Shown here piece by piece: positions 1 to 64,000 of a stretch of DNA of 64,000 nucleotides (position 1 is the first letter of the stretch; each line of letters starts with the position of its first letter). The translations under genes were made by a program, and so were the position numbers. The notes under the pieces were generated by a model. It did no database searches and was not told the DNA's origin. It worked only from the letters and a program-made list of their open reading frames with translations. The DNA comes from Psychrobacillus sp. NEAU-3TGS (lineage in GTDB: Bacteria > Bacillota > Bacilli > Bacillales_A > Planococcaceae), in assembly GCF_029955155.1 (NCBI RefSeq), contig NZ_JAPNOZ010000011.1, positions 248,001 through 312,000 on the forward strand. The letters run 5' to 3'.

Positions 1-334
1 CAATCATTGGTGCGTCTCCCCAAAGGCGCTCTAAATTATAATAAGCACGCTCATCTTTGTGGAATACATGTGCTACTACATCGCCCATATCTACAAGAAT
101 CCATCTAGCTTCATCGAAGCCTTCTAAACGCTTTACGTGGAATCCTGCAATCGTTGCTTGCTCTTCTAATTCTTTTGCAATCGCTTGTACTTGGCGATCC
201 GAGTTTGCGTGGCAGATTAAAAAGTAATCTGCTAATAATGATACCCCTTGCATATTTAATACGACGATGTCCTCTGCTCGTTTATCGTCTGCTGCTTTAT
301 AAGCAATTTCTACTAATGATTTTGTCGTTGTCAT
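1..334 (-). CDS. rsfS: Ribosomal silencing factor RsfS, 3' end cut by window edge
   Basis: Binds ribosomal protein uL14 on the 50S subunit and blocks 30S joining, lowering translation in starved cells. Reading leftward from the ATG at 334 gives 111 residues with no stop, close to the usual length of about 115-118, so only a few C-terminal residues are missing. It shows the family pattern: an N-terminal helix, the core with ADYFLI, then VKRLEG, ARWILVDMGDVVAHVF and YYNLERLW near the end. Its ATG overlaps the stop of the yqeK reading frame, so it is probably translationally coupled to it, as in the conserved nadD-yqeK-rsfS operon. Confidence 0.95.
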   Translation of the reverse strand, partial: MTTTKSLVEIAYKAADDKRAEDIVVLNMQGVSLLADYFLICHANSDRQVQAIAKELEEQATIAGFHVKRLEGFDEARWILVDMGDVVAHVFHKDERAYYNLERLWGDAPMI

Positions 335-905
335 TCGTTCACTTTTCCTTTCTTTTGTATCAAATCATTGTAGCAATGAAATGAATCCGGAAACACCGGC
401 TGTTTTTTTTCGATCAAGAAGGTCATACTATGCTGGATACAACTAATCATTGCATCTTCTAAATCTAGTTCCGCCTTTTCTCTAAGAAGCTCTACTCCAG
501 GAAAATTACGGCTAGGCTCTATCATATCGGAGATGTAAATTATTTTTTCAAGTCGTGACATACCAGCTCGACCTGTAGTATGGTATTTAATCGCATTTAA
601 TATATCTTCATCATTTATATTAAATTCATTTTAGCTACATAACTTCCAACTGGGGCGTGCCAAAGTTCATGATGGAACTCCAATAAAATAGGATCCATCT
701 TTTCTGAGATAATTTTCTCTCTCAGCCATTCCTTTTCTGCATATTTCACACTATCATGTAAAATACCAGCAAGCTCTGCTTTTTCGCTATCTTCTCCATA
801 TTTTTCGGCAAGATGAACGGCAGTTGTCGCCACTCCTCTAGTGTGAATATAGCGTTTTTCTGGCATCCTATCCTTCATCTGCTCCATTACATGCTCAAAT
901 TTCAT
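331..905 (-). CDS. yqeK: HD-domain Ap4A hydrolase YqeK, apparent 1-bp frameshift
   Basis: YqeK-type enzymes hydrolyse diadenosine tetraphosphate symmetrically to ADP using a di-metal HD-domain centre. The N-terminal part (905 to about 625) carries His21 and the HD pair His50-Asp51 in ILHDS, then the HAPVG motif. The frame then stops at 615. One base put back near 622-627 joins it to a second frame reading NINDEDILNAIKYHTTGRAG and MSRLEKIIYISDMIEP, giving about 191 residues, the normal family length. Overlaps nadD upstream and rsfS downstream. Because all domain blocks are present on both sides, I read this as a sequence error or a very recent mutation, not decay. Confidence 0.9.
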
Positions 906-1467
906 ACAACTTCTCCTTTTGAATGAAATCCTTCACTCGATCGGGAATAAGATATTTTGTCGTTAGCCCATTCATCAATCGATTTCGAATTAGGGAAGAA
1001 GATACATCTATTTGAGGAATCGTAATTGTACTAATAGGATATGCAGTTTCTATTGATGTATTTGGTCTAGGAACACCTATAAATTGTACTTTTTCAACGA
1101 GTTCATCAATGCGATGCCATTTCGGTAAATACTCCACTTGATCGCCACCAATGATGAAGTAAAACGACGATTCCGGCTCTCGTTCTATTAACATTTCCAT
1201 CGTATCAATTGTATAGGAAGTACCTCCACGATCTATTTCAATTGTTTCCACTGACATATTCGGAATACCACGAATCGCAAGCTGTAGCATTTTTAATCTT
1301 TGAGCTGTCGTTACTTGCTCGTCCTTTTGTTTATGTGGAGGGGTTGCATTAGGCATGAACCTTACTTCATCTAGACGTAGGGCATGCAATACTTCATTGG
1401 CGATGATTAAATGACCAATATGAGGCGGATTGAATGTACCGCCCAAAATCCCTATTTTTTTACTCAT
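895..1467 (-). CDS. nadD: Nicotinate-nucleotide adenylyltransferase
   Basis: Converts nicotinate mononucleotide and ATP to deamido-NAD, an essential step of NAD synthesis in the cytosol. The 190-residue product has the nucleotidyltransferase motif GGTFNPPHIGH at residues 9-19 and the C-terminal SSSLIRNR block that binds ATP phosphate. Length and both motifs are typical of bacterial NadD. Its start overlaps the yhbY stop by four bases and its end overlaps the yqeK start, indicating one transcript. No unusual features seen. Confidence 0.97.
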   Translation of the reverse strand: MSKKIGILGGTFNPPHIGHLIIANEVLHALRLDEVRFMPNATPPHKQKDEQVTTAQRLKMLQLAIRGIPNMSVETIEIDRGGTSYTIDTMEMLIEREPESSFYFIIGGDQVEYLPKWHRIDELVEKVQFIGVPRPNTSIETAYPISTITIPQIDVSSSLIRNRLMNGLTTKYLIPDRVKDFIQKEKLYEI

Positions 1468-1769
1468 GCCCGACTCGCTTTTGGAAGCTCGATTCGTTTA
1501 TTATTTTTCGAAGGTTTATATAATACAACTGTTAAACCGATTAATTGGACAAGCTCAGCTCCGGCACCTTTTGCAAGTGCTTCTGCTACTTCTTGCTTCT
1601 CGTCTTCACAGTTTTGTAAAATACTAATTTTGATCAATTCACGAACTTCTAATGCTTCGCCAATCTGTTTAATCATCGCATCATTGACTCCACCTTTTCC
1701 AACTTGGAAAATTGGCGATAGGTGATGTGCTTGACTACGTAAAAATCTTTTTTGTTTACCTGTTAACAT
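1464..1769 (-). CDS. yhbY: CRM-domain RNA-binding protein YhbY/YqeI
   Basis: Small (101 residues) CRM-domain protein thought to act in large ribosomal subunit assembly. It opens with MLTGKQKRFLRSQAHHL, followed by the GKGGV turn at about residues 23-27 that in CRM domains resembles the GxxG loop of KH domains. The family is typically 95-100 residues, so this is full length. It lies in the aroE-yhbY-nadD-yqeK-rsfS operon and overlaps both neighbours by a few bases. The ribosome-assembly role comes from the family; nothing in the sequence tests it. Confidence 0.93.
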   Translation of the reverse strand: MLTGKQKRFLRSQAHHLSPIFQVGKGGVNDAMIKQIGEALEVRELIKISILQNCEDEKQEVAEALAKGAGAELVQLIGLTVVLYKPSKNNKRIELPKASRA

Positions 1770-2586
1770 AATTTCCTCCTAATTGCTCGGTTAGACGTTC
1801 TACCATTTGTTCCGTATTTGGTTTTACTCCATTCCAATACGAGAAGGCAATAGCCCCTTGGTGTACGAGCATTCCTAATCCATTTACCGTGCGAACATTG
1901 TATTTTTTCGCTTCCTCTAAAAAAGGGGTAACTAAAGGATTATATACAATATCCGCTACAATTGCATGTTCTTTTATTTGGTTGAGCTGAATTGGTAGCG
2001 TTGTCGAACTATTTTTCATCCCTTGGGGAGTTGTATGAATGATGATATCGAACTGTTCAAGCGTCTCTTCTGCTACTTCTAATGTGATTGCTTGTCCAAG
2101 CTGTAATTCTTCCACAAGACGTTGAGCATTAGCATATGTACGATTAGCAATCGCAATATGCGAAAAACCTAATTGTTTAAAGGCATGGGCGATACCCCTT
2201 GCAGCTCCTCCAGCACCAACAATTAGAATATGATTTGTTCGACTAATCGGTCCCAGTGATTCGATAAATCCTAATCCATCTGTATTATATCCAACAAACC
2301 GACCATCTTCCGTTTTTACAACTGTATTGACGGCTCCGATGCCTCTTGCTGATTGGTCTATTTCATCTAAATAAGGAATAATTGCTTCTTTATATGGCAC
2401 AGTTACATTCCAACCGCTACAACCTAGTAGCTTTAGCGAATTCACGGCATCTTGAAGTTTTTCTTCTTCAACGAGAATTGGAATATAGCTAGCATCTATA
2501 TGTTGCTCCTTAAGCCATGCGCTATGCATAGAAGGAGAAAGTGAATGTGCAATTGGCTTTCCTATAACAGCAAACCATTTTTTCAA
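1756..2586 (-). CDS. aroE: Shikimate dehydrogenase (NADP)
   Basis: Reduces 3-dehydroshikimate to shikimate with NADPH in aromatic amino acid synthesis. The 276-residue protein has the shikimate-binding SLSPSMH near residues 15-21, the catalytic lysine in NVTVPYK at about 66, NTDGLGF with its conserved Asp near 102, and an NADP-binding GAGGAARGI glycine loop around 126. Length is typical. It sits between yqeH and yhbY as in B. subtilis. Start ATG at 2586 gives the expected N terminus. Confidence 0.97.
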   Translation of the reverse strand: MKKWFAVIGKPIAHSLSPSMHSAWLKEQHIDASYIPILVEEEKLQDAVNSLKLLGCSGWNVTVPYKEAIIPYLDEIDQSARGIGAVNTVVKTEDGRFVGYNTDGLGFIESLGPISRTNHILIVGAGGAARGIAHAFKQLGFSHIAIANRTYANAQRLVEELQLGQAITLEVAEETLEQFDIIIHTTPQGMKNSSTTLPIQLNQIKEHAIVADIVYNPLVTPFLEEAKKYNVRTVNGLGMLVHQGAIAFSYWNGVKPNTEQMVERLTEQLGGNYVNR

Positions 2587-2598
2587 CTAAAAAACCCC

Positions 2599-3701
2599 CT
2601 ATATAAGCGATGGTCGAATTGATACTTCTACACCAGCTGGTGCATGAGCAGCGACAACTACGCCACCTTGTTGGACAGTGATCCAACCTAATCCTGAAAA
2701 TACAATATCTGTTTTTGCATCTTTAATCTTAAATTCATGACGCACTAAAGGTGGCAATAAATCTGCAAACTCTTCCGATGGAGGAGATAATAACTTCCCT
2801 TTATGCTCTTTATATAAGTTGTCCGCATTTTCAAGCTTCGTTCGATGAATCGGAATATCGTTTGCGATATGACAAGTAAATGCTGAACGATCTCCTTTGA
2901 TAAAATCGAAACGAGATAATCCTCCTAAAAATAATGTTTGCTCGCTGTTCAATTGGAACACTTTTGGCTTAATTTCTTTTTTAGGGGTGATAAATTTCAG
3001 CTCTGTTGGATCTAAATAATGTGCCATTTGATGATGATTGATAATACCTGGTGTATCATACAATGCTTTTTTATCGTCCAATGGAATTTCAATCATATCC
3101 AGTGTTGTTCCAGGAAAGTGAGAGGTTGTAATAACTGCATCTTCTCCTGTTGCCTGTTTAATAATACGATTGATAAAAGTTGATTTCCCAACGTTTGTAC
3201 ATCCAACAACATAGACATTTTCGCCTTTACGGTAATGCTCGATTGCTTCCATCGCCTCAGGCATACCTGTCCCTTTATGTGCACTCACAAATAATACATC
3301 AATTGGAGACAAGCCTAATTTTTTCGCTTCTTGTTTCATCCAGTTAATCACTTTATTTTTCTTCACTGACTTGGTAATAAGTCCGCTTTATTCGCGATTA
3401 ACAAAATCGGATTATTACCTACAAAACGATGTAGTCCAGGCAGCCAACTACCGTTAAAGTCAAATATATCGACAATCTTAACGATTAATCCTTTTTGCGT
3501 TCCTAAACCATTTAAAATTCGTAAAAAATCATCGTCCGTTAAGGAAACAGGTTGTAATTCATTGTAATTTTTTAATCTAAAACAACGCTGACAAATGATG
3601 TCTTCTTTTTCCAATGAGGAAACTGGGGCATACCCCGGCTCTCCTAATTTCTCTGTTTGAATAATTGTTCCACAACCGATACATTTTGGTGCTTCTGTCA
3701 C
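2599..3701 (-). CDS. yqeH: Circularly permuted ribosome-biogenesis GTPase YqeH, apparent 1-bp frameshift
   Basis: Essential GTPase for 30S subunit maturation. I place the start at GTG 3701, where GGAGG lies seven bases upstream and the GTGA overlaps the yqeG stop. The N-terminal part has a four-cysteine zinc knuckle (CIGC ... CQRC) and the NKAD G4 motif. The frame then stops, but adding one T to the TT run at 3371-3372 restores ADLLPKSVKKNK and joins it to the rest, which holds GCTNVGKST (G1) and DTPG (G3). The G4-before-G1 order is the permuted YqeH arrangement. The repaired length is 367 residues, normal for the family. Confidence 0.93.
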
Positions 3702-4219
3702 TCTTCTTCCTCCCATGTTACTTGACCTTTTTTATCAAGATAACTAAAAATTCTACGTTCAACGATACGATTAAATTTAGTTACAAAACCATCTGAATTT
3801 GCAACTGGAATGACTAAAATCGTATGAAGCTTTTGTCGATTTCCACCGAACACATCTGTTAAGAGCTGGTCTCCAATGACAACTACTTCTTCCCGATTTA
3901 CATTCATTTTATTCACCGCTTGTTTGAAAGCTTTCCCTAACGGTTTACGCGCTTTTGATATAAAAGGAATTTCGAGTGGTTCTGCAAAAGACTTAACTCG
4001 TAATTCATTGTTATTAGAAACGATCGTAACTTGAATGCCAGCAGCCTTCATGCTAGTAAACCATTCAATTAACTTTGGTGTTGCATTAGGACGATCCCAC
4101 TCTACTAGTGTGTTATCTAAATCTGTAATAACCGCTTTCACACCTTTTTCTTTTAAAAATTCTGGTGTTATATGAAAGATGCTTCTCACAAATTCACTTG
4201 GTATAAAATATGAATACAA
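3698..4219 (-). CDS. yqeG: HAD-superfamily (IIIA) phosphatase YqeG
   Basis: Predicted cytosolic phosphatase of unknown substrate, almost always next to yqeH. The catalytic DxDxT motif is seen as TDLDNTL, followed by SNNN (motif II), KARKP (the motif III lysine) and GDQLLTD (motif IV). I choose TTG at 4219 as the start because GGAGTG lies seven bases upstream, giving 173 residues, close to the 172 of B. subtilis. A TTG at 4234 is also open but lacks a ribosome binding site. Its TGA overlaps the GTG of yqeH. Confidence 0.92.
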   Translation of the reverse strand: MYSYFIPSEFVRSIFHITPEFLKEKGVKAVITDLDNTLVEWDRPNATPKLIEWFTSMKAAGIQVTIVSNNNELRVKSFAEPLEIPFISKARKPLGKAFKQAVNKMNVNREEVVVIGDQLLTDVFGGNRQKLHTILVIPVANSDGFVTKFNRIVERRIFSYLDKKGQVTWEEEE

Positions 4220-4257
4220 AAACGAACACTCCAATTCGACGCTTTTTCTTTTTACGA

Positions 4258-5040
4258 TTATAGCATATTTGCCACAATCTCACCCATTCTTACAAACTTT
4301 CCAGCTTTCAAAGTAGCAGAAAACTCCATACTATCCTCTTCAAACAATAAAACAACAGTTGATCCAAAAGAGAAATAACCAACTTCCTCGCCTTTTTTCC
4401 ATTTGGAAGAAGTATTTGTTAGTTCAATCGAGTTGACGAACATGGCCCCCACTTTAATATGAAAACAATACTTATTGTTTGGCATATATAATTGTGTAAG
4501 CAAACGGTAATTTCCACTGATTGCTTCTTTTCCATATTGTAAACCCCATTTATTAACTGGATAAGATTTTTTCCCGAGCATATATTGACGAATTACTTCA
4601 CCGTCGACCGGTGCATGGATACGATGATACTCAGCTGGACTCAAATATAAAATGATGTACATTCCATTTACAAACTGCTCTGCAATCTTTGACGACCCTA
4701 GTAAGTTTTCTAAGGTATACGGTTTGTCTTTCACAAAAAAAATACCATCTTTCGTAATAGGACCGAATGTTTCTACTGTTGCATCAACAGGACTTATTAT
4801 ACTGTTTGTCCCAGCATGTATTTGTCTGCTCTTTGTTGACACTTCACGAATAAAGAACTCATGCAAAGTAGAAAAATCATTTATAGGTCGAGTAACATCT
4901 TGTAAAGTTATATTAAAATATTTAATATATGAGGGTATGATCGTTTTACTTAGCTTGGATCGAGCAAAGGATTGAATAATAGTAGAAGACCATTTACCAT
5001 TCGTTAACTCAATCATCGATTGATATAATTTTTCTCTCAT
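4258..5040 (-). CDS. psd: Phosphatidylserine decarboxylase proenzyme
   Basis: Membrane-bound pyruvoyl enzyme that turns phosphatidylserine into phosphatidylethanolamine. The 260-residue proenzyme ends with the self-cleavage motif, here FGST rather than the common LGST, at roughly residue 227; the serine becomes the pyruvoyl group. SPVDATVE, SPAEYHRIHAPVDG and FHIKVGAMFV carry the conserved Asp and His residues of the autoproteolytic triad. It is divergent from pssA, which makes its substrate, with 89 bp between them. The F for L change next to the cleavage site is conservative. Confidence 0.95.
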   Translation of the reverse strand: MREKLYQSMIELTNGKWSSTIIQSFARSKLSKTIIPSYIKYFNITLQDVTRPINDFSTLHEFFIREVSTKSRQIHAGTNSIISPVDATVETFGPITKDGIFFVKDKPYTLENLLGSSKIAEQFVNGMYIILYLSPAEYHRIHAPVDGEVIRQYMLGKKSYPVNKWGLQYGKEAISGNYRLLTQLYMPNNKYCFHIKVGAMFVNSIELTNTSSKWKKGEEVGYFSFGSTVVLLFEEDSMEFSATLKAGKFVRMGEIVANML

Positions 5041-5129
5041 CTCTATCTCCCTATAAACAATTGCTTACATTTTTTACTTATTCAAAGTATAATAAACAAA
5101 ATAGTTGGTTTGTAAAGGAGTGATTTACA

Positions 5130-5668
5130 ATGTATTTACAAAGTATTATGTCCAATACCCGAAAAAATTGAAATCACATGCAGCAAATATGATTACTATT
5201 GCAAATCTTGCATTTGGTGGCGCAGCCATTATGGCAACGATGAATGATGCTCCTGCATACAGTGTGTTATTTATATTTATAGCAGGTTTATTAGACCGTT
5301 TCGATGGAATGGTTGCAAGAAAGTTTCATCTTGAATCGGAACTTGGAAAACAACTCGACTCGATGAGTGATATAATATCTTTTGGTGTAGCACCTGCATT
5401 ATTATTATATTCCCTAGTTTTACAAGAATTTAGTACAGCAGGTATGGCAATAACAATCATTTATATTGCTTGTGGCGCATTTAGACTTGCCCGATTCAAT
5501 ATATCGGAATCAAATGGATTTTTTACAGGGCTCCCTATTACAGTTGCAGGGGTTATATTAACGCTATCTTATTTTGCTATTGATACTATACCTTCTGTTT
5601 CTTACATGTTTTTATTTATCATTCTTGCTTTTTTAATGATCAGTACTTTTACGCTGAAAAAAGTATAA
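5130..5668 (+). CDS. pssA: Phosphatidylserine synthase (CDP-diacylglycerol--serine), apparent 1-bp frameshift near the start
   Basis: Transfers the phosphatidyl group of CDP-diacylglycerol to L-serine at the membrane, supplying psd. The signature DG-x2-AR-x8-G-x3-D-x3-D is complete (DGMVAR ... GKQLDSMSD), with several hydrophobic segments after it. The strong ribosome binding site AAAGGAGTG (5114-5122) points to ATG 5130, which is one frame away from the body. Adding one A to the A6 run at 5162-5167 joins MYLQSIMSNTRKKLK to SHAANMITIAN, giving about 179 residues. Without repair the body frame has only a TTG at 5105, upstream of the Shine-Dalgarno sequence. So this is another likely homopolymer error. 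Confidence 0.88.
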
Positions 5669-5674
5669 AGTGAA

Positions 5675-5771
5675 ACTTCAATCAGCGGGGATTTTTCGAC
5701 GCACAGGACGTCGCGCTTTTAGTCCCCGTCATCTCCCATTTATCTTTGTCGCTTTTCTTAAATCTTGAAGT
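5675..5771. repeat. 97-bp intergenic inverted-repeat element
   Basis: Between pssA and sigK. The ends form a 7-bp inverted repeat, ACTTCAA (5675-5681) and TTGAAGT (5765-5771). Nested inside are CGGGGA/TCCCCG (5686-5691, 5723-5728) and CGACG/CGTCG (5697-5701, 5709-5713). The 13-base core ACAGGACGTCGCG recurs at 24158-24170 in the cymR-rarA gap. This looks like a dispersed, non-coding hairpin repeat. No transposase is present. Confidence 0.55.
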
Positions 5772-5848
5772 AGAGGTCTTACTGCCCGTTAATGCGGGTT
5801 AAATACTTTTCCAAGGAATTTGAACGATTGCACTTGCAGTCGTTTTTT

Positions 5849-5877
5849 TCATATTCCTATGTTTTTCGACATATAGT
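5849..5877 (+). promoter_or_regulatory. Candidate sigma-E promoter of sigK
   Basis: TCATATT at 5849-5855 matches the sigma-E -35 consensus kmATATT fully. After a 14-bp spacer, CATATAGT at 5870-5877 matches the -10 consensus CATACAhT at six of eight positions. Transcription would start near 5884, a dozen bases before the GGAGGTGA of sigK. Sigma-E control of sigK in the mother cell is established in B. subtilis, which supports this reading. Confidence 0.6.
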
Positions 5878-5893
5878 AATAGTGTATAACTTG

Positions 5894-6636
5894 ATGGAGG
5901 TGAATAGTATCTCTGGTCTTTTGACTGCATTTATAAGTGTTGTCTCAGATCTCCCTCTTGTTCTCGGTTACTTAAAGGGTCAGGCGTTTCATCAACCATT
6001 TTCGCCAGAAGAAGAAAAAGTAATGATCGATCGTTTTTTGGAAGGTGACTTGTCCGCAAGAGACGAACTAATCGAACGAAATATGCGGCTTGTGGCACAT
6101 GTCGTCAAAAAATTCCATCCAAAACACGAGCTCTTAGACGATTATATCTCCATTGGTACAATTGGATTGATGAAAGCAGTAAATAGCTATACACCTACTA
6201 AAAAACAAAACTAGCAACTTATGCAGCAAGATGTATAGAAAATGAAATTCTTATGTATTTACGTTCATTGAAAAAAGTACAAAAAGACGTTTCACTGCAC
6301 GAACCAATCGGAATGGATAAAGACGGCCATTCTTTAGAGATAACAGATTTGCTTCAGAATATGGATAAAAGTACCGATGAGCAACTTGTTGATGAAGAAG
6401 ATACAAACAGATTGTATACACATTTATCTCATTTAGAAAAACGAGAGCTAGATATTGTGATTAGACGATATGGCTTACTTGGGCATGAGCCAATGACCCA
6501 AAAAGAAATATCGAAGCAATTGAAAATATCTCGAAGCTACGTTTCACGAATTGAAAAACGTGCACTCGTCAAACTGTACCAGTCTTATATTCATGAAAAA
6601 AACTCTTTTGATGTATCAAACACCAAAAGAGCTTAG
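5894..6636 (+). CDS. sigK: RNA polymerase sigma factor SigK (pro-sigma-K), apparent 1-bp frameshift
   Basis: Late mother-cell sigma factor of sporulation, made as an inactive precursor whose N-terminal pro-sequence is removed by SpoIVFB (present at 56 kb). Seen: a hydrophobic pro-region (SGLLTAFISVV), region 2 with RNMRLVAHVVKKF and SIGTIGLMKAV, then after the break LATYAARCIENEILMYLR, region 3, and region 4 with the helix-turn-helix KEISKQLKISRSYVSRIEKRA. The frame stops at 6211-6214; one A added to the AAAA run at 6207-6210 restores KKQKLATYAAR. The start is uncertain: ATG 5894 lacks a Shine-Dalgarno, while GGAGGTGA (5896-5903) is well spaced for a non-canonical ATC at 5909. No skin-type element interrupts the gene. 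Confidence 0.9.
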
Positions 6637-6642
6637 AAGAAC

Positions 6643-6723
6643 TTAATCCTCACTTGTCTCTGCTATCATAATAAATGCTAAAACAGCCGTAATTAAAATA
6701 GACATTCCCATTAAAAAGATCAT
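6643..6723 (-). CDS. 26-residue single-pass membrane peptide, unrecognised
   Basis: The ATG at 6723 follows a strong ribosome binding site, GAGGGGG (6731-6737), seven bases away. The product starts MIFLMGMSILITAVLAFIMI and ends in the acidic AETSED, that is, one hydrophobic helix with a short charged tail. It lies 6 bp from the end of convergent sigK and 110 bp after the mtnN stop, too far to assume readthrough. A weak promoter (TTAATA, 17 bp, TATGAT) lies upstream. I do not recognise a family. Small membrane peptides of this size often regulate a larger membrane protein, but that is only a general analogy. Confidence 0.55.
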   Translation of the reverse strand: MIFLMGMSILITAVLAFIMIAETSED

Positions 6724-6833
6724 TCCATTACCCCCTCTAAGAAAATGAAAGCGTTTGTTCCTTTATCATAGCATAGAACGGAAAAATTATTAATATAAAA
6801 GTAACTATTCTAGTTTGTCTAATTCATGACAAA

Positions 6834-7526
6834 TTATAACTTCTCTACTACACGCAATACGATTTCAGTCGAATGCTTAGCTGCAACGGGTAAAAATTCA
6901 TCAAAACTAATAGAAGATTCTTTTCCTGCAATATCTGATAAAGAGCGGATGACAACGAAAGGAACTTCGAATTGATGACAAACTTGTGCTACAGCTGCTG
7001 CTTCCATTTCACACGCTTTCATCTGCGGGAAATGACGACGAACCTCTTCTACTTTTTCAGGATTATGCATGAAAATATCACCAGTTGCGATTAACCCAGT
7101 AGCCGCTTCATGCTCTCCAATTTCTTTTACTGCAGCTTCTGCTAGTTTCATCAAATGCTCGTCCGATTTAAATGCAGCTGGAAGTTGTGGCACTTGTCCT
7201 ATCTCATAACCAAAAGCTGTCACATCTACATCATGATGTCGTACTTCATCTGAGATAACAATTGCTCCTACTGAAAGGGTTGGATCATAGCCGCCAGCTG
7301 AACCTGTATTAATAACGTAGTCTGGTTTATACTCGTTCAGAAGAATTGCCGTTGTCATTGCGGCATTTACTTTACCTATTCCGCTTTTCAAAAGAATTAC
7401 TTCATGATTTTTGTATGTACCGATTGTAAACTCGCTATTTGCAATTAATTTTGTTTCTGCATTTTCTATTTCATTTCGTAATAATTCTACCTCTTGCTCC
7501 ATTGCACCGATAACTGCAATTTTCAT
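6834..7526 (-). CDS. mtnN: 5'-Methylthioadenosine/S-adenosylhomocysteine nucleosidase
   Basis: Cleaves adenine from methylthioadenosine and S-adenosylhomocysteine, clearing inhibitors of methyl transfer and feeding methionine salvage. The 230-residue protein begins [12 protein letters not shown], with catalytic Glu12; [14 protein letters not shown] and the substrate-binding [11 protein letters not shown] follow; the proton donor Asp is in LSDIAG, about residue 197. Full length. It lies just downstream of yrrS, as in B. subtilis, but the terminator after yrrS suggests at least partial separation of the two. Confidence 0.97.
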
Positions 7527-7560
7527 CTTTTTTGCTCCTCTCTAAAAAGCACTTCTTTTA

Positions 7561-7599
7561 AAATAAGACAAAGACGCCCTTGAAGTCAAGAGGCGTCTT
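7561..7599 (-). terminator. Rho-independent terminator after yrrS
   Basis: On the minus strand, AAGACGCC (7599-7592) pairs with GGCGTCTT (7578-7571), followed by a T-rich tail. The stem overlaps the stop codon region of yrrS, so the last codons of the gene form part of the hairpin. Confidence 0.7.
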
Positions 7600-8266
7600 C
7601 TAATGTTGACAACTTTTCTCTTTTTGTTGGTTTCCATCCTTGGCCATCTACCCATTCTAAATGGATTCGATAAATTTCTTTTCCATCCTTCGAAGTAACG
7701 GTTCCAATCGATTTTTGAGGACTTCCACCATTACCTAAAAACTTCACGTACATATTTGAGGAATCTAATCCTGCCGCATATGCAAGTGCTTCTACCTTCT
7801 CTGCCCAGTCAACCGATGAACTATCATAGCTAGAGACATGTTCACCAGTTTGTTTTGTGCCAATTGGTTCCCATGAAGGGTCCACTGTTTCATTGTCACT
7901 GATTGGACTACTGCTAGGACGTTCAGTAGTACTAGAATCGTTAGTATTCTGGGATTGATCTACTGTTGTATCATCTTCTTCAGCCGATGAAGATTCGTTT
8001 GACTCATTTTGCGAAACCGATTCGTTCGCAGAAGTATCATCTTCCTCTTGATTAGTTGGGTTTTCTTCTGAAGTGTCATCCACCGTTTCTTCATTATCGG
8101 AAACAGTTTGTTCTACGTTTGCTTCCTCTGAACTATCGTCCGTTACAATATTTACAACAACTACGATAATTAAAAGTAGTACTATACCAATTAATATATT
8201 TAGTATTTTATTTGTTTTTTTCTTTCTATTTAGCCTTGAGTTCATACGACGATTATTTTCTTGCAT
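7586..8266 (-). CDS. yrrS: DUF1510 membrane-anchored protein YrrS
   Basis: Single-pass protein of unknown function. A short basic N terminus (residues 1-20) is followed by one membrane helix (about 22-42, ILNILIGIVLLLIIVVVVNI), then about 90 residues of acidic, Ser/Thr/Asn-rich linker (about 43-135), and the conserved DUF1510 C-terminal domain with WAEKVEALAYAAGL and VDGQGWKPTKREKL. N-terminal basic residues and linker predict an outward-facing C-terminal domain. Position between greA and mtnN matches B. subtilis, where the cell-wall gene pbpI is adjacent; no pbpI is present here. The start ATG has GGAGGAGGAA just upstream. Confidence 0.88.
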   Translation of the reverse strand: MQENNRRMNSRLNRKKKTNKILNILIGIVLLLIIVVVVNIVTDDSSEEANVEQTVSDNEETVDDTSEENPTNQEEDDTSANESVSQNESNESSSAEEDDTTVDQSQNTNDSSTTERPSSSPISDNETVDPSWEPIGTKQTGEHVSSYDSSSVDWAEKVEALAYAAGLDSSNMYVKFLGNGGSPQKSIGTVTSKDGKEIYRIHLEWVDGQGWKPTKREKLSTLEDAS

Positions 8267-8604
8267 CTAATTCCTCCTCCATAGATTAGAGAATACAATA
8301 TTATAAGACGTTAATAAAGTATATTTTGTTTCATTTTCCATGAACAAAATTACAGGTACCTTATAGATTAATACCTATTCCTAACGTTTGAGGAAGGCTT
8401 TAGACATATTTCTAACTATCAGAAAGTGACATTGGTAACACAACGACTGCCTGACTTGTCCAGTGAAAAATTAATTTCAATAGCTCCATTTGGCAACCAC
8501 TTACTATTACTCTATTTTTCTTTCTTATGTACCTATGAATTTAATTGATTTACGTTACAGACGTAAAATCCGTTATGTAGAAGATTAAATACTTTCCTTT
8601 TCTT
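8267..8604. other. Gene-poor gap between yrrS and greA
   Basis: About 340 bp upstream of yrrS. A TATAAT box sits in the proximal 60 bp on the minus strand, with no good -35. Further out I see only short imperfect inverted repeats (GATTTACGT with ACGTAAAATC near 8545-8570) and no convincing ORF. B. subtilis has pbpI at this place; I see no remnant of it. Confidence 0.4.
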
Positions 8605-8640
8605 TAAAAAAAAGAGGTAAACATTGTCGTTTACCTCTTT
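8605..8640 (-). terminator. Rho-independent terminator after greA
   Basis: Minus-strand AAAGAGGTAAAC pairs with GTTTACCTCTTT around a 6-base loop (12-bp perfect stem), followed by eight Ts. It starts a few bases after the greA stop. Confidence 0.9.
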
Positions 8641-8645
8641 CTTCG

Positions 8646-9119
8646 TTACGAAATCGATTTTATTTCTACGTCCATTTCTCCGCCTGGAGTGACTATTTTC
8701 ACTTTTTCACCAATTGTTTTACCAAGTAAACCTTTAGCGATAGGTGAATCATTTGAAATTAGACCTTCCAGCGGATCAGCTTCTGCTGAACCAACGATTG
8801 TATAAGTTTCTTCATCACCGTCAGGAATTTCGATAAATGTTACCGTTTTCCCTAGTGATACAGTATCATTATTGCCTTCTTCTTCAATAATAACTGCATT
8901 TCGAATCATTGACTCAAGAGTAGAAATTCTACCTTCTACGAATGCTTGGTCTTCTTTTGCAGAATCATATTCCGAGTTTTCGGATAAGTCACCGAAGCTT
9001 CTTGCAATCTTAATACGTTCTACTACCTCTTTACGTTTAACCGTTTTTAATAACTCTAATTCTTCTTCTAATTTTTGTTTCCCAGCAACGGTCATTGGAT
9101 ATTGTTTCTCTGTTGACAC
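8646..9119 (-). CDS. greA: Transcription elongation factor GreA
   Basis: Enters the secondary channel of RNA polymerase and stimulates cleavage of backtracked transcripts. The 157-residue protein has the N-terminal coiled coil with the tip motif [15 protein letters not shown], containing the acidic residues (about positions 43-50) needed for cleavage, and the C-terminal FKBP-like domain ending in [17 protein letters not shown]. Length is typical. It follows udk as in B. subtilis, but 113 bp and its own terminator separate it from neighbours. Confidence 0.97.
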
Positions 9120-9232
9120 TTCCCATACACTCCTTTAAATACACACTTAAAACATGTTCATGTACCATTCATATGCCGAACTTTAAAATGATATGAATTT
9201 CATGAAATTATTGTCAATCACCAATCATCATA

Positions 9233-9871
9233 TTATACAATAACGTCAGTTTCAAGAATTGTTTTTATTTTTGTAACCATTAAATCTATTGCCACTTCAT
9301 TTTGTCCGCCTTCAGGAATAATGATATCTGCATATTTTTTAGTTGGCTCTATAAATTGGTTATGCATTGGACGAACGACCGTGAGATATTGTTCCACTAC
9401 CGATTCAACTGTACGACCTCTTTCGTGGATATCGCGCAAAATACGGCGAATAATACGTAAATCTGAATCCGTATCGACAAATAATTTGATGTTCATTAAA
9501 TTACGAAGACGCTCATCTTCTAACACTAATATTCCTTCTAGGATGATTACATCTTTTGGCTCTATTGTAATTGTTTCAGTAGAACGAGTATGCTGCGCAT
9601 AATCATACACCGGTTTTTCGATTGCTTTATTGTTTAACAAGTCATGAATATGTTCAATAAGCAAATCATTATCAAACGCAAGTGGATGATCATAGTTTGT
9701 GTTTAAACGTTCTTCAAATTTTAAATGGCTTTGGTCTTTATAATAATAATCTTGTTCGATCACGACAACGGAATGGTCTTTGAATACATCACTTATTGCA
9801 TTTGTTACACTCGTTTTCCCAGAACCAGAACCGCCAGTGATTCCTATGATAAGAGGAGTTCGACTTGACAT
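9233..9871 (-). CDS. udk: Uridine kinase
   Basis: Phosphorylates uridine and cytidine to UMP and CMP in pyrimidine salvage. The 212-residue protein has the P-loop [12 protein letters not shown] at residues 10-21, EQDYYYKD (about 39-46) with the catalytic Asp, YDHPLAFD, and [10 protein letters not shown] near the C terminus. Full length for the family. Its ATG overlaps the last base of trhP2, so it is transcribed and probably translated together with the trhP genes. Confidence 0.96.
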
Positions 9872-11145
9872 TATTTTAGCCCCTTTCTCATCATGTTATT
9901 TGGGTACAATTTAACAGGACATTTAAACTGTACTATTTCTAAAGGATGTCTTGCTGCATCTAACACTTGTCCTTTTTTATTCGTTATTTCATCTATCTTT
10001 ATTCGAACGTTTTCAATTTCGGGTCCAAAAAACTCAACTTCATCACCCGGCTTAAAATAATTTCGCTGTTGAAGCGTTACTATTTGCGTTTCCTCGTCAT
10101 AGTCTAACACGAGTCCTACAAAATCGTAACCGAGCTTTTTATCGTGCACACCGTACATTTGCTGTCCAAAACTAGGTTCACCTTCAAAAAACGCTGTATC
10201 CGTTTCACGGTTTGCACATTTCTCAAGCTCTGTTAGCCATGCTTGTTTCATCACAAAGTTTTCTGGATCCGCACAATATGCATCGATTACTTTTCGATAA
10301 ACACTGACAACTGTCGCAATATAGTGGATGGATTTCATACGCCCTTCGACTTTTAATGAGTCTATCCCCATCTCAATCATTCTTGGAATGGATTCGAGCA
10401 GCTTTAAATCTTTTGGACTCATCGCAAATGGAATATCTTTTTCTTTAAATAACGGGAGTTCTTCCCCATTGTTTTGTTCATATAGATCATAATCCCAACG
10501 ACATGATTGACAGCAGCCACCGCGGTTAGAATCGCGGGCCGTCATATGATTAGAAAGCGTACATCTACCGCTATAGGCAATGCACATAGCCCCATGTACA
10601 AAAGTTTCAATTTCAATATCCACTTTTTCTTTCATTAGTTGAATTTCATCGCCAGTCGTTTCACGGGCGAGCACTACCCGATGAAGACCTTCTTCTTTCC
10701 AATATTGAACAGACTTCCAGTTGGATAATGATTGTTGTGTACTTAAATGCAACTCTAGCTTAGGAGCAAAAGTACGACAAGTTTCAATAATTAATGGATC
10801 CGCTACTATGATTCCGGTTACACCGGCATCTTCTACAGCTTGCAAATAGTTTTTTAACCCGGCCATATTTTCATTATGTGCAAATATATTAGTCGTTACG
10901 TATATTTTTGCCCCATATCGGTTTGCAAATTCGACACCTTCCCGCATTTCCTCAATCGAGAAATTTCCTGCGTTTGAACGTAATCCAAATTCTTGACCAC
11001 CGATAAATACAGCATCAGCCCCATAATGAACAGCAATTTTCAGTTTTTCCAAGCTTCCTGCAGGTGCTAGTAACTCTGGTTTTTTAGTGATAACGCGTTT
11101 GCCGTCTACTAGCTCACTTATATCGTCTAATTTAGTAACCGTCAC
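9871..11145 (-). CDS. trhP2: U32-family tRNA hydroxylation protein TrhP2 (YrrO)
   Basis: With TrhP1 it is required to make 5-hydroxyuridine at position 34 of tRNAs in B. subtilis, the precursor that TrmR methylates to 5-methoxyuridine. The family was first called peptidase U32. The 424-residue protein has [20 protein letters not shown] at the N terminus, the U32 signature region [16 protein letters not shown], and further cysteines in GGCCQSCRW, which probably hold an iron-sulfur cluster. The C-terminal part is a beta-barrel-like domain ([16 protein letters not shown]). Its stop overlaps the udk start. Confidence 0.92.
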
Positions 11146-11161
11146 TTATAACCTTCCTTTC

Positions 11162-12090
11162 TTAATAGACCGTCTCTTTAAAGAAGAAACCAGTGTCTAA
11201 TGGTCTGAGTGGAGGTTGTATTTCGTTAATTTGGTTGAACAATTCTTTTTTAATCTTTTTATAGTTAGCGGCAGAATCATAGTACGCATCTATTGCTTGA
11301 CGGTAATAGCCAGTAATGGCTGTTAAATAAGATGGATCATGTAAAATCCCATCTATTTTCAAGCTATCTACTTCCGCATCTAAAAGTTCGTCCAGCTCAT
11401 CTATCATACATATATCATTTGGGCTGAATATATGGGTACCATTTTGGTCTTCGTAAATCGGATACTTATTCGCTCTTTCTTTATCATGTAAAACATGTTT
11501 TTATTGTTAGAACGATTTTCTATTTCCATCGCTGTATCTTGGAACAAAAAGTAATTGCCTAGTAACGAACGTTTCGATTGGAACATACACGTCATTCCGT
11601 GAATTTGTACTTCTATTTGTACATCAGCATTTTCTTTTATCTCTACTATTTCTTCTAAGCTCAGCTCACGCGCTAAAACAGCGCGGTTTGCCCCACGCTT
11701 GCCCCAATAATTAGCCGTAAAATAGTTTGTTGCCGTTTGCTCGGTGCTCCAGTGCAACGGAATAGTAACTCCTGCTTCACGTCTTGCAATAATAACAGCA
11801 GGATCTCCAAATGTTATACCATCCACACCGATTTCCTGTAGTTTTCGCATATAAGGCGCAAGGGCATCCACTTTATCATTATGAAATAACCCGTTTACCG
11901 CCACATATAATTTCTTATTATGTTCTTTTGTGCGTTTTCTTGCAACTTTAATGTCCTCTATTGTAAATTCTCCAGCTAAGCGCAAACCATAAAACTGCTC
12001 GCCAATTAAAAATGCATCTGCCCCAACGGTGATCAACTCAGCCAAATGTTCCAAACTAGCGGGAGTTACTAATAGCTCTGTCTTCTTCAT
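11162..12090 (-). CDS. trhP1: U32-family tRNA hydroxylation protein TrhP1 (YrrN), apparent 1-bp frameshift
   Basis: Partner of TrhP2 in tRNA wobble-uridine hydroxylation. The N-terminal frame has the family's opening TELLVTPASLEHLAELITVG, HWSTEQTATNYF and QIHGMTCMFQSKRSLLGNYF; it then leaves the family sequence and stops. Adding one A to the AAAA run at 11490-11493 restores MFLHDKERANKYP and FSPNDICMIDELDEL, and joins a C-terminal frame containing SLKIDGILHDPSYL. The repaired length is about 309 residues, the usual size. Located directly after trmR (4 bp) and 16 bp before trhP2. Confidence 0.9.
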
Positions 12091-12094
12091 CTTA

Positions 12095-12730
12095 TCACCT
12101 CTTAATACTTACTAACATTCCATCTCCGACTGGGAAGAATGCCGTATCATAATCTGGATGATTCATCAGCCACTCCATAAATTGATGCTGGTTTCGTACC
12201 ATTGTTCTTTTTCTTCTTGGGACTTCGCTCATTGGTAATTCGGACAAGCCGTTTAACAATAAATTATCACAATAAATAACGCCACCATCATTTAGCAATG
12301 GAGCGTACTTCTCAAAAAAGTTTTTATATTGTCCTTTTGCAGCGTCGATGAAAATTGCATCGAATGTTCGGTCAGCCAACTGCTCTTGTGAAATTTCTAA
12401 AGCATCCCCAATGATAACTTGTATACGATTTTGCAAATTTGCACGCTCTATATAGCTTTTTGCATGTTCTGCTTTTTGCTCATCTCGTTCTACTGTTACA
12501 ATTGTTACATCTGTTAGCTTCGTTGCCATTCGCATAGACGAATAGCCAATTGCAGTCCCTAGCTCTAAAATCGATGTCGGTTTTTGCAAGGAAAGAAGTT
12601 GTAGTAAGGATTCCATCCCGACTAACTGCATTATTGGCACATGGTTTTCTTTTGCATATTGCTCCATCTCCACAAAAATAGCGGAGCGAGGTTTTATCAA
12701 GTCTTTTAAAAATTCATCACTTACGTTCAT
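12095..12730 (-). CDS. trmR: tRNA 5-hydroxyuridine methyltransferase TrmR (YrrM)
   Basis: Class I methyltransferase that converts 5-hydroxyuridine 34 to 5-methoxyuridine with S-adenosylmethionine in B. subtilis. The 211-residue protein has the SAM-binding glycine motif ILELGTAIGYSS at about residues 54-65, the acidic VTVERDEQKAEHA after it, and the metal-ligand blocks FIDAAKGQY and VIYCDNLLLNG typical of the catechol-O-methyltransferase-like family. It is first in the trmR-trhP1-trhP2-udk operon, linking the methylation and hydroxylation steps. Confidence 0.93.
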   Translation of the reverse strand: MNVSDEFLKDLIKPRSAIFVEMEQYAKENHVPIMQLVGMESLLQLLSLQKPTSILELGTAIGYSSMRMATKLTDVTIVTVERDEQKAEHAKSYIERANLQNRIQVIIGDALEISQEQLADRTFDAIFIDAAKGQYKNFFEKYAPLLNDGGVIYCDNLLLNGLSELPMSEVPRRKRTMVRNQHQFMEWLMNHPDYDTAFFPVGDGMLVSIKR

Positions 12731-12788
12731 TACTAGCTAACCCCTTTTAAATTAGATAAGATAGCGTATACTTTTTTATCTAGTAACT

Positions 12789-12900
12789 GTCTAGCTCCAG
12801 CGCCTTACCTGTTAAGTGACAGCAGTATGCAGGTCATACATCCGTGGTTACACGATATCGCGAACTTGGACTATATCCCTATCATAGGCGCATCCGCATT
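12789..12900. repeat. Degenerate copy of the AGCTCCAGCGCC intergenic repeat
   Basis: Starts with CTAGCTCCAGCGCCTTACC and ends with CATAGGCGC, so the ends GCGCCT and AGGCGC pair. The same start (CTAGCTCCAGCGCCTTGCC) and end (CATAGGCGCTTGCG) bound the element at 52421-52564. The interior of this copy has diverged. It lies upstream of the trmR operon and may place a hairpin in its leader. Confidence 0.5.
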
Positions 12901-12933
12901 ACTTATGTCAAAAACATCTCTTATAATAGCATA

Positions 12934-12969
12934 GCAGGAGAAGGAATGCGACATCATTCCTTCTCCTGC
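12934..12969 (-). terminator. Hairpin terminator after mltG
   Basis: A 15-bp perfect stem, GCAGGAGAAGGAATG (12934-12948) with its complement (12955-12969), sits 6 bp from the mltG stop. The tail is only moderately T-rich, so it may also act as an RNA-stabilising hairpin. Confidence 0.65.
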
Positions 12970-12975
12970 GGCATA

Positions 12976-14094
12976 TTATTTTAAATATTCGTCTATTTTT
13001 TGAAGGTGTTGTTCATACGTTTCGGAAAAGTGATTTTGTCCTTCCTTGTCAGCAAGGAAATAAAAATAATCAGTATCTGTTGGATTTAAAGCTGCTTCAA
13101 TAGATGATTTTCCTGCATTCGCTATTGGACCTGGTGGCAAGCCTACATTCTGATATGTATTATACGGGTTATCCACTTCCAAATCTTCAAATAATACACG
13201 ATCTTTATGACTACCTAATGCATATAAAACGGTCGGATCCGTTTGCAATGGCATATCTATTTCCAGTCGATTATAAAAGACGCTTGCAATTGTTTCTCTA
13301 TCCGTTTGTGCAGTAGCTTCTTCTTCTAGCAGTGAAGCAAATGTCAATAACCAGTGCACTGTTTTTTCCTCTGCTTGCAAGAGATCATAATAGGCTGATA
13401 CTGTTTTTTCTGTATTCGCAATCATTGTATCGGCTATTACTTCCAATGATGGATCCTCTTCGAAAAAAGGATAAGTTGCAGGATATAAATATCCTTCTAA
13501 TGCATATCGAACATTTTCTCCTTTAATCTCAGCAGAGAGGAGATTTGGATACTTGGCCATCATTCTATCGACAAATTCATCGCTGGTTACAAGCTTAAAA
13601 AATTCGTCAGCAGATTTTCCGGTTTTCTTTTCGACTACTTGTCCTATCTGTTCTAGTGTAAGACCTTCTGGAATTGTCAAAGTAAACAACGGTTCCCTAT
13701 ATACTTTACCATTTTTCAAACTTTTGATAATTTCATCTAAAGTCATCGCTTTTGTTAAGTTATACTTTCCGGCTTGAAAATTAGATTCATTATTGAACTT
13801 GGCATAGTATTTAAATATTTTTGCATTTTTAATAATCCCATTCGATTCTAGTGTTGCGGCAATAGTATCTAAACCAGAACCAATTGGTATGTCGACCTCC
13901 ACTTGCTCTTCCGAAGCTGGATCCATTGGCTCTAATGCACTTTTCACATAACTATAAGCAATAAATCCACCGATTCCACCTACAATAAGAAGAAAAAGTA
14001 CAATGGCCAACACTATTCTTCTGACAAGTTTCACTTCTTTTTTCTTTTTTTTCATCCGATCAAACATTATCTCTTTTTTTGATTCGTTTCCCAC
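12976..14094 (-). CDS. mltG: Endolytic murein transglycosylase MltG (YrrL)
   Basis: Membrane-anchored lytic transglycosylase that cuts nascent glycan strands and sets their length. The 372-residue protein has a basic N terminus, one membrane helix (about 24-47), and the YceG domain; the catalytic glutamate is in FASLLEEEA (first Glu, about 257), followed by VFYNRLEIDMPLQTDPT and NPYNTYQNVGLPPGPI. Length is typical. The GTG start at 14094 has AAGGGGGG six bases upstream. It is 94 bp downstream of yrzB, with a possible terminator between. Confidence 0.94.
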   Translation of the reverse strand: MGNESKKEIMFDRMKKKKKEVKLVRRIVLAIVLFLLIVGGIGGFIAYSYVKSALEPMDPASEEQVEVDIPIGSGLDTIAATLESNGIIKNAKIFKYYAKFNNESNFQAGKYNLTKAMTLDEIIKSLKNGKVYREPLFTLTIPEGLTLEQIGQVVEKKTGKSADEFFKLVTSDEFVDRMMAKYPNLLSAEIKGENVRYALEGYLYPATYPFFEEDPSLEVIADTMIANTEKTVSAYYDLLQAEEKTVHWLLTFASLLEEEATAQTDRETIASVFYNRLEIDMPLQTDPTVLYALGSHKDRVLFEDLEVDNPYNTYQNVGLPPGPIANAGKSSIEAALNPTDTDYFYFLADKEGQNHFSETYEQHLQKIDEYLK

Positions 14095-14188
14095 GGGTTT
14101 CCCCCCTTATTCCAATTCATTATACTAGATAATGACCAAAAAGAAAAAGGAGGAACGAGGAGAGCCTCTTTCCTTCCTTTTTGGATGA

Positions 14189-14476
14189 TTAATCTTCGTC
14201 TTCTTCAGCTAAAAATGTATTTAACATCTCTTCGATCATATCCCATTCAGCATCCGTTTCTACTGGAAGTAAATCTCCATCTTCGCCTGCTTCGTTCGGA
14301 GTGAATGAAGATGCGTGAATTTCGATTTCTTCTTCTTCATCTTCTTCAGCACCTACTGGATAATAAAGTACATACGATTTTCCGAATTCTTCTGATTCAA
14401 ATGTGAATAATACATTGCAAAGCTGCTCATTACCATTTTCATCTACTACTGTAATATTTTCTTGACCATGATCCAT
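14189..14476 (-). CDS. yrzB: DUF1292 protein YrzB
   Basis: Small acidic cytosolic protein of unknown function, part of the conserved ireB-ruvX-yrzB cluster. I choose ATG 14476, with GAGGTGA five bases upstream, giving 95 residues; an upstream start at 14506 lies within ruvX and is less likely. The sequence has [29 protein letters not shown], an acidic run of about ten residues and [14 protein letters not shown], all characteristic of the family. Confidence 0.9.
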
Positions 14477-14486
14477 TGCAGTCACC

Positions 14487-14906
14487 TCATCTGTTTTTTC
14501 TGTCAAGATAGCCTTGTAAAATCATTACAGCGGCCATCTTGTCAATTACTTGTTTCCGTTTTTTACGGCTAACATCTGCATCTATTAACATACGTTCTGC
14601 AGCCATCGTTGTCAATCTTTCATCCCACATTGTAACTGGAAAATGGTATTTATCGGTTAGTAGCTTCGCATAACGTTCAGATGCTTCCGCCCGGGGACCA
14701 ATAGTGTTATTCATGTTTTTGGGGAAACCAACAACAAATTCTTTCACCTCGTGTTGCTTTACCAACTCATCAATACGGTCCAAACCAAAATTTAGTTCAT
14801 CTTCGTTAATTTTGATGGTTTCAATACCTTGTGCCGTCCAACCCATTGCGTCACTTATTGCAACGCCAACTGTTCTGGAACCGACGTCTAAACCCATAAT
14901 TCGCAT
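14487..14906 (-). CDS. ruvX: Putative pre-16S rRNA nuclease RuvX/YqgF
   Basis: RNase H-fold nuclease implicated in 16S rRNA 5'-end maturation. The 139-residue protein starts [19 protein letters not shown], with catalytic Asp7 in GLDVG, continues with [15 protein letters not shown], and has WDERLTT with the second acidic residue and a basic C-terminal region. Full length. It is 2 bp from ireB upstream and overlaps the possible early start of yrzB, so the three genes form one operon. Confidence 0.94.
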
Positions 14907-14908
14907 TT

Positions 14909-15175
14909 TTAAGCCTCATTATTTCTTTTAATATAAAATTTTACTAATTCCTCTAAAATCTCGTCACGTTCTAGTTTTCGAATCATATTACGTGCATCTT
15001 GATGGCGAGGAATATAAGCTGGATCACCAGATAGTAGATAGCCTACAATTTGATTGATAGAATTATACCCTTTTTCTTCTAGTGCAGAGTGCACTTGTAG
15101 CATCACATGTTTGACTTCCTGTTCCATCGATTCTTCAGGAAAATTAAATTTCATCGTTTTATCAAATGAACTCAT
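14909..15175 (-). CDS. ireB: IreB family regulatory phosphoprotein (YrzL)
   Basis: Small (88 residues) family (DUF965); in Enterococcus IreB is phosphorylated by the PASTA kinase IreK and affects cephalosporin resistance. ATG 15175 is chosen: GAGGTG lies six bases upstream, and [16 protein letters not shown] matches the family start. An in-frame start at 15208 would add 11 residues without support. Conserved blocks [17 protein letters not shown] and [18 protein letters not shown] are seen. Regulatory role in this organism is inference. Confidence 0.92.
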
Positions 15176-15273
15176 GATCAGCACCTCGCTTTCGATTTTA
15201 GTAGGCAACTTTACTTATCTAATATTTTCAGTATAACCGAAATTGGAAATAGTATCAAATATACCTAATTTCT

Positions 15274-17907
15274 TTAGATAGATTTCATATATTCGTAAAC
15301 AGAATTTAAAGCTGACTCTAGTTTACTACCGTCTTTTGCACCAGCCATTGCGAAGTCAGGTCGACCGCCGCCTTTACCACCACATTGTTCTGCTACTAGT
15401 TTGACGATATTTCCAGCATGATAGTTCCCACCTACTAAATCTTTCGTCACTCCAGCAGAAATCATTACTTTTTCCCCAGCGATTGCTCCAAGGACGATAA
15501 CCGCTTTATCAAGTTTTTGTTTTAAATCATCCATCATTTGACGTAGCTGATTGTTGTCTTTTGCCTCTACTTTTACGGATAACACGGTAACATCGTTTAT
15601 CGTTTGAGCAGAAGATAATACAGAAGCCGCTTGGCTATTAGCAATTTTTGCAGAAAGTGATTCATTTTCTTTTTGTGTATTTTTAAGTTCTTGTAATGTT
15701 TGTGCTACTTTTGAAACAAAATCTTTTGGTTGAGCTTTCAATAAGCTTGCTGCTTCTTCAAGTACATGTTCTTCTTCTTTAACAAACTCGTAAGCACCTT
15801 TACCAGTAACAGCTTCAATACGTCGTGTACCTGCTCCTATCCCACTTTCTGATAGGATTTTGAAGAATCCGATTTCAGAAGTGTTTTGTACGTGAACTCC
15901 TCCGCACAGCTCTAGAGAAAATGATCCCATTTGTACAACTCGAACTATATCACCGTATTTTTCACCGAATAATGCCATAGCGCCCATTTTCTTCGCATCA
16001 TCGATATTGTGATATCCAGTAACTACCGGGATATTATCCCACACTTTTTCGTTTACTATACGTTCAATTTTCTCAAGCTCTTCTTTTGTTACTTGTCCAA
16101 AATGAGAAAAGTCAAAACGTAAACGATCAGGACCAACATAAGAACCCGCTTGGTTTACATGAGTTCCTAAAACATCTTTTAGCGCTTGATGCAATAAATG
16201 TGTTGCAGAGTGATTTTTAATCGTATGACCACGTAAGGAAGTATCTACACTTGCCATTACAGTTGTATCTGTATTTATCTCACCCGATTCAATTACTACC
16301 GTATGCAGGTTTTGTCCATTCGGAGCTTTTTGTACATCTTTTACAAATCCTCTAAAAGACTCATTTTCTATTGTTCCATGGTCCGCAATTTGTCCACCGC
16401 TTTCAGCATAGAATGGAGTTTGCGTTAAGATAACCTGTACTTCATCACCTTCACTAGCCGACTTCACTAATGCTTGTCCAAGAATAATCGATGAAACCTT
16501 AGTTGATACCGTTAACGACTCATAACCGACAAATTCGCTTTCATCATGAAGATTGCTATATACTTCTGATTGAACTTGCATAGAATCGACATTTTGACGA
16601 GCAGCACGAGCACGTGATCTTTGCGCTTCCATTTCTGTTTGGAATCCTTCGTGGTCTACTGTCATATTTGCTTCTTCTGCGTATTCTTCCGTCAATTCAA
16701 TTGGGAAGCCGTACGTATCATATAGAGTAAAAGTAGTTGTCCCAGGGATAAATGACTCCCCTTTTGCACGCTGCTCTTCAATTACTTTTTCTAAAATTGT
16801 TAAACCGTCATGAAGTGTTTCATGGAATCGTTCTTCCTCTGTCTTCATTACACGCATGATAAAATCTTTTTTCGCAGACACTTCCGGATAAAAGCTTTGC
16901 ATTATTTCTCCGACAACTGGTACAAGCTCATATAAAAATGGTTTCTCGATACCAAGTTGTTTTGCAAAACGTACCGCGCGGCGAAGTAATCTTCTAAGCA
17001 CATAACCTCTACCTTCATTGGATGGAAGTGCACCATCTCCAATTGCAAAAGCAACTGTACGAACGTGGTCTGCAATTACTTTAAACGCTACATCATCTTC
17101 AGCGTTTGAGCGATATGTTTTTCCAGAAATGCTTTCTGTTTGGCGAATAATTGGGATAAACAAATCAGTATCAAAGTTTGTAGGAACGTCTTGTACAACA
17201 CTTGCCATACGTTCCAGACCCATACCAGTATCAATGTTTTGTTTTGGCAGTGGAGTGTATGTATGATCTGGATTGTGGTTGAATTCAGAAAATACCAAGT
17301 TCCAAATTTCTAAATAACGTTCATTTTCTCCGCCTGGATATAACTCCGGATCATTTTCGTCATTATCGTAGCTTTCTCCACGATCATAGAAAATTTCAGA
17401 GTTCGGACCACTTGGACCTTCTCCGATATCCCAGAAGTTACCTTCAAGTCGAATAATTCGTTCTTCCGGAATACCAATTTCATTTTTCCAAATATTATAT
17501 GCCTCTTCATCTTCAGGATGAACCGTGATCGATAATTTTTCTGGTTCAAAAGCAATCCATTTTTCATCCGTTAAGAATTCCCATGCCCATTCAATTGCTT
17601 CTCTTTTAAAATATTCACCGATGGAGAAGTTACCGAGCATTTCGAAGAATGTATGATGTCTTGCCGTTTTCCCAACATTTTCAATGTCATTTGTACGAAT
17701 CGATTTTTGTGCATTCGTAATACGTGGATTTTCTGGTACAACACGACCATCAAAATATTTTTTTAATGTTGCAACTCCACTATTAATCCAAAGTAAAGAC
17801 GGATCGTTAATCGGTACTAGTGGGGCAGATGGCTCTTGCGTATGTCCTTTTTCGATAAAAAAGTCTAAATACATTTGTCTGATTTGAGCGCCTGTTAATT
17901 GTTTCAT
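15274..17907 (-). CDS. alaS: Alanyl-tRNA synthetase
   Basis: Charges tRNA-Ala with alanine and edits mischarged Ser/Gly. The 877-residue protein has the class II catalytic core in its first 450 residues ([42 protein letters not shown]), the editing domain with zinc-binding HSATH and the later CGGVH, and the C-terminal DHHA1-like domain ending [16 protein letters not shown]. Length is typical. Transcription is controlled by a T-box leader directly upstream. Confidence 0.98.
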
Positions 17908-17928
17908 CTTAATTCCTCCTAAATTTTT

Positions 17929-18174
17929 GAAATAAAAAAAGCCCTCATCCCAAAAAGGGACGAAAGCTATTATTTCGCGGTACCACCCTAGTTACATATT
18001 AGCTTGTAGCCAAAAATGTCTCTTAAAGAAGCTTTAACGCAGCAATACGGCAGGTTTTAACTGCACTCAAGAGTAGCTTTCCTAGTTATTATGCACTGGG
18101 GATTCTTCCAGCCTTGGAATCCCTCTCTAGTCAGGTAATAATAGTACTTTCTCCGTCAACATTTTCATTATATG
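17929..18174 (-). promoter_or_regulatory. T-box leader of alaS
   Basis: The minus strand contains the T-box sequence AGGGTGGTACCGCG, followed by a terminator hairpin (TCGTCCC ... GGGATGAGGGC then seven Ts) about 25 bases before the alaS ribosome binding site. Upstream are the Stem I signatures AGAGAGG and GGCTGGAAGAATCC. GCT, an alanine codon, occurs in GGAAAGCTACTC on the 3' side of Stem I and is my candidate specifier; the exact loop was not folded. Uncharged tRNA-Ala should stabilise the antiterminator. Confidence 0.9.
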
Positions 18175-18180
18175 CAATTG

Positions 18181-18209
18181 ATTATAAGAAACAATTGTCC
18201 CAATGTCAA
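18181..18209 (-). promoter_or_regulatory. Consensus sigma-A promoter of alaS
   Basis: On the minus strand, TTGACA (18209-18204) and TATAAT (18186-18181) are separated by exactly 17 bp, a full match to the consensus. The -35 overlaps the last codons of recD2. Transcription should start near 18174, just ahead of the T-box Stem I. Confidence 0.88.
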
Positions 18210-20617
18210 TTGTCTGCATCCATAAATTGATAAGGCGTAATACCTTTCATGCCGATTAATGGATCAATCAAATGATAGTTATCGGCAGTTAGAAGAGTTG
18301 TGTATTCTAAAGTCTCTTCTGGCAAGGTATGTTCTGCTTCCTCTACCGGTTCTTCTTCACTGCCAATCAAGCGGTCTTTCAGCGTTGTTAGACGCTGCAA
18401 GTCATCTGTCCGCTCAACCCCATATTTAAAAGTTTGCGGGTCCCCGCATAGTATCAAGAAATTTTTTGCCCTTGTTATTCCTGTGTACAAAAGGTTGCGA
18501 CGGAGCATTTTCATATAAGTTCTCGTTACTGGCATAATAACGGTTTGAAACTCACTACCCTGGGATTTATGCACGGAACAGCAATAGGCTAAAGTAATTT
18601 GGTTCAAGTCATTTTTTTCATACGTCACTTCCGTACCATCAAAAGAAACAACGAGCATTTCTTTTTTTTCAACGGTCTCAGCAGCTTTAAAAATACTCAC
18701 GACTTCCCCCATATCTCCGTTAAAGACATTACTTTCCGGCTGATTGACAAGTTGAAGCACTTTATCACCGATTCGGTAAATTGTTTCACCAAAGATCATT
18801 TCTTTTCGTTTGCCATCAGGATTTGGATTGACCATTTCTTGCATCATTTTATTTAAGGCATCAATACCGGCAGGGCCTCTATACATCGGAGCCAGAACTT
18901 GGATATCGCGGATAGAATGGCCTTTAGATAGAGCACTTTTCAATACTTGCTCTACTACTTTTGGTATTTGTTCCGTCGAAGCCTTGATAAATGATCGATC
19001 TCTTGTTTTATCCAATAGAGTTTGGGGAACCGTACCTTTTTTCATATCATGGGCCAATTCAATGATGGAAGAACCTTCAGATTGGCGATAAATATCTATT
19101 AGTTCAACAGTTGGAATTCGTTTAGAAGCAAGTAAATCTTTTAGCACTTGCCCGGGTCCAACAGGAGGCAATTGATCTTGGTCTCCTACAAAAATCACTT
19201 GGGCATCTTTTGGAATCGCTTTTAACAATTGATGTCCGAGCCATGTGTCTAGCATGGATGTCTCATCAATAATGATGAGCTTGCCTTCAATTTCATTTCC
19301 TTCAGCATCTTCATCTTCTTGCCCTGTAAATCCTAGCAGTCGGTGAATAGTCATGGCAGGTAATCCCGTGGACTCACTCAACCGTTTTGCGGCCCTACCG
19401 GTTGGTGCAGCCAATACAACAGGGAAGGGTTTTTTGTCTTTTGCCCATTCTTTTGGATCGAGTGAAAGACCATGAAGTTCCCCGTACAATTCAACGATTC
19501 CTCGGACTACCGTTGTTTTCCCTGTACCCGGTCCCCCTGTTAATAACGTCATACTAGCATTTAAAGCCGTTTCAATTGCTTTTACTTGAGTAGCAGCATA
19601 TTGAACTCCTAGTCTTTCCTCTATCCCGCCTAAATGCTTTTTCATCTCGGCTAGTGGAAATTTATGATGTGTGTCATTTTCACCAAGCAGCGTTTCAATT
19701 TTAGAAGCAATTCCAACTTCCGAGTAATAAAGAGAAGGAATATAAAAACGATTTACTTCCCCAACAATCCGGTTTTCTTCGGCAAGTTCGATGCAACACT
19801 TGGAAATCGCTTCAAACGGTATCTCTTCTCTTTGAGCGGTTTCTAATAACTTTTTCACTGACTCTAATAACTGCTCCGCATATAAAAAGACATGCCCCTC
19901 ACTTAAAGAAGCGGTTTGCAATAAATGATAAATAGCCGCTTTAATACGGTCTGGGTGATTTCCTTGAATACCTAGTTTGTAGCCAAGCTCATCTGCACGG
20001 ACAAATCCCACACCTTCTACTTCTTCTATTAAACGGTATGGATTTTTCGTTAAAACAGTAATCGTCTCTTCCCGATATGCTTGATATATTTTCATCGCTA
20101 TTTGAGGTCCAAAACCCCATTCGTTTAGCTGGATCATTACTTTTTCTAACCCTAGGTTTTGTTCTAAAACGGATCGTAGTGTTAGTTTTTTCTCTTCAGC
20201 AAGGCGCGGAATCACATCTAACGCTTGTGGATCGTCCAATATTTTATTGATCGCATTTGGCCCGAGTTTTTTCACGATCGTTTCAGCCGTTTTCCGCCCA
20301 ATTCCAGGAAACATATCACTCGATAAATAATGGACAATACCCTGCTCGGTTGCAGGTACTTCTTTTTGAAAGGTCTCTACTTGGAATTGCACACCGTACT
20401 TTGGATGATTTTTGATAAATCCGGTAAATTTATAAGCTTCTTCTAGAACAAGTGAAGGAAAATAACCGGTGACGATTATTTCCTTATCGGTATATGTAGT
20501 ATTAGTGGATTTAATTTTTAATTTGATAATGGAAAATAGGTTTTGAGGGTTATGAAAGATAGAGACGATAGGACGACCCGATATAAACTGTTTCTCATTG
20601 TTCATTTCGTTTGTCAT
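18206..20617 (-). CDS. recD2: ATP-dependent RecD2 DNA helicase (YrrC)
   Basis: 5'-3' superfamily 1B helicase that works without RecBC and helps replication-fork progression and mismatch repair. The 803-residue protein has an N-terminal extension with helix-hairpin-helix-like segments (SSDMFPGIGRKTAETIVKKLG; VEGVGFVRADELG), Walker A TGGPGTGKTT in the middle, Walker B IIDETSM, DQDQLPPVGPGQVL, and the C-terminal motif VHKSQGSEF. These features and length match RecD2. Start ATG follows GGAGGCGATAGT. Confidence 0.95.
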   Translation of the reverse strand: MTNEMNNEKQFISGRPIVSIFHNPQNLFSIIKLKIKSTNTTYTDKEIIVTGYFPSLVLEEAYKFTGFIKNHPKYGVQFQVETFQKEVPATEQGIVHYLSSDMFPGIGRKTAETIVKKLGPNAINKILDDPQALDVIPRLAEEKKLTLRSVLEQNLGLEKVMIQLNEWGFGPQIAMKIYQAYREETITVLTKNPYRLIEEVEGVGFVRADELGYKLGIQGNHPDRIKAAIYHLLQTASLSEGHVFLYAEQLLESVKKLLETAQREEIPFEAISKCCIELAEENRIVGEVNRFYIPSLYYSEVGIASKIETLLGENDTHHKFPLAEMKKHLGGIEERLGVQYAATQVKAIETALNASMTLLTGGPGTGKTTVVRGIVELYGELHGLSLDPKEWAKDKKPFPVVLAAPTGRAAKRLSESTGLPAMTIHRLLGFTGQEDEDAEGNEIEGKLIIIDETSMLDTWLGHQLLKAIPKDAQVIFVGDQDQLPPVGPGQVLKDLLASKRIPTVELIDIYRQSEGSSIIELAHDMKKGTVPQTLLDKTRDRSFIKASTEQIPKVVEQVLKSALSKGHSIRDIQVLAPMYRGPAGIDALNKMMQEMVNPNPDGKRKEMIFGETIYRIGDKVLQLVNQPESNVFNGDMGEVVSIFKAAETVEKKEMLVVSFDGTEVTYEKNDLNQITLAYCCSVHKSQGSEFQTVIMPVTRTYMKMLRRNLLYTGITRAKNFLILCGDPQTFKYGVERTDDLQRLTTLKDRLIGSEEEPVEEAEHTLPEETLEYTTLLTADNYHLIDPLIGMKGITPYQFMDADN

Positions 20618-20647
20618 ACTATCGCCTCCGGTGTTTTAACTGTTCGA

Positions 20648-21304
20648 TTAATTGCGTAATGAAATCATGTCGTACACATAACGTGCTTGATCATAAGTTG
20701 GTTGGATTGTGAATGCTTGTTTCAAATGATGTAGAGCAGCGTCTGTATCTGTAGTAGAAACAGCATATAACACACCTAAATTATAATGTGCATCAGCATT
20801 TTCTGCATCTTGAGTTAAAATCTTCTTAAAAATAGGTTCTGCTTGCTCAAACATTTCCATACTTGCTAATGCTATACCGTAGGAAAGAGCAACTTGAATA
20901 TCATCTGGTGCAAGTTCATAAGCACGTTGTAAATATGGCAAGGAAAGCTTCGTATGTCCTACTTTTTCAAAGCTTTTCCCTAGCATAAAGTATGCATCTG
21001 CTCCTTCAATTCCATTTGCAATAGCTTTTTCATAAAGCTTTGCAGCTTCCTCGAAACGGTCCGCATTATAGTATAAATTTGCTAGACTATAATAGGCAGT
21101 TGCAGCGTGTTTATCCAGTGTAATTGCTTTTTGAAAAAATCGTTCTGCACGATCATTCTCATTCATCGAAGAAAGCAGATTTCCGAAATTTATATAACCA
21201 ATGGCTTCGTTTGGATTTTCTTCGATCGCCTTTGTAAATAATTCTACTGCTTTTTCATAATTTTCTTCTTGTATCGCTTGAATGCCTAATTCATTGTAAT
21301 TCAT
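20648..21304 (-). CDS. yrrB: TPR-repeat protein YrrB
   Basis: Cytosolic protein built almost entirely from tetratricopeptide repeats: about six 34-residue units, e.g. AIEENPNEAIGYINFGNLL, KAITLDKHAATAYYSLANLY and AENADAHYNLGVLY. TPR proteins are protein-protein adaptors; the partner is unknown. It lies 14 bp after mnmA and 30 bp before recD2 in one transcript, the order found in B. subtilis. No catalytic motif is visible. Confidence 0.9.
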   Translation of the reverse strand: MNYNELGIQAIQEENYEKAVELFTKAIEENPNEAIGYINFGNLLSSMNENDRAERFFQKAITLDKHAATAYYSLANLYYNADRFEEAAKLYEKAIANGIEGADAYFMLGKSFEKVGHTKLSLPYLQRAYELAPDDIQVALSYGIALASMEMFEQAEPIFKKILTQDAENADAHYNLGVLYAVSTTDTDAALHHLKQAFTIQPTYDQARYVYDMISLRN

Positions 21305-21318
21305 GTTAAAACCTCCAG

Positions 21319-22437
<1,119 letters not shown>

Positions 22438-22459
22438 TCACTCATTTCAACCATTCAAT

Positions 22460-23590
22460 TTATTGAATAATTTTACTTATTTTATTTGCAGCTTCGATTA
22501 CTTGCTGCTCTGTATTATTTATCCCAAAACTAAAGCGGACAGAGTTACGTAGCTCCGGTGAGTTTTCCCCATACATAGCTACTAAAACATGGGATGGATC
22601 GATAGAACCAGCAGTACATGCAGAACCACTCGACGCATCGATTCCAGCTAAATCAAGTTGTACTAAAAATGTTTCTACATCCGTTTTCGGGATGCTAATA
22701 TTCAATACATGCGGTAACACATTTTCCTGTGGACCGTTTACTGTGAACTGAACACCATTACTTTCGAGTTGCTTTAGGAAGGCTTGTTTCAACTGAACAT
22801 TTCGGGTAATGCTTTCTTGTAAATTTGCTTGCTTTAGTTCAACTGCTTTTGCAAAAGCTACTACCGCCGGAATATTTTCAGTTCCTGCACGTTTTTTTCG
22901 TTCTTGTTGCCCACCATAAAACAAAGGTTTTAATAAGATTCCTTTACGTGCGTATAAAAATCCTATTCCTTTTGGTCCGTTAATCTTATGACTAGACACA
23001 CTTAGCAAATCGATATGTAATGCATGCACATCTATTTCAAAACTACCGTATGCTTGTACTGCATCTGTATGAAAATAAGCAGGATGATCTTTTAATAATT
23101 CCCCAATTGCTTGAATTGGTTGAATCACACCTACCTCATTATTCGCATACATAACAGAAACTAAAATAGTATCCTCTCGCAGCGAATTTTTCAAGTCATT
23201 GATCTCGATGACTCCTTCTTTATTCACTGGTAAATACGTTACTTCAAATCCCTCACGTTCTAGTTGCTCACAAGCATGCAGCACTGCATGATGTTCAATT
23301 TGCGTTGTAATAATATGCTTACCTTCGTTTTTACGAGCGTACGCAGTACCAAATAGAGCGTAGTTATCCGCTTCTGTCCCGCCGCTTGTTACCGTAATTT
23401 CTGTTTCATGAGCACCGATACTAGCTGCAAAAACATTACGTGATTGGTCTAATTTTTTTCGTGCGTTTCTACCTGTTTGGTGAATGCTTGATGCATTTCC
23501 ATATTCTTCGTTTAGTTCTGTTGTAAATGTTTGTATAACTTCCTCCGCCATTGGGGTAGTAGCAGCATGATCTAAATAAATTCTAGTCAT
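22460..23590 (-). CDS. Cysteine desulfurase (YrvO/IscS-like)
   Basis: PLP enzyme that makes a protein persulfide from cysteine; in B. subtilis YrvO passes sulfur directly to MnmA. The 376-residue protein has YLDHAATTPM at the start, the PLP lysine in VSSHKINGPKG (about 200), and the active-site cysteine in SSGSACTAG (about 327) within a longer loop typical of group I enzymes. It lies between cymR and mnmA, 28 bp upstream of mnmA. This context supports a tRNA-thiolation role rather than general iron-sulfur cluster assembly. Confidence 0.95.
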   Translation of the reverse strand: MTRIYLDHAATTPMAEEVIQTFTTELNEEYGNASSIHQTGRNARKKLDQSRNVFAASIGAHETEITVTSGGTEADNYALFGTAYARKNEGKHIITTQIEHHAVLHACEQLEREGFEVTYLPVNKEGVIEINDLKNSLREDTILVSVMYANNEVGVIQPIQAIGELLKDHPAYFHTDAVQAYGSFEIDVHALHIDLLSVSSHKINGPKGIGFLYARKGILLKPLFYGGQQERKKRAGTENIPAVVAFAKAVELKQANLQESITRNVQLKQAFLKQLESNGVQFTVNGPQENVLPHVLNISIPKTDVETFLVQLDLAGIDASSGSACTAGSIDPSHVLVAMYGENSPELRNSVRFSFGINNTEQQVIEAANKISKIIQ

Positions 23591-23602
23591 TTGTAAGACT
23601 CC

Positions 23603-24025
23603 TTAAATATAAAACATGTATCCAGTATCATCTGGGTTATCTTCTGTATATTTTGCCAAATCTTCTATTGTCGTTGTATCAAGTACATTTTTTACTGCGT
23701 CTCGTATACGCATCCATAATTCGCGTTGTGGTGGTTCTTCCTCTTCAATACCTTCTACTATTTGAATCGGTCCTTCCAAAACGCGAATAACATCACCAGC
23801 AGTAATCTCGTTTGGCATACTTGATAGCATATATCCACCGTAAGCACCTCGCACGCTTTTAACAAGTCCTGCATTTCGCAATGGAGAAACGATTTGCTCT
23901 AAATATGCCTCTGATAAATTATACTCTGCTGCAATTTGTCGAAGCGCGATCGGTCCCTCACCATACTGTTTTCCTAAAGCGACCATAATCGTTAATCCAT
24001 ATCGTCCTTTTGTTGAAAATTTCAA
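23603..24025 (-). CDS. cymR: Rrf2-family cysteine metabolism repressor CymR
   Basis: Winged-helix repressor that, with CysK as corepressor in B. subtilis, controls cysteine and sulfur genes. I choose TTG 24025 (GAGGTGG six bases upstream), giving 140 residues starting MKFSTKGRYGLTIMVAL, as in B. subtilis; the upstream ATG 24040 overlaps the Shine-Dalgarno. The helix-turn-helix is IAAEYNLSEAYLEQIVSPL, followed by VRGAYGGYMLS. There is no Cys cluster in the effector region, so it is not an IscR-type iron-sulfur sensor. Confidence 0.93.
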   Translation of the reverse strand: MKFSTKGRYGLTIMVALGKQYGEGPIALRQIAAEYNLSEAYLEQIVSPLRNAGLVKSVRGAYGGYMLSSMPNEITAGDVIRVLEGPIQIVEGIEEEEPPQRELWMRIRDAVKNVLDTTTIEDLAKYTEDNPDDTGYMFYI

Positions 24026-24381
24026 TATATTCCACCTCATTAATTTTATATCAATTACGCCTTGGCGTAATCACATCCAGTTTTTGAATTGTGGCTAACA
24101 GGATGTTGGTCATGCTCCTGCGGTTACTCGTCGCAGAAAGACATTGCAGTCGTTGCGACAGGACGTCGCGAAATGAGACTGCCTTCCTTAACTTCTTTCA
24201 AAATCTGTAACATCCGCCGGAGGCTTTAATTTTTTCAGCAGAAGCGAAACACTTCTGCTGAAAAAGTTAAAAATACTTTCATAAGTATAGCATAACTAAG
24301 GGCTAGAGCGAATTCAAAATGACTTTTCCAAGAAACTTCGCTATAATTAAAGAACAGATGTTTGAACAAGGAGAGATTGTT
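24026..24381. other. Divergent cymR-rarA gap with two hairpin repeats
   Basis: Holds two structured elements and no ORF I can support. The first, 24146-24182, has outer arms GCAGTC/GACTGC and inner arms GCGAC/GTCGC around AGGAC; it shares ACAGGACGTCGCG with the element at 5675-5771. The second, 24231-24265, is a 14-bp perfect stem (TTTTTCAGCAGAAG and complement, 7-base loop) with T runs on both sides. A terminator-like hairpin between two divergent starts is unexpected and fits a dispersed repeat better than a terminator. Confidence 0.5.
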
Positions 24382-25668
24382 TTGAGCAACGAACCTTTAG
24401 CATATCGTATGAGACCACAAACGATTGATGAAATTGCAGGACAGCAGCATGTTATCGGAAAAGATACTGCTTTATATAAAATGATAAAAAATGGTCACGT
24501 CCCTTCTATGCTTTTATATGGAGATCCTGGAGTAGGAAAAACTTCGCTAGCCTTTGCAATTGCAGGAACGACAAAGCTACCTTTGTAGCTCTCAATGCAA
24601 CGAAAGCCGGGAAAAAAGATGTAGAAGAGGTTGTAGCAGATGCACGCATTAGCGGCAAAGTGATTTTATTTTTAGATGAAATTCACAGATTCAACAAATT
24701 GCAACAGGATACCCTTCTTCCACATGTAGAAAATGGATCAATTATTTTGATTGGGGCTACTACCGAAAATCCATTTCATGATGTGAACCCCGCGATCCGC
24801 TCACGCTGTGGGGAAATTAAACAGCTAAAACGGCTTACAACCGAAGATGTGGACAAGCTTTTAGAGCGAGCTTTGCTTGATAATGATAAAGGGTTAGGAA
24901 AAATGGCCATTGCCATTACTGACGAACAACGAAAAAAAAATAGCGGACGCCGCCAATGGAGATGCTAGAAAAGCATTAACTTTATTAGAATCTACTATTT
25001 TTGCAAGCTTTGAAGAAGATGGTGTGACAACAGTTGAAGATAGTATATTGAACAGCTTAGTGGACCGAGTCGGAGTTTTTGGTGATAAGAAAGGATCACA
25101 TTTCTATAATTTACTATCCGCTTTGCAAAAATCAGTCCGAGGAAGCGACACGGATGCAGCGCTATATTATTTAGCTCATTTACTTGAAAACGGAGATTTA
25201 GTTGCAGTTTCTAGAAGGTTACTCGTTATGAGCTACGAAGATATTGGTCTTGCAAATCCTTCCGTTGGGCCACAAGTTCTCGCAGCAATTCAGTCAGCAG
25301 AGAGACTTGGATTACCAGAAGCTCGCATCCCATTAGCAAATGCAGTTGTACTGATGTGTTTATCAGAGAAATCCAATTCAGCGTATTCAGCCCTCGATTC
25401 TGCAATCGCAAGTATTCACGCTGGGAAAACCGGGGAAATACCAAAACATTTAAAGGATACCCATTATGCTGGAGCAGCTGAACTTGGACACGGTGGCTAT
25501 ATATATCCGCATGACCATAAAATCGGCACTTTTGGTGGTTGGGTAAACCAAACATATTTACCAGATAATTTAGTCGGAACCAGATTTTATGAGCCGGTTG
25601 AAGCAGGTGAAGAAAAACGGTTAGCTGCTATCTATAATCGTTTAGAAAAGTTTAAAACAGAAAAATAG
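24382..25668 (+). CDS. rarA: Replication-associated recombination protein RarA, two apparent frameshifts
   Basis: AAA+ ATPase acting at stalled replication forks with RecA and SSB. TTG 24382 is chosen (AAGGAGAG seven bases upstream). Seen in order: Walker [18 protein letters not shown], then a stop at 24586 where CCTTTG should read CCTTTTG (one T missing), then Walker [13 protein letters not shown] and sensor LIGATTENP, then a +1 in the A9 run at 24932-24940 (A8 restores [23 protein letters not shown]), then the C-terminal tetramerisation domain ([27 protein letters not shown]). Repaired length is 428 residues, normal for RarA. Confidence 0.92.
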
Positions 25669-25673
25669 TGATT

Positions 25674-25705
25674 AAACCCAGATTCGTGCTAATCTGGGTT
25701 TTTAA
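25674..25705 (+). terminator. Rho-independent terminator after rarA
   Basis: AAACCCAGATT and AATCTGGGTTT form an 11-bp stem around CGTGCT, followed by a T-rich tail, starting 5 bp after the rarA stop. Confidence 0.9.
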
Positions 25706-25790
25706 TTTGTATTTTTTCTTAGAATATAATTTTGGTTGGATTGAGTGCGTACTCGATGTCAGCGAAGATATTTCAAAGTATCACGGATTC

Positions 25791-25921
25791 TTCCATAAAA
25801 ATGGATATTACAACTAAGTATAGATTTTTTACAACTAAACAGCTCTATATTCCAACTAAAACTCAAATTATTCCAACTAACTGAATTTCTATCAAAAAAA
25901 GCAGCTTACAAGATGCTTTTT
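25791..25921. repeat. CAACTAA 21-bp phased array, copy A, with hairpin
   Basis: CAACTAA starts at 25811, 25832, 25853 and 25874, an exact 21-bp step. The units are A/T-rich and otherwise variable. The array is preceded by TTCCATAAAAATGGATATTA and followed by CTGAATTTCT and a hairpin, AAAAAGCA with TGCTTTTT (25894-25921). The same frame of flanks and hairpin is repeated in copy B, about 177 bp downstream. It lies after the rarA terminator. No coding potential is evident. Function unknown. Confidence 0.75.
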
Positions 25922-25967
25922 ATTATGACTGAATGCACTCTATCTATGACAGGATATGTCATTAAAG

Positions 25968-26079
25968 TTCCATAAAAATGGATATTACAACTAAATATGC
26001 ATTTTTTACAACTAAAGCGATGTTTTTCCAACTAAACAGCACCATTTTCCAACTAAAACTCAAATTATTCCAACTAACT
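25968..26079. repeat. CAACTAA 21-bp phased array, copy B
   Basis: CAACTAA starts at 25988, 26009, 26029, 26050 and 26071 (steps 21, 20, 21, 21). Flanks match copy A: TTCCATAAAAATGGATATTA before and CTGAATTTCT after. Copy A is missing one unit compared with this copy, so units have been gained or lost whole. The array ends 12 bp before the terminator hairpin shared with the small basic gene at 26142. Confidence 0.75.
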
Positions 26080-26090
26080 GAATTTCTCAC

Positions 26091-26132
26091 AAAAAAGCAC
26101 CGCATGAGATGTTTCTCATGCGGTGCTTTTTG
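26091..26132 (-). terminator. Terminator hairpin after the small basic gene
   Basis: A long stem, AAAAAAGCACCGCATGAGA with TCTCATGCGGTGCTTTTT around TGTT, has T runs in both directions and may act on both strands. It lies 9 bp after the stop of the minus-strand gene at 26142-26336. Confidence 0.85.
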
Positions 26133-26141
26133 GATATACGA

Positions 26142-26336
26142 TTACACACCCATTTTACGGCGTGTATTGCTTACTTTTTTCGTCATTTGGCTTTTTGCTT
26201 TTTGGTTAGCCGACTTGCCATTTGCTTGGGCTTTGCCACCACTCGCTTGGTTTTTCTTTTCTTCTAGCTTTTGTTTCACTGCTTCTTGCAAAGACATTTT
26301 CTTTTTAGGTGCTTCTTGATTAGTCGATTCTGTCAT
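26142..26336 (-). CDS. Small basic, low-complexity protein, unrecognised
   Basis: A 64-residue product very rich in Lys, Gln, Ala and Asn, with no hydrophobic core or membrane segment; it looks disordered and could bind nucleic acid, but that is a guess. Blocks: KKKMSLQEAVKQKLEEKK (a possible helix) and SQMTKKVSNTRRKMGV at the C terminus. GAGAGGG seven bases before the ATG and a strong terminator after the stop support a real gene. The upstream neighbour is tcdA, 67 bp away on the same strand. I do not recognise the family. Confidence 0.75.
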   Translation of the reverse strand: MTESTNQEAPKKKMSLQEAVKQKLEEKKNQASGGKAQANGKSANQKAKSQMTKKVSNTRRKMGV

Positions 26337-26403
26337 TATCTATCCCTCTCATTCCTCAATGTATTAACTTTAGTATAAGGGAAAAGGAAAAAACTGCAAC
26401 TAA

Positions 26404-27165
26404 TTACTTTACTCGATTAATGGGAATTTCTTTCGTAATATCATTGATAACCCAGCTAGCGCATATTAGCCCTACTGTAGATGGAACGAAAGCATTGGAA
26501 GATGGTGGCATTTTTGCTTTACGGATTGCCGCATCTGGTTTTCCTACTGTTCCTACAACATCCTCACGAACAACAATTGGACTTTCATCTGAAAACACGA
26601 CTGGAATCCCTTTTGTAATATGATCCTCTTTACGTAATTTCGTACGGATTACTCTTGCAATAGGATCTGTATGCGTTTTGGAAATATCGGCAATTTGGAA
26701 ACGAGTAGGATCTGTTTTGTTAGCTGCTCCCATACTTGAAATTATTTTAATACCACGTTTTAAGCATTCTTTCATCAAATGCACTTTATAAATAATAGTA
26801 TCAGATGCATCAATAACATAATCTATATCCATCGCAAAAAATTGTTCATACGTTTCTTCTGTATAAAACATATGCATATCAATTACTTCACATTCTGGAT
26901 TAATATCAGCAATTCGTTCTTTCATCACAGCTGATTTTGAACGACCGATTGTTGACATATATGCTACTAATTGACGATTAATATTTGTAATATCTACATT
27001 ATCCTTGTCCACTAAAATAATTCGACCGACTCCACTTCTTGCACATGCTTCTGCCGCAAAAGAGCCTACCCCACCGACACCTAAAATAGCGACTGTCGTG
27101 TTTCTGATTAAATCTACGCCTTCTTTTCCTACTGATAATTCATTTCTAGAAAATTGATGTAACAT
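26404..27165 (-). CDS. tcdA: tRNA threonylcarbamoyladenosine dehydratase TcdA (YrvM)
   Basis: E1-like enzyme that cyclises t6A37 of ANN-decoding tRNAs to ct6A with ATP. The 253-residue protein has FSRNELSVGKEG at its start, the nucleotide loop LGVGGVGSFAAEACARSG (about 30-47), DKDNVDITNINRQ with the conserved Arg and Asn-Gln, and the catalytic region near VVFSDESPIV. It lacks the extra Cys-rich zinc domain of ThiF/MoeB E1 enzymes, matching TcdA. It lies downstream of the 6S RNA gene, as in B. subtilis. Confidence 0.94.
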   Translation of the reverse strand: MLHQFSRNELSVGKEGVDLIRNTTVAILGVGGVGSFAAEACARSGVGRIILVDKDNVDITNINRQLVAYMSTIGRSKSAVMKERIADINPECEVIDMHMFYTEETYEQFFAMDIDYVIDASDTIIYKVHLMKECLKRGIKIISSMGAANKTDPTRFQIADISKTHTDPIARVIRTKLRKEDHITKGIPVVFSDESPIVVREDVVGTVGKPDAAIRKAKMPPSSNAFVPSTVGLICASWVINDITKEIPINRVK

Positions 27166-27205
27166 ATAAACACTCCATCTGTATCAAATTAGTTGGTTTT
27201 AACCC

Positions 27206-27446
27206 AACAAAAACCCTCCAGCAACAATTGCTAGAGGGACATTAGTAATCTAGGACGAATCCCAATCGTGCCGACAATATAAAGCGTATCGTTTTGAACC
27301 CGCACTCAGCAGGTGGGTGTCCTCTTTATTAATTTTGACGTCCCTTATATTAGGGCATGTCATTCATAATAAAAGTCAGACTCCCGACGATAGAAATTGT
27401 TCGGTCAAAACTGATTGCATGTTGCGAACACATCAGGATTCGTATT
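27206..27446 (-). ncRNA. ssrS: 6S RNA (6S-1/bsrA type)
   Basis: Sits between aspS and tcdA, where B. subtilis has 6S-1 RNA. The transcript contains TCCTGATGTGTTCGC near its 5' end, as in known 6S RNAs. The closing stem is seen directly: ACGAATCC (27443-27436) pairs with GGATTCGT (27262-27255). A large purine/pyrimidine-mixed central region lies between, and the 3' end has a terminator hairpin, CCCTCTAGCAA/TTGCTGGAGGG, then five Ts. 6S RNA binds the sigma-A holoenzyme and mimics an open promoter. End points are estimated. Confidence 0.85.
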
Positions 27447-27452
27447 ACTTGT

Positions 27453-27481
27453 ATAATAGCATACGATTTATGAAACATCAA
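27453..27481 (-). promoter_or_regulatory. Sigma-A promoter of 6S RNA
   Basis: On the minus strand TTGATG (27481-27476) and TATTAT (27458-27453) are 17 bp apart, placing the start near 27446, right before the 6S closing stem. Confidence 0.7.
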
Positions 27482-27554
27482 TCATTTTATCATGTTATTT
27501 TCTAACTATTCTGAACGATTTGTTTCATGACTTTTTTCATATTTCTAAATGAAA

Positions 27555-29321
27555 TCAATGTGTATTACTTATTTTTAAACTTAACTCTTCCAGTTGTGCT
27601 TGTGCTACCGGACTTGGTGCTTGCGTTAATAAGTCACTAGCGCTTGCTGTTTTCGGGAAAGCGATAGTATCACGTAAGTTTGTGCTACCAGAAAGCAACA
27701 TTACTACACGGTCTAAACCAAATGCTACTCCACCATGAGGAGGTGTTCCATATTCAAAAGCTTCCATTAAGAAGCCAAATTGTGCTTTTGCTTCTTCCTC
27801 TGAGAATCCAAGAATTTCAAACATCTTCTCTTGAACCTCTCTCGAATAAATACGTAACGATCCGCCACCAAGCTCATAGCCATTTAATACTAAGTCGTAT
27901 GCTTGTGCACGCACTTTGCTTGGATCAGTATCCATTAAAGGAAGATCTTCATCAAATGGTCGTGTGAATGGATGGTGTGCAGCGTAATAACGCCCTTCTT
28001 TTTCATCGTATTCAAATAATGGCCAGTTCACAACCCATAAAAATTCGAAGCTGTTTTCATCAATTAATCCTAAATCTTTTCCTAATTTTAAACGTAGTGC
28101 ACCTAAAGCATCTGCTACAACTGATTTTTTATCAGCTACAAATAGTAACAAATCTCCTGCAGAGGCTTCTAAAGTTTGAATCAAGCTAGATGCTGCTTCT
28201 CCTTCGAAAAACTTAGCGATTGGCCCTTTAAGCCCTTCTTCGTCCACTTTTAACCAAGCAAGACCTTTTGCACCATAAACAGAAGCAAATTCACCTAACG
28301 CATCAATATCTTTGCGTGAATAATTAGCTGCTGCTCCTTTTACATTAATCGCTTTTACTTGTCCGCCAGTTTCAACTGCAGAAGCAAATACTTTAAATGC
28401 GCTATTTTTTACAGTTTCCGATAAGTCTACTAACTCTAAACGAAATCGCACATCTGGTTTGTCTGATCCGTAACGAGCCATTGCTTCATCATAATCCATA
28501 CGTGCAAAAGGAATAGTCACATCTATACCTTTCACTTCTTTCATGATTTTTTTCATCATGCGCTCGTTCATCTCTAAAATTTCATCCATCGATAAGAAAC
28601 TCATTTCCATATCGATTTGTGTAAATTCAGGCTGACGGTCTGCACGTAAATCTTCATCACGGAAGCATCTTGCAATTTGGTAATAACGTTCAAATCCACC
28701 TACCATTAACAATTGCTTGAATAATTGAGGAGACTGCGGTAATGCATAAAACTCTCCATTATGAACACGACTAGGCACTAAATAGTCACGTGCTCCTTCT
28801 GGTGTGGATTTCGTTAAAATTGGTGTTTCTACTTCTAAAAATCCTTCATCATCTAGGAAGCGTCTTACCGTTTTTGTAATGTCAGAACGCATTTTAAACG
28901 TGTCATACATGGCCGGTCTTCTTAAATCTAAATAACGATATTTTAAACGAACATCTTCACCAGCATCTGTACTGTTTTCGATTGCAAATGGTGGAGTTTT
29001 CGCTTCGTTGATTATTTCAATTTCTTGCGCATGTATTTCAATTGCACCAGAAGGAATATTTGGATTCACTTGGTTTTCTGCGCGGGCAATAACTGTCCCT
29101 TTTACTTGGATGATGTATTCATTGCGAAGTTTTTCTGCAACTTGAATTGCTGCTTCTGAAATCTCTGGATTAAATACAACTTGCACCAAGCCTGAGCGAT
29201 CGCGAACATCTACAAATATTAATCCTCCTAAATCTCTCCGTTTTTGTACCCATCCGATTAATTGGACGGACTCTCCAATATGCTGTTCATTTAACTGTCC
29301 ACTTGTATGCGTTCTGTTCAT
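27555..29321 (-). CDS. aspS: Aspartyl-tRNA synthetase
   Basis: Charges tRNA-Asp. The 588-residue bacterial-type enzyme has the N-terminal OB fold ([26 protein letters not shown]), class II motif 2 ([20 protein letters not shown]), the bacterial GAD insertion, and motif 3 [15 protein letters not shown] near the C terminus. Its ATG overlaps the hisS stop, so it shares the hisS T-box leader. Discriminating or not (Asp only versus Asp/Asn) cannot be told by eye; no gatCAB genes are in this window. Confidence 0.98.
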
Positions 29322-30613
29322 TGTTCTTCTGCCTCCACTTGGGTAAATATATTACTTTGTACTTGTTCAATCAAAGCACTAAACGGTACAAGATGCTGAT
29401 CTCCTGTAGCCAAAACTTTTAACATGGCACTTTGTTTTTCAAGTTCATCATCGCCTATAACAAGCACTAATTTTGCTTTTAGACGATCTGCTGATTTCAT
29501 TTGTGTTTTTATTTTTCTGTCTAAATAATCCATCTCTGCGGTGATATTATTTTGACGTAATTCATAGGTGACCTCGACTGCTTTTTTCTTTGCAGCTTCC
29601 CCCATTCCAATTACATATACATCTAAAGAAGATAGATCCGCCCATTGATTATTTTCTGCATTAATCGCAAGTAATAACCGTTCAATACTCATCGCAAATC
29701 CGATACCTGGTGAAGCTGGTCCTCCAAGCTCTTCCACTAGCCCGTTATATCTTCCACCACCTGCAAGTGTTGTAATTGCGCCAAAGCCTTCAGCTGCACT
29801 CATAATCTCAAAAGCAGTGTGATTATAATAATCCAGTCCACGAACTAAGTTAGGATCTACTTCAAACGGAATATTTAAAAGTGTTAAATACTCTTTTACC
29901 TTTTCAAAATAGGTAGCAGATTCTTCGTTTAAATAATCGGTTAATGAAGGAGCAGTTGCCATTAATGGGTGATTTCGATCTACTTTACAATCTAAAATAC
30001 GAAGTGGATTTTTTTGCAATCTATTTTGACAATCCGAACAAAATTCTGCAATATGCGGTTCAAAATGATTTACTAGTGCTTCTTTGTGCGCAACTCTACT
30101 TTCTGTGTCACCAAGCGAATTAATAACAAGCTTCAGCTTTTTCAAGCCAGCTTTTTGATAAACAGACATCGCAAGTGAAATTACTTCAGCATCAATTGCT
30201 GGGTCTGCACTTCCGATTGCTTCGATTCCAAATTGAACAAATTGACGGTAGCGTCCTGCTTGTTGTCTTTCATAGCGGAACATAGGACCCATATAATATA
30301 ACTTCACTGGTTGGTCTGGGTATCCGAACATTTTATGCTCAACAAATGCACGAACTGCAGATGCTGTACCTTCTGGACGAAGCGTAAGGGAACGATCGCC
30401 ACGATCTTGGAACGTATACATTTCTTTTTGGACGATATCTGTGGTATCTCCAACACTTCTTGTAAATAGTTCCGTATGTTCGAAAATAGGTGTTCTAATT
30501 TCTTTATATTGATACATACGGCAAGTTTCTCTTATTAAATCTTCTACCACTTGCCATTTTGCTGTTTCAGAAGGCAAAATGTCTTGTGTTCCTCTTGGCA
30601 CTTTAATATCCAT
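29318..30613 (-). CDS. hisS: Histidyl-tRNA synthetase
   Basis: Charges tRNA-His. I choose ATG 30613: AAAGGGG lies eight bases upstream and [16 protein letters not shown] is the expected start. A longer in-frame reading to 30706 would run into the T-box terminator. Class II motifs seen: motif 2 ([15 protein letters not shown]), the histidine-specific [12 protein letters not shown] and [14 protein letters not shown], then the C-terminal anticodon domain. Length 431 residues is typical. First gene of the hisS-aspS operon. Confidence 0.97.
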
Positions 30614-30950
30614 GGCTGCTGCCCCTTTCTTTTTCAATTTGTCTTTATTCGACAAGTGTTTGGACATCTGTTGAAATAAAGACAAAAAAGCCCTCGTCTC
30701 TTGCATATAGCAAGGGACGAGAGCTTATATAAGCTTCCGCGGTTCCACCCTAGTTGGTCAAAAAAACTGACCCTCTCAACTCTGGATAACGGCCAGCTCC
30801 GTTTTTGCCTACTAAAGAAAATCTCTTTCGACAAAAATCCTCTCGAATGTTGTTCACTGAGTTCGTTTGTAGGAAAGATTTCAGCCACGTCTTTCCTTCT
30901 CTTACCATCCGTTTTAAACAGTTACTTTTTCGGTCATCGGTTTGTTTTAG
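30614..30950 (-). promoter_or_regulatory. T-box leader of the hisS-aspS operon
   Basis: The minus strand carries AGGGTGGAACCGCGG (T-box antiterminator, about 30740-30755) followed by a terminator, GCTCTCGTCCC ... GGGACGAGGGC with six Ts (30683-30726). Further 5' are Stem I features, including GAGAGG, and an ACATTC stretch whose CAT could be the histidine specifier; the fold was not computed. A TATAAT -10 box at 30962-30957 without a good -35 puts the start near 30950. Uncharged tRNA-His should switch the leader on. Confidence 0.88.
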
Positions 30951-31059
30951 TTTTTAATTATACTTTATCTTAATAACGTAAGGGAAATAAGTCAACCCTT
31001 TTGAAGAAAAGGTAGAAATTTTATATCAGAATATTTACAATGGTAGTGGGAGTGATTCA

Positions 31060-32595
31060 ATGAAAGATAAAATAGTGCAAAAAATGACCATTTTAATCCT
31101 TGCTGTCATTCTACTAATACCAACTATTTCAGTAGATGCTCAGGAAAACGAAGTAACCGTTAATGTTCCTTCGTTGAAAGTTCGATCAGGCCCAGGACTT
31201 ACATACGATACAATTGGTGCCGTTACAAAAAGTGACAAACTAGTTGTGATCGACAAAGAAAATGATTGGATTCAAGTTAAATACGGATCCACGACTGGTT
31301 GGGTTGCCAGTTGGTATACATCAAGCGAAGCAATTGAAATGACAAATAAACAAATCGTTTCTAAAGTAAATCGCTTAAATGTACGAACCGAACCATCTAC
31401 CTCCTCTGCCGTTATCGGGCAGCTTAGCGAGGGAGATCAAACACCTGCCTATAAATCAGAGGGTGAATGGATTGAAATCGATTTTCAAGGTAGAAAAGGC
31501 TGGGTAAACACAGCATATATTACAATTGCCGACCAATCATCAAAAGAAAATACGAGCTCTAACATTCAAACTTCGGAGAAGCTTTTTGTTGTATCAGTCG
31601 ATATATTAAATGTTCGGGCAAAAGCCGACCTATCCTCTAAACAAATTGGGAAAGTGGCCAGAGGAGCTCAATTCGAAGTACTTGATACGGATCATAATTG
31701 GGTAAAGGTACAATTAGACAATGGAAAAATCGGATGGATATACAGTTTTTATGGTACATTTTTAAGTGAGCCGAGTTCCACTACATCTACCGCACCAACT
31801 AATACTATCACCATTTTATATAATGGAACTAATCTACGCTCAGACAGCTCGACAAATAGTGCTGTAGTAAAGCGAGTAGATGCCGGTGAAACATTTGAAG
31901 TAACTGACAAAGTAAACGACTGGTATAAAGTCATTTTAGAGAACCAATCAATAGCCTATGTAGCAAGCTGGTTAGTTTCGTCATCAAATTCTGTTGTAAC
32001 TACAGATCTACCAGTACAAGAAAAAAAGAAACCTAGAAAAAAAGGTACATTAAAAGGCTTGTCCATTGTTATTGATCCTGGCCATGGAGGTAATGACCGC
32101 GGTACTACAGGAGCTCTTGGAACAGATGAAAAGGATATTACATTGTTAACAGCAGAATTGCTTTCATCTAAATTACAAGCAGCCGGTGCTAACGTCATTA
32201 TGACAAGACAATCCGATGTTTACGTTGATCTACGTAAACGGGTTTCAATAGGTCACCAAGCAGGCGCAGATGCATTTATTAGTTTACATTATGATGCGGT
32301 GGAAAATAGTACAGTCCGTGGATATACGACGTATTATATGCATGGTTATCAAAAGAAACTAGCGGAGTATGTACACGCGGGTTTAGGTAATATGATTACA
32401 CTGAAAGATCGTGGAACACAGCCAGGAAATTACTTAGTTTTACGTGAAAATAAACAAAATGCGATTTTAATAGAGTTAGGGTATTTGAGTAATCCTACCG
32501 AAGAACGAAATGTCACAACTAAACAATTTAGAGATCAAGCAACACATGGAATTTATAATGGAATTATTAAATACTTTGATAATGAGTTAGACTAA
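31060..32595 (+). CDS. Secreted N-acetylmuramoyl-L-alanine amidase with four SH3b domains (YrvJ-like)
   Basis: Cell-wall hydrolase of 511 residues. A signal peptide (about 1-29, ending SVDAQ) precedes four SH3b wall-binding domains, each recognisable by its N(V/L)R motif: LKVRSGPG (about 38), LNVRTEPS (about 107), LNVRAKAD (about 182), TNLRSDSS (about 257). The C-terminal Amidase_3 domain (about 335-505) has the zinc and catalytic residues in IDPGHGG, DEKDITL, SLHYDA and ILIELGYLSN. Matches YrvJ in position and layout. GGGAGTGATT precedes the ATG. Confidence 0.95.
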   Translation: MKDKIVQKMTILILAVILLIPTISVDAQENEVTVNVPSLKVRSGPGLTYDTIGAVTKSDKLVVIDKENDWIQVKYGSTTGWVASWYTSSEAIEMTNKQIVSKVNRLNVRTEPSTSSAVIGQLSEGDQTPAYKSEGEWIEIDFQGRKGWVNTAYITIADQSSKENTSSNIQTSEKLFVVSVDILNVRAKADLSSKQIGKVARGAQFEVLDTDHNWVKVQLDNGKIGWIYSFYGTFLSEPSSTTSTAPTNTITILYNGTNLRSDSSTNSAVVKRVDAGETFEVTDKVNDWYKVILENQSIAYVASWLVSSSNSVVTTDLPVQEKKKPRKKGTLKGLSIVIDPGHGGNDRGTTGALGTDEKDITLLTAELLSSKLQAAGANVIMTRQSDVYVDLRKRVSIGHQAGADAFISLHYDAVENSTVRGYTTYYMHGYQKKLAEYVHAGLGNMITLKDRGTQPGNYLVLRENKQNAILIELGYLSNPTEERNVTTKQFRDQATHGIYNGIIKYFDNELD

Positions 32596-32691
32596 AAAAG
32601 CAAGTGACATATTAAGGTCAAAGCCTGATTCTCTTGCTTCTGGAGGGCTTTGGACAGACTAGTCACTATATCATTACCGAGCGATTTTTTT

Positions 32692-32736
32692 AGAGAAGCT
32701 ACTCGTGACTAAAGTCACGAGTAGCTTCTCTTTTTC
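32692..32736 (+). terminator. Strong terminator after the amidase gene
   Basis: An 18-bp perfect stem (AGAGAAGCTACTCGTGAC, 32692-32709, and complement, 32714-32731) with a TAAA loop, then five Ts. It lies about 100 bp after the stop of the amidase gene. Confidence 0.9.
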
Positions 32737-32936
32737 TGTAATCTTATGGCGATGATCTGTCCTTCCTCCTCCTTCAATTACGAGAATAAAGTTAAAATCT
32801 TTTTGATAATTAGTATAAAGATACTTTCCTACCAATAATAGAAGTGCCCGAAGATACAATTTCGGGCACTCGAGTCTCTCTATACAATTACTGCTGCCTA
32901 TTTTGGATCATATTCTCTTTTACTAAGAGTAGAAAA

Positions 32937-33116
32937 TTAGGGGAGATGCTCTTCTAAATTTGCCTGTGAAGATGGAATGTAGCTTGCACATTTACTTTCA
33001 TAACAGGAAGTCTCATACTTATTTTTTGAAAAGAAACACTCACTAGCAGAGCAACATTTTTTCGAAAATAGTAAGCGGAAAACCAGTAAAGAAGTGATGA
33101 GCTGCCAAAATTGCAT
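32937..33116 (-). CDS. Candidate 59-residue Cys-rich small membrane protein, unrecognised
   Basis: ATG 33116 opens a frame of 59 residues. It starts MQFWQLITSLLVFRLLFSKK, a hydrophobic segment ending in positive charge, followed by a Cys-rich part with Cys at 21, 22, 27, 38 and 43 (CCSASEC, SCYESKC), and the polar end QANLEEHLP. The layout resembles a small secreted or membrane-tethered peptide. Against it: no clear Shine-Dalgarno before the ATG, and no family I recognise. It is isolated, between the dtd and amidase genes. Treat as a candidate only. Confidence 0.35.
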   Translation of the reverse strand: MQFWQLITSLLVFRLLFSKKCCSASECFFSKNKYETSCYESKCASYIPSSQANLEEHLP

Positions 33117-33244
33117 CTTTAGCTGCTTTTTAATGTATAAGAAGGTAATCTATTCTCTCATTAACATAAAACTATAGCATTTTGTTTATTAAAGTTTTAG
33201 GAGTGTAACAGACGAATGGTAGTAAAGTTTATCGAAAAATACAA

Positions 33245-33273
33245 GGGAGGCGCTAGCTTAGCTAGCGCCTCCC
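33245..33273 (-). terminator. Hairpin downstream of dtd
   Basis: GGGAGGCGCTAGC and its complement (13-bp perfect stem, 3-base loop). On the minus strand it is followed by TTGTATTTTT. It is about 110 bp after the dtd stop and is the first strong hairpin there. Confidence 0.6.
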
Positions 33274-33384
33274 TCGATTTAAAAAGAGATAATGTTATGC
33301 TAATCATTCAAGTCCAAAGTACTCCTTAGACTTAGTTAAACAATTGCCATTAATATTTTATATTTTGAATATTTAACACGCCAA

Positions 33385-33822
33385 TCATGCTTCTAACATA
33401 ATAGTCACAGGGCCATCGTTTGTGAGAGTTACATCCATCATTGCTCCAAAAACCCCTGTTTCTACAGTAAAACCCTTATCCCGAAGCTTCGCATTAAACA
33501 GTTCCCACAATGGTTTCGCTATTTCTGGGCGAGCTGCTTCTATAAAACTCGGTCTTCTACCCTTTCGCGTATCCGCATATAATGTAAATTGGGAAACAGA
33601 AAGAATTGAGCCTCCTACTTCTACGATAGAATGATTCATCTTACCTTCATCATCTTCGTATAAACGCAAGCCAGCGATCTTATCTACTAAATAATTTATT
33701 TCTTTTTCACTATCCGTTGCCGTAATGCCTACTAATAATACATATCCAAGATCTATTTTTCCCGTCACTTGTCCATCCACAGTAACACTGGCATTTCGAC
33801 ATCGTTGAAGCAACACTTTCAT
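33385..33822 (-). CDS. dtd: D-aminoacyl-tRNA deacylase
   Basis: Removes D-amino acids wrongly attached to tRNA. The 145-residue protein has [17 protein letters not shown] at the start, the catalytic [19 protein letters not shown] block with the conserved Gln and Thr, and the chirality-checking NDGPVTIML near the end (Gly-Pro motif). Length is typical. It lies 15 bp after relA, the standard relA-dtd pair in Firmicutes. Confidence 0.97.
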
Positions 33823-33837
33823 AATACAGTAACTCCT

Positions 33838-36030
33838 TTAGTTAATAATCCGTTGAACGGAATAGACATCTGGTAACTGTTTAATCCGCTCCGCTACTTT
33901 GTGTAAATGGGCAATATTTGAAATCAGGATAGTTAAATGGATACTTGCTATGTCATTGTCCGTTTTGCCATTTACAGCTGCAATATTTGTTTTCGATTCA
34001 TTTACCACTTGTAAGACTTCGTTTAATAGACCTGGTCGATCAAATCCGGAAACTTCAATGTCTACTTGATACTCTTTTTTCATCGGTATATCCGATTGCT
34101 CCCACTCGACCTCAATAATTCTAGAGTGCGCATCATCGCTTTGTAAGTTCGGACAATCTGCACGGTGAACAGACACACCTCTGCCTTTCGTGATAAACCC
34201 TACAATTTCATCTCCTGGGACAGGACTACAGCAACGAGACAGACGAATGAGTAAATTCTCGATCCCTTTTACAATAACACCTGATTCAGTCGTTCTCTTC
34301 GTAACAGGTGCTTTCATTTCTGTTGTAATTTTTTCAAGTGCTTCTTCTTGATCACGAATTTTTCGCATTTTTTCAGCTAAACGGTTCACTACTTGCTGTG
34401 CGGTTATACCATTAAAGCCAACTGCTGCGTATAAATCCTCTTCTCCTGCAAAAGCATATTTTTCACAAACCCGCTTAATATTTTCGGAGGTTAGTACTTC
34501 TTTTATATCAAATTCTTGCGCTTTTATTTCTTTCTCTACTTGTTCTTTCCCTTTTATAATGTTTTCATCTCGCAGTTGTTTCTTAAAGAACTGTTTGATT
34601 TTGTTTTTTGCTTGGGAGGATTGTGCAATTTTCAACCAATCTTTACTTGGCCCAAAGGATTGCTTGGAAGTCAATACTTCAATAATATCCCCTGTTTTGA
34701 GCTTTGTATCGAGTGGAACCATTTTACCATTTACTTTGGTGCCAATTGTTTTATTTCCAACTTCGGAATGTACACGATATGCGAAGTCTATTGGTACTGA
34801 TCCTGCTGGAAGCTCGACAACATCCCCTTTTGGTGTAAACACATAGACCATATCGGAGAATAGATCGAATTTTAAGGACTCCATAAATTCCTCTGCATTC
34901 GAAGATTCTTGCTGGAATTCGAGAATTTCTCTAAACCACGTCAATTTGGAATCAATCGTTTGTTTATTCGCCTCTACTTTTCTTCCTTCTTTATATGCCC
35001 AATGAGCTGCAACCCCGTATTCAGCAATATTATGCATCTCTTCTGTACGAATCTGTACTTCTAGTGGATCTCCATTCGGTCCAATAACCGTAGTATGAAG
35101 AGACTGGTACAAATTTTGCTTTGGCATTGCAATATAATCTTTGAATCGTCCTGGCATTGGTTTCCATAATGTATGGATCACCCCTAAAACTGCATAGCAG
35201 TCTTTTATGCTTTTGACAATAATTCGCATTGCGAGTAAATCATAAATTTCATTGAACTGTTTATGTTGTACAACCATTTTTCGATAAATACTATAAATAT
35301 GCTTTGGTCGACCTGATACATCTGCGACTACTTCCATCTCATTCAGTTGCTTACGAATATCATTCATAACATCCTTTAAGTAAGCCTCACGCTCCGTACG
35401 TTTTTTCTTCATAAAGTTAACGATACGGTAATATTGCTGTGGATTTAAGTAACGTAACGCCGTATCTTCTAATTCCCACTTCACCGCAGAAATTCCTAGA
35501 CGATGTGCTAATGGTGCGAAAATTTCTAATGTTTCATTGGAAATTCGACGCTGTTTAGCCTCAGGTAAGTGTTTTAACGTACGCATATTATGTAAACGAT
35601 CCGCAAGCTTTATAAGTATTATTCGGATATCTTGTGCCATGGCGATAAACATTTTACGATGGTTCTCTGCTTGTTGTTCTTCCTTGGACATATATTTAAT
35701 CTTGCCGAGTTTAGTTACACCATCTACTAGAAGCGCAACTTCTTCATTGAACTCTCGGACAATATCTTCTCGTGTATATTCGGTATCTTCTACCACATCA
35801 TGTAGAAAACCAGCTGCAACGGTTTCTGGATCCATCTGAAGATCAGCTAAGATTCCGGCTACTTGGATGGGATGTAAAATATACGGTTCACCAGAGTTAC
35901 GAAACTGTTCTCGATGGGCATGCTCTGCAAGTTCATATGCCTTTTTCACAAAATTCACATGCTCTTCATTCATATAAGTGGAAAGTGTGTCGAAAACATC
36001 TTCTGCTGTCTTCACTTGATCTTTTGCCAT
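33838..36030 (-). CDS. relA: Bifunctional (p)ppGpp synthetase/hydrolase RelA (Rel)
   Basis: Makes and degrades the stringent-response alarmone. The 730-residue protein has all Rel domains: HD hydrolase ([12 protein letters not shown] ... FLHDVVEDT, about 52-100), synthetase ([18 protein letters not shown] ... [21 protein letters not shown], about 260-330), TGS ([17 protein letters not shown], about 400-460), a zinc-finger/helical region with [14 protein letters not shown], and a C-terminal ACT domain (about 655-730). The intact HD and HDVVED motifs mean hydrolysis should be active. Confidence 0.98.
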
Positions 36031-36111
36031 GCTGTGCTCACCTGATTTCGTTTAAAATTTATCAAATACGCCAATGCGTTTAACTAAAAATGATATATAA
36101 GTTATATTCTA

Positions 36112-36144
36112 TAAAAAAAAAGAGGGACTTGTAAAGTCCGCCCT
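36112..36144 (-). terminator. Terminator after apt
   Basis: Minus-strand GGACTT and AAGTCC pair around TAC, with flanking partial pairing, followed by a run of nine Ts a few bases after the apt stop. Confidence 0.8.
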
Positions 36145-36147
36145 TAT

Positions 36148-36660
36148 TTAGTACTGCATTAATGTACAAATATCGTAATCTTTTAGCTTCTTTCGTCCTT
36201 CCAGATATGTAAGTTCGATTAAGAAAGCACATCCTACTACGACTCCACCCAGTTCTTCTACTAAGCGAATTGTTGCGTCAATTGTACCACCAGTTGCTAG
36301 TAAATCATCGACAATTAGTACACGTTGTCCCGGTTTTACTGCATCTTTGTGCATAGTTAGAATATCTTTGCCGTATTCTAAACCATATTCTGCACGAATC
36401 ACTTCTCTTGGAAGCTTTCCTTCTTTTCGGACAGGAGCAAAACCTATTCCAAGTGAATATGCTACCGGGCATCCGATGATAAATCCACGTGCTTCTGGTC
36501 CAACGATAATATCAGCATTTACTTTTTTCGCATATTCTACAATTTGGTCGGTTGCATATTTGTATGCTTCCCCGTTATCCATAATTGTAGTAATATCCTT
36601 AAAACTAATACCTGGTTTTGGCCAATCTTCAACAGTTGTTACGTATTGCTTTAAATCCAT
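36148..36660 (-). CDS. apt: Adenine phosphoribosyltransferase
   Basis: Salvages adenine to AMP with PRPP. The 170-residue protein has [20 protein letters not shown], the substrate region [18 protein letters not shown], and the PRPP-binding loop [13 protein letters not shown]. Full length. Its first codons overlap the end of recJ by ten bases, so translation is likely coupled. Apt next to relA/recJ is conserved in Bacillales. Confidence 0.97.
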
Positions 36661-39005
36661 TTTTGCTCCTCCTCAGGAACGGTTTGCCCTGCTCTTCGCT
36701 CTTCAAACCATTGTTTCAGTTCAATGTATGGCGCATATAATAGCTTCTGTTCAAGCTCAATTTCATTTGCACGCTGTTGATACGTTGGTGCTTCTGATAA
36801 ATCTTGTTTAGCAAGATGATCATTCATAACCAACGACCCACCCTCTATTCTAACAAAATTAAGTTCAAAAAACACCTTTGACATGAAATTAATTGTTTTT
36901 GGGCTCCAGCCAGTATGCTTAGATAATTCATGTATATGCTGCTTTAATGCAAATGTCTTGCGCTTTGCTAAAAAGGAGAAGTACCACTTAAATTGTTCTC
37001 GTGTCGGTAAACCTTCAAAATAAATAGACTCATCTGCATAAAAATGTGCATATATCCTTTGCCATTGTTGGTAATCTAGCAATTGAGTTAGCTCTTTTTC
37101 AGTAGAAGGCAAATCTAATATAGTCAGAAACTCAGCATGGACTTGCTGTTCCATCAATTCTGCGCTTAGCCATATATCTTTTGGGATGACAGATCTATAG
37201 TGAGCGATCGTCTGTTCATGGAACGCAACAAAAATAGTTTGTTCAAGGGATATCGTAGGCAGCCAACGATTCACTTGACGTATTCCACGAATATCAAAAA
37301 GCTGCCATTCATTTGTTTTGGCATCTTGAATCATCAGCTGTGGCTTTTTTCGTCCATTCCATTCATTAATTTGCAAATCGCCTATAAATGATAGTTTGGT
37401 CGCAGGAGCAATTTCATCTGCTAGTTCACCTTTACCAAATCCAATCGCATCTAATGACGTAGCTCCTTGTTTCAGCTCCATTTTGATATGGTTTTGAGCA
37501 GACCCAATTTTACGTATAGAAGAAACTTCTACATTTTCTATACAATAAACTGGCTTTGTAAAATCCATTCCAAACGGAGCAAGTTGTTTTAACGATTCTA
37601 TAGATTCCGTTGAAATTTCATCCATTTCTAACGGAACATCTATAGAAACGATTGGAACTAATTGCTCTTCAGTTAGAACTATTTTAGCCTGTTCATTTAG
37701 TCGATTACGGAACGTTTCTACGTGTTCCAAGGGTAAAGTCATACCAGCTGCCATTGGGTGTCCGCCGAAATGCGGGACGATGTCGCTGTTTTTTGCAATC
37801 TCTTTATACATATGGAAACCTTCAATACTACGAGCTGAACCTTTTGCTATTTGCTTTTCTTCATCAAAGCCAAGGACAATGGCAGGTCGGTAATATTTTT
37901 CTACCAGTTTGGAAGCTACAATTCCTAGTACTCCAGGGTTCCATTCTTTTTTTCCGACGACAATCACACTAGGGCCATCTACCACGTTCGCTTCGTCAAT
38001 CATTTCCACCGCTTCATCAGTAATTTCTTTAACGATTGCTTGTCTTTCTTTATTTTTCTCATTTAACATATTGGCAATCGCTAATGCATAATTCGGTTCT
38101 TCCGTTAAAAATAATTCAACACCAGGTGCGGCCTCCCCTAATCTGCCTACTGCATTAATGCGTGGACCAAACATAAAACCAACCGTTTCTTCATTAATCG
38201 ACGATATATCTGCACCACTCACATTTGCAAGCGCCTCTATTGCAATAGAATCGGTTCTTTGCATTTGTTTTATTCCTTGTTGGACAAAATAGCGGTTTTC
38301 TCCAGTCAGTGAAACCAAATCCGCAATTGTTCCGATTGCCACTAAGTAATAGAATTCTTTTGGTATTTCACCAATTAGAGCATGTGCAACTTTAAAAGCA
38401 ACCCCAACACCAGCCAAATGAGGGAATGGATACAATGTATCTTGTAATCCTGGGTGAATAATAATATCTGCTGCCGGCAACGTTTCTCCTGGTTCGTGGT
38501 GATCTGTTACGATTACATCCATTCCTAGATCTTTCGCAAATTGAATGGCTGTATGGCCAGAAATGCCGTTATCTACTGTAATGATTAAAGTAACTCCTTC
38601 ATCAAATGCCTCTTTGAATAATCTTTCACTAGGACCGTAACCATCAATAAAACGATTTGGAATCTTAAACAATACATCAGCACCTAGTGCCTCCAATGTT
38701 TTCATCATAACTGACGTACTTGTAATGCCGTCTGCGTCATAGTCTCCATACACCATAATACGCTCATCTGCATCTATTGCCTGATGAACACGTGCTACTA
38801 GTGCATCCATTCCTGTCAGTAAAAATGGATTATGTATCTGTTCTTCCGTTATATATAAAAACTCTTTTGCCTCTTCTACACTTTCAAAACCTCTAGATAC
38901 TAACACTTTGGCACATACACTCGGGATGGAAAGTTCACGCTCTAGTGCAGAAACTAGTTGTTCGTCTGGTCTCGAAATACTCCACTTTTTTTGAGATTGG
39001 ATCAT
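36651..39005 (-). CDS. recJ: Single-stranded-DNA exonuclease RecJ
   Basis: 5'-3' exonuclease in recombination and repair. The 784-residue protein has the DHH-family motifs [13 protein letters not shown] (motif I), [17 protein letters not shown] (DHH), [12 protein letters not shown] and the DHHA1 motif [11 protein letters not shown], then an OB domain and the Firmicute-type C-terminal extension of about 220 residues. Length fits Bacillales RecJ, which is longer than the E. coli protein. Overlaps apt downstream. Confidence 0.96.
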
Positions 39006-39036
39006 ATACTCACTTCCTTATAATCTATTATAACTT

Positions 39037-39077
39037 AAAAAAGAGTTGTCTCCAAAAGAACATTTTGGAACAACTCC
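39037..39077 (-). terminator. Terminator after lapA-domain gene
   Basis: Minus-strand GGAGTTGTTCCAAAA pairs with TTTTGGAGACAACTC around TGTTC (one or two mismatches), followed by six Ts. Ten bases after the stop of the gene at 39087. Confidence 0.85.
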
Positions 39078-39086
39078 TTTACAGAT

Positions 39087-39431
39087 TCAAGTAAGATCAT
39101 TTTTTACTTCTATTGGTTTTTCTACTACTTCTAGTGATTTCTCTTGATGAACAACAATTTCATTTTGCAAAGCATTAATAGATGCCTCTTTCTTCTCTAG
39201 CTCTTTTTCAAGATGTTTTACTTTTCTTGATAGCATAAAAGAACGATAGATTGCAACGGTCCCACTTAAAAGAGCCCCTAGTAGTGCAGAGCCAAGTATT
39301 ACTAAAATAAGGGGCCAGTCAGCGGTACCAAAAACATAATTGACAGGTACAGCATCGACATTATATACCGCAAATAATGCAATAACCACTGCAAATATTA
39401 ATCCGAATAATAAAGACCATTGAAACTTCAT
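39087..39431 (-). CDS. LapA-domain (DUF1049) membrane protein YrvD
   Basis: A 114-residue inner-membrane protein of uncertain function. Two membrane helices are visible: about 4-24 (LLFGLIFAVVIALFAVYNVD) and about 39-63 (LILVILGSALLGALLSGTVA). After them is a coiled-coil segment, KVKHLEKELEKKEASINALQ, and a short polar tail. Family members (LapA/LapB neighbours) affect lipopolysaccharide in Gram-negatives, which cannot apply here. It lies between recJ and secDF, as YrvD does in B. subtilis, with its own terminator. Confidence 0.85.
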   Translation of the reverse strand: MKFQWSLLFGLIFAVVIALFAVYNVDAVPVNYVFGTADWPLILVILGSALLGALLSGTVAIYRSFMLSRKVKHLEKELEKKEASINALQNEIVVHQEKSLEVVEKPIEVKNDLT

Positions 39432-39503
39432 CTCGACACCCCTTTTGTATTTTACTTTACCATAAAAAAGTGTACACGCCTATCTTCACAAATTTCACAA
39501 CAT

Positions 39504-39542
39504 AAAAAAGGAACAGAATATATATAACATATACCCTGTTCC
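39504..39542 (-). terminator. Terminator after secDF
   Basis: Minus-strand GGAACAGGGTATATGTTATATATATTCTGTTCC folds with GGAACAG/CTGTTCC at its base, followed by six Ts, 17 bp after the secDF stop. Confidence 0.8.
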
Positions 39543-39558
39543 CGAAAATAGTTAAACC

Positions 39559-41829
39559 TTAAACTACAGGCTCATCAGAACCCCATTTTTTCTCTTCTTT
39601 CTTTACATCTAGGCCGCCTGTTTTACGTAGTTCTTTCGCTTTCAAATCGTACCATAATTGAGCTGCGATAAAGATGGAAGAATACGTACCTGCGATTAAT
39701 CCTATTAATAAAGCGATTGAGAAGTTTCGAATTCCTTCTGCGCCAAATATTAGAAGTGCTACTGTTACTAAAATAACAGTTAATACCGTATTTACAGAAC
39801 GAGTAAGCGTTTGTCTTAATGATTTATTGACAATAATCGCGAGCTCTTCTTCTGTTGTAATTTTTTTACTACGATGCAAGTTCTCACGAATTCGGTCAAA
39901 TGTAACAATCGTGTCATTAATTGAGTAACCGACTATCGTTAAGACCGCAGCAATAAATGTAATATCTACTTCCAAACGTAAAATACTGAAAATAGAAACC
40001 ATCAAGAATGCATCATGTAATAAAGAAACTATAGACGCAAAGCCCATTCTCCATTCAAAACGGAATGCTACATATATCACGATCCCTAAAGCTGCAATAA
40101 GGAGTGCCTTTATTGCATTTTTAGCAAGTTCTTTACCTACTGTTGGAGATACGCTATTTACATTTGGATCTATACCAAACTGTTCGTTCATTTCCGTTTT
40201 CAATGTTTTTATTTCCTCTTGTGAAAAGTCTTGCTTATAACGAATTACTGCAATATTACTTTTTTCTCCGGAAAGAACGATATCTTCCGAAGGTAAACCA
40301 ATATCAGCAATTTTCCCAGCAACAAACTCTTTCGTTAAGGTCTCGTTCGATTGAAGCTCTACTCGAGTACCTTTCGAGAAATCGATTCCTAAGTTCAATT
40401 TTAACGTACTTAAGAGAATAATCCCTGCAACCGTTAATGCAATCGATAAAATATAGAAAACTTTACGAGTGTGCACAAAATCTATACGGTCAAACTTAGT
40501 AGTTAAATCGAGTGTATCTACTTCCTCTTCAGGAGCATGTATTCGTTTCTTAGGAATACCAAACCAACCCGGCTTATTATCGAAGAAACCACTGTGTACA
40601 AGTAACCCCAATAATATTCTAGAAGCCCAAACTGCTGTAATGAAAACTACGATAATACTGATAATCAGTAAAGTTGCAAATCCCTTAACAGAGCTTGTCC
40701 CAAAATAGAATAATACTGCCGCTGCTAGTAGAGTAGTGATATTCGCATCAAAGATAGCTGTGAAAGCTTCTTTTGCTCCAGTATCAAAAGCTTTTTTGAC
40801 AGATTTACCAACCCGTAACTCTTCCCTTATACGCTCATATGTGAGGATATTGGCATCTACAGCCATACCTACTCCTAGGACGATCGCTGCGATCCCTGGA
40901 AGTGTTAATACACCGTTAATCCAATCAAATACTACAAGGATTAAGAAAATGTAAACAACTAGTGAAATTACTGCTATTAAACCTGGTAGGCGGTAGTAGA
41001 AAAGCATGAAAATAAAGATTGCGGCAACCCCAATAATTCCAGCTAATATTGTACTACTTAATGCTTGTGACCCAAACTGCGCCCCAACTGATGTAGAATA
41101 GATTTCATCCAAATGTACAGGTAATGCTCCTGCATTTAGTATTCCAGCTAAATCTTTTGTTTCCTGTACAGTAAACGAACCAGAAATTTCTACGCTATCT
41201 GAACTAATTCGCTGAGAGACTCTTGGATTCGATGTAAATTTAGGTTTTTCTTTTAGCACTTCTTTTGCGTAAGAATCTACACCCTCTTCAAAATCCAACC
41301 AAATAACTAGAACATTATCTGGTGCAGGTTTTGCAGCTATTTCAGAAGTAACCTCTGCGAATTTATTAGCATCTTTTAATTCTAATGTAACAATCGGTTG
41401 CCCTTGTTGATTAAAAGCATCCTTTGCTCCACCTTCTTTTAAATCTGCCCCATCCAGCATAATATTATCTTCTGAATCACGGAAAGTTAGATTCGCCTGT
41501 GTAGAAAGAAGTTCCCTTGCCGAGTTCTGATCCTCCACTCCAGCAAGCTGAACGCGAATACGATGACCGTCTTCGATTTGAATACTAGGCTCACTTACAC
41601 CTAATACATCAATTCGGTTCCTAAGAGCAGATGCAGTAGCTGTTACCACTTCATCCGTTATCTTTTGACCATCTTTTAAAGGCTCCACTTGATAAAGAAC
41701 TTCAAATCCACCTTGTAAGTCCAATCCAAGTTTAATATTATTTAATACTCCACTAACAGTAGGACTGATTGTCCCTGCAAAAATAACTAAGAGTAATAAA
41801 AACGCAACTATACGCCCTCTAGTTTTCAT
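39559..41829 (-). CDS. secDF: Fused protein translocase subunit SecDF
   Basis: Proton-motive-force-driven helper that pulls exported proteins from SecYEG. ATG 41829 is chosen, with AGGAGG nine bases upstream (756 residues); a TTG at 41847 covers the Shine-Dalgarno. The SecD half has NIKLGLDLQGGFEVLYQVE after the first helix, a large external domain, and five helices including VGMAVDANILTYERIREE. The SecF half starts near residue 445 with NLGIDFSKGTRVELQ and includes GYSINDTIVTFDRIREN. The D1 and D6 signature sequences show both halves are intact. The fused form is typical of Bacillales. Confidence 0.97.
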   Translation of the reverse strand: MKTRGRIVAFLLLLVIFAGTISPTVSGVLNNIKLGLDLQGGFEVLYQVEPLKDGQKITDEVVTATASALRNRIDVLGVSEPSIQIEDGHRIRVQLAGVEDQNSARELLSTQANLTFRDSEDNIMLDGADLKEGGAKDAFNQQGQPIVTLELKDANKFAEVTSEIAAKPAPDNVLVIWLDFEEGVDSYAKEVLKEKPKFTSNPRVSQRISSDSVEISGSFTVQETKDLAGILNAGALPVHLDEIYSTSVGAQFGSQALSSTILAGIIGVAAIFIFMLFYYRLPGLIAVISLVVYIFLILVVFDWINGVLTLPGIAAIVLGVGMAVDANILTYERIREELRVGKSVKKAFDTGAKEAFTAIFDANITTLLAAAVLFYFGTSSVKGFATLLIISIIVVFITAVWASRILLGLLVHSGFFDNKPGWFGIPKKRIHAPEEEVDTLDLTTKFDRIDFVHTRKVFYILSIALTVAGIILLSTLKLNLGIDFSKGTRVELQSNETLTKEFVAGKIADIGLPSEDIVLSGEKSNIAVIRYKQDFSQEEIKTLKTEMNEQFGIDPNVNSVSPTVGKELAKNAIKALLIAALGIVIYVAFRFEWRMGFASIVSLLHDAFLMVSIFSILRLEVDITFIAAVLTIVGYSINDTIVTFDRIRENLHRSKKITTEEELAIIVNKSLRQTLTRSVNTVLTVILVTVALLIFGAEGIRNFSIALLIGLIAGTYSSIFIAAQLWYDLKAKELRKTGGLDVKKEEKKWGSDEPVV

Positions 41830-41904
41830 ATGTATGTTCCTCCTCAAAAAAACGCAACAAGTTTATTATGAAACACGATGCGCTCACTGTCAAATAACGG
41901 TTAC

Positions 41905-42219
41905 TTATGCATCGACATTTTTTGGCTTTAATAATAGTTGAAGTTCTTCTTGATTGATCTCAGAGAACCAATTTTCCGTTTTAAAATGATCAATTTGTTC
42001 ATACGTCATATATTCTGCTGGTGACACAGAAAGTATATCATTAACAATTTGGTATAAAGGCAATTTAGCAATGTCTTTTTTACGCCATTTTTTAGACACA
42101 CAATATTTCCAAATATCATTTTCCAAAACTGTGGCATATTGATACACTTCAAATTCACTTTTTTTACTTTCTAAAGCAGGTAGCACGTGCGTATAAATAT
42201 CTTCATATTTGTTTTCCAA
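41905..42219 (-). CDS. comN: Post-transcriptional regulator ComN (YrzD)
   Basis: A 104-residue protein of the ComN family, which in B. subtilis promotes comE mRNA accumulation and interacts with DivIVA at the septum and poles. It starts at TTG 42219 (AAAGGGGTGCGG upstream). Conserved blocks: IWKYCVSKKWRKKDIAKLPLYQI, DILSVSPAEYMTYEQIDHF. Position between secDF and spoVB matches B. subtilis. Competence role here is inferred from family and from comC at the window end. Confidence 0.88.
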   Translation of the reverse strand: MENKYEDIYTHVLPALESKKSEFEVYQYATVLENDIWKYCVSKKWRKKDIAKLPLYQIVNDILSVSPAEYMTYEQIDHFKTENWFSEINQEELQLLLKPKNVDA

Positions 42220-42310
42220 AATACCGCACCCCTTTAACGAATAATATACGAGACTTGAAGCATATTGTTATTGTAAACTATGTTCCTGTATTTGAGAAGG
42301 AAGTGTTTAT

Positions 42311-43837
42311 TTGTCGACTTTTTTAAAAGGTTCTCTCGTGTTAATGCTTTCCATTTTTTTGTCTAAGTTTCTAGGATTTATTTATCGAATGCAATTTGTC
42401 CGGTTAACGGGCGAAGAGGCAGTTGGGATTTATATGACTGCATACCCAGCTTTTATCTTTTTCTTGTCGCTCATTCAACTAGGAATCCCAATTGCCATTG
42501 CTAAAATAATTGCTGAATTACGTACGCGAAATGCAATTTCAAAGTATTTCACCGTCATGCGGACTTCTGTAATTATTACCGTTATTTCTATCCTAATTTT
42601 TACACCATTTTTTTTATTTGTCACGCCTTTTATTTCTGGTGAGTTATTGAAGAACGATGCTATTACGATGACTTTGTATGTATCGATTGCGATTGTACCA
42701 TTCGCAGCTGCAAGTGGCGTTATTAAAGGATTTTTCCAGGGTATTGCTCGTTTAGAAGAAACAGCTGTAGCACAATTGTTGGAACAAATTATTCGAATTT
42801 TGCTCATCACCTTTTTGTTACCATTATTACTCACTTCCTCTACACCTCAAGAAGCAGCAGCCTATGCAATGTGTATGACATTACTTGCTGAAGTTGCTTC
42901 GTTACTCTATTTGCAATGGAAGTATAATAAATGGAAAGCAAAGCAACATTATGAAAAAGAGAAAAAGCATTATCCACTATCCCCAATATTCTCGATTGCT
43001 CTACCATCTTCAGGGAGTCGATTATTCGGATCTTTCACTTGGTTCTTAGAGCCGATTATTTTCATCAAAGCTCTCGCTGTAACAGGTGTTACAAGTATTG
43101 CCGCAACTACATTATATGGGGTCATTTCTGGAGTATTAATACCGTTATTACTGTTTCCTTCTTTCATTCCATATGCGCTTTCCATCGTATTAATACCAGC
43201 TGTAAGCGATGCATTTGCAAGAAGAGATCATTCTCTTTTAAAAGAACGAATACATTTATCGTTAAAATTTTCAACATTAACTGGCTGTTATGCTGCCACA
43301 TTGTTTTATCTGCATGGTGGTGAGTTAGTATCGACTCTTTTTCATGTAGAGGATTCCACTGTTTACATGAAAATATTGGCACCAATTTTTTTCTTTTACT
43401 ATATTCAAAGTCCGTTATTTTCTATCCTACAAGCATTAGATAATTCAAAAGCCGCCTTTTTAAATTCATTATATGGCGGCGTTGGTAAATTATTGTTATT
43501 GTTTTTTCTAGCATCACAGGTTTCTATTCAGGAAAAAGGGGCTATTGTTGCGATTGGTTTTGGCGTATTAATCACGTCGTTTTTACATATCGCTTCTTTG
43601 AAAGAAAAAAAAGAAGCACAAATTGGTTTCTCATTTTTTGTGCTACCTTACGCTGTTTTTTTAATCACTATTATTGCAAGACCACTTCTGTTTCCTATTG
43701 GCGATCAATCCTTGATAGTCGATTGCTTGTACACATTACTATTTTTAACAATTGGTTTAGTTTTATCTAGACAGATAAAGCGAAAAGAAATAGCCGTGAT
43801 TCTTAAAATAGCTCGAACAACTAAAAGGAAGTTTTAA
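42311..43837 (+). CDS. spoVB: SpoVB-like lipid flippase of the MurJ/MATE (MOP) superfamily
   Basis: A 508-residue integral membrane protein with about 14 predicted helices. SpoVB is needed for spore cortex synthesis in B. subtilis and is thought to move lipid II or a similar precursor. Seen: LKGSLVLMLSIFLSKFLGFIYR at the N terminus, GEEAVGIYMTAYP and GIPIAIAKIIAE, all family hallmarks. Start TTG 42311 has AAGGAAGTG five bases upstream. Divergent from comN and ending 17 bp inside the convergent DUF421 gene. Other Bacillus paralogues (YtgP/Amj-type) cannot be excluded, but the location argues for SpoVB. Confidence 0.87.
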   Translation: MSTFLKGSLVLMLSIFLSKFLGFIYRMQFVRLTGEEAVGIYMTAYPAFIFFLSLIQLGIPIAIAKIIAELRTRNAISKYFTVMRTSVIITVISILIFTPFFLFVTPFISGELLKNDAITMTLYVSIAIVPFAAASGVIKGFFQGIARLEETAVAQLLEQIIRILLITFLLPLLLTSSTPQEAAAYAMCMTLLAEVASLLYLQWKYNKWKAKQHYEKEKKHYPLSPIFSIALPSSGSRLFGSFTWFLEPIIFIKALAVTGVTSIAATTLYGVISGVLIPLLLFPSFIPYALSIVLIPAVSDAFARRDHSLLKERIHLSLKFSTLTGCYAATLFYLHGGELVSTLFHVEDSTVYMKILAPIFFFYYIQSPLFSILQALDNSKAAFLNSLYGGVGKLLLLFFLASQVSIQEKGAIVAIGFGVLITSFLHIASLKEKKEAQIGFSFFVLPYAVFLITIIARPLLFPIGDQSLIVDCLYTLLFLTIGLVLSRQIKRKEIAVILKIARTTKRKF

Positions 43838-44459
43838 GCTGTATATAAAGCGCATCTTCTTCATAGCTGCAGTAAAATATCTTTTCTACACTTTTGATTG
43901 ATTGCTTTTCTAGCTCTTCCATTAGCCATTTTTCACTTTTTCCGATTCTTTCTAAGTGCTCTTGCTGGACATCTCCATCTATAATAAGCGGAAAAACGTA
44001 TTGTTCTTCTTCTTTTTTAAATACGGATAAATTTCCAGAAGGCTCTAAAAATGCATATGAAACAGATCGGATAGATCCAATTTGCTGTTCACGTAATTGT
44101 TGCAATAAATCATCTAAATTATATCGTTGCTTTCGCATTTCCTTTTCATTGATAATCCCTTCTTTCATAATAATCGAAGGTTCACCTTCCATAGCGTCTC
44201 GAAACTTTTTACTTTTTAATGAAAAATAAGAAACACCAATTTGTATAATCAATAAAATAACCATTGGCACTAACGCATGAATAAAGTTGCTATGTGGATC
44301 ATCTAAAGCAAAGGCACCAACCTCGGCTATTAATAAAAAAACGACCAAATCGAAAATACTTAGCTCTCCGACTTCTCTTTTTCCCATTATTCGTAGAATA
44401 CCTAGTATAATCCAATATAGCATAATCGTACGTAGCACGATGATAAGTATATCTTGCAC
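43821..44459 (-). CDS. DUF421 (YetF/YrbG family) membrane protein
   Basis: A 212-residue protein with three membrane helices in the first 80 residues (LRTIMLYWIILGILRIMG; LSIFDLVVFLLIAEVGAFAL; LVPMVILLIIQIGVSYFSL), then the DUF421 cytosolic domain with the typical EGEPSIIMKEGIINEKEMRKQRYNL. In B. subtilis YetF-type proteins are linked to spore germination and YrbG sits here next to spoVB. The biochemical role is not known. The 3' end overlaps the 3' end of spoVB by 17 bp. Confidence 0.88.
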   Translation of the reverse strand: MQDILIIVLRTIMLYWIILGILRIMGKREVGELSIFDLVVFLLIAEVGAFALDDPHSNFIHALVPMVILLIIQIGVSYFSLKSKKFRDAMEGEPSIIMKEGIINEKEMRKQRYNLDDLLQQLREQQIGSIRSVSYAFLEPSGNLSVFKKEEEQYVFPLIIDGDVQQEHLERIGKSEKWLMEELEKQSIKSVEKIFYCSYEEDALYIQLKTSF

Positions 44460-44490
44460 ATAATCACCTCATCCTTACTGTGCCCAGAAA

Positions 44491-44528
44491 AAAAAGAACT
44501 TACTCATATATTTTGAGTAAGTTCTTTT
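44491..44528 (-). terminator. Terminator after yajC
   Basis: AAAAGAACTTACTCA and TGAGTAAGTTCTTTT form a 15-bp stem around TATATTT with T/A runs on both ends; 4 bp after the yajC stop. Confidence 0.88.
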
Positions 44529-44532
44529 ACTT

Positions 44533-44796
44533 TTATTTTGCTTCTGATACAACTCGTCCAACTGCAACGCGCTCGAATTGTAAACGAGTACCATCTGCAA
44601 CTACTACGAAGATTGTTTGATCATCCACTGCATCTATCTTCCCGTGTAAACCACCAACTGTAATGATTTGATCTCCACGTTTTAGACTATTTTGCATTTG
44701 TGCTGTAGTTTTTTGACGTTTTTGTGCTGGGCGAATGATGAAAAACCACATCACTGCAAACATCGCAACTATCGGTAATAAGCCAACTAAATCCAT
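44533..44796 (-). CDS. yajC: Preprotein translocase subunit YajC (YrbF)
   Basis: Small (87 residues) single-pass membrane protein of the SecDF-YajC complex. It has an N-terminal helix (about 3-20, LVGLLPIVAMFAVMWFFII), the RPAQKRQK signature, and a short cytosolic domain with GDQIITVGGLHGKIDAVDD. Typical length. It follows tgt by 43 bp and ends the ruvA-ruvB-queA-tgt-yajC run. Confidence 0.95.
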   Translation of the reverse strand: MDLVGLLPIVAMFAVMWFFIIRPAQKRQKTTAQMQNSLKRGDQIITVGGLHGKIDAVDDQTIFVVVADGTRLQFERVAVGRVVSEAK

Positions 44797-44839
44797 AAAT
44801 TAATTCCCCTCCTTCTTACCTCTTTCTAGTATACAAGAA

Positions 44840-45979
<1,140 letters not shown>

Positions 45980-47020
45980 TTAATAATTCCTTCCTTTTAT
46001 AAACATTGCATCTCCAAAACTAAAAAATCGGTAGCGCAAATCAACCGCTTCTTTGTATGCTGACAATATGAAGTCTCTTGAAGTAAGTGCGCTCACAAGC
46101 ATTACAAGCGTTGACTTCGGCAAATGAAAATTAGTAATCATTCCATCAATACATTTAAATTCATATCCTGGATAGATGAATATAGATGTCCATCCACTAT
46201 CTTCCTGCAATACTCCATCAAACTTAGTTGCAACTGTTTCAAGCGTTCTGGTAGAAGTAGTTCCTACTGCAACGATTTTTCCACCTGCTGCTCTCACTTC
46301 ATTTATCGTATTTGCAGTTTCTTTCGACAGACGATAAAATTCCGAATGCATTTCATGATCATCGATAGAATCCACACTTACAGGACGGAAAGTTCCAAGT
46401 CCTACATGAAGTGTCACAAATGCTATTTTAACACCTTTTGCTTGAATTTCCTCTAATAAGTTTTCAGTAAAATGAAGTCCAGCTGTTGGTGCCGCGGCCG
46501 AACCTTGTTCTTTCGCATAAACTGTTTGATAACGATCTTTGTTTTCCAGCTTTTCATGAATATATGGTGGCAAAGGCATTTCACCAAGTTGGTCCAATAC
46601 TTCAAAAAACACACCGTCATATTCAAAACGGAAAATACGTCCGCCATGCTCTTTTATCTCGGTACAGACTGCACGCAGTAGACCATCACCGAATACAATA
46701 GTCGTCCCTATCTTAACACGCTTTGCTGGTTTAACAAGCGTCTCCCAATGATCCCCTTCAATTTGTGTCAATAACAGTACTTCTACGTTTGCACCAGTCT
46801 CTTCCTTCACTCCCATTAAACGAGCAGGCATTACCTTCGTATCGTTTAACACGAGACAATCCCCTTCGTTTAACTCATCCAAGATAGCAGAGAAGTGGGT
46901 GTGCGTAAATGTCTTCTTGGGATAATCAGCGATTAATAGCTTGCTACTGGTCCGATCAAGTAATGGCGTTTGTGCAATCAGTTCTTCTGGTAAATCAAAA
47001 TCAAAATCTTCTACTCTCAT
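45980..47020 (-). CDS. queA: S-adenosylmethionine:tRNA ribosyltransferase-isomerase
   Basis: Transfers and rearranges the ribosyl of SAM onto preQ1-tRNA to make epoxyqueuosine. The 346-residue protein has [43 protein letters not shown] and [17 protein letters not shown], all standard QueA blocks. It lies 17 bp after ruvB. No queC/D/E/F genes are in the window; the queG step would be elsewhere. Confidence 0.98.
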
Positions 47021-47037
47021 ATGGCGTACATCCTTTA

Positions 47038-48048
47038 TCAGTCGTTTCTTTCTATCGGTAACGGCATTCCTAAATGCTCGTAAGCAGATGGCGTTACTAT
47101 TCTTCCCCTAGGAGATCGTTGTATAAACCCAATTTGCAATAAATAAGGCTCGTACACATCTTCTATCGTTGTCGATTCTTCTCCAATGCTTGCTGCAATC
47201 GTATCTAAGCCAACAGGGCCACCTCTGAACCTTTCAATCATAGCCATTAATAGCTTATGATCGATATGGTCTAATCCCCGTGGATCCACTTGAAGTAGCT
47301 CCAGTGCTTCTGTTGCTAGATTTAATGAAATATGACCATTGCCGCGTACTTGTGCATAATCACGGACCCGCTTTAATAAACGGTTTGCAATACGAGGCGT
47401 CCCTCTCGAGCGTCTTGCAATTTCACCAGCAGATTCATAGTCAATAGAAGCATTGAATAATTCTGCGCTTCTTTCAACAATCGACGTTAATGCATGTTCA
47501 TCATAATAATCCAATCTCAGCAAAACACCGAAGCGGTCCCTAAGTGGAGCTGATAGTGAACCAGCTCTTGTTGTTGCACCGATTAGCGTAAATGGTGGCA
47601 AATCTAACCGAACACTTCTTGCCGCTGGACCTTTTCCTACTACAATATCTAAACAAAAATCCTCCATTGCAGGGTATAGCACTTCTTCAATGGAACGATT
47701 CAGCCGATGTATTTCATCGATAAATAATACATCTCCCGGTTCAAGCGAGCTAACGATAGCCGCTAAATCACCAGGTCGCTCAATTGCGGGCCCGCTTGTC
47801 ATCCGAATTTGAACGTCCATTTCGTTCGCGATAACGGAGGCAAGTGTGGTTTTACCAAGTCCTGGAGGTCCATACAAAAGACAGTGATCCAAACTCTCGC
47901 TTCTCATTTTTGCTGCTTCAATGAAAATCTCTAGGTTATGTTTTATCTTATCTTGTCCAATATATTGTTTTAATAATTGTGGACGAAGCGATTGCTCATA
48001 CGGTTCATCATAATTAGAAATCTCGCTCGAAATCACACGTTCCGTCAT
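47038..48048 (-). CDS. ruvB: Holliday junction branch migration helicase RuvB
   Basis: AAA+ motor of the RuvAB complex. The 336-residue protein has Walker [13 protein letters not shown] (about 60-71), Walker [11 protein letters not shown], sensor ATTRAG, and the C-terminal winged helix with [30 protein letters not shown]. Full length. It is downstream of ruvA (56 bp gap). Confidence 0.98.
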
Positions 48049-48104
48049 GCCAAGAATCTCCCTTCTTTATTATCCAGTTTTAGCGACATAGACTTGCGCC
48101 TTAC

Positions 48105-48725
48105 TTATTTCCCAGAAAATAATAATTGCAATGCTTTTTTCATAAATTCATCAGTTGTTTGAAGTTCTTTGTTGTCTTTTAACTTCGGACGAACTTTGGA
48201 TAATTCGCGTTCAGAATAGCCAAGTGCTGTAAGTGCAAGCATAGCTTCTTCTAGTTCATGGTCGGCAGTGCTATCCACAAATAATGTCGGTTCATCGTCT
48301 ATAAATTCGATTTGCTCCAAATCGATGAGATCATGTAATTTTCCTTTTAAGTCTAAGATCATTTGACGAGCTGTTTTCTTTCCTACACCCGGGAACTTCA
48401 CTAAAAATGTCTCATCTTCTCGTTCAATTGCGTGAATGACATGCGTCGGTTCACCACTTGCTAATATGGCAAGCGCTCCTTTAGGCCCAATTCCAGAAAC
48501 GAGAATAAGCTTTCGAAACAACTCTCGCTGCGCTAAGTTTGAAAAACCCATTAACTGTTGCGCATCTTCTCGCACATGAAAATGAGTAAATACTTGAATT
48601 ATTTCTTCACTCTTTCTAAAAGCAAATGGATTTGGCGTAAATAGCTGATATCCTATCCCTTGCTGCTCCAACACAACATACTCAGGCGTCACTCGTGTAA
48701 CCTGTCCTTTTATGTAATCATACAT
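48105..48725 (-). CDS. ruvA: Holliday junction DNA helicase subunit RuvA
   Basis: Binds four-way junctions and loads RuvB. I choose ATG 48725 (GAGGG eight bases upstream), giving 206 residues starting MYDYIKGQVTRV; the frame stays open to 48803 but that extension is not family sequence. Domain I OB fold, the helix-hairpin-helix pair (LVSGIGPKGALAIL and FPGVGKKTARQMILDLKGK), and the C-terminal RuvB-binding domain (EEAMLALTALGYSERE) are all present. Confidence 0.96.
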   Translation of the reverse strand: MYDYIKGQVTRVTPEYVVLEQQGIGYQLFTPNPFAFRKSEEIIQVFTHFHVREDAQQLMGFSNLAQRELFRKLILVSGIGPKGALAILASGEPTHVIHAIEREDETFLVKFPGVGKKTARQMILDLKGKLHDLIDLEQIEFIDDEPTLFVDSTADHELEEAMLALTALGYSERELSKVRPKLKDNKELQTTDEFMKKALQLLFSGK

Positions 48726-48839
48726 ACTTAAATCCCTCACAATCAATACATCTAGTATACCATAATGCTCCAAAGCAAAAGCCTTTGTCTTAGATGAACA
48801 CATTCTACAGACTAGGTGCTGGAGTCAGAATGTACAAAC

Positions 48840-48868
48840 AAAGAAGGCCGCTCTTAAAACGAGCGACC
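48840..48868 (-). terminator. Terminator after the safA-kinase pair
   Basis: Minus-strand GTCGCTC and GAGCGGC pair (one G-T) around GTTTTAA, followed by CTTCTTTG, about 20 bp after the stop of the gene at 48888. Confidence 0.6.
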
Positions 48869-48887
48869 AACTCCAACTAGATTTGAC

Positions 48888-49736
48888 TCAAAGCTTACTC
48901 AAATTATAGCATAAATTAGGCCATTCCGTTAACGCTTTGTTCGTATATGGTACTAACTGTTCGATAAACTTTTGTTTTCGTTCTACAGGTAACGCGAAGG
49001 CATATAACCACTCTCTATACAATTCATTCGGATACATCATCGCCTCTTTATGCTGACGCACGATTTTTTCGAGCATGGGGAATTCATTCATTAAAAAATG
49101 AATATCATAATCTATTTCCGATAAGACACGATGCATCCACAAAATACTTTCCATCTCTTTTGGTCCAATTACGGCAAGATCAAAATCAATTATTTTATAA
49201 GCAGAACCGTCCGATAAGAAGTTATGATGTACAACATCTCCATGCAATAATGTCCGGTCCCTCATGTCGAATGGTTTCATATCTTTTAACGCCATATCAC
49301 CATACATCAATAGTATTTTCGTGTTGTTAACACCTATCAAGGATTCAACGAAAAAAGAAATTTCTTTCATTTTTAATAAACGATTTTGCCATTTAGATAT
49401 TAAATTAAATGCATAAAGAACCTTGCTATCTTCCCAATCAATTATTTTTTTCGTTTCATGCAAACGAGTAAGAAGTGAGTATACGGCTTTCCGATCTTCC
49501 TCATTACTGTAATTTACAGTATGTGTCCCTTGAAACCATGGTTGTATAATGAAATCCAGTTGAGGAGATTCTACTACCGGCAAGACAAAAGGATCTTCTA
49601 TATATTGTAATTTGTCGTGAATAAAACGAATTTTTTCCGCCTGTTGTTCCGAAGGATATTTCTTAACAGAAAATACCCCGTTTTCATTTCTCCATTTCCA
49701 TACGTTTTTTTTAATTTGTTTAATATAATAACTCAC
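48888..49736 (-). CDS. CotS/YsxE-type spore coat kinase-like protein
   Basis: A 282-residue protein with an aminoglycoside-phosphotransferase fold. The catalytic block LLHGDVVHHNFL (Asp and Asn) and the metal-binding IIDFDLAV are intact, so it may be an active kinase, unlike some coat relatives. The N-lobe has the conserved VFSVKKY lysine. I choose GTG 49736, two bases after the safA stop; it lacks a Shine-Dalgarno, suggesting translational coupling. A frame extending to 49907 lies within safA. In B. subtilis YsxE pairs with spoVID; here it pairs with a SafA-like gene. Confidence 0.82.
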   Translation of the reverse strand: MSYYIKQIKKNVWKWRNENGVFSVKKYPSEQQAEKIRFIHDKLQYIEDPFVLPVVESPQLDFIIQPWFQGTHTVNYSNEEDRKAVYSLLTRLHETKKIIDWEDSKVLYAFNLISKWQNRLLKMKEISFFVESLIGVNNTKILLMYGDMALKDMKPFDMRDRTLLHGDVVHHNFLSDGSAYKIIDFDLAVIGPKEMESILWMHRVLSEIDYDIHFLMNEFPMLEKIVRQHKEAMMYPNELYREWLYAFALPVERKQKFIEQLVPYTNKALTEWPNLCYNLSKL

Positions 49737-49738
49737 TA

Positions 49739-50545
49739 TTAAAAGTGGTGGTGATGGTGGTATGGTGGGCATGGATATACCGGTACATAACAAATCTGGA
49801 CGCATGGGCAACCACCATAATGTGCTTGCATATGTGGGTGCATACCCGGATGCATTTGTGGGTACATACATGGGTACATATAGGAAAAATCTTGTTCTGG
49901 CGGGCATGGATACATTTCTTCGAATACAGGGGACGGCTCTTGCGCTATTGGTTGCGTTTGTTGAACTGGTGGTGCTGGCGGCGGCGGTGCTGGTTTTTCA
50001 CGCTCCGTAAAATTTGCTTGAATATGAATAGATGTTGACTCCACTAGTCTCCAGCCTTGTGGAGATGGGGTCATATCTAAGTCTGGAACTGGCATCATGT
50101 GATATGGCAAAGAATAAGATGGAATCGGTTGCGGTCTAACAGGTGGTGCTGGCGGTGGTACAATTGGGACCGGTTGCACCGGTTGAGCTTTGGGTGGTAC
50201 CTGTTGTGCTTTTGGCGGTACCGGCTGTGCCTTCGGTGGCATCTGTTGTGCTTTTGGCGGAACTTGTTGTGCCTTCGGTGGTACCTGTTGAGCTTTTGGT
50301 GGAACAGCGTGCGGCTTCATTTCCTCCTTCTTCACCATTTCTTTTTTAACTGGGCGATTCTCGCTATATGGATGATTGACGGATTCCATGTTTTTTGTAT
50401 CTGGAATAAATATCTTCATACCCGGAACGATGTATTCCGGATTTGCGAGATGTGCATTTAATCTTTTTAATTCTTCAAAAGAAACACCGTAGCTTCGTGA
50501 AATTTTCCATAGCGTGTCACCTTTTTCGACAATATGAATTTGCAC
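49739..50545 (-). CDS. safA: SafA-like LysM spore coat morphogenetic protein
   Basis: A 268-residue protein with one N-terminal LysM domain (about residues 2-50: IHIVEKGDTLWKISRSYG ... YIVPGMKIFIP), as in SafA, which guides inner coat assembly and binds spore peptidoglycan. Next are about six tandem PPKAQ(Q/P)V heptapeptides (about 80-125) encoded by 21-bp repeats, a Pro-rich middle, and a Met/Cys/His/Pro-rich tail (MYPCMYPQMHPGMHPHM, then GGCPC and five His before the final Phe). The start is GTG 50545 with AAGGAGGAAG upstream. SpoVID has its LysM at the C terminus, so it fits less well. Confidence 0.85.
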   Translation of the reverse strand: MQIHIVEKGDTLWKISRSYGVSFEELKRLNAHLANPEYIVPGMKIFIPDTKNMESVNHPYSENRPVKKEMVKKEEMKPHAVPPKAQQVPPKAQQVPPKAQQMPPKAQPVPPKAQQVPPKAQPVQPVPIVPPPAPPVRPQPIPSYSLPYHMMPVPDLDMTPSPQGWRLVESTSIHIQANFTEREKPAPPPPAPPVQQTQPIAQEPSPVFEEMYPCPPEQDFSYMYPCMYPQMHPGMHPHMQAHYGGCPCVQICYVPVYPCPPYHHHHHF

Positions 50546-50681
50546 AGTCTTCCTCCTTCCCTTCTCCTTAAACTATGTGCAACTACCTAAATTGGACACA
50601 GATTTTTTAGAAAAGCACTTCCCTTCATGATAAACTTATGAATAGAAGCTAGGTCGTTATGCAAGTTGGGAGGAGTTATTA

Positions 50682-51215
50682 TTGAAAAAATTAAAAGGTG
50701 CAGAACGAAGAAATTGGATACTTTCCTATTTAGTAGAACAAGAACAACCAGTTACGGGCTCAGATCTTGCCAAACAAGCAAATGTCAGTCGACAAGTGAT
50801 TGTAAATGATATTACGCTGTTAAAAGCAACGAATGTTCCAATTGTTTCGACAAGTCAAGGATATATGCTAATGCAAAACAAAGAAGCTGGGGCATATGTT
50901 CAAAAAAAAGTGGCATGTAATCACCAATCAAAAGATTCAGAAGATGAGCTACAAACGCTTGTAGACGTTGGTGTGACAGTAGAAAGTGTAACAGTAGAAC
51001 ATCCAGTATACGGAGAAATTACTTCTTCAATAATGGTATCCAATCGCCATGATGTAGAGATGTTTTTAAAAAAAGTGAGAGAAACAGAAGCCTCATTTTT
51101 ATTAGAACTTACTTCTGGTATACACCTACACCTACTTTCTGCCCCATCTGAGGAAGTATTAAATCGAGGTATAGAAGCACTTAGGAAGAAAGGGTATTTA
51201 ATAGAAGAATCATAA
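50682..51215 (+). CDS. niaR: Nicotinate-responsive transcriptional repressor NiaR (YrxA)
   Basis: Represses NAD synthesis and niacin uptake genes when nicotinic acid is present. The 177-residue protein has an N-terminal HTH_11 domain (GSDLAKQANVSRQVIVNDITLL, about 27-48) and the C-terminal 3H domain with its three spaced histidines (VEHPVYGEI, NRHDVEMF, GIHLHLLSAP) that bind metal and ligand. TTG start with GGGAGGAG upstream. No nad operon lies here; its target, as well as pnuC or niaP, must be elsewhere except nadD at 1 kb, which is not in its known regulon. Confidence 0.92.
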   Translation: MKKLKGAERRNWILSYLVEQEQPVTGSDLAKQANVSRQVIVNDITLLKATNVPIVSTSQGYMLMQNKEAGAYVQKKVACNHQSKDSEDELQTLVDVGVTVESVTVEHPVYGEITSSIMVSNRHDVEMFLKKVRETEASFLLELTSGIHLHLLSAPSEEVLNRGIEALRKKGYLIEES

Positions 51216-51353
51216 AAACGGCAGTGCCTTGCCCACTGCCCCAATATGAGCACATACAAAGTCTGAAATGATGCACAAGGTACTGCGTCGCCCGGTGGTA
51301 ACCGCTTGGATTTCCGCGGCACTATTACATATAAATCTAATAAATGGATTAGG
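51216..51353. other. niaR 3' region
   Basis: A stem GGCAGTG/CACTGCC around CCTTGCC (51221-51241) sits just after the niaR stop but lacks a T tail. The following 110 bp contains no ORF or hairpin I can support and leads into the phased array. Confidence 0.4.
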
Positions 51354-51443
51354 GCAACCAACCAGTCATGGAAAGCAACTATTTCCGTATCGAAAGCAAT
51401 TAAATCAGCATGAGAGCAACCAAATTGTCGATAAAAGCAACCA
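51354..51443. repeat. CAACYAA 21-bp phased array, copy C
   Basis: GCAAC (once GCAAT) starts at 51354, 51375, 51396, 51416 and 51437: steps 21, 21, 20, 21. Units read GCAACCAACC, GCAACTATTT, GCAATTAAAT, GCAACCAAAT, GCAACCAACT. The motif, the step and the single 20-bp step match the arrays at 25.8-26.1 kb, although the spacer sequences differ. It is 32 bp from the pheA terminator, on the far side from pheA. Non-coding as far as I can tell. Confidence 0.7.
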
Positions 51444-51474
51444 ACTCTTAAAAAGCTTTACATTGTCTTATATT

Positions 51475-51520
51475 AAAAAACGCAAGGCAGAAAATGGATT
51501 ATTTTCTACCTTGCGTTTTA
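51475..51520 (-). terminator. Terminator after pheA
   Basis: AAAACGCAAGG with CCTTGCGTTTT at the base and AGAAAAT/ATTTTCT above it form a long stem with one internal mismatch, followed by Ts on the minus strand, 12 bp after the pheA stop. Confidence 0.88.
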
Positions 51521-51531
51521 ACTATTGTATA

Positions 51532-52404
51532 TTAGTCTGCAGATTCTTTTGTTTCATATGTATAGTAAGATCCAAGTGACTTCACTTCACATCCTAGAGC
51601 CGCTAACTCTTCCATAGCACCTCGCATCATAGGAACCTGATCATTTTCTAATATGTCCATAATAAAAAAGTATTGGCCCAGTCCTGTTTTCAATGGTCTT
51701 GACTCAATTTTACTTAAATTGAGCTTTCTCCATGCAAAAACAGAAAGCACTTGATGTAATGAGCCAGATCGATCATCTTTTGGCAATGTAAGCATGATAG
51801 TCGTTTTTACTTGTTCTGTATGACCTGCTCGTTCGATACTACCATTCTTTTTAGAGAGTACAAAAAATCTCGTATGATTAAAATGAAAATCATGAATATT
51901 GTGCTCCATAATTTGAAGGCCATATTCTGTTGCAGCAGAAGTATTTCCAATCGCCGCAATACAATTCTGTTTATTTTCCGAAACATACTTTGCAGCAGCT
52001 GCAGTCGAAGTCGATTGTTCAAGCGGAACTTTGCCAAATCGATAAGACAAATACTTATGACATTGCGCTAATGCATGTGGATGAGAATAGATTGTCTGAA
52101 TGTCTTCCCATTTGTTTGCATTAGATGGATGCACCATTAAATGTTGTTGAATCGGTGCGAGTATTTCCGCAATAACTGAGACATTTGCTTCATGATATAA
52201 ATAATCGATTGTAAGTGGTACGGTGCCTTCTAAAGCATTTTCAATCGGTACGACAGAAATATCAACTTTTCCACTTGTAACCGCTTCAATACATTCTGGT
52301 ATCGTCCGCAGCGGTACTAGCTTGTCATGTTGAAATAAAACTTGCGATGCTAAATGGGTAAAAGAAGCTTCCGGTCCAAGGAAAGCCACTTGTTGAGTTG
52401 CCAT
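51532..52404 (-). CDS. pheA: Prephenate dehydratase
   Basis: Converts prephenate to phenylpyruvate, the committed step to phenylalanine. The 290-residue monofunctional enzyme has QQVAFLGPEASFTHLA, the catalytic VSVVPIENALEGTV, and the dehydratase NHTRFFVL block. The C-terminal ACT domain keeps the phenylalanine-binding ESRP (LSKIESRPLKTGLGQYFF), so feedback inhibition is expected. It lies after pheB; a hairpin repeat fills the 160-bp gap. Confidence 0.96.
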   Translation of the reverse strand: MATQQVAFLGPEASFTHLASQVLFQHDKLVPLRTIPECIEAVTSGKVDISVVPIENALEGTVPLTIDYLYHEANVSVIAEILAPIQQHLMVHPSNANKWEDIQTIYSHPHALAQCHKYLSYRFGKVPLEQSTSTAAAAKYVSENKQNCIAAIGNTSAATEYGLQIMEHNIHDFHFNHTRFFVLSKKNGSIERAGHTEQVKTTIMLTLPKDDRSGSLHQVLSVFAWRKLNLSKIESRPLKTGLGQYFFIMDILENDQVPMMRGAMEELAALGCEVKSLGSYYTYETKESAD

Positions 52405-52420
52405 TCAAAATCCCCCTTAT

Positions 52421-52564
52421 GTCTAGCTCTAGCGCTTTTCTTTGTCTAGCTCCAGCGCCTTGCCTCTCGGGGTCAAATAACCTTTCCCCAATGAAGTCAA
52501 AGTGCAACTTCTTTGGGGAAAGAACATTTGCCTGTCGAGGCAGACATAGGCGCTTGCGCTTTTC
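52421..52564. repeat. AGCTCCAGCGCC hairpin repeat in the pheB-pheA gap
   Basis: Outer arms AGCGCC (about 52454-52459) and AGGCGCT pair, followed inward by TGCCTC/GAGGCA and by CTTTCCCCAATGAAGT/ACTTCTTTGGGGAAAG, so almost the whole element folds as one long branched hairpin. The first 20 bases (GTCTAGCTCTAGCG) are a second, partial copy of the start, a nested or tandem event. A degenerate relative is at 12789-12900. The element ends at the pheB stop, inside an operon. Confidence 0.65.
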
Positions 52565-53020
52565 TTATAATGCGCCGGAGCTAATCACTTCTGCTGATTC
52601 TACAAAATCTAGTCGCTTCATTTCATTTAAAAACTCATCTAATTCTTTCGTCATTGCGGTTACATCTAGAGATAATGTAACGCTAGCTCTTCCTTGAATC
52701 GGTATCGTTTGATGAATCGTAAGTATATTAATCGATGACCCTGCTACAAGTTGAAGTAACCTTGCAAGGGTTCCCTCTCGATCTTCTAACTGTAAAAATA
52801 CCGTTAATATGCGTTCTTGAACAATCGAATGGAACGGAAAAACCGCATCACGATATTTGTAAAAAGCACTTCGGGATAAATCTACTTCCTTTACTGCATC
52901 CCAAATCGAAGATACTTTTCCAGATTGGAGAAGATGCTTTGCTTCCAAAGTTTTTTGCATTGCTTCGGTTAAAACATCCTCTCGTACTAAATAAAATCGC
53001 TGGCCAGTTACATCTTTCAT
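52565..53020 (-). CDS. pheB: ACT-domain protein PheB
   Basis: A 151-residue protein with an N-terminal helix-turn-helix-like region (VSSIWDAVKEVDLSRSAFYKYRDAV) and a C-terminal ACT domain (about 72-150, LQLEDREGTLARLLQLVAG). Often annotated as chorismate mutase PheB, but the catalytic residues of AroQ/AroH are not visible, so a ligand-sensing or regulatory role is more likely. Always between obg and pheA in Bacillales. Confidence 0.9.
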   Translation of the reverse strand: MKDVTGQRFYLVREDVLTEAMQKTLEAKHLLQSGKVSSIWDAVKEVDLSRSAFYKYRDAVFPFHSIVQERILTVFLQLEDREGTLARLLQLVAGSSINILTIHQTIPIQGRASVTLSLDVTAMTKELDEFLNEMKRLDFVESAEVISSGAL

Positions 53021-53038
53021 GCGGTTCCCCTTCTTTCC

Positions 53039-54328
53039 CTACTCGATAAATTCAAATTCAAATTCTAATAGTCGTACCGTATCGCCATCTTTTGCACCGC
53101 GCTCGCGAAGTGCATCATCGATTCCCATTCCTCGAAGTTGTCTTGCGAATCTGCGGATTGAATCTTCTCTGCTGAAATCAGTCATTTTAAATAGTCTTTC
53201 TACTGATCCACCAGATAATACAAATGCCCCATCATCATCTCTTGAAATTTCGAAATTCTCTTTTGTAGATTCATGCTTGTACATAACAGATGTTTCCGAT
53301 TCTTCCTCTGTTAAATGTTCTAATGGGAATTCTGGTGCCACTTCTAACAAGTCTGCTACAGCAAATAATAGCTCCTGCAATCCCTGACGAGAAATTGCTG
53401 AAATTGGGAACACTTTCAAATCTGGTCCCACTTTTTCTTTAAAAGCTTTTAAATTTTCTTCTGCATCAGGCATGTCCATTTTGTTTGCCACAATAATTTG
53501 AGGTCTTTCCGTTAAACGTAGATTATACTGCTTCAACTCTTCATTGATCGTTAAATAATCTTCGTATGGGTCTCGGCCTTCCATTCCCGACATATCGATT
53601 ACGTGTACGATTACTCGTGTACGTTCTATATGACGAAGGAATTGATGTCCTAATCCTACTCCCTCAGACGCACCTTCGATTAGTCCTGGTAGATCGGCCA
53701 TCGCAAAGCTACGATGATCCTCTGTTTCGACCATTCCTAAATTCGGAACAATTGTTGTAAAATGATATTCGGCAATTTTCGGTTTAGCTGCGGAAACAAC
53801 GGATAATAAAGTGGATTTCCCAACGCTTGGAAAACCTACTAATCCAACATCCGCTAATACTTTTAGTTCTAATATAACATTTAACTCGAAGCCTGGCTCC
53901 CCTTTTTCAGAAAGCTCCGGAGCTGGATTAGCTGGCGTGGCAAATCGTGAATTTCCTCGACCGCCTCGTCCACCTCTTGCAATTATCGCTTTTTGTCCAT
54001 GCTCGACCAAATCTGCAATAACAACTCCAGTTTCTTCGTCCGTTACTACAGTACCCGGTGGAACTTTTACAAATAAATCATCTGCATTTGCACCATGCAT
54101 ATTTTTACTCATTCCGTGTTCCCCACGAGTTGCTTTAAAATTACGTTTATAGCGGAAATCCATTAATGTACGTAAACCTTCATCTACAACAAAAACAACG
54201 TCTCCACCATTTCCTCCATCCCCACCAGCAGGACCGCCCATAGGAACATACTTTTCACGACGGAATCCTACCATTCCATCTCCGCCGTCTCCACCTTTTA
54301 CATAAATCTTCACGTGATCTACAAACAT
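53039..54328 (-). CDS. obg: Essential GTPase Obg
   Basis: Ribosome-associated GTPase for 50S assembly, also tied to the general stress response and sporulation in B. subtilis. The 429-residue protein has the Obg fold (about 1-158; six-strand Gly-rich helices such as [15 protein letters not shown] and GGRGGRGN), the G domain with GFPSVGKST (about 165-173), DLPGLIEGA and NKMD, and a C-terminal OCT domain ending EFEFEFIE. It lies 5 bp after spo0B, as in B. subtilis. Confidence 0.98.
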
Positions 54329-54333
54329 TTATT

Positions 54334-54867
54334 TCACTCCAATCTTTCACTTGCAATTAACTTAAATTTAAGTTCGTTTTCTGTATTTACCTGCTTTTCT
54401 ATTTGGAAAAGAGTCGTAAATGATTCTTCCATCCAAGCTTGGTAAGACCAATCACCTTGGACTTCTATTTGTATTTCTAGCTGTTCATCCATCTTAATAT
54501 GAACTTTAAGTAATTGCTCTTGATATCCTCTAAGATTCGGGTAAATGGATTGAAGAAAACATTCTAAGTATTCCCGAAGTGCAGCATCATATTTATTTGC
54601 TCCGCTACTTAAAAGAGATGTTTGAACAACTAAAGTCATTTTATTATATCTCATACTAAACGTTTGTAACCATTCGTTTGTTTTGGATAAACCAATATTG
54701 TTGATATCAAAAAACTGATTACATTTGGAAGAATAATTACTTATTAAATTTTTGGCCTCTTCAACCCTGCCCATATCTAAATTCATTTGTATTAAATGTA
54801 AGCTATTTAGAAAATCATGCATAGAATGGCGCAGTACATTGTTTATTGTTATCTCTTTATCGTTCAT
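54334..54867 (-). CDS. spo0B: Sporulation initiation phosphotransferase B (Spo0B)
   Basis: Relays phosphate from Spo0F to Spo0A. The 177-residue protein has the phospho-accepting helix LRHSMHDFLNSLHLIQMNL; by alignment with the B. subtilis HD-x3-N pattern the phosphorylated residue is His17 (HDFLN). The C-terminal part resembles a degenerate histidine kinase ATPase without N/G boxes, as expected. This places a full phosphorelay component upstream of obg. The sequence outside the His helix is weakly conserved, as is usual for the family. Confidence 0.9.
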   Translation of the reverse strand: MNDKEITINNVLRHSMHDFLNSLHLIQMNLDMGRVEEAKNLISNYSSKCNQFFDINNIGLSKTNEWLQTFSMRYNKMTLVVQTSLLSSGANKYDAALREYLECFLQSIYPNLRGYQEQLLKVHIKMDEQLEIQIEVQGDWSYQAWMEESFTTLFQIEKQVNTENELKFKLIASERLE

Positions 54868-54933
54868 TTTACCACGCTCCTATTATGCTGTTGTCTAATA
54901 GTATAACAGGAATAGCTTGTTATTGCTCTAACC

Positions 54934-54966
54934 TAAAAAAAAGGACCGCATAAATGCAGTCCTTTT
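54934..54966 (-). terminator. Terminator after rpmA
   Basis: AAGGAC-GCA and TGC-GTCCTT form a stem around TAAA with one mismatch; eight Ts follow on the minus strand. It separates the ribosomal operon from spo0B-obg. Confidence 0.88.
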
Positions 54967-54973
54967 CTTATCA

Positions 54974-55276
<303 letters not shown>

Positions 55277-55612
55277 CTACTTTTTGAAGGTTATTTTTAT
55301 ATACTTACCATAATCTTGCTCAATCGTTTGTAAAGAAACAATCATTGACTCTAAAATTAGCTGCACGTTCGCTGCCTTTTCAGAATTTGAAATGCTCGGT
55401 ACTTCGACGTATAAATAGCCGCCGTCCCCTTTTTGCTTTAGTTTAGGTGTAATTTCTGTAAGTGCTATAATCGCATTCACTGCACCAAATGATACAGCAG
55501 AAGCTCCTGCACATACTAAATCTTTCCCATGTTCCGCAAAATCAGCATGTCCTTTCATTTCGAATGAATGAATCAGACCTGATTGATCTCTCATTATTAT
55601 CACCTTAATCAT
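55277..55612 (-). CDS. prp: Ribosomal-processing cysteine protease Prp
   Basis: Cleaves the N-terminal extension of L27. The 111-residue protein has the catalytic His and Cys in the standard spacing: GHADFAEHGKDLVCAGASAV (His22, Cys34). The rest is a compact alpha/beta fold. Always encoded between rplU and rpmA in Firmicutes; here it is 1 bp from rplU. Confidence 0.95.
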   Translation of the reverse strand: MIKVIIMRDQSGLIHSFEMKGHADFAEHGKDLVCAGASAVSFGAVNAIIALTEITPKLKQKGDGGYLYVEVPSISNSEKAANVQLILESMIVSLQTIEQDYGKYIKITFKK

Positions 55613-55613
55613 C

Positions 55614-55922
55614 TTATAAACTAATAGATTCTACTACTAATTTAGTGTATGGTTGACGGTGACCTTGTTTTTTACGGTAATTCTTTTTCGCTTTGTATTT
55701 GAAAACGATGATTTTTTTAGCTTTGCCGTTTTTTACAACTTTCGCTGTAACTTTAGCACCTTCCACGAATGGAGCACCAACTTTAACATCATTTCCACCT
55801 ACGAATAAAACTTTGTCGAAAGTTACAACTTCATCAGCGTTTACATCTAATTTTTCAATGTAGATTTCTTGCCCTTGTTCAACTTTGATTTGTTTACCAC
55901 CAGTTTCAATAATTGCGTACAT
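55614..55922 (-). CDS. rplU: 50S ribosomal protein L21 (bL21)
   Basis: A 102-residue protein; ATG 55922 has GGAGGTG just upstream, giving the standard start [35 protein letters not shown] near the C terminus is the rRNA-binding region. A frame open to 55958 is not family sequence. First gene of rplU-prp-rpmA, under the leader and promoter below. Confidence 0.97.
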
Positions 55923-56033
55923 ACTTGCACCTCCTCTTAGACTAAGACTCGCCCTCAATAGGTGACTCGATAAATCGAATACTTAAACCTTTTCAGTGCG
56001 GTTGTAGCAACGGGTGCTGCTACAAACAATAAC
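55923..56033 (-). promoter_or_regulatory. L21 leader RNA (autoregulatory, rplU)
   Basis: The transcript has an early hairpin, TTTGTAGCAGCACCCGTTGCTACA (TGTAGCA/TGCTACA), then ACCGCACTGAAAAGG and a second paired region TCGAGTCACC/GGGCGAGTC before the Shine-Dalgarno. This is the form of the Firmicute L21 leader family, thought to bind L21 and repress the operon. I judged it by eye, without a covariance model. Confidence 0.6.
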
Positions 56034-56039
56034 ATTTGA

Positions 56040-56068
56040 ATATTATCATATATAAAACTCCGCGTCAA
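56040..56068 (-). promoter_or_regulatory. Sigma-A promoter of rplU-prp-rpmA
   Basis: On the minus strand TTGACG (56068-56063) and TAATAT (56045-56040) are 17 bp apart. The TGA of the -35 is the stop codon of spoIVFB, so the two genes share bases. Confidence 0.8.
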
Positions 56069-56661
56069 GTAGTTTTCGTTATTCTATCAAATGCTAACTT
56101 ATACTTTCGAAATCTCCAATAAGTAATATTTTGCAAAACGATAAACAAAAAAATGAACGAAGCCGATACAGCTCTTGGAAAATAAGCTAAGCTAATGAAA
56201 AAAATTAGGCTACTAATCCAAATGGAATAGCCAATTAGCATCTCATACTTATCCGGAAAAAGCGCATCTAAAGCCCGTCCACCGTCTAGTGGATAAATGG
56301 GTAGCAAGTTTAAACCTAGAATAATTAATTGTGTCAAAAAAATAAGTCGATCTTGCGGAAAGTCGATGAAATAACTAAAAACCAATATTAAAAGGGTACA
56401 AAAGGGACCACCAAAAATAACGAAAAGCTGTCCACTTTTTGGCACTTTCGAAAATTGTTCCATCTTAATCTCTCCGCCATACGGTAATATGGTACAAGTA
56501 CGGACTTTTACCCCTACTATCTTTGCTGCGATTAGATGTCCAACTTCATGAATGAGCAAGGAGCCGAATACGATTGAATAGATAGCGATTTCTCCTGACA
56601 AATAAAAAAAAAGGAAAAACGGAATCATAATAGGATGTACTTTATATACTGACTTATTCAT
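56065..56661 (-). CDS. spoIVFB: Stage IV sporulation intramembrane metalloprotease SpoIVFB, lacking a CBS domain
   Basis: Site-2 protease that cuts pro-sigma-K in the mother-cell membrane around the forespore. The zinc motif HEVGH is in the first hydrophobic segment (about 38-42) and the second ligand is in NLLPIYPLDGGR. About six membrane helices are predicted. The protein ends after FRKYKLAFDR at 198 residues; B. subtilis SpoIVFB has 288, the last ~90 forming a CBS domain that contacts pro-sigma-K. No frame downstream could supply it, since the L21 promoter and leader start at the stop. It overlaps spoIVFA by 8 bp. Confidence 0.9.
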   Translation of the reverse strand: MNKSVYKVHPIMIPFFLFFYLSGEIAIYSIVFGSLLIHEVGHLIAAKIVGVKVRTCTILPYGGEIKMEQFSKVPKSGQLFVIFGGPFCTLLILVFSYFIDFPQDRLIFLTQLIILGLNLLPIYPLDGGRALDALFPDKYEMLIGYSIWISSLIFFISLAYFPRAVSASFIFLFIVLQNITYWRFRKYKLAFDRITKTT

Positions 56662-57199
56662 AAGTCGCTGCTAGCCAATCAACAAGTTCGCTCATCTCTA
56701 ATTTTTTTCCGTCTTTCACCACTTCAATATATAGTAATTCGTTCTCAACCGTCGCAAATATATCTCCAGGACTCACCGTTGTATAAGGGAGCTGATGAAA
56801 TTCAGCTACAAAACCAAATGACGCCGTTTCCCCTGTATCATATAAAATAGACATCGTTTTACTTGTATCTTTTTTATATCCAGTAAAAATAATCAGTCCA
56901 TTTTCTGAAGCATACAAATCCTGTGACTGTTCAACAGCTAAAATGGCTCCGTCACCAAAAGGTTGAATAGATTCATATTGGATTAAAGGAGGGTTCGCCA
57001 CAGGTGCACTCACTTTAATTTTTTTATCCGATTGGTCCACCCATGCTCTAACTTTTTTATACATCTCAGCTGGCTTTTGAGGCTCTAATAACGTTGTTGT
57101 ATAGTTGGTAGATAACGTATTATTATCCTCTAAATATGCCACTATAAAAAAGACTGATACAAACAGTAACGCAAGCGCCCATTTTCGTTTTGAAAGCAT
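56654..57199 (-). CDS. spoIVFA: Stage IV sporulation protein SpoIVFA
   Basis: Holds SpoIVFB inactive, with BofA, until the forespore signal protease SpoIVB cleaves it. ATG 57199 is chosen (GGGGG before it), giving 181 residues. One membrane helix (about 8-24, LALLFVSVFFIVAYLED) is followed by an external domain of M23/LytM type (about 85-165: SENGLIIFTGYKKD, YTTVSPGDIFATVE) without the zinc ligands, as expected for SpoIVFA. The frame is open to 57250 but that start is upstream of the candidate sigma-E promoter. Confidence 0.88.
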   Translation of the reverse strand: MLSKRKWALALLFVSVFFIVAYLEDNNTLSTNYTTTLLEPQKPAEMYKKVRAWVDQSDKKIKVSAPVANPPLIQYESIQPFGDGAILAVEQSQDLYASENGLIIFTGYKKDTSKTMSILYDTGETASFGFVAEFHQLPYTTVSPGDIFATVENELLYIEVVKDGKKLEMSELVDWLAATYE

Positions 57200-57217
57200 A
57201 ACATTCCCCCTAGTAGG

Positions 57218-57246
57218 AATGTATGATGGCAAGTACAAAATCATGA
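57218..57246 (-). promoter_or_regulatory. Candidate sigma-E promoter of spoIVFA-spoIVFB
   Basis: On the minus strand CATACATT (57225-57218) matches the sigma-E -10 consensus CATACAhT at all eight positions. TCATGAT (57246-57240), 14 bp upstream, matches kmATATT at five of seven. The start would be near 57211, leaving a leader of about a dozen bases that begins close to the Shine-Dalgarno. The spoIVF operon is sigma-E dependent in B. subtilis. Confidence 0.55.
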
Positions 57247-57411
57247 ACAAAAAAGTGGCGAACGCTAAATATATTAACCCGTTATTTTCACTTCTAAGCC
57301 TCTTTTCGCCTCGGAGGAAATAAATCCATCTCCCCTACCATTTAAGCGAAAAAACGCCTGATTTTAAAGCATATATATAAAGTATATACGCTCATTTAAG
57401 GAATAAAATAA

Positions 57412-57450
57412 ATACCAGGTTGTTACTAGCACTGCTAGCCAACCTGGTAT
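57412..57450 (-). terminator. Terminator after minD
   Basis: ATACCAGGTTG and CAACCTGGTAT form an 11-bp stem with a second short stem (CTAGC/GCTAG) inside the loop. T-rich sequence follows on the minus strand. It is 40 bp after the minD stop. Confidence 0.85.
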
Positions 57451-57490
57451 GAAAATATCAATAATTAAAGTTATTAAATTACACTTGCAA

Positions 57491-58291
57491 TTATTTAGCA
57501 AATATAGATTTAAGCTTAGACATTACACCTTTTTTAGGCGTGTCCATAGACATTAATGGTACCGATTCGCCTAATATACGACGTGCAATATTTCGGTATC
57601 CGAGCGCTGCTCTATTGGATGGATCCATTACAACAGGCTCTCCCTTATTGGAGGAAGTGATGACACTTTCATCATCCGCTACGATACCTAATAGATCAAT
57701 AGATAAATGCGTTGTGATTTCATTAATATCTAGCGCTTCGCCTTTTGTCATTAAATGCTGACGAATACGATTGATGATTAACTTCGGTGGATCGATAGCT
57801 TCTTCTTGTTCTAATAACCCAATAATACGATCCGCATCACGAACCGCTGAAATTTCCGGTGTCGTTACGACAATCGCTTTATCTGCACCCGCAATCGCAT
57901 TTTTATAGCCTTGCTCAATGCCTGCCGGACAATCGATTAATACGTAATCATAATCTCGTTTCAGCTCATTTACAAGGTCTTTCATTTGCTCTGGATTTAC
58001 CGCATTTTTATCCGTTGTTTGGGCAGCTGGTAATAAATATAATTTATCTTCAAAACGTTTATCTTTTACAAGTGCTTGATGTATTTTACAGCGGCCTTCC
58101 ACAACATCTACTAAATCATAAATAATTCTATTTTCAAGCCCAAGAACAACATCTAAGTTACGTAACCCGATATCTGTATCCATTAAGCAAACTTTTTTTC
58201 CTTGTAGAGCCAATGCAGTTCCAAGATTTGCAGTTGTAGTCGTTTTACCGACCCCACCTTTCCCAGAAGTTATTACGATTGCTTCACCCAC
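57491..58291 (-). CDS. minD: Septum site-determining ATPase MinD
   Basis: Membrane-cycling ATPase that carries MinC to poles and blocks off-centre division. The 266-residue protein has the deviant Walker A ITSGKGGVGKTTTTANLG, Walker B LIDCPAGIEQG, and the C-terminal amphipathic membrane-targeting helix KKGVMSKLKSIFAK. No MinE gene is present, as is normal in Bacillales, where DivIVA/MinJ give polarity. It follows minC by 1 bp. Confidence 0.98.
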   Translation of the reverse strand: MGEAIVITSGKGGVGKTTTTANLGTALALQGKKVCLMDTDIGLRNLDVVLGLENRIIYDLVDVVEGRCKIHQALVKDKRFEDKLYLLPAAQTTDKNAVNPEQMKDLVNELKRDYDYVLIDCPAGIEQGYKNAIAGADKAIVVTTPEISAVRDADRIIGLLEQEEAIDPPKLIINRIRQHLMTKGEALDINEITTHLSIDLLGIVADDESVITSSNKGEPVVMDPSNRAALGYRNIARRILGESVPLMSMDTPKKGVMSKLKSIFAK

Positions 58292-58292
58292 A

Positions 58293-58964
58293 TTAGCTTC
58301 CTCCTTTAAATGTCGATAGATTTGGTCTTAATAAACGTAGTTCTTGCAGGCGATCAATTGCGATCGACCCATTTGTATGTAAGTAAGCACATTCCATTTC
58401 CGGTTGCTCGGAAAGAACGGTTAACTCGTCTGTCATCGTTTCTATGACATTATCAATTATCAAATGTGTTGCTTCTAACCACGAGGCAGCAATAACCGCA
58501 TTTCGATTGCCATTTGCCCCTGCATGGGCAATTCCTTTTAGCCGTCCGAGCACAAATACATTCCCACCAGCAATAACTCGTCCATTTGGATTTACATCTC
58601 CTATGACGACCAGATCGCCAACGGCTGTAATTATTTGGCCAGATCTCACAATTCCTACATACGTCTCGGACTGATTTTCTAGTAATCTTCTATTACATTC
58701 TTCGACGGTCATTACATCACTTTGAATTTTCGTCACGCGAAGATGCTCCGTCTGCTGCACACAATTGATAATTTCTTTAGCCTGTTCATCATTGCAATAC
58801 CGATATCCTAGATGCAATAGCACTTCTGCTTGACCTTCAAATCCTTCATCAGATACCTTTTTCACCAACTCTTCTAAAAGCTCTGTATATGAACACTGAT
58901 CATCTAGACGTAATACAAGCCCTTCTTTTGTACCTTTAATCGATATTAACTGCTTTTTCGTCAA
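58293..58964 (-). CDS. minC: Septum site-determining protein MinC
   Basis: Inhibitor of FtsZ ring assembly. The 223-residue protein has an N-terminal FtsZ-binding domain (about 1-100, MTKKQLISIKGTKEGLVLRL) and the C-terminal beta-helix domain (about 105-205: YVGIVRSGQIITAVGDLVVIGDVNPNG, GRLKGIAHAGANGN) that binds MinD. Full length. Pairs with minD in one transcript. Confidence 0.97.
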   Translation of the reverse strand: MTKKQLISIKGTKEGLVLRLDDQCSYTELLEELVKKVSDEGFEGQAEVLLHLGYRYCNDEQAKEIINCVQQTEHLRVTKIQSDVMTVEECNRRLLENQSETYVGIVRSGQIITAVGDLVVIGDVNPNGRVIAGGNVFVLGRLKGIAHAGANGNRNAVIAASWLEATHLIIDNVIETMTDELTVLSEQPEMECAYLHTNGSIAIDRLQELRLLRPNLSTFKGGS

Positions 58965-59001
58965 TCAAGTCACCTCAGATCTACTGTCTAACCAAAAATG
59001 A

Positions 59002-59529
59002 TTATTTTTGAAGCAGTAATAATTTTTGATTAAACCGATTTAGAAGAATATATTTAAACAACCATCCAAACATTAAGACAAATACACCATTAGCAATCAT
59101 CGTTGGAATAAGATTAAATTGATAAAAATTCGCAAACGTCAGCGATTTAATCCCAATGGATGTATAAAATAAGAATAATATAATTTCCACTGCAGCTACT
59201 AGTAGAAGCGTCAAAACAGTCGCAACTAATAAGTGATGATGTATAAACCTTACGATAAAGCTAGCTACTAGACACATTAATGGAAAAATAAAAGAATATA
59301 ATCCAATAATATCAATGAAAAAGACATCATACAAGAGTCCAAAAATCAACCCATAAAGCATTGCTCGTTTTCGATCATAATAAATAGCAATAAATATTAA
59401 ATAGATAATTAAAAAACGAGGAACTAGCACATAAAAATGCCCGTTCAATTCAATAGGCGAAAAAAGTCCAAAAATCGGTTCCATATAAAACAATAGAACC
59501 GAAATAATCATTATTACATAACGAATCAT
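59002..59529 (-). CDS. mreD: Rod shape-determining protein MreD
   Basis: Integral membrane subunit of the elongasome. The 175-residue protein has about five or six helices (MIRYVIMIISVLLFYMEPIF; FLIIYLIFIAIYYDRKRAML; GLIFGLLYDVFFIDIIGLYS). The conserved GLLYDVF motif is seen. It overlaps mreC by four bases (ATGA) and is divided from minC by 37 bp. Confidence 0.94.
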   Translation of the reverse strand: MIRYVIMIISVLLFYMEPIFGLFSPIELNGHFYVLVPRFLIIYLIFIAIYYDRKRAMLYGLIFGLLYDVFFIDIIGLYSFIFPLMCLVASFIVRFIHHHLLVATVLTLLLVAAVEIILFLFYTSIGIKSLTFANFYQFNLIPTMIANGVFVLMFGWLFKYILLNRFNQKLLLLQK

Positions 59530-60428
59530 GATTCTTCCCCTGCGCCTTCTGTTAAATCAGCTTCCGTATTTCCGCCATCTATCCCGTCTACAGGGTTAAT
59601 AGTTCGCTTCGATATAATGACATGATCTAAAATAGAAAAGCTTGCAGCAGGTTTTACATACGCAAGTTGAGTTAAACCATAATCATCTGTTGTGACTTCT
59701 GTAACTTCACCGATTAAGATACCTTTAGGGAAAATTCCACCTAAACCAGAAGTAGTTACTTTTTGACCTTTTTTCACTTCAAATTCGGAATCTATTCTTT
59801 TTAGCACAAGTTCTTTACGCTCTATATCATATCCTTCAATTAATCCAAATACTTCCTGTTCATCTGCAATAACCGCTGAAACACGATAATTGGGATTTTG
59901 GGTAGATAAAAGTTCTACTGTAGATGTGTATGGAGTAGTTAAAATGACTTTCCCTATTAATCCTTGGGACGTCATTACTGCCATATTAACAGCTACACCG
60001 TGTATTTCCCCTTTATCAACAATAATCTTTTCTTCCCATTGATCCGGATTACGCGCGATTACAGTAGATTGGATCGGATTAAAGTCACGAATATTTTCTT
60101 CTTTATCGACAATTTCTCGCAATTCTTCATTTTCTAACTGCAAGTCATTTACACTAGCTTGTAAGGTGGCATAATCTTCTAATCTTGCTTTCAACCGTTT
60201 ATTTTCATCATATGTATTAAGTAAAGATTCAACATTATTAAAAATCCCCGTAACATACTGGGTCGGCTTGGAAAACATAGTTTGTCCAAAACCGACCACA
60301 TCTTTGATTAATTGCTCAGGCAAGGATGCATGATTTCGATCTCGCAAAGAAAAGCTGATGAGTGCCACAAGAAATATCATCCCTACAAGCAGCAAAACTA
60401 ATCGCTTATTTGAAAAAAATTGTGGCAT
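59526..60428 (-). CDS. mreC: Rod shape-determining protein MreC
   Basis: Bitopic scaffold linking the elongasome to wall synthases. The 300-residue protein has one N-terminal membrane helix (about 8-26, RLVLLLVGMIFLVALISF), a coiled coil (about 65-105, ENKRLKARLEDYATLQ), and the double beta-barrel domain with VIARNPDQWEEKIIVDKGE, TSGLGGIFPKGILIGEVTEV. The last 25 residues are acidic and unconserved. Lies 13 bp after mreB. Confidence 0.96.
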   Translation of the reverse strand: MPQFFSNKRLVLLLVGMIFLVALISFSLRDRNHASLPEQLIKDVVGFGQTMFSKPTQYVTGIFNNVESLLNTYDENKRLKARLEDYATLQASVNDLQLENEELREIVDKEENIRDFNPIQSTVIARNPDQWEEKIIVDKGEIHGVAVNMAVMTSQGLIGKVILTTPYTSTVELLSTQNPNYRVSAVIADEQEVFGLIEGYDIERKELVLKRIDSEFEVKKGQKVTTSGLGGIFPKGILIGEVTEVTTDDYGLTQLAYVKPAASFSILDHVIISKRTINPVDGIDGGNTEADLTEGAGEES

Positions 60429-60441
60429 AGCTCAGTTCTCC

Positions 60442-61461
60442 TTAACTTTTAGTTTGTTGACGCTTTAATAAGCCCATATGATCAAGTGCTTTTCCTGTTC
60501 CGATAGCTACACAATCCAAAGGATCTTCTGCGATAAATACTGGCATATTTGTTTGATCACTAATTACTTTATCTAAATTTCTTAGTAATGCTCCCCCACC
60601 GGTTAGCATAATACCACGTTCCATTACATCCGCTGACAATTCTGGCGGAGTTTGTTCTAATGTTTTCTTAACGCCATCAATAATAGAAGCGATAGATTCA
60701 CGCAATGCATTTGCAATTTCAGTTGATGTAATATCAATTGTTTTCGGTAATCCAGTTACTAAGTCACGTCCACGGATATCCATTTTTTCTTCTGCACCAG
60801 TTACTCTTGCAGAACCAATTTCCATTTTAATCGCCTCAGCTGTGCGTTCACCGATTGTTAGGTTATACGTTTTACGGACATAGCTAGTAATCGCTTGGTC
60901 CATTGCGTCTCCACCTACACGGACAGATTCACTTGTCACGATACCGCCAAGTGAAATAACTGCCACTTCAGTTGTTCCTCCACCTATATCAACGACCATA
61001 CTTCCTGTAGGTTCCCAAACAGGTAAATTTGCACCGATTGCAGCTGCAAAAGGCTCCTCAATTGTTACCGCATCACGAGCTCCAGCTTGTTTCGCTGCAT
61101 CGATCACTGCACGCTGTTCAACTGAAGTAATACCAAAAGGCACACAAATCATGACATTCGGCTTGCTCCATGACATACCAGATGCTTTAATCGCATTTTT
61201 TAAATAATATTCAATCATGGCAGAAGTCGTATCAAAATCAGCGATAACTCCGTCTTTCATCGGACGAATCGCTACGATCGAACCAGGCGTACGACCAATC
61301 ATATTTCGTGCGTCATTACCTACCGCCACAATAGAACCATTTTGTACATTTTTCGCCACAACAGAAGGCTCTCTTAATACAATTCCTTTGCCTTTAATAA
61401 AAACAAGGGTATTCGCTGTTCCTAAGTCAATTCCTAAATCTCTAGCTCCAAATCCAAACAC
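60442..61461 (-). CDS. mreB: Actin-like cell-shape protein MreB
   Basis: Filament-forming ATPase that directs cylindrical wall growth. The 339-residue protein has the phosphate 1 loop [21 protein letters not shown] (phosphate 2), and the adenosine motif [17 protein letters not shown]. Full length and typical MreB rather than Mbl or MreBH judging by the mreBCD context. A TATAAT box at 61529-61524 (minus strand) without a strong -35 may be its promoter. Confidence 0.98.
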
Positions 61462-61523
61462 TATATTTACTCCCTTTCTATCTCAAACAAGTTTTACTTA
61501 ATTGTTTTAAAGTCATAACTCTC

Positions 61524-61529
61524 ATTATA
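61524..61529 (-). promoter_or_regulatory. Possible -10 box of the mreBCD-minCD operon
   Basis: TATAAT on the minus strand, 63 bp before the mreB start, lies in the only intergenic gap upstream of the operon. The -35 at 17 bp spacing (TGTGCA) is weak and overlaps the radC stop. Confidence 0.4.
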
Positions 61530-61555
61530 ACGGATAGAAAGAAAAATGCACAGTG

Positions 61556-62254
61556 TCACATGTACCCCTTTTCTTTAAGACTTATAAATTGATGATCACC
61601 AATGATCAAATGATCGATAATTTCGATGCCCATTATAAGCCCTGCTTCTATTAAACGTTTTGTCACATCAATGTCTTCAGGAGATGGCGAAGCGTTGCCA
61701 CTAGGGTGATTGTGGGCGCAAATAATCGAGGCGGCAGAGCGTTTTACGGCTTCTCGAAACACCTCTCTTGGGTGTACGATGGAAGCATTAAGAGAGCCGA
61801 TAAAAATAGTTTGTTTATGAAGGATTTGGTTTTTGACATTAAGGAAAAGAGCAACGAAATGTTCTTGTTTTAGTGAAGTCATATCTGGCATTAAATAATT
61901 TGCGGCATCTTTCGGAGAGCGTATTGTAAACTTTTCGTCTGTTTGTTGTAGAGATAATCTTCTACCTAATTCTACTGCTGCGAGAAGCTGTACAGCTTTT
62001 GCTTCTCCTATACCTTTTACAGACATTATTTCTTCTAATGTAGTGTTTTTAAGTTCTTGAATTTGTTCGATAAAGTTGAGGACTCGGTTAGCTAGATGGA
62101 GAACAGACTCTTGCTTCGTACCAGTACGAAGCAAGATTGCTATTAATTCTTGGTTGGATAGACTTTGTGCACCTTGTCTTACAAGTCTTTCACGAGGTCG
62201 ATCGGCTATATGAACATCCCGAATCATTAAAGAGGATGGTACATCAAGAGTCAT
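61556..62254 (-). CDS. radC: JAMM/MPN-domain protein RadC
   Basis: A 232-residue protein. Despite the name, a DNA-repair role is not established. It has an N-terminal helix-hairpin-helix (IMSVKGIGEAKAVQLLAAVEL) and the JAMM metal site HNHPSGNASPSPED near the C terminus. Typical length. It overlaps maf by four bases and ends 94 bp before mreB; the maf-radC-mreB order is conserved. Confidence 0.96.
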   Translation of the reverse strand: MTLDVPSSLMIRDVHIADRPRERLVRQGAQSLSNQELIAILLRTGTKQESVLHLANRVLNFIEQIQELKNTTLEEIMSVKGIGEAKAVQLLAAVELGRRLSLQQTDEKFTIRSPKDAANYLMPDMTSLKQEHFVALFLNVKNQILHKQTIFIGSLNASIVHPREVFREAVKRSAASIICAHNHPSGNASPSPEDIDVTKRLIEAGLIMGIEIIDHLIIGDHQFISLKEKGYM

Positions 62255-62853
62255 TTGCTCAACTCCTTTTCAAACGTGAGCACTTCAAGTGTCAGTAACG
62301 TTTGAAACAAACGACTAATCGGAAGGCCTACAACATTATTGTAATCGCCTTCGATTTTTTGGACGAATAATCCTCCCATCGTTTGAATACCATATGCACC
62401 TGCTTTGTCCATTGAATCTCCGGTAGCTACATAAGCATCTATTTGCTCATCTGTTAGTTCATAAAATGTCACAAGCGTGGTTTCTGCAAAACTGATACTT
62501 GTCCCTGCTCCTTGAATGGAAACGCCTGTCACTACATGATGTGTGCTTCCTGAAAGCTTTTGTAAATATTCTTTTGCTTGTTCTTTACTAGTCGGTTTCC
62601 CTAACACTTCTTCCTCTAAATAGACAATCGTGTCTGCTCCAATAACAATAGCATTTGGATTACTTTCAACAATCGGCACCGTTTTTTTATACGCAATAGA
62701 AATTGCCATGTCTTCCGGCGTAAGTTTTCCTTCTGCAACTTCTTCAATTTTTGCAGGCTGCACTTCGAAAGGAATAGCTAATTTACTAAATAACTCTTTT
62801 CTTCTTGGCGACTCACTCGCTAGTATAAATGAATAATCAGTTGTTAGTTTCAA
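62251..62853 (-). CDS. maf: Nucleoside triphosphate pyrophosphatase Maf
   Basis: Hydrolyses dTTP/UTP and modified nucleotides to monophosphates; linked to septum formation in B. subtilis. The 200-residue protein has FILASESPRRKEL with the substrate Arg residues, IVIGADTIVYLE with the catalytic Asp, and NNVVGLPISRLF at the C terminus. Full length. No neighbours overlap upstream; it is 94 bp from the SpoIIB-like gene. Confidence 0.95.
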   Translation of the reverse strand: MKLTTDYSFILASESPRRKELFSKLAIPFEVQPAKIEEVAEGKLTPEDMAISIAYKKTVPIVESNPNAIVIGADTIVYLEEEVLGKPTSKEQAKEYLQKLSGSTHHVVTGVSIQGAGTSISFAETTLVTFYELTDEQIDAYVATGDSMDKAGAYGIQTMGGLFVQKIEGDYNNVVGLPISRLFQTLLTLEVLTFEKELSK

Positions 62854-62947
62854 TTTAAATTCCTCCTTTTCCCTAGCATACAGAAAAATTGGAAAAAGGG
62901 AAATTGTTTTAAAAGTAGAACAATGAGAGAGTTGCTCTGTATTTTGC

Positions 62948-63586
62948 TTAGAAACTTAATTTTACACATGTGTTCTGTTCTGCATAATGGGTAAAAACAT
63001 GTAATCTCATAACGGACGAAACATCGGAAAACGCTGATATAGCTTGCACTATAGTCATTAAATCATCCGGATAATCTTCTTTTTTGGCAATTGACTCAAA
63101 AAAGTTTTTCGAAATATTATCTTCTTGTAAAATATTAATAAGTTTTTTTACTTTTGGATTTTCACAACCGCTAGTAGAAACATGTACCGTTTTATTGAAA
63201 CTAGGAAGAGACTCCGATTGTGGAGTAGGCACGTCATTTAAAAATAAATCACTCCACACAAAAAACTGGTTTTCAACCTGCACGATACCTGCTCTCTCTA
63301 ACGAGGGCTGCGTTGCCATAAAGGAAATTGCACTATCTTTCGAAGAAAACATTCCATATTGTTTTACATGAAATGATAATACGCCATCTGCAGCAACCTC
63401 TACTTTTTCTTCTTGTGATTGAGCCCCCGCCGGTGTCGTATCTTCTTCCTTAGTAACCTCTACTTTTTTATCATTTGCTAAATTAAGTATAAAACCAAAA
63501 AGTAAAACACCGACAACCCCAAGGACAAGCCCTTGAACACCAGCTAATATTATCTTCTTTCTTGGATTTCGCCTTCTAATCGGCAT
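62948..63586 (-). CDS. SpoIIB-like sporulation protein with SPOR-like domain
   Basis: A 212-residue single-pass protein: basic N terminus (PIRRRNPRKK), one membrane helix (about 12-34, LAGVQGLVLGVVGVLLFGFI), an acidic linker (about 40-63), and a folded external region whose first part resembles a SPOR domain (VLSFHVKQYGMFSSKDSAISFM, ENQFFVWSDLF). B. subtilis has spoIIB between comC and maf, where it helps septal peptidoglycan thinning at engulfment. The assignment rests on position and layout more than on sequence. Confidence 0.7.
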   Translation of the reverse strand: MPIRRRNPRKKIILAGVQGLVLGVVGVLLFGFILNLANDKKVEVTKEEDTTPAGAQSQEEKVEVAADGVLSFHVKQYGMFSSKDSAISFMATQPSLERAGIVQVENQFFVWSDLFLNDVPTPQSESLPSFNKTVHVSTSGCENPKVKKLINILQEDNISKNFFESIAKKEDYPDDLMTIVQAISAFSDVSSVMRLHVFTHYAEQNTCVKLSF

Positions 63587-63625
63587 AACATCACCTCTTT
63601 TTTCACAACCTTATCACGAACAACA

Positions 63626-63662
63626 TAAAAAAAGACGAGACCTATGTCGGCTCGTCCTAAAA
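63626..63662 (-). terminator. Terminator after comC
   Basis: Minus-strand GACGAG and CTCGTC pair around CCGACATAGGT, followed by seven Ts, about 10 bp after the comC stop. Confidence 0.8.
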
Positions 63663-63672
63663 ATTTATCGAG

Positions 63673-64000
63673 TTAAAAAAACAAATTCACATACCAATCG
63701 ACAATCGATTCTCCGTAAAAATAAGAAATAATCGCGGCAATCGCAATCGATGGTCCAAATGGGATCGGAGTCTTCCGTCCTTTTTTCGCTTTTTTTAAAG
63801 CAATGACACCAAAAAAGGTTCCAATAAGAGAAGCTAAAAATAATGTCAATAAAGTCGGAACAAGCCCTAACACCATTCCAATTACAAAAAATAATTTAAT
63901 ATCTCCACCGCCCATACCGCCTTTTGACAGCACAGCGATTAAAAGCAATACTCCAAAACCAGCCACAGCACCCAACAAACTACCCCACCAAGGGGTTAAC
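63673..64000 (-). CDS. comC: Prepilin peptidase ComC (C-terminal part), 5' end cut by window edge
   Basis: Aspartic membrane protease that cleaves and N-methylates competence pseudopilins. The visible 108 residues are open to the window end. They contain the second catalytic-aspartate motif GMGGGDIKLF (GxGD) near a membrane helix, and three more helices (FVIGMVLGLVPTLLTLFLAS; LIGTFFGVIAL; IPFGPSIAIAAIISYFYG). The first Asp motif and N-terminal zinc domain lie off the window. Neighbours spoIIB-like and maf match the B. subtilis comC locus. Confidence 0.9.
   Translation of the reverse strand, partial: LTPWWGSLLGAVAGFGVLLLIAVLSKGGMGGGDIKLFFVIGMVLGLVPTLLTLFLASLIGTFFGVIALKKAKKGRKTPIPFGPSIAIAAIISYFYGESIVDWYVNLFF

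Follow-up and report, generated by a model that had tools for sequence, protein, structure and literature searches.

The CAACTAA arrays described here belong to a large and apparently undescribed family of DNA arrays that lie near gene ends in Psychrobacillus and its relatives. Our confidence that the family is real and that its motif is constrained is very high. In the open-access literature searched we found no description of the motif, of its reverse, of 21-bp repeats of this kind or of such repeats in Psychrobacillus or Planococcus. Judging from their sequence, we tentatively suggest that the arrays are sites for a cooperative DNA-binding protein that would act as a barrier or anchor at gene ends.

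The two arrays and their surroundings

The window, that is, the whole stretch of 64,000 nucleotides from Psychrobacillus sp. NEAU-3TGS that was analysed, contains two neighbouring arrays (Table 1). All nine CAACTAA motifs reported by the sequence-only reading are present on the forward strand, at 25811, 25832, 25853 and 25874 in copy A and at 25988, 26009, 26029, 26050 and 26071 in copy B. The exact 21-bp step claimed for them holds for all steps but one, a step of 20 bp in array B. On both strands together the window has 26 copies of CAACTAA, while 100 shuffles gave a mean of 12.3 and none reached 26. The two copies had been said to share both flanks; the identity extends for 20 bp on the upstream side and 10 bp on the downstream side, and farther out the flanks are similar. 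The further statement that the copies differ by one whole unit also holds, copy A being without one unit of copy B. Each copy comprises leader, array and tail, the whole having been duplicated in tandem, and the weak hairpin 3' of array A is possibly a remnant of a duplicated terminator. At the rarA locus of a close relative species (G005) there are three array copies, of 2, 5 and 5 units, and copy A has therefore probably lost one unit. Neither array of the window was reported by Tandem Repeats Finder at a score of 30; a standard tandem repeat finder misses such arrays, since no more than about half of the unit is conserved.

Table 1. Features in and around the two arrays, in window coordinates
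Feature	Position	Strand	Basis
Intrinsic terminator of the rarA/mgsA gene, upstream border	25674..25701	+	Terminator scan and sequence
Leader inverted repeat CCATAAAAATGG, copy A, ending 6 bp ahead of the first motif	25793..25804	+	Sequence; weak
Array A, four CAACTAA, steps 21, 21, 21	25811..25880	+	Motif search
Weak hairpin 3' of array A	25900..25917	+	Read by eye in sequence
Leader inverted repeat CCATAAAAATGG, copy B	25970..25981	+	Sequence
Array B, five CAACTAA, steps 21, 20, 21, 21	25988..26077	+	Motif search
Bidirectional terminator-like hairpin, A-run 26091-26096, T-run 26127-26131, common to the converging gene	26097..26126	.	Sequence; absent from the terminator scan listing
Converging 64-aa ORF, 3' end towards the array	26142..26336	-	ORF list

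The earlier placing of the arrays between terminators is borne out, and promoter-like sites there are at chance level (2 found, 3.1 expected). The converging 64-aa ORF had no match in a Pfam search. A ThiF-family gene lies beyond it on the downstream side of the arrays, and in the relatives read a stretch resembling the ORF adjoins tcdA. The rarA/mgsA gene falls into three ORFs (24319-24588, 24660-24968 and 24910-25668, together 24319-25668 of the window) and is therefore either a pseudogene or affected by sequencing errors; in G005 this locus has a single upstream ORF of about 450 codons. Elsewhere in the window, at 50171-50305, there is a repeat of period 21/42/63 that is probably coding and seems unrelated to the arrays.

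A genome-wide family of phased arrays

Nineteen genomes of the genus were compared, G000 being the window's own genome. Throughout G000, CAACTAA occurs in 76 pairs at a step of 19-23 bp (51 and 25 on the two strands), against no pair on either strand for the reversed motif at the same step, and this whole-genome control rules out chance as well as a purely local duplication. The pairs group into about 23 clusters, one of which (L035) is a locus of another dialect. The proposal that the motifs all face the same side of the DNA is supported by the 22 other loci, in which 65 of the 74 distances of up to 70 bp between neighbouring exact motifs are 21 bp, the rest being 20 bp (three), 22 bp (one) and 42 bp (five). 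A motif-blind scan of 22 fetched loci found 24 four-unit arrays at period 21, including one in a new dialect, and two at period 30; periods 15-20 and 22-29 gave none. The Psychrobacillus loci examined contain 97 distinct arrays of at least three units: 15 with three, 49 with four and 33 with five. A few arrays in other loci have six or seven. In two complete genomes, 19 clusters lean towards the origin-proximal half of the chromosome, the origin being placed by dnaA (one-sided KS p = 0.005 pooled, 0.024 for G009 and 0.15 for G003), a bias that is weak because it was spotted after the fact.

The unit consensus over 219 distinct spacers is CAACTAA-A-Y-N-N-N-Y-C-A-WWW-TT-M; about 10 bp of each 21 are conserved. 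The WWW of the A-tract ahead of the motif is AAA or TTT and rarely mixed. A-rich and T-rich tracts alternate in neighbouring spacers in 95 cases, compared with 66 in shuffles, which can be explained by shared ancestry. The first motif is mostly preceded by T-W-T-T and then C or A. A short inverted repeat in the leader (CCAnnnnnnTGG or GGATAnnnTATCC) is suggestive. Of all pairs of leader columns that were tested, -18 with -7 came out best, with complementary bases in 28 of 53 non-redundant leaders where 14 are expected, a weak signal. A coding heptapeptide repeat was rejected, since the units of 20 and 22 bp disrupt the reading frame; many units of the Planococcus dialect also place a stop, as judged by eye, in the corresponding reverse frame. 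Long ORFs across arrays (L026, L271) occur because the 21-bp step keeps a frame open, and at L026 an ORF of 174 aa runs through the array.

Constraint on the motif and drift of the spacers

The constraint was measured between G000 and G005, which share 19 orthologous array loci. The main count covers 18 of them, L023 having been dropped for misaligned arrays; 26 gapped units were dropped as well. Differences in these loci affect 15 of 567 motif positions (2.6%), 120 of 456 positions in the first eight bases of the spacers (26%), 249 of 2076 positions of the intergenic flanks (12.0%) and 2 of 114 positions of the TT before the motif. For comparison, the genes beside 16 of the loci differ at 2551 of 18292 third codon positions (13.9%) and at 645 of 36587 first and second codon positions (1.8%). 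With L023 retained, the counts are 30 of 616 for the motif and 146 of 496 for the spacer. The motif count is biased because the motif was the search key in G000; when the arrays are defined on G005 instead, 20 of 553 motif positions differ (3.6%) and 124 of 464 spacer positions, a motif rate that is far under the flank rate and under half of the spacer rate. It had been suggested that the motif is under selection and the spacers vary, and these figures agree with that view.

The excess of change in the spacers sits in 14 of 57, those with at least four changes, and transversions are commoner overall. Spacers with no more than three changes, a selected subset, differ by 12.3%, like the flanks. 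The excess had looked like diversification of the spacers; on this ground we read it as unit turnover. Changed spacers come no nearer than unchanged ones to those of other arrays (3.1 against 2.9 mismatches), which gives no sign of copying between arrays. The turnover of units that had been proposed is evident in gains and losses of 21 or 42 bp at a time, L030 and L032 being examples, and in the difference between copies A and B. The motif is thus constrained, while the spacers drift and the units turn over.

Place relative to genes

By mechanical ORF calls the arrays are intergenic, save for ORFs that pass through the arrays themselves. In 20 of the 23 clusters the next gene in the CAACTAA sense converges on the array, one of these (L040) resting on a 62-aa ORF and being classed otherwise in another ORF pass. 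The end of the converging gene is 36-115 bp from the array in 18 of the 20; in the remaining two it lies at 6 bp and, in the window, at 326 bp, a distance that arises because the 64-aa ORF was not called. Often a terminator-like hairpin can be seen by eye between the array and the converging gene. Among 63 TTM arrays 48 face a converging gene and two lie in divergent gaps; of 271 gaps with a length of at least 100 bp, 60 are divergent. This count pools orthologous copies from loci of several species and uses mechanical ORFs, a few of them wrongly called. In Planococcus, the upstream gene is co-directional in six of six arrays of the CCGCAACTAA type. This variation among dialects in orientation relative to genes counts against our best explanation. 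A Pfam scan of 30 neighbouring stretches gave a match in 25, mostly to housekeeping proteins (ValRS, LeuRS, SecA, EF-P, ferrochelatase, YebC and others) and also to a TetR regulator and a histidine kinase; the 30 stretches have no common theme, no evident partner gene and no cas, transposase or rep gene.

The hairpin that often stands 3' of the array in the CAACTAA sense, and that could stop transcription both ways, is what might be expected of a small RNA gene running from the leader to a shared terminator, in which the four or five CAACUAA would be a sponge that takes up either an RNA or an RNA-binding protein. The CAACTAA-sense strand is also G-poor and unstructured, as such an RNA might be. 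We nevertheless think a small RNA very improbable. The 21-base step resembles a constraint of the DNA helix rather than of RNA, promoter-like sites at the window locus do not exceed chance, and the orientation relative to genes changes with the dialect. RNAalifold gave 0.0 kcal and no fold for 39 four-unit and 26 five-unit aligned elements, and Rfam had no match over the arrays of eight loci at the gathering threshold, its four matches in the window all being sub-threshold. A structured RNA was rejected on the absent conserved fold and the lack of an Rfam match at threshold over the arrays. A Rho-type C-rich, G-poor RNA site was also rejected, as it fits the TTM dialect alone among the dialect sequences read.

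Dialects and their distribution

The 21-bp step is common to several dialects found in Psychrobacillus and Planococcus. The window's own dialect, TTMCAACTAA, is found in Paenisporosarcina-type g12 genomes as well, and the GAGAG/GAAAG-CAACYAA dialect has a conserved leader and tail of its own. The CCGCAACTAA dialect of Planococcus has GCG ahead of the last unit in 7 of the 13 arrays read, and a CCGCACCYCA dialect, with up to nine units, lies beside CCGCAACTAA arrays in the intergenic regions read. One Neobacillus locus has three units of ATCCGCAACTAA. In the window's genome (L022:1200-1470) a GAGAG-CAACYAA array on the forward strand is followed about 60 bp later by a CGCAACRTT array on the opposite strand, so that two dialects, both with the 21-bp step, stand head to head. 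In a Planococcus intergenic region (L261:7590-8140, L263:9600-10080) CCGCAACTAA and CCGCACCYCA arrays are adjacent, and in the same gap of G136 a CCGCACCYCA array of nine units occurs alone.

Arrays missing or out of phase in close relatives had been named as an outcome that would refute the sequence-only reading, and this was half borne out. At the locus of the two arrays a CAACTAA array is present in G000 and G005, two of the 19 genomes of the genus; at this rarA locus G008 has an array of another dialect, and the other 16 genomes have neither dialect in the 900-1000 bases read, a length that does not always extend to rarA. At other loci phased pairs are widespread in the genus: 13 of the 19 genomes have a match, two of these a single one, with up to 90 pairs per genome, while the reversed control gives 0-2 per genome (1-2 in seven genomes). 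Eight of the 19 have no pair or one chance-like pair, and no CAACYAA triple occurs in these array-poor genomes, so the function is dispensable. Array presence at single loci is unstable between species, and both points count against our best explanation; among the loci listed, the L041 array is absent in G010 and G008 and the L026 array in G017. At L032, between Na+/H+ antiporter and methyltransferase genes, an array is kept in G000, G005, G008, G010 and G017, with 2-5 units, differing spacers and intact motifs. At the ferrochelatase-side locus L335 (G010) there is a tandem amplification to at least five whole elements. In array-poor genomes the gap at the rarA locus (L219, L226 and others) holds other dispersed repeats, GCTCCTGCGCAAAGCTCGTCGCAG and GGCGACTCC-rich pieces, which are perhaps REP-like.

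Over 261 genomes of the family, the CAACYAA triple matches in 34, belonging to 6 of 19 genera, and the GCAMCYMA triple in 30. The reversed control of the former matches in 10 of the 261, with most matches in G062 (15, against 1 forward), and that of the latter in 5 (G144 with 26 and 29, G203 with 8). Given these control matches, the matches in g8 and g17 were left out of the array claims. The clear relatives among the named-genome matches listed are from Psychrobacillus, Paenisporosarcina, Planococcus and one Neobacillus; the listed matches also include some outside Bacillales that are not heptamer repeats.

The filled and empty sites between species and the patchy presence among genomes are features of a spreading repeat. 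The arrays might accordingly be non-autonomous, REP- or MITE-like mobile elements with no host role, copies of which spread to terminator flanks and whose motif is retained because it is required by an enzyme, either element-borne or domesticated. Whole elements are tandemly duplicated, the GAGAG dialect has its conserved leader and tail, and 18 of the 19 genomes of the genus have Y1 transposase-like genes, 1-3 in each, with open frames of 192-290 aa and, in addition, three fragments; all this would suit such an origin. Against it, the Y1 genes occur irrespective of arrays, being found in seven of the eight array-poor genomes, and Mu/TnsB-type genes, present in 10 of the 19 genomes (7 of 11 array-bearing and 3 of 8 array-poor), do not track the arrays either, array-rich G008 having none. 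No target duplication was seen by eye in the sites shown, the array of L032 has been kept in five species while its spacers diverged, and the copies shared by G000 and G005 retain a constrained motif. We regard a mobile repeat without host role as unlikely. A Tn7/TnsB transposon end was rejected, PF09299 being absent from G008 and present in three of the eight array-poor genomes, and so were LytTR proteins, Y1 transposases and TnsB as required partners, which show no co-occurrence with the arrays. Viral contigs had no exact triple match of the TTM dialect, and blastn of the window stretch against phages and plasmids, where records near the window's genome may be omitted, gave no match; on these two results a phage or plasmid origin was rejected.

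Comparison with known repeat systems

CRISPR arrays have repeats of about 23-50 bp, unique spacers and cas genes; here the conserved part is about 10 of 21 bp and the neighbouring stretches carry no cas gene, so this identity was rejected. Among the matches listed in the named-genome scan there are at least 266 CAACTAA heptamers in 7-bp tandem, in 118 stretches. Such repeated heptamers are known from cyanobacteria as STRR (short tandemly repeated repetitive) sequences. STRR resemble the arrays in having CAACTAA as a repeated heptamer, but there it recurs every 7 bp head to tail, whereas the arrays have one heptamer per 21 bp with free spacers, and the difference in period led us to reject this identity.

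Plasmid iterons are rows of initiator sites with a step of about two helical turns, and the DnaA box is TTATNCACA. The arrays are likewise rows of sites, but their motif is not a DnaA box, there are some 23 clusters per genome and the 30 neighbouring stretches scanned have no rep gene. In Bacillus subtilis, clusters of DnaA boxes are reported near oriC (PMC5295017).

The units of REP/BIME are palindromes, unlike the arrays, which are direct repeats of an asymmetric motif of 7-9 bp at a fixed helical step. REP/BIME sit at gene ends, bind gyrase and are associated with RAYT (Y1) transposases; the Y1 transposase genes of the genus do not track the arrays. No palindromic unit of 20-40 bp was found in the arrays, where the one hint is of a short inverted repeat in the leader. 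REP/BIME are dispersed, intergenic and present in many copies, as the arrays are, and reportedly bind several proteins (PMC2817692, PMC8266576).

The nearest geometric analogue is the operators of LytTR proteins. These proteins have 9-bp direct repeats with a gap of about 12 bp, and hence a 21-bp step, among them ACCACTTAC-12bp-ACCACTTAC and GCAACTTAG-11bp-GCAACTTGA, and the repeats stand in pairs some 10 bp ahead of a -35 box (PMC6193735). The LRS, AgrA and ComE type operators have 9-bp direct repeats at a step of 20-22 bp, the 21-bp step of the arrays agrees with the separation of 11-13 bp between the tabulated repeats, and the letters GCAACTTAG resemble GCAACTAA of the arrays (PMC6193735). 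This closeness in geometry and letters suggests that the arrays might be decoys for a LytTR-family regulator or its long-range regulatory sites, and GAGAG-type repeats, of 5 units in G008 and 2 units in G010, do stand behind one LytTR gene. The LytTR operators are, unlike the arrays, promoter pairs; the arrays are rows of four or five near terminators, have no linked regulator and face a converging gene in most clusters rather than standing about 10 bp upstream of a -35 box. Every one of the 19 genomes of the genus, array-bearing or array-poor, has LytTR domain genes, and their counts do not track array presence. No CAACYAA chain was found in 20 LytTR loci; a further set of 20, three of them repeats of earlier ones, had two with chains and three with weak period-21 signals, all behind the gene. 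An array in front of the gene was seen in none of the LytTR loci read. These LytTR results also count against our best explanation. With the pairs at promoters, the genes everywhere and no array in front of them, we therefore keep LytTR as an analogy, and as an explanation of the arrays it is improbable. The weak three-unit period-21 signals behind three LytTR genes (L381:1774, L390:1667, L372:1211) have other letters and are possibly further dialects or due to chance.

Possible role of the arrays

A sequence-specific DNA-binding protein is probably the reason for the arrays, as their sequence features suggest, and a barrier or anchor role at gene ends is less probable. Protein binding, its cooperativity and the barrier role we infer from the phasing, the constraint and the place of the arrays. 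An array would offer a row of mostly four or five direct-repeat sites (TT-M-CAACTAA-A here) two helical turns apart, on which copies of one sequence-specific protein could align along one side of the helix and bind cooperatively. A protein that binds on one face and touches its neighbours would select just such an arrangement, with a two-turn step and free spacers. The position of the arrays close to terminators, mostly between converging genes or behind a gene and rarely in divergent gaps, suggests a barrier or anchor. A filled array would most likely form a nucleoprotein barrier, a roadblock to read-through or antisense transcription, or else be an architectural anchor, as has been proposed for REP/BIME.

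We speculate further, and consider it doubtful, that the arrays form a chromosome-organising system of the Planococcaceae with several dialects, each with a co-evolving polymerising protein that would bind the direct repeats and insulate transcription units, with a lean towards the origin. If the arrays are bound by protein, they would allow a natural test, across the genome, of what helically phased nucleoprotein arrays do at the ends of genes, and the dialects offer a route to the binding protein through co-variation. The family would then add a direct-repeat counterpart of REP/BIME in Gram-positive bacteria.
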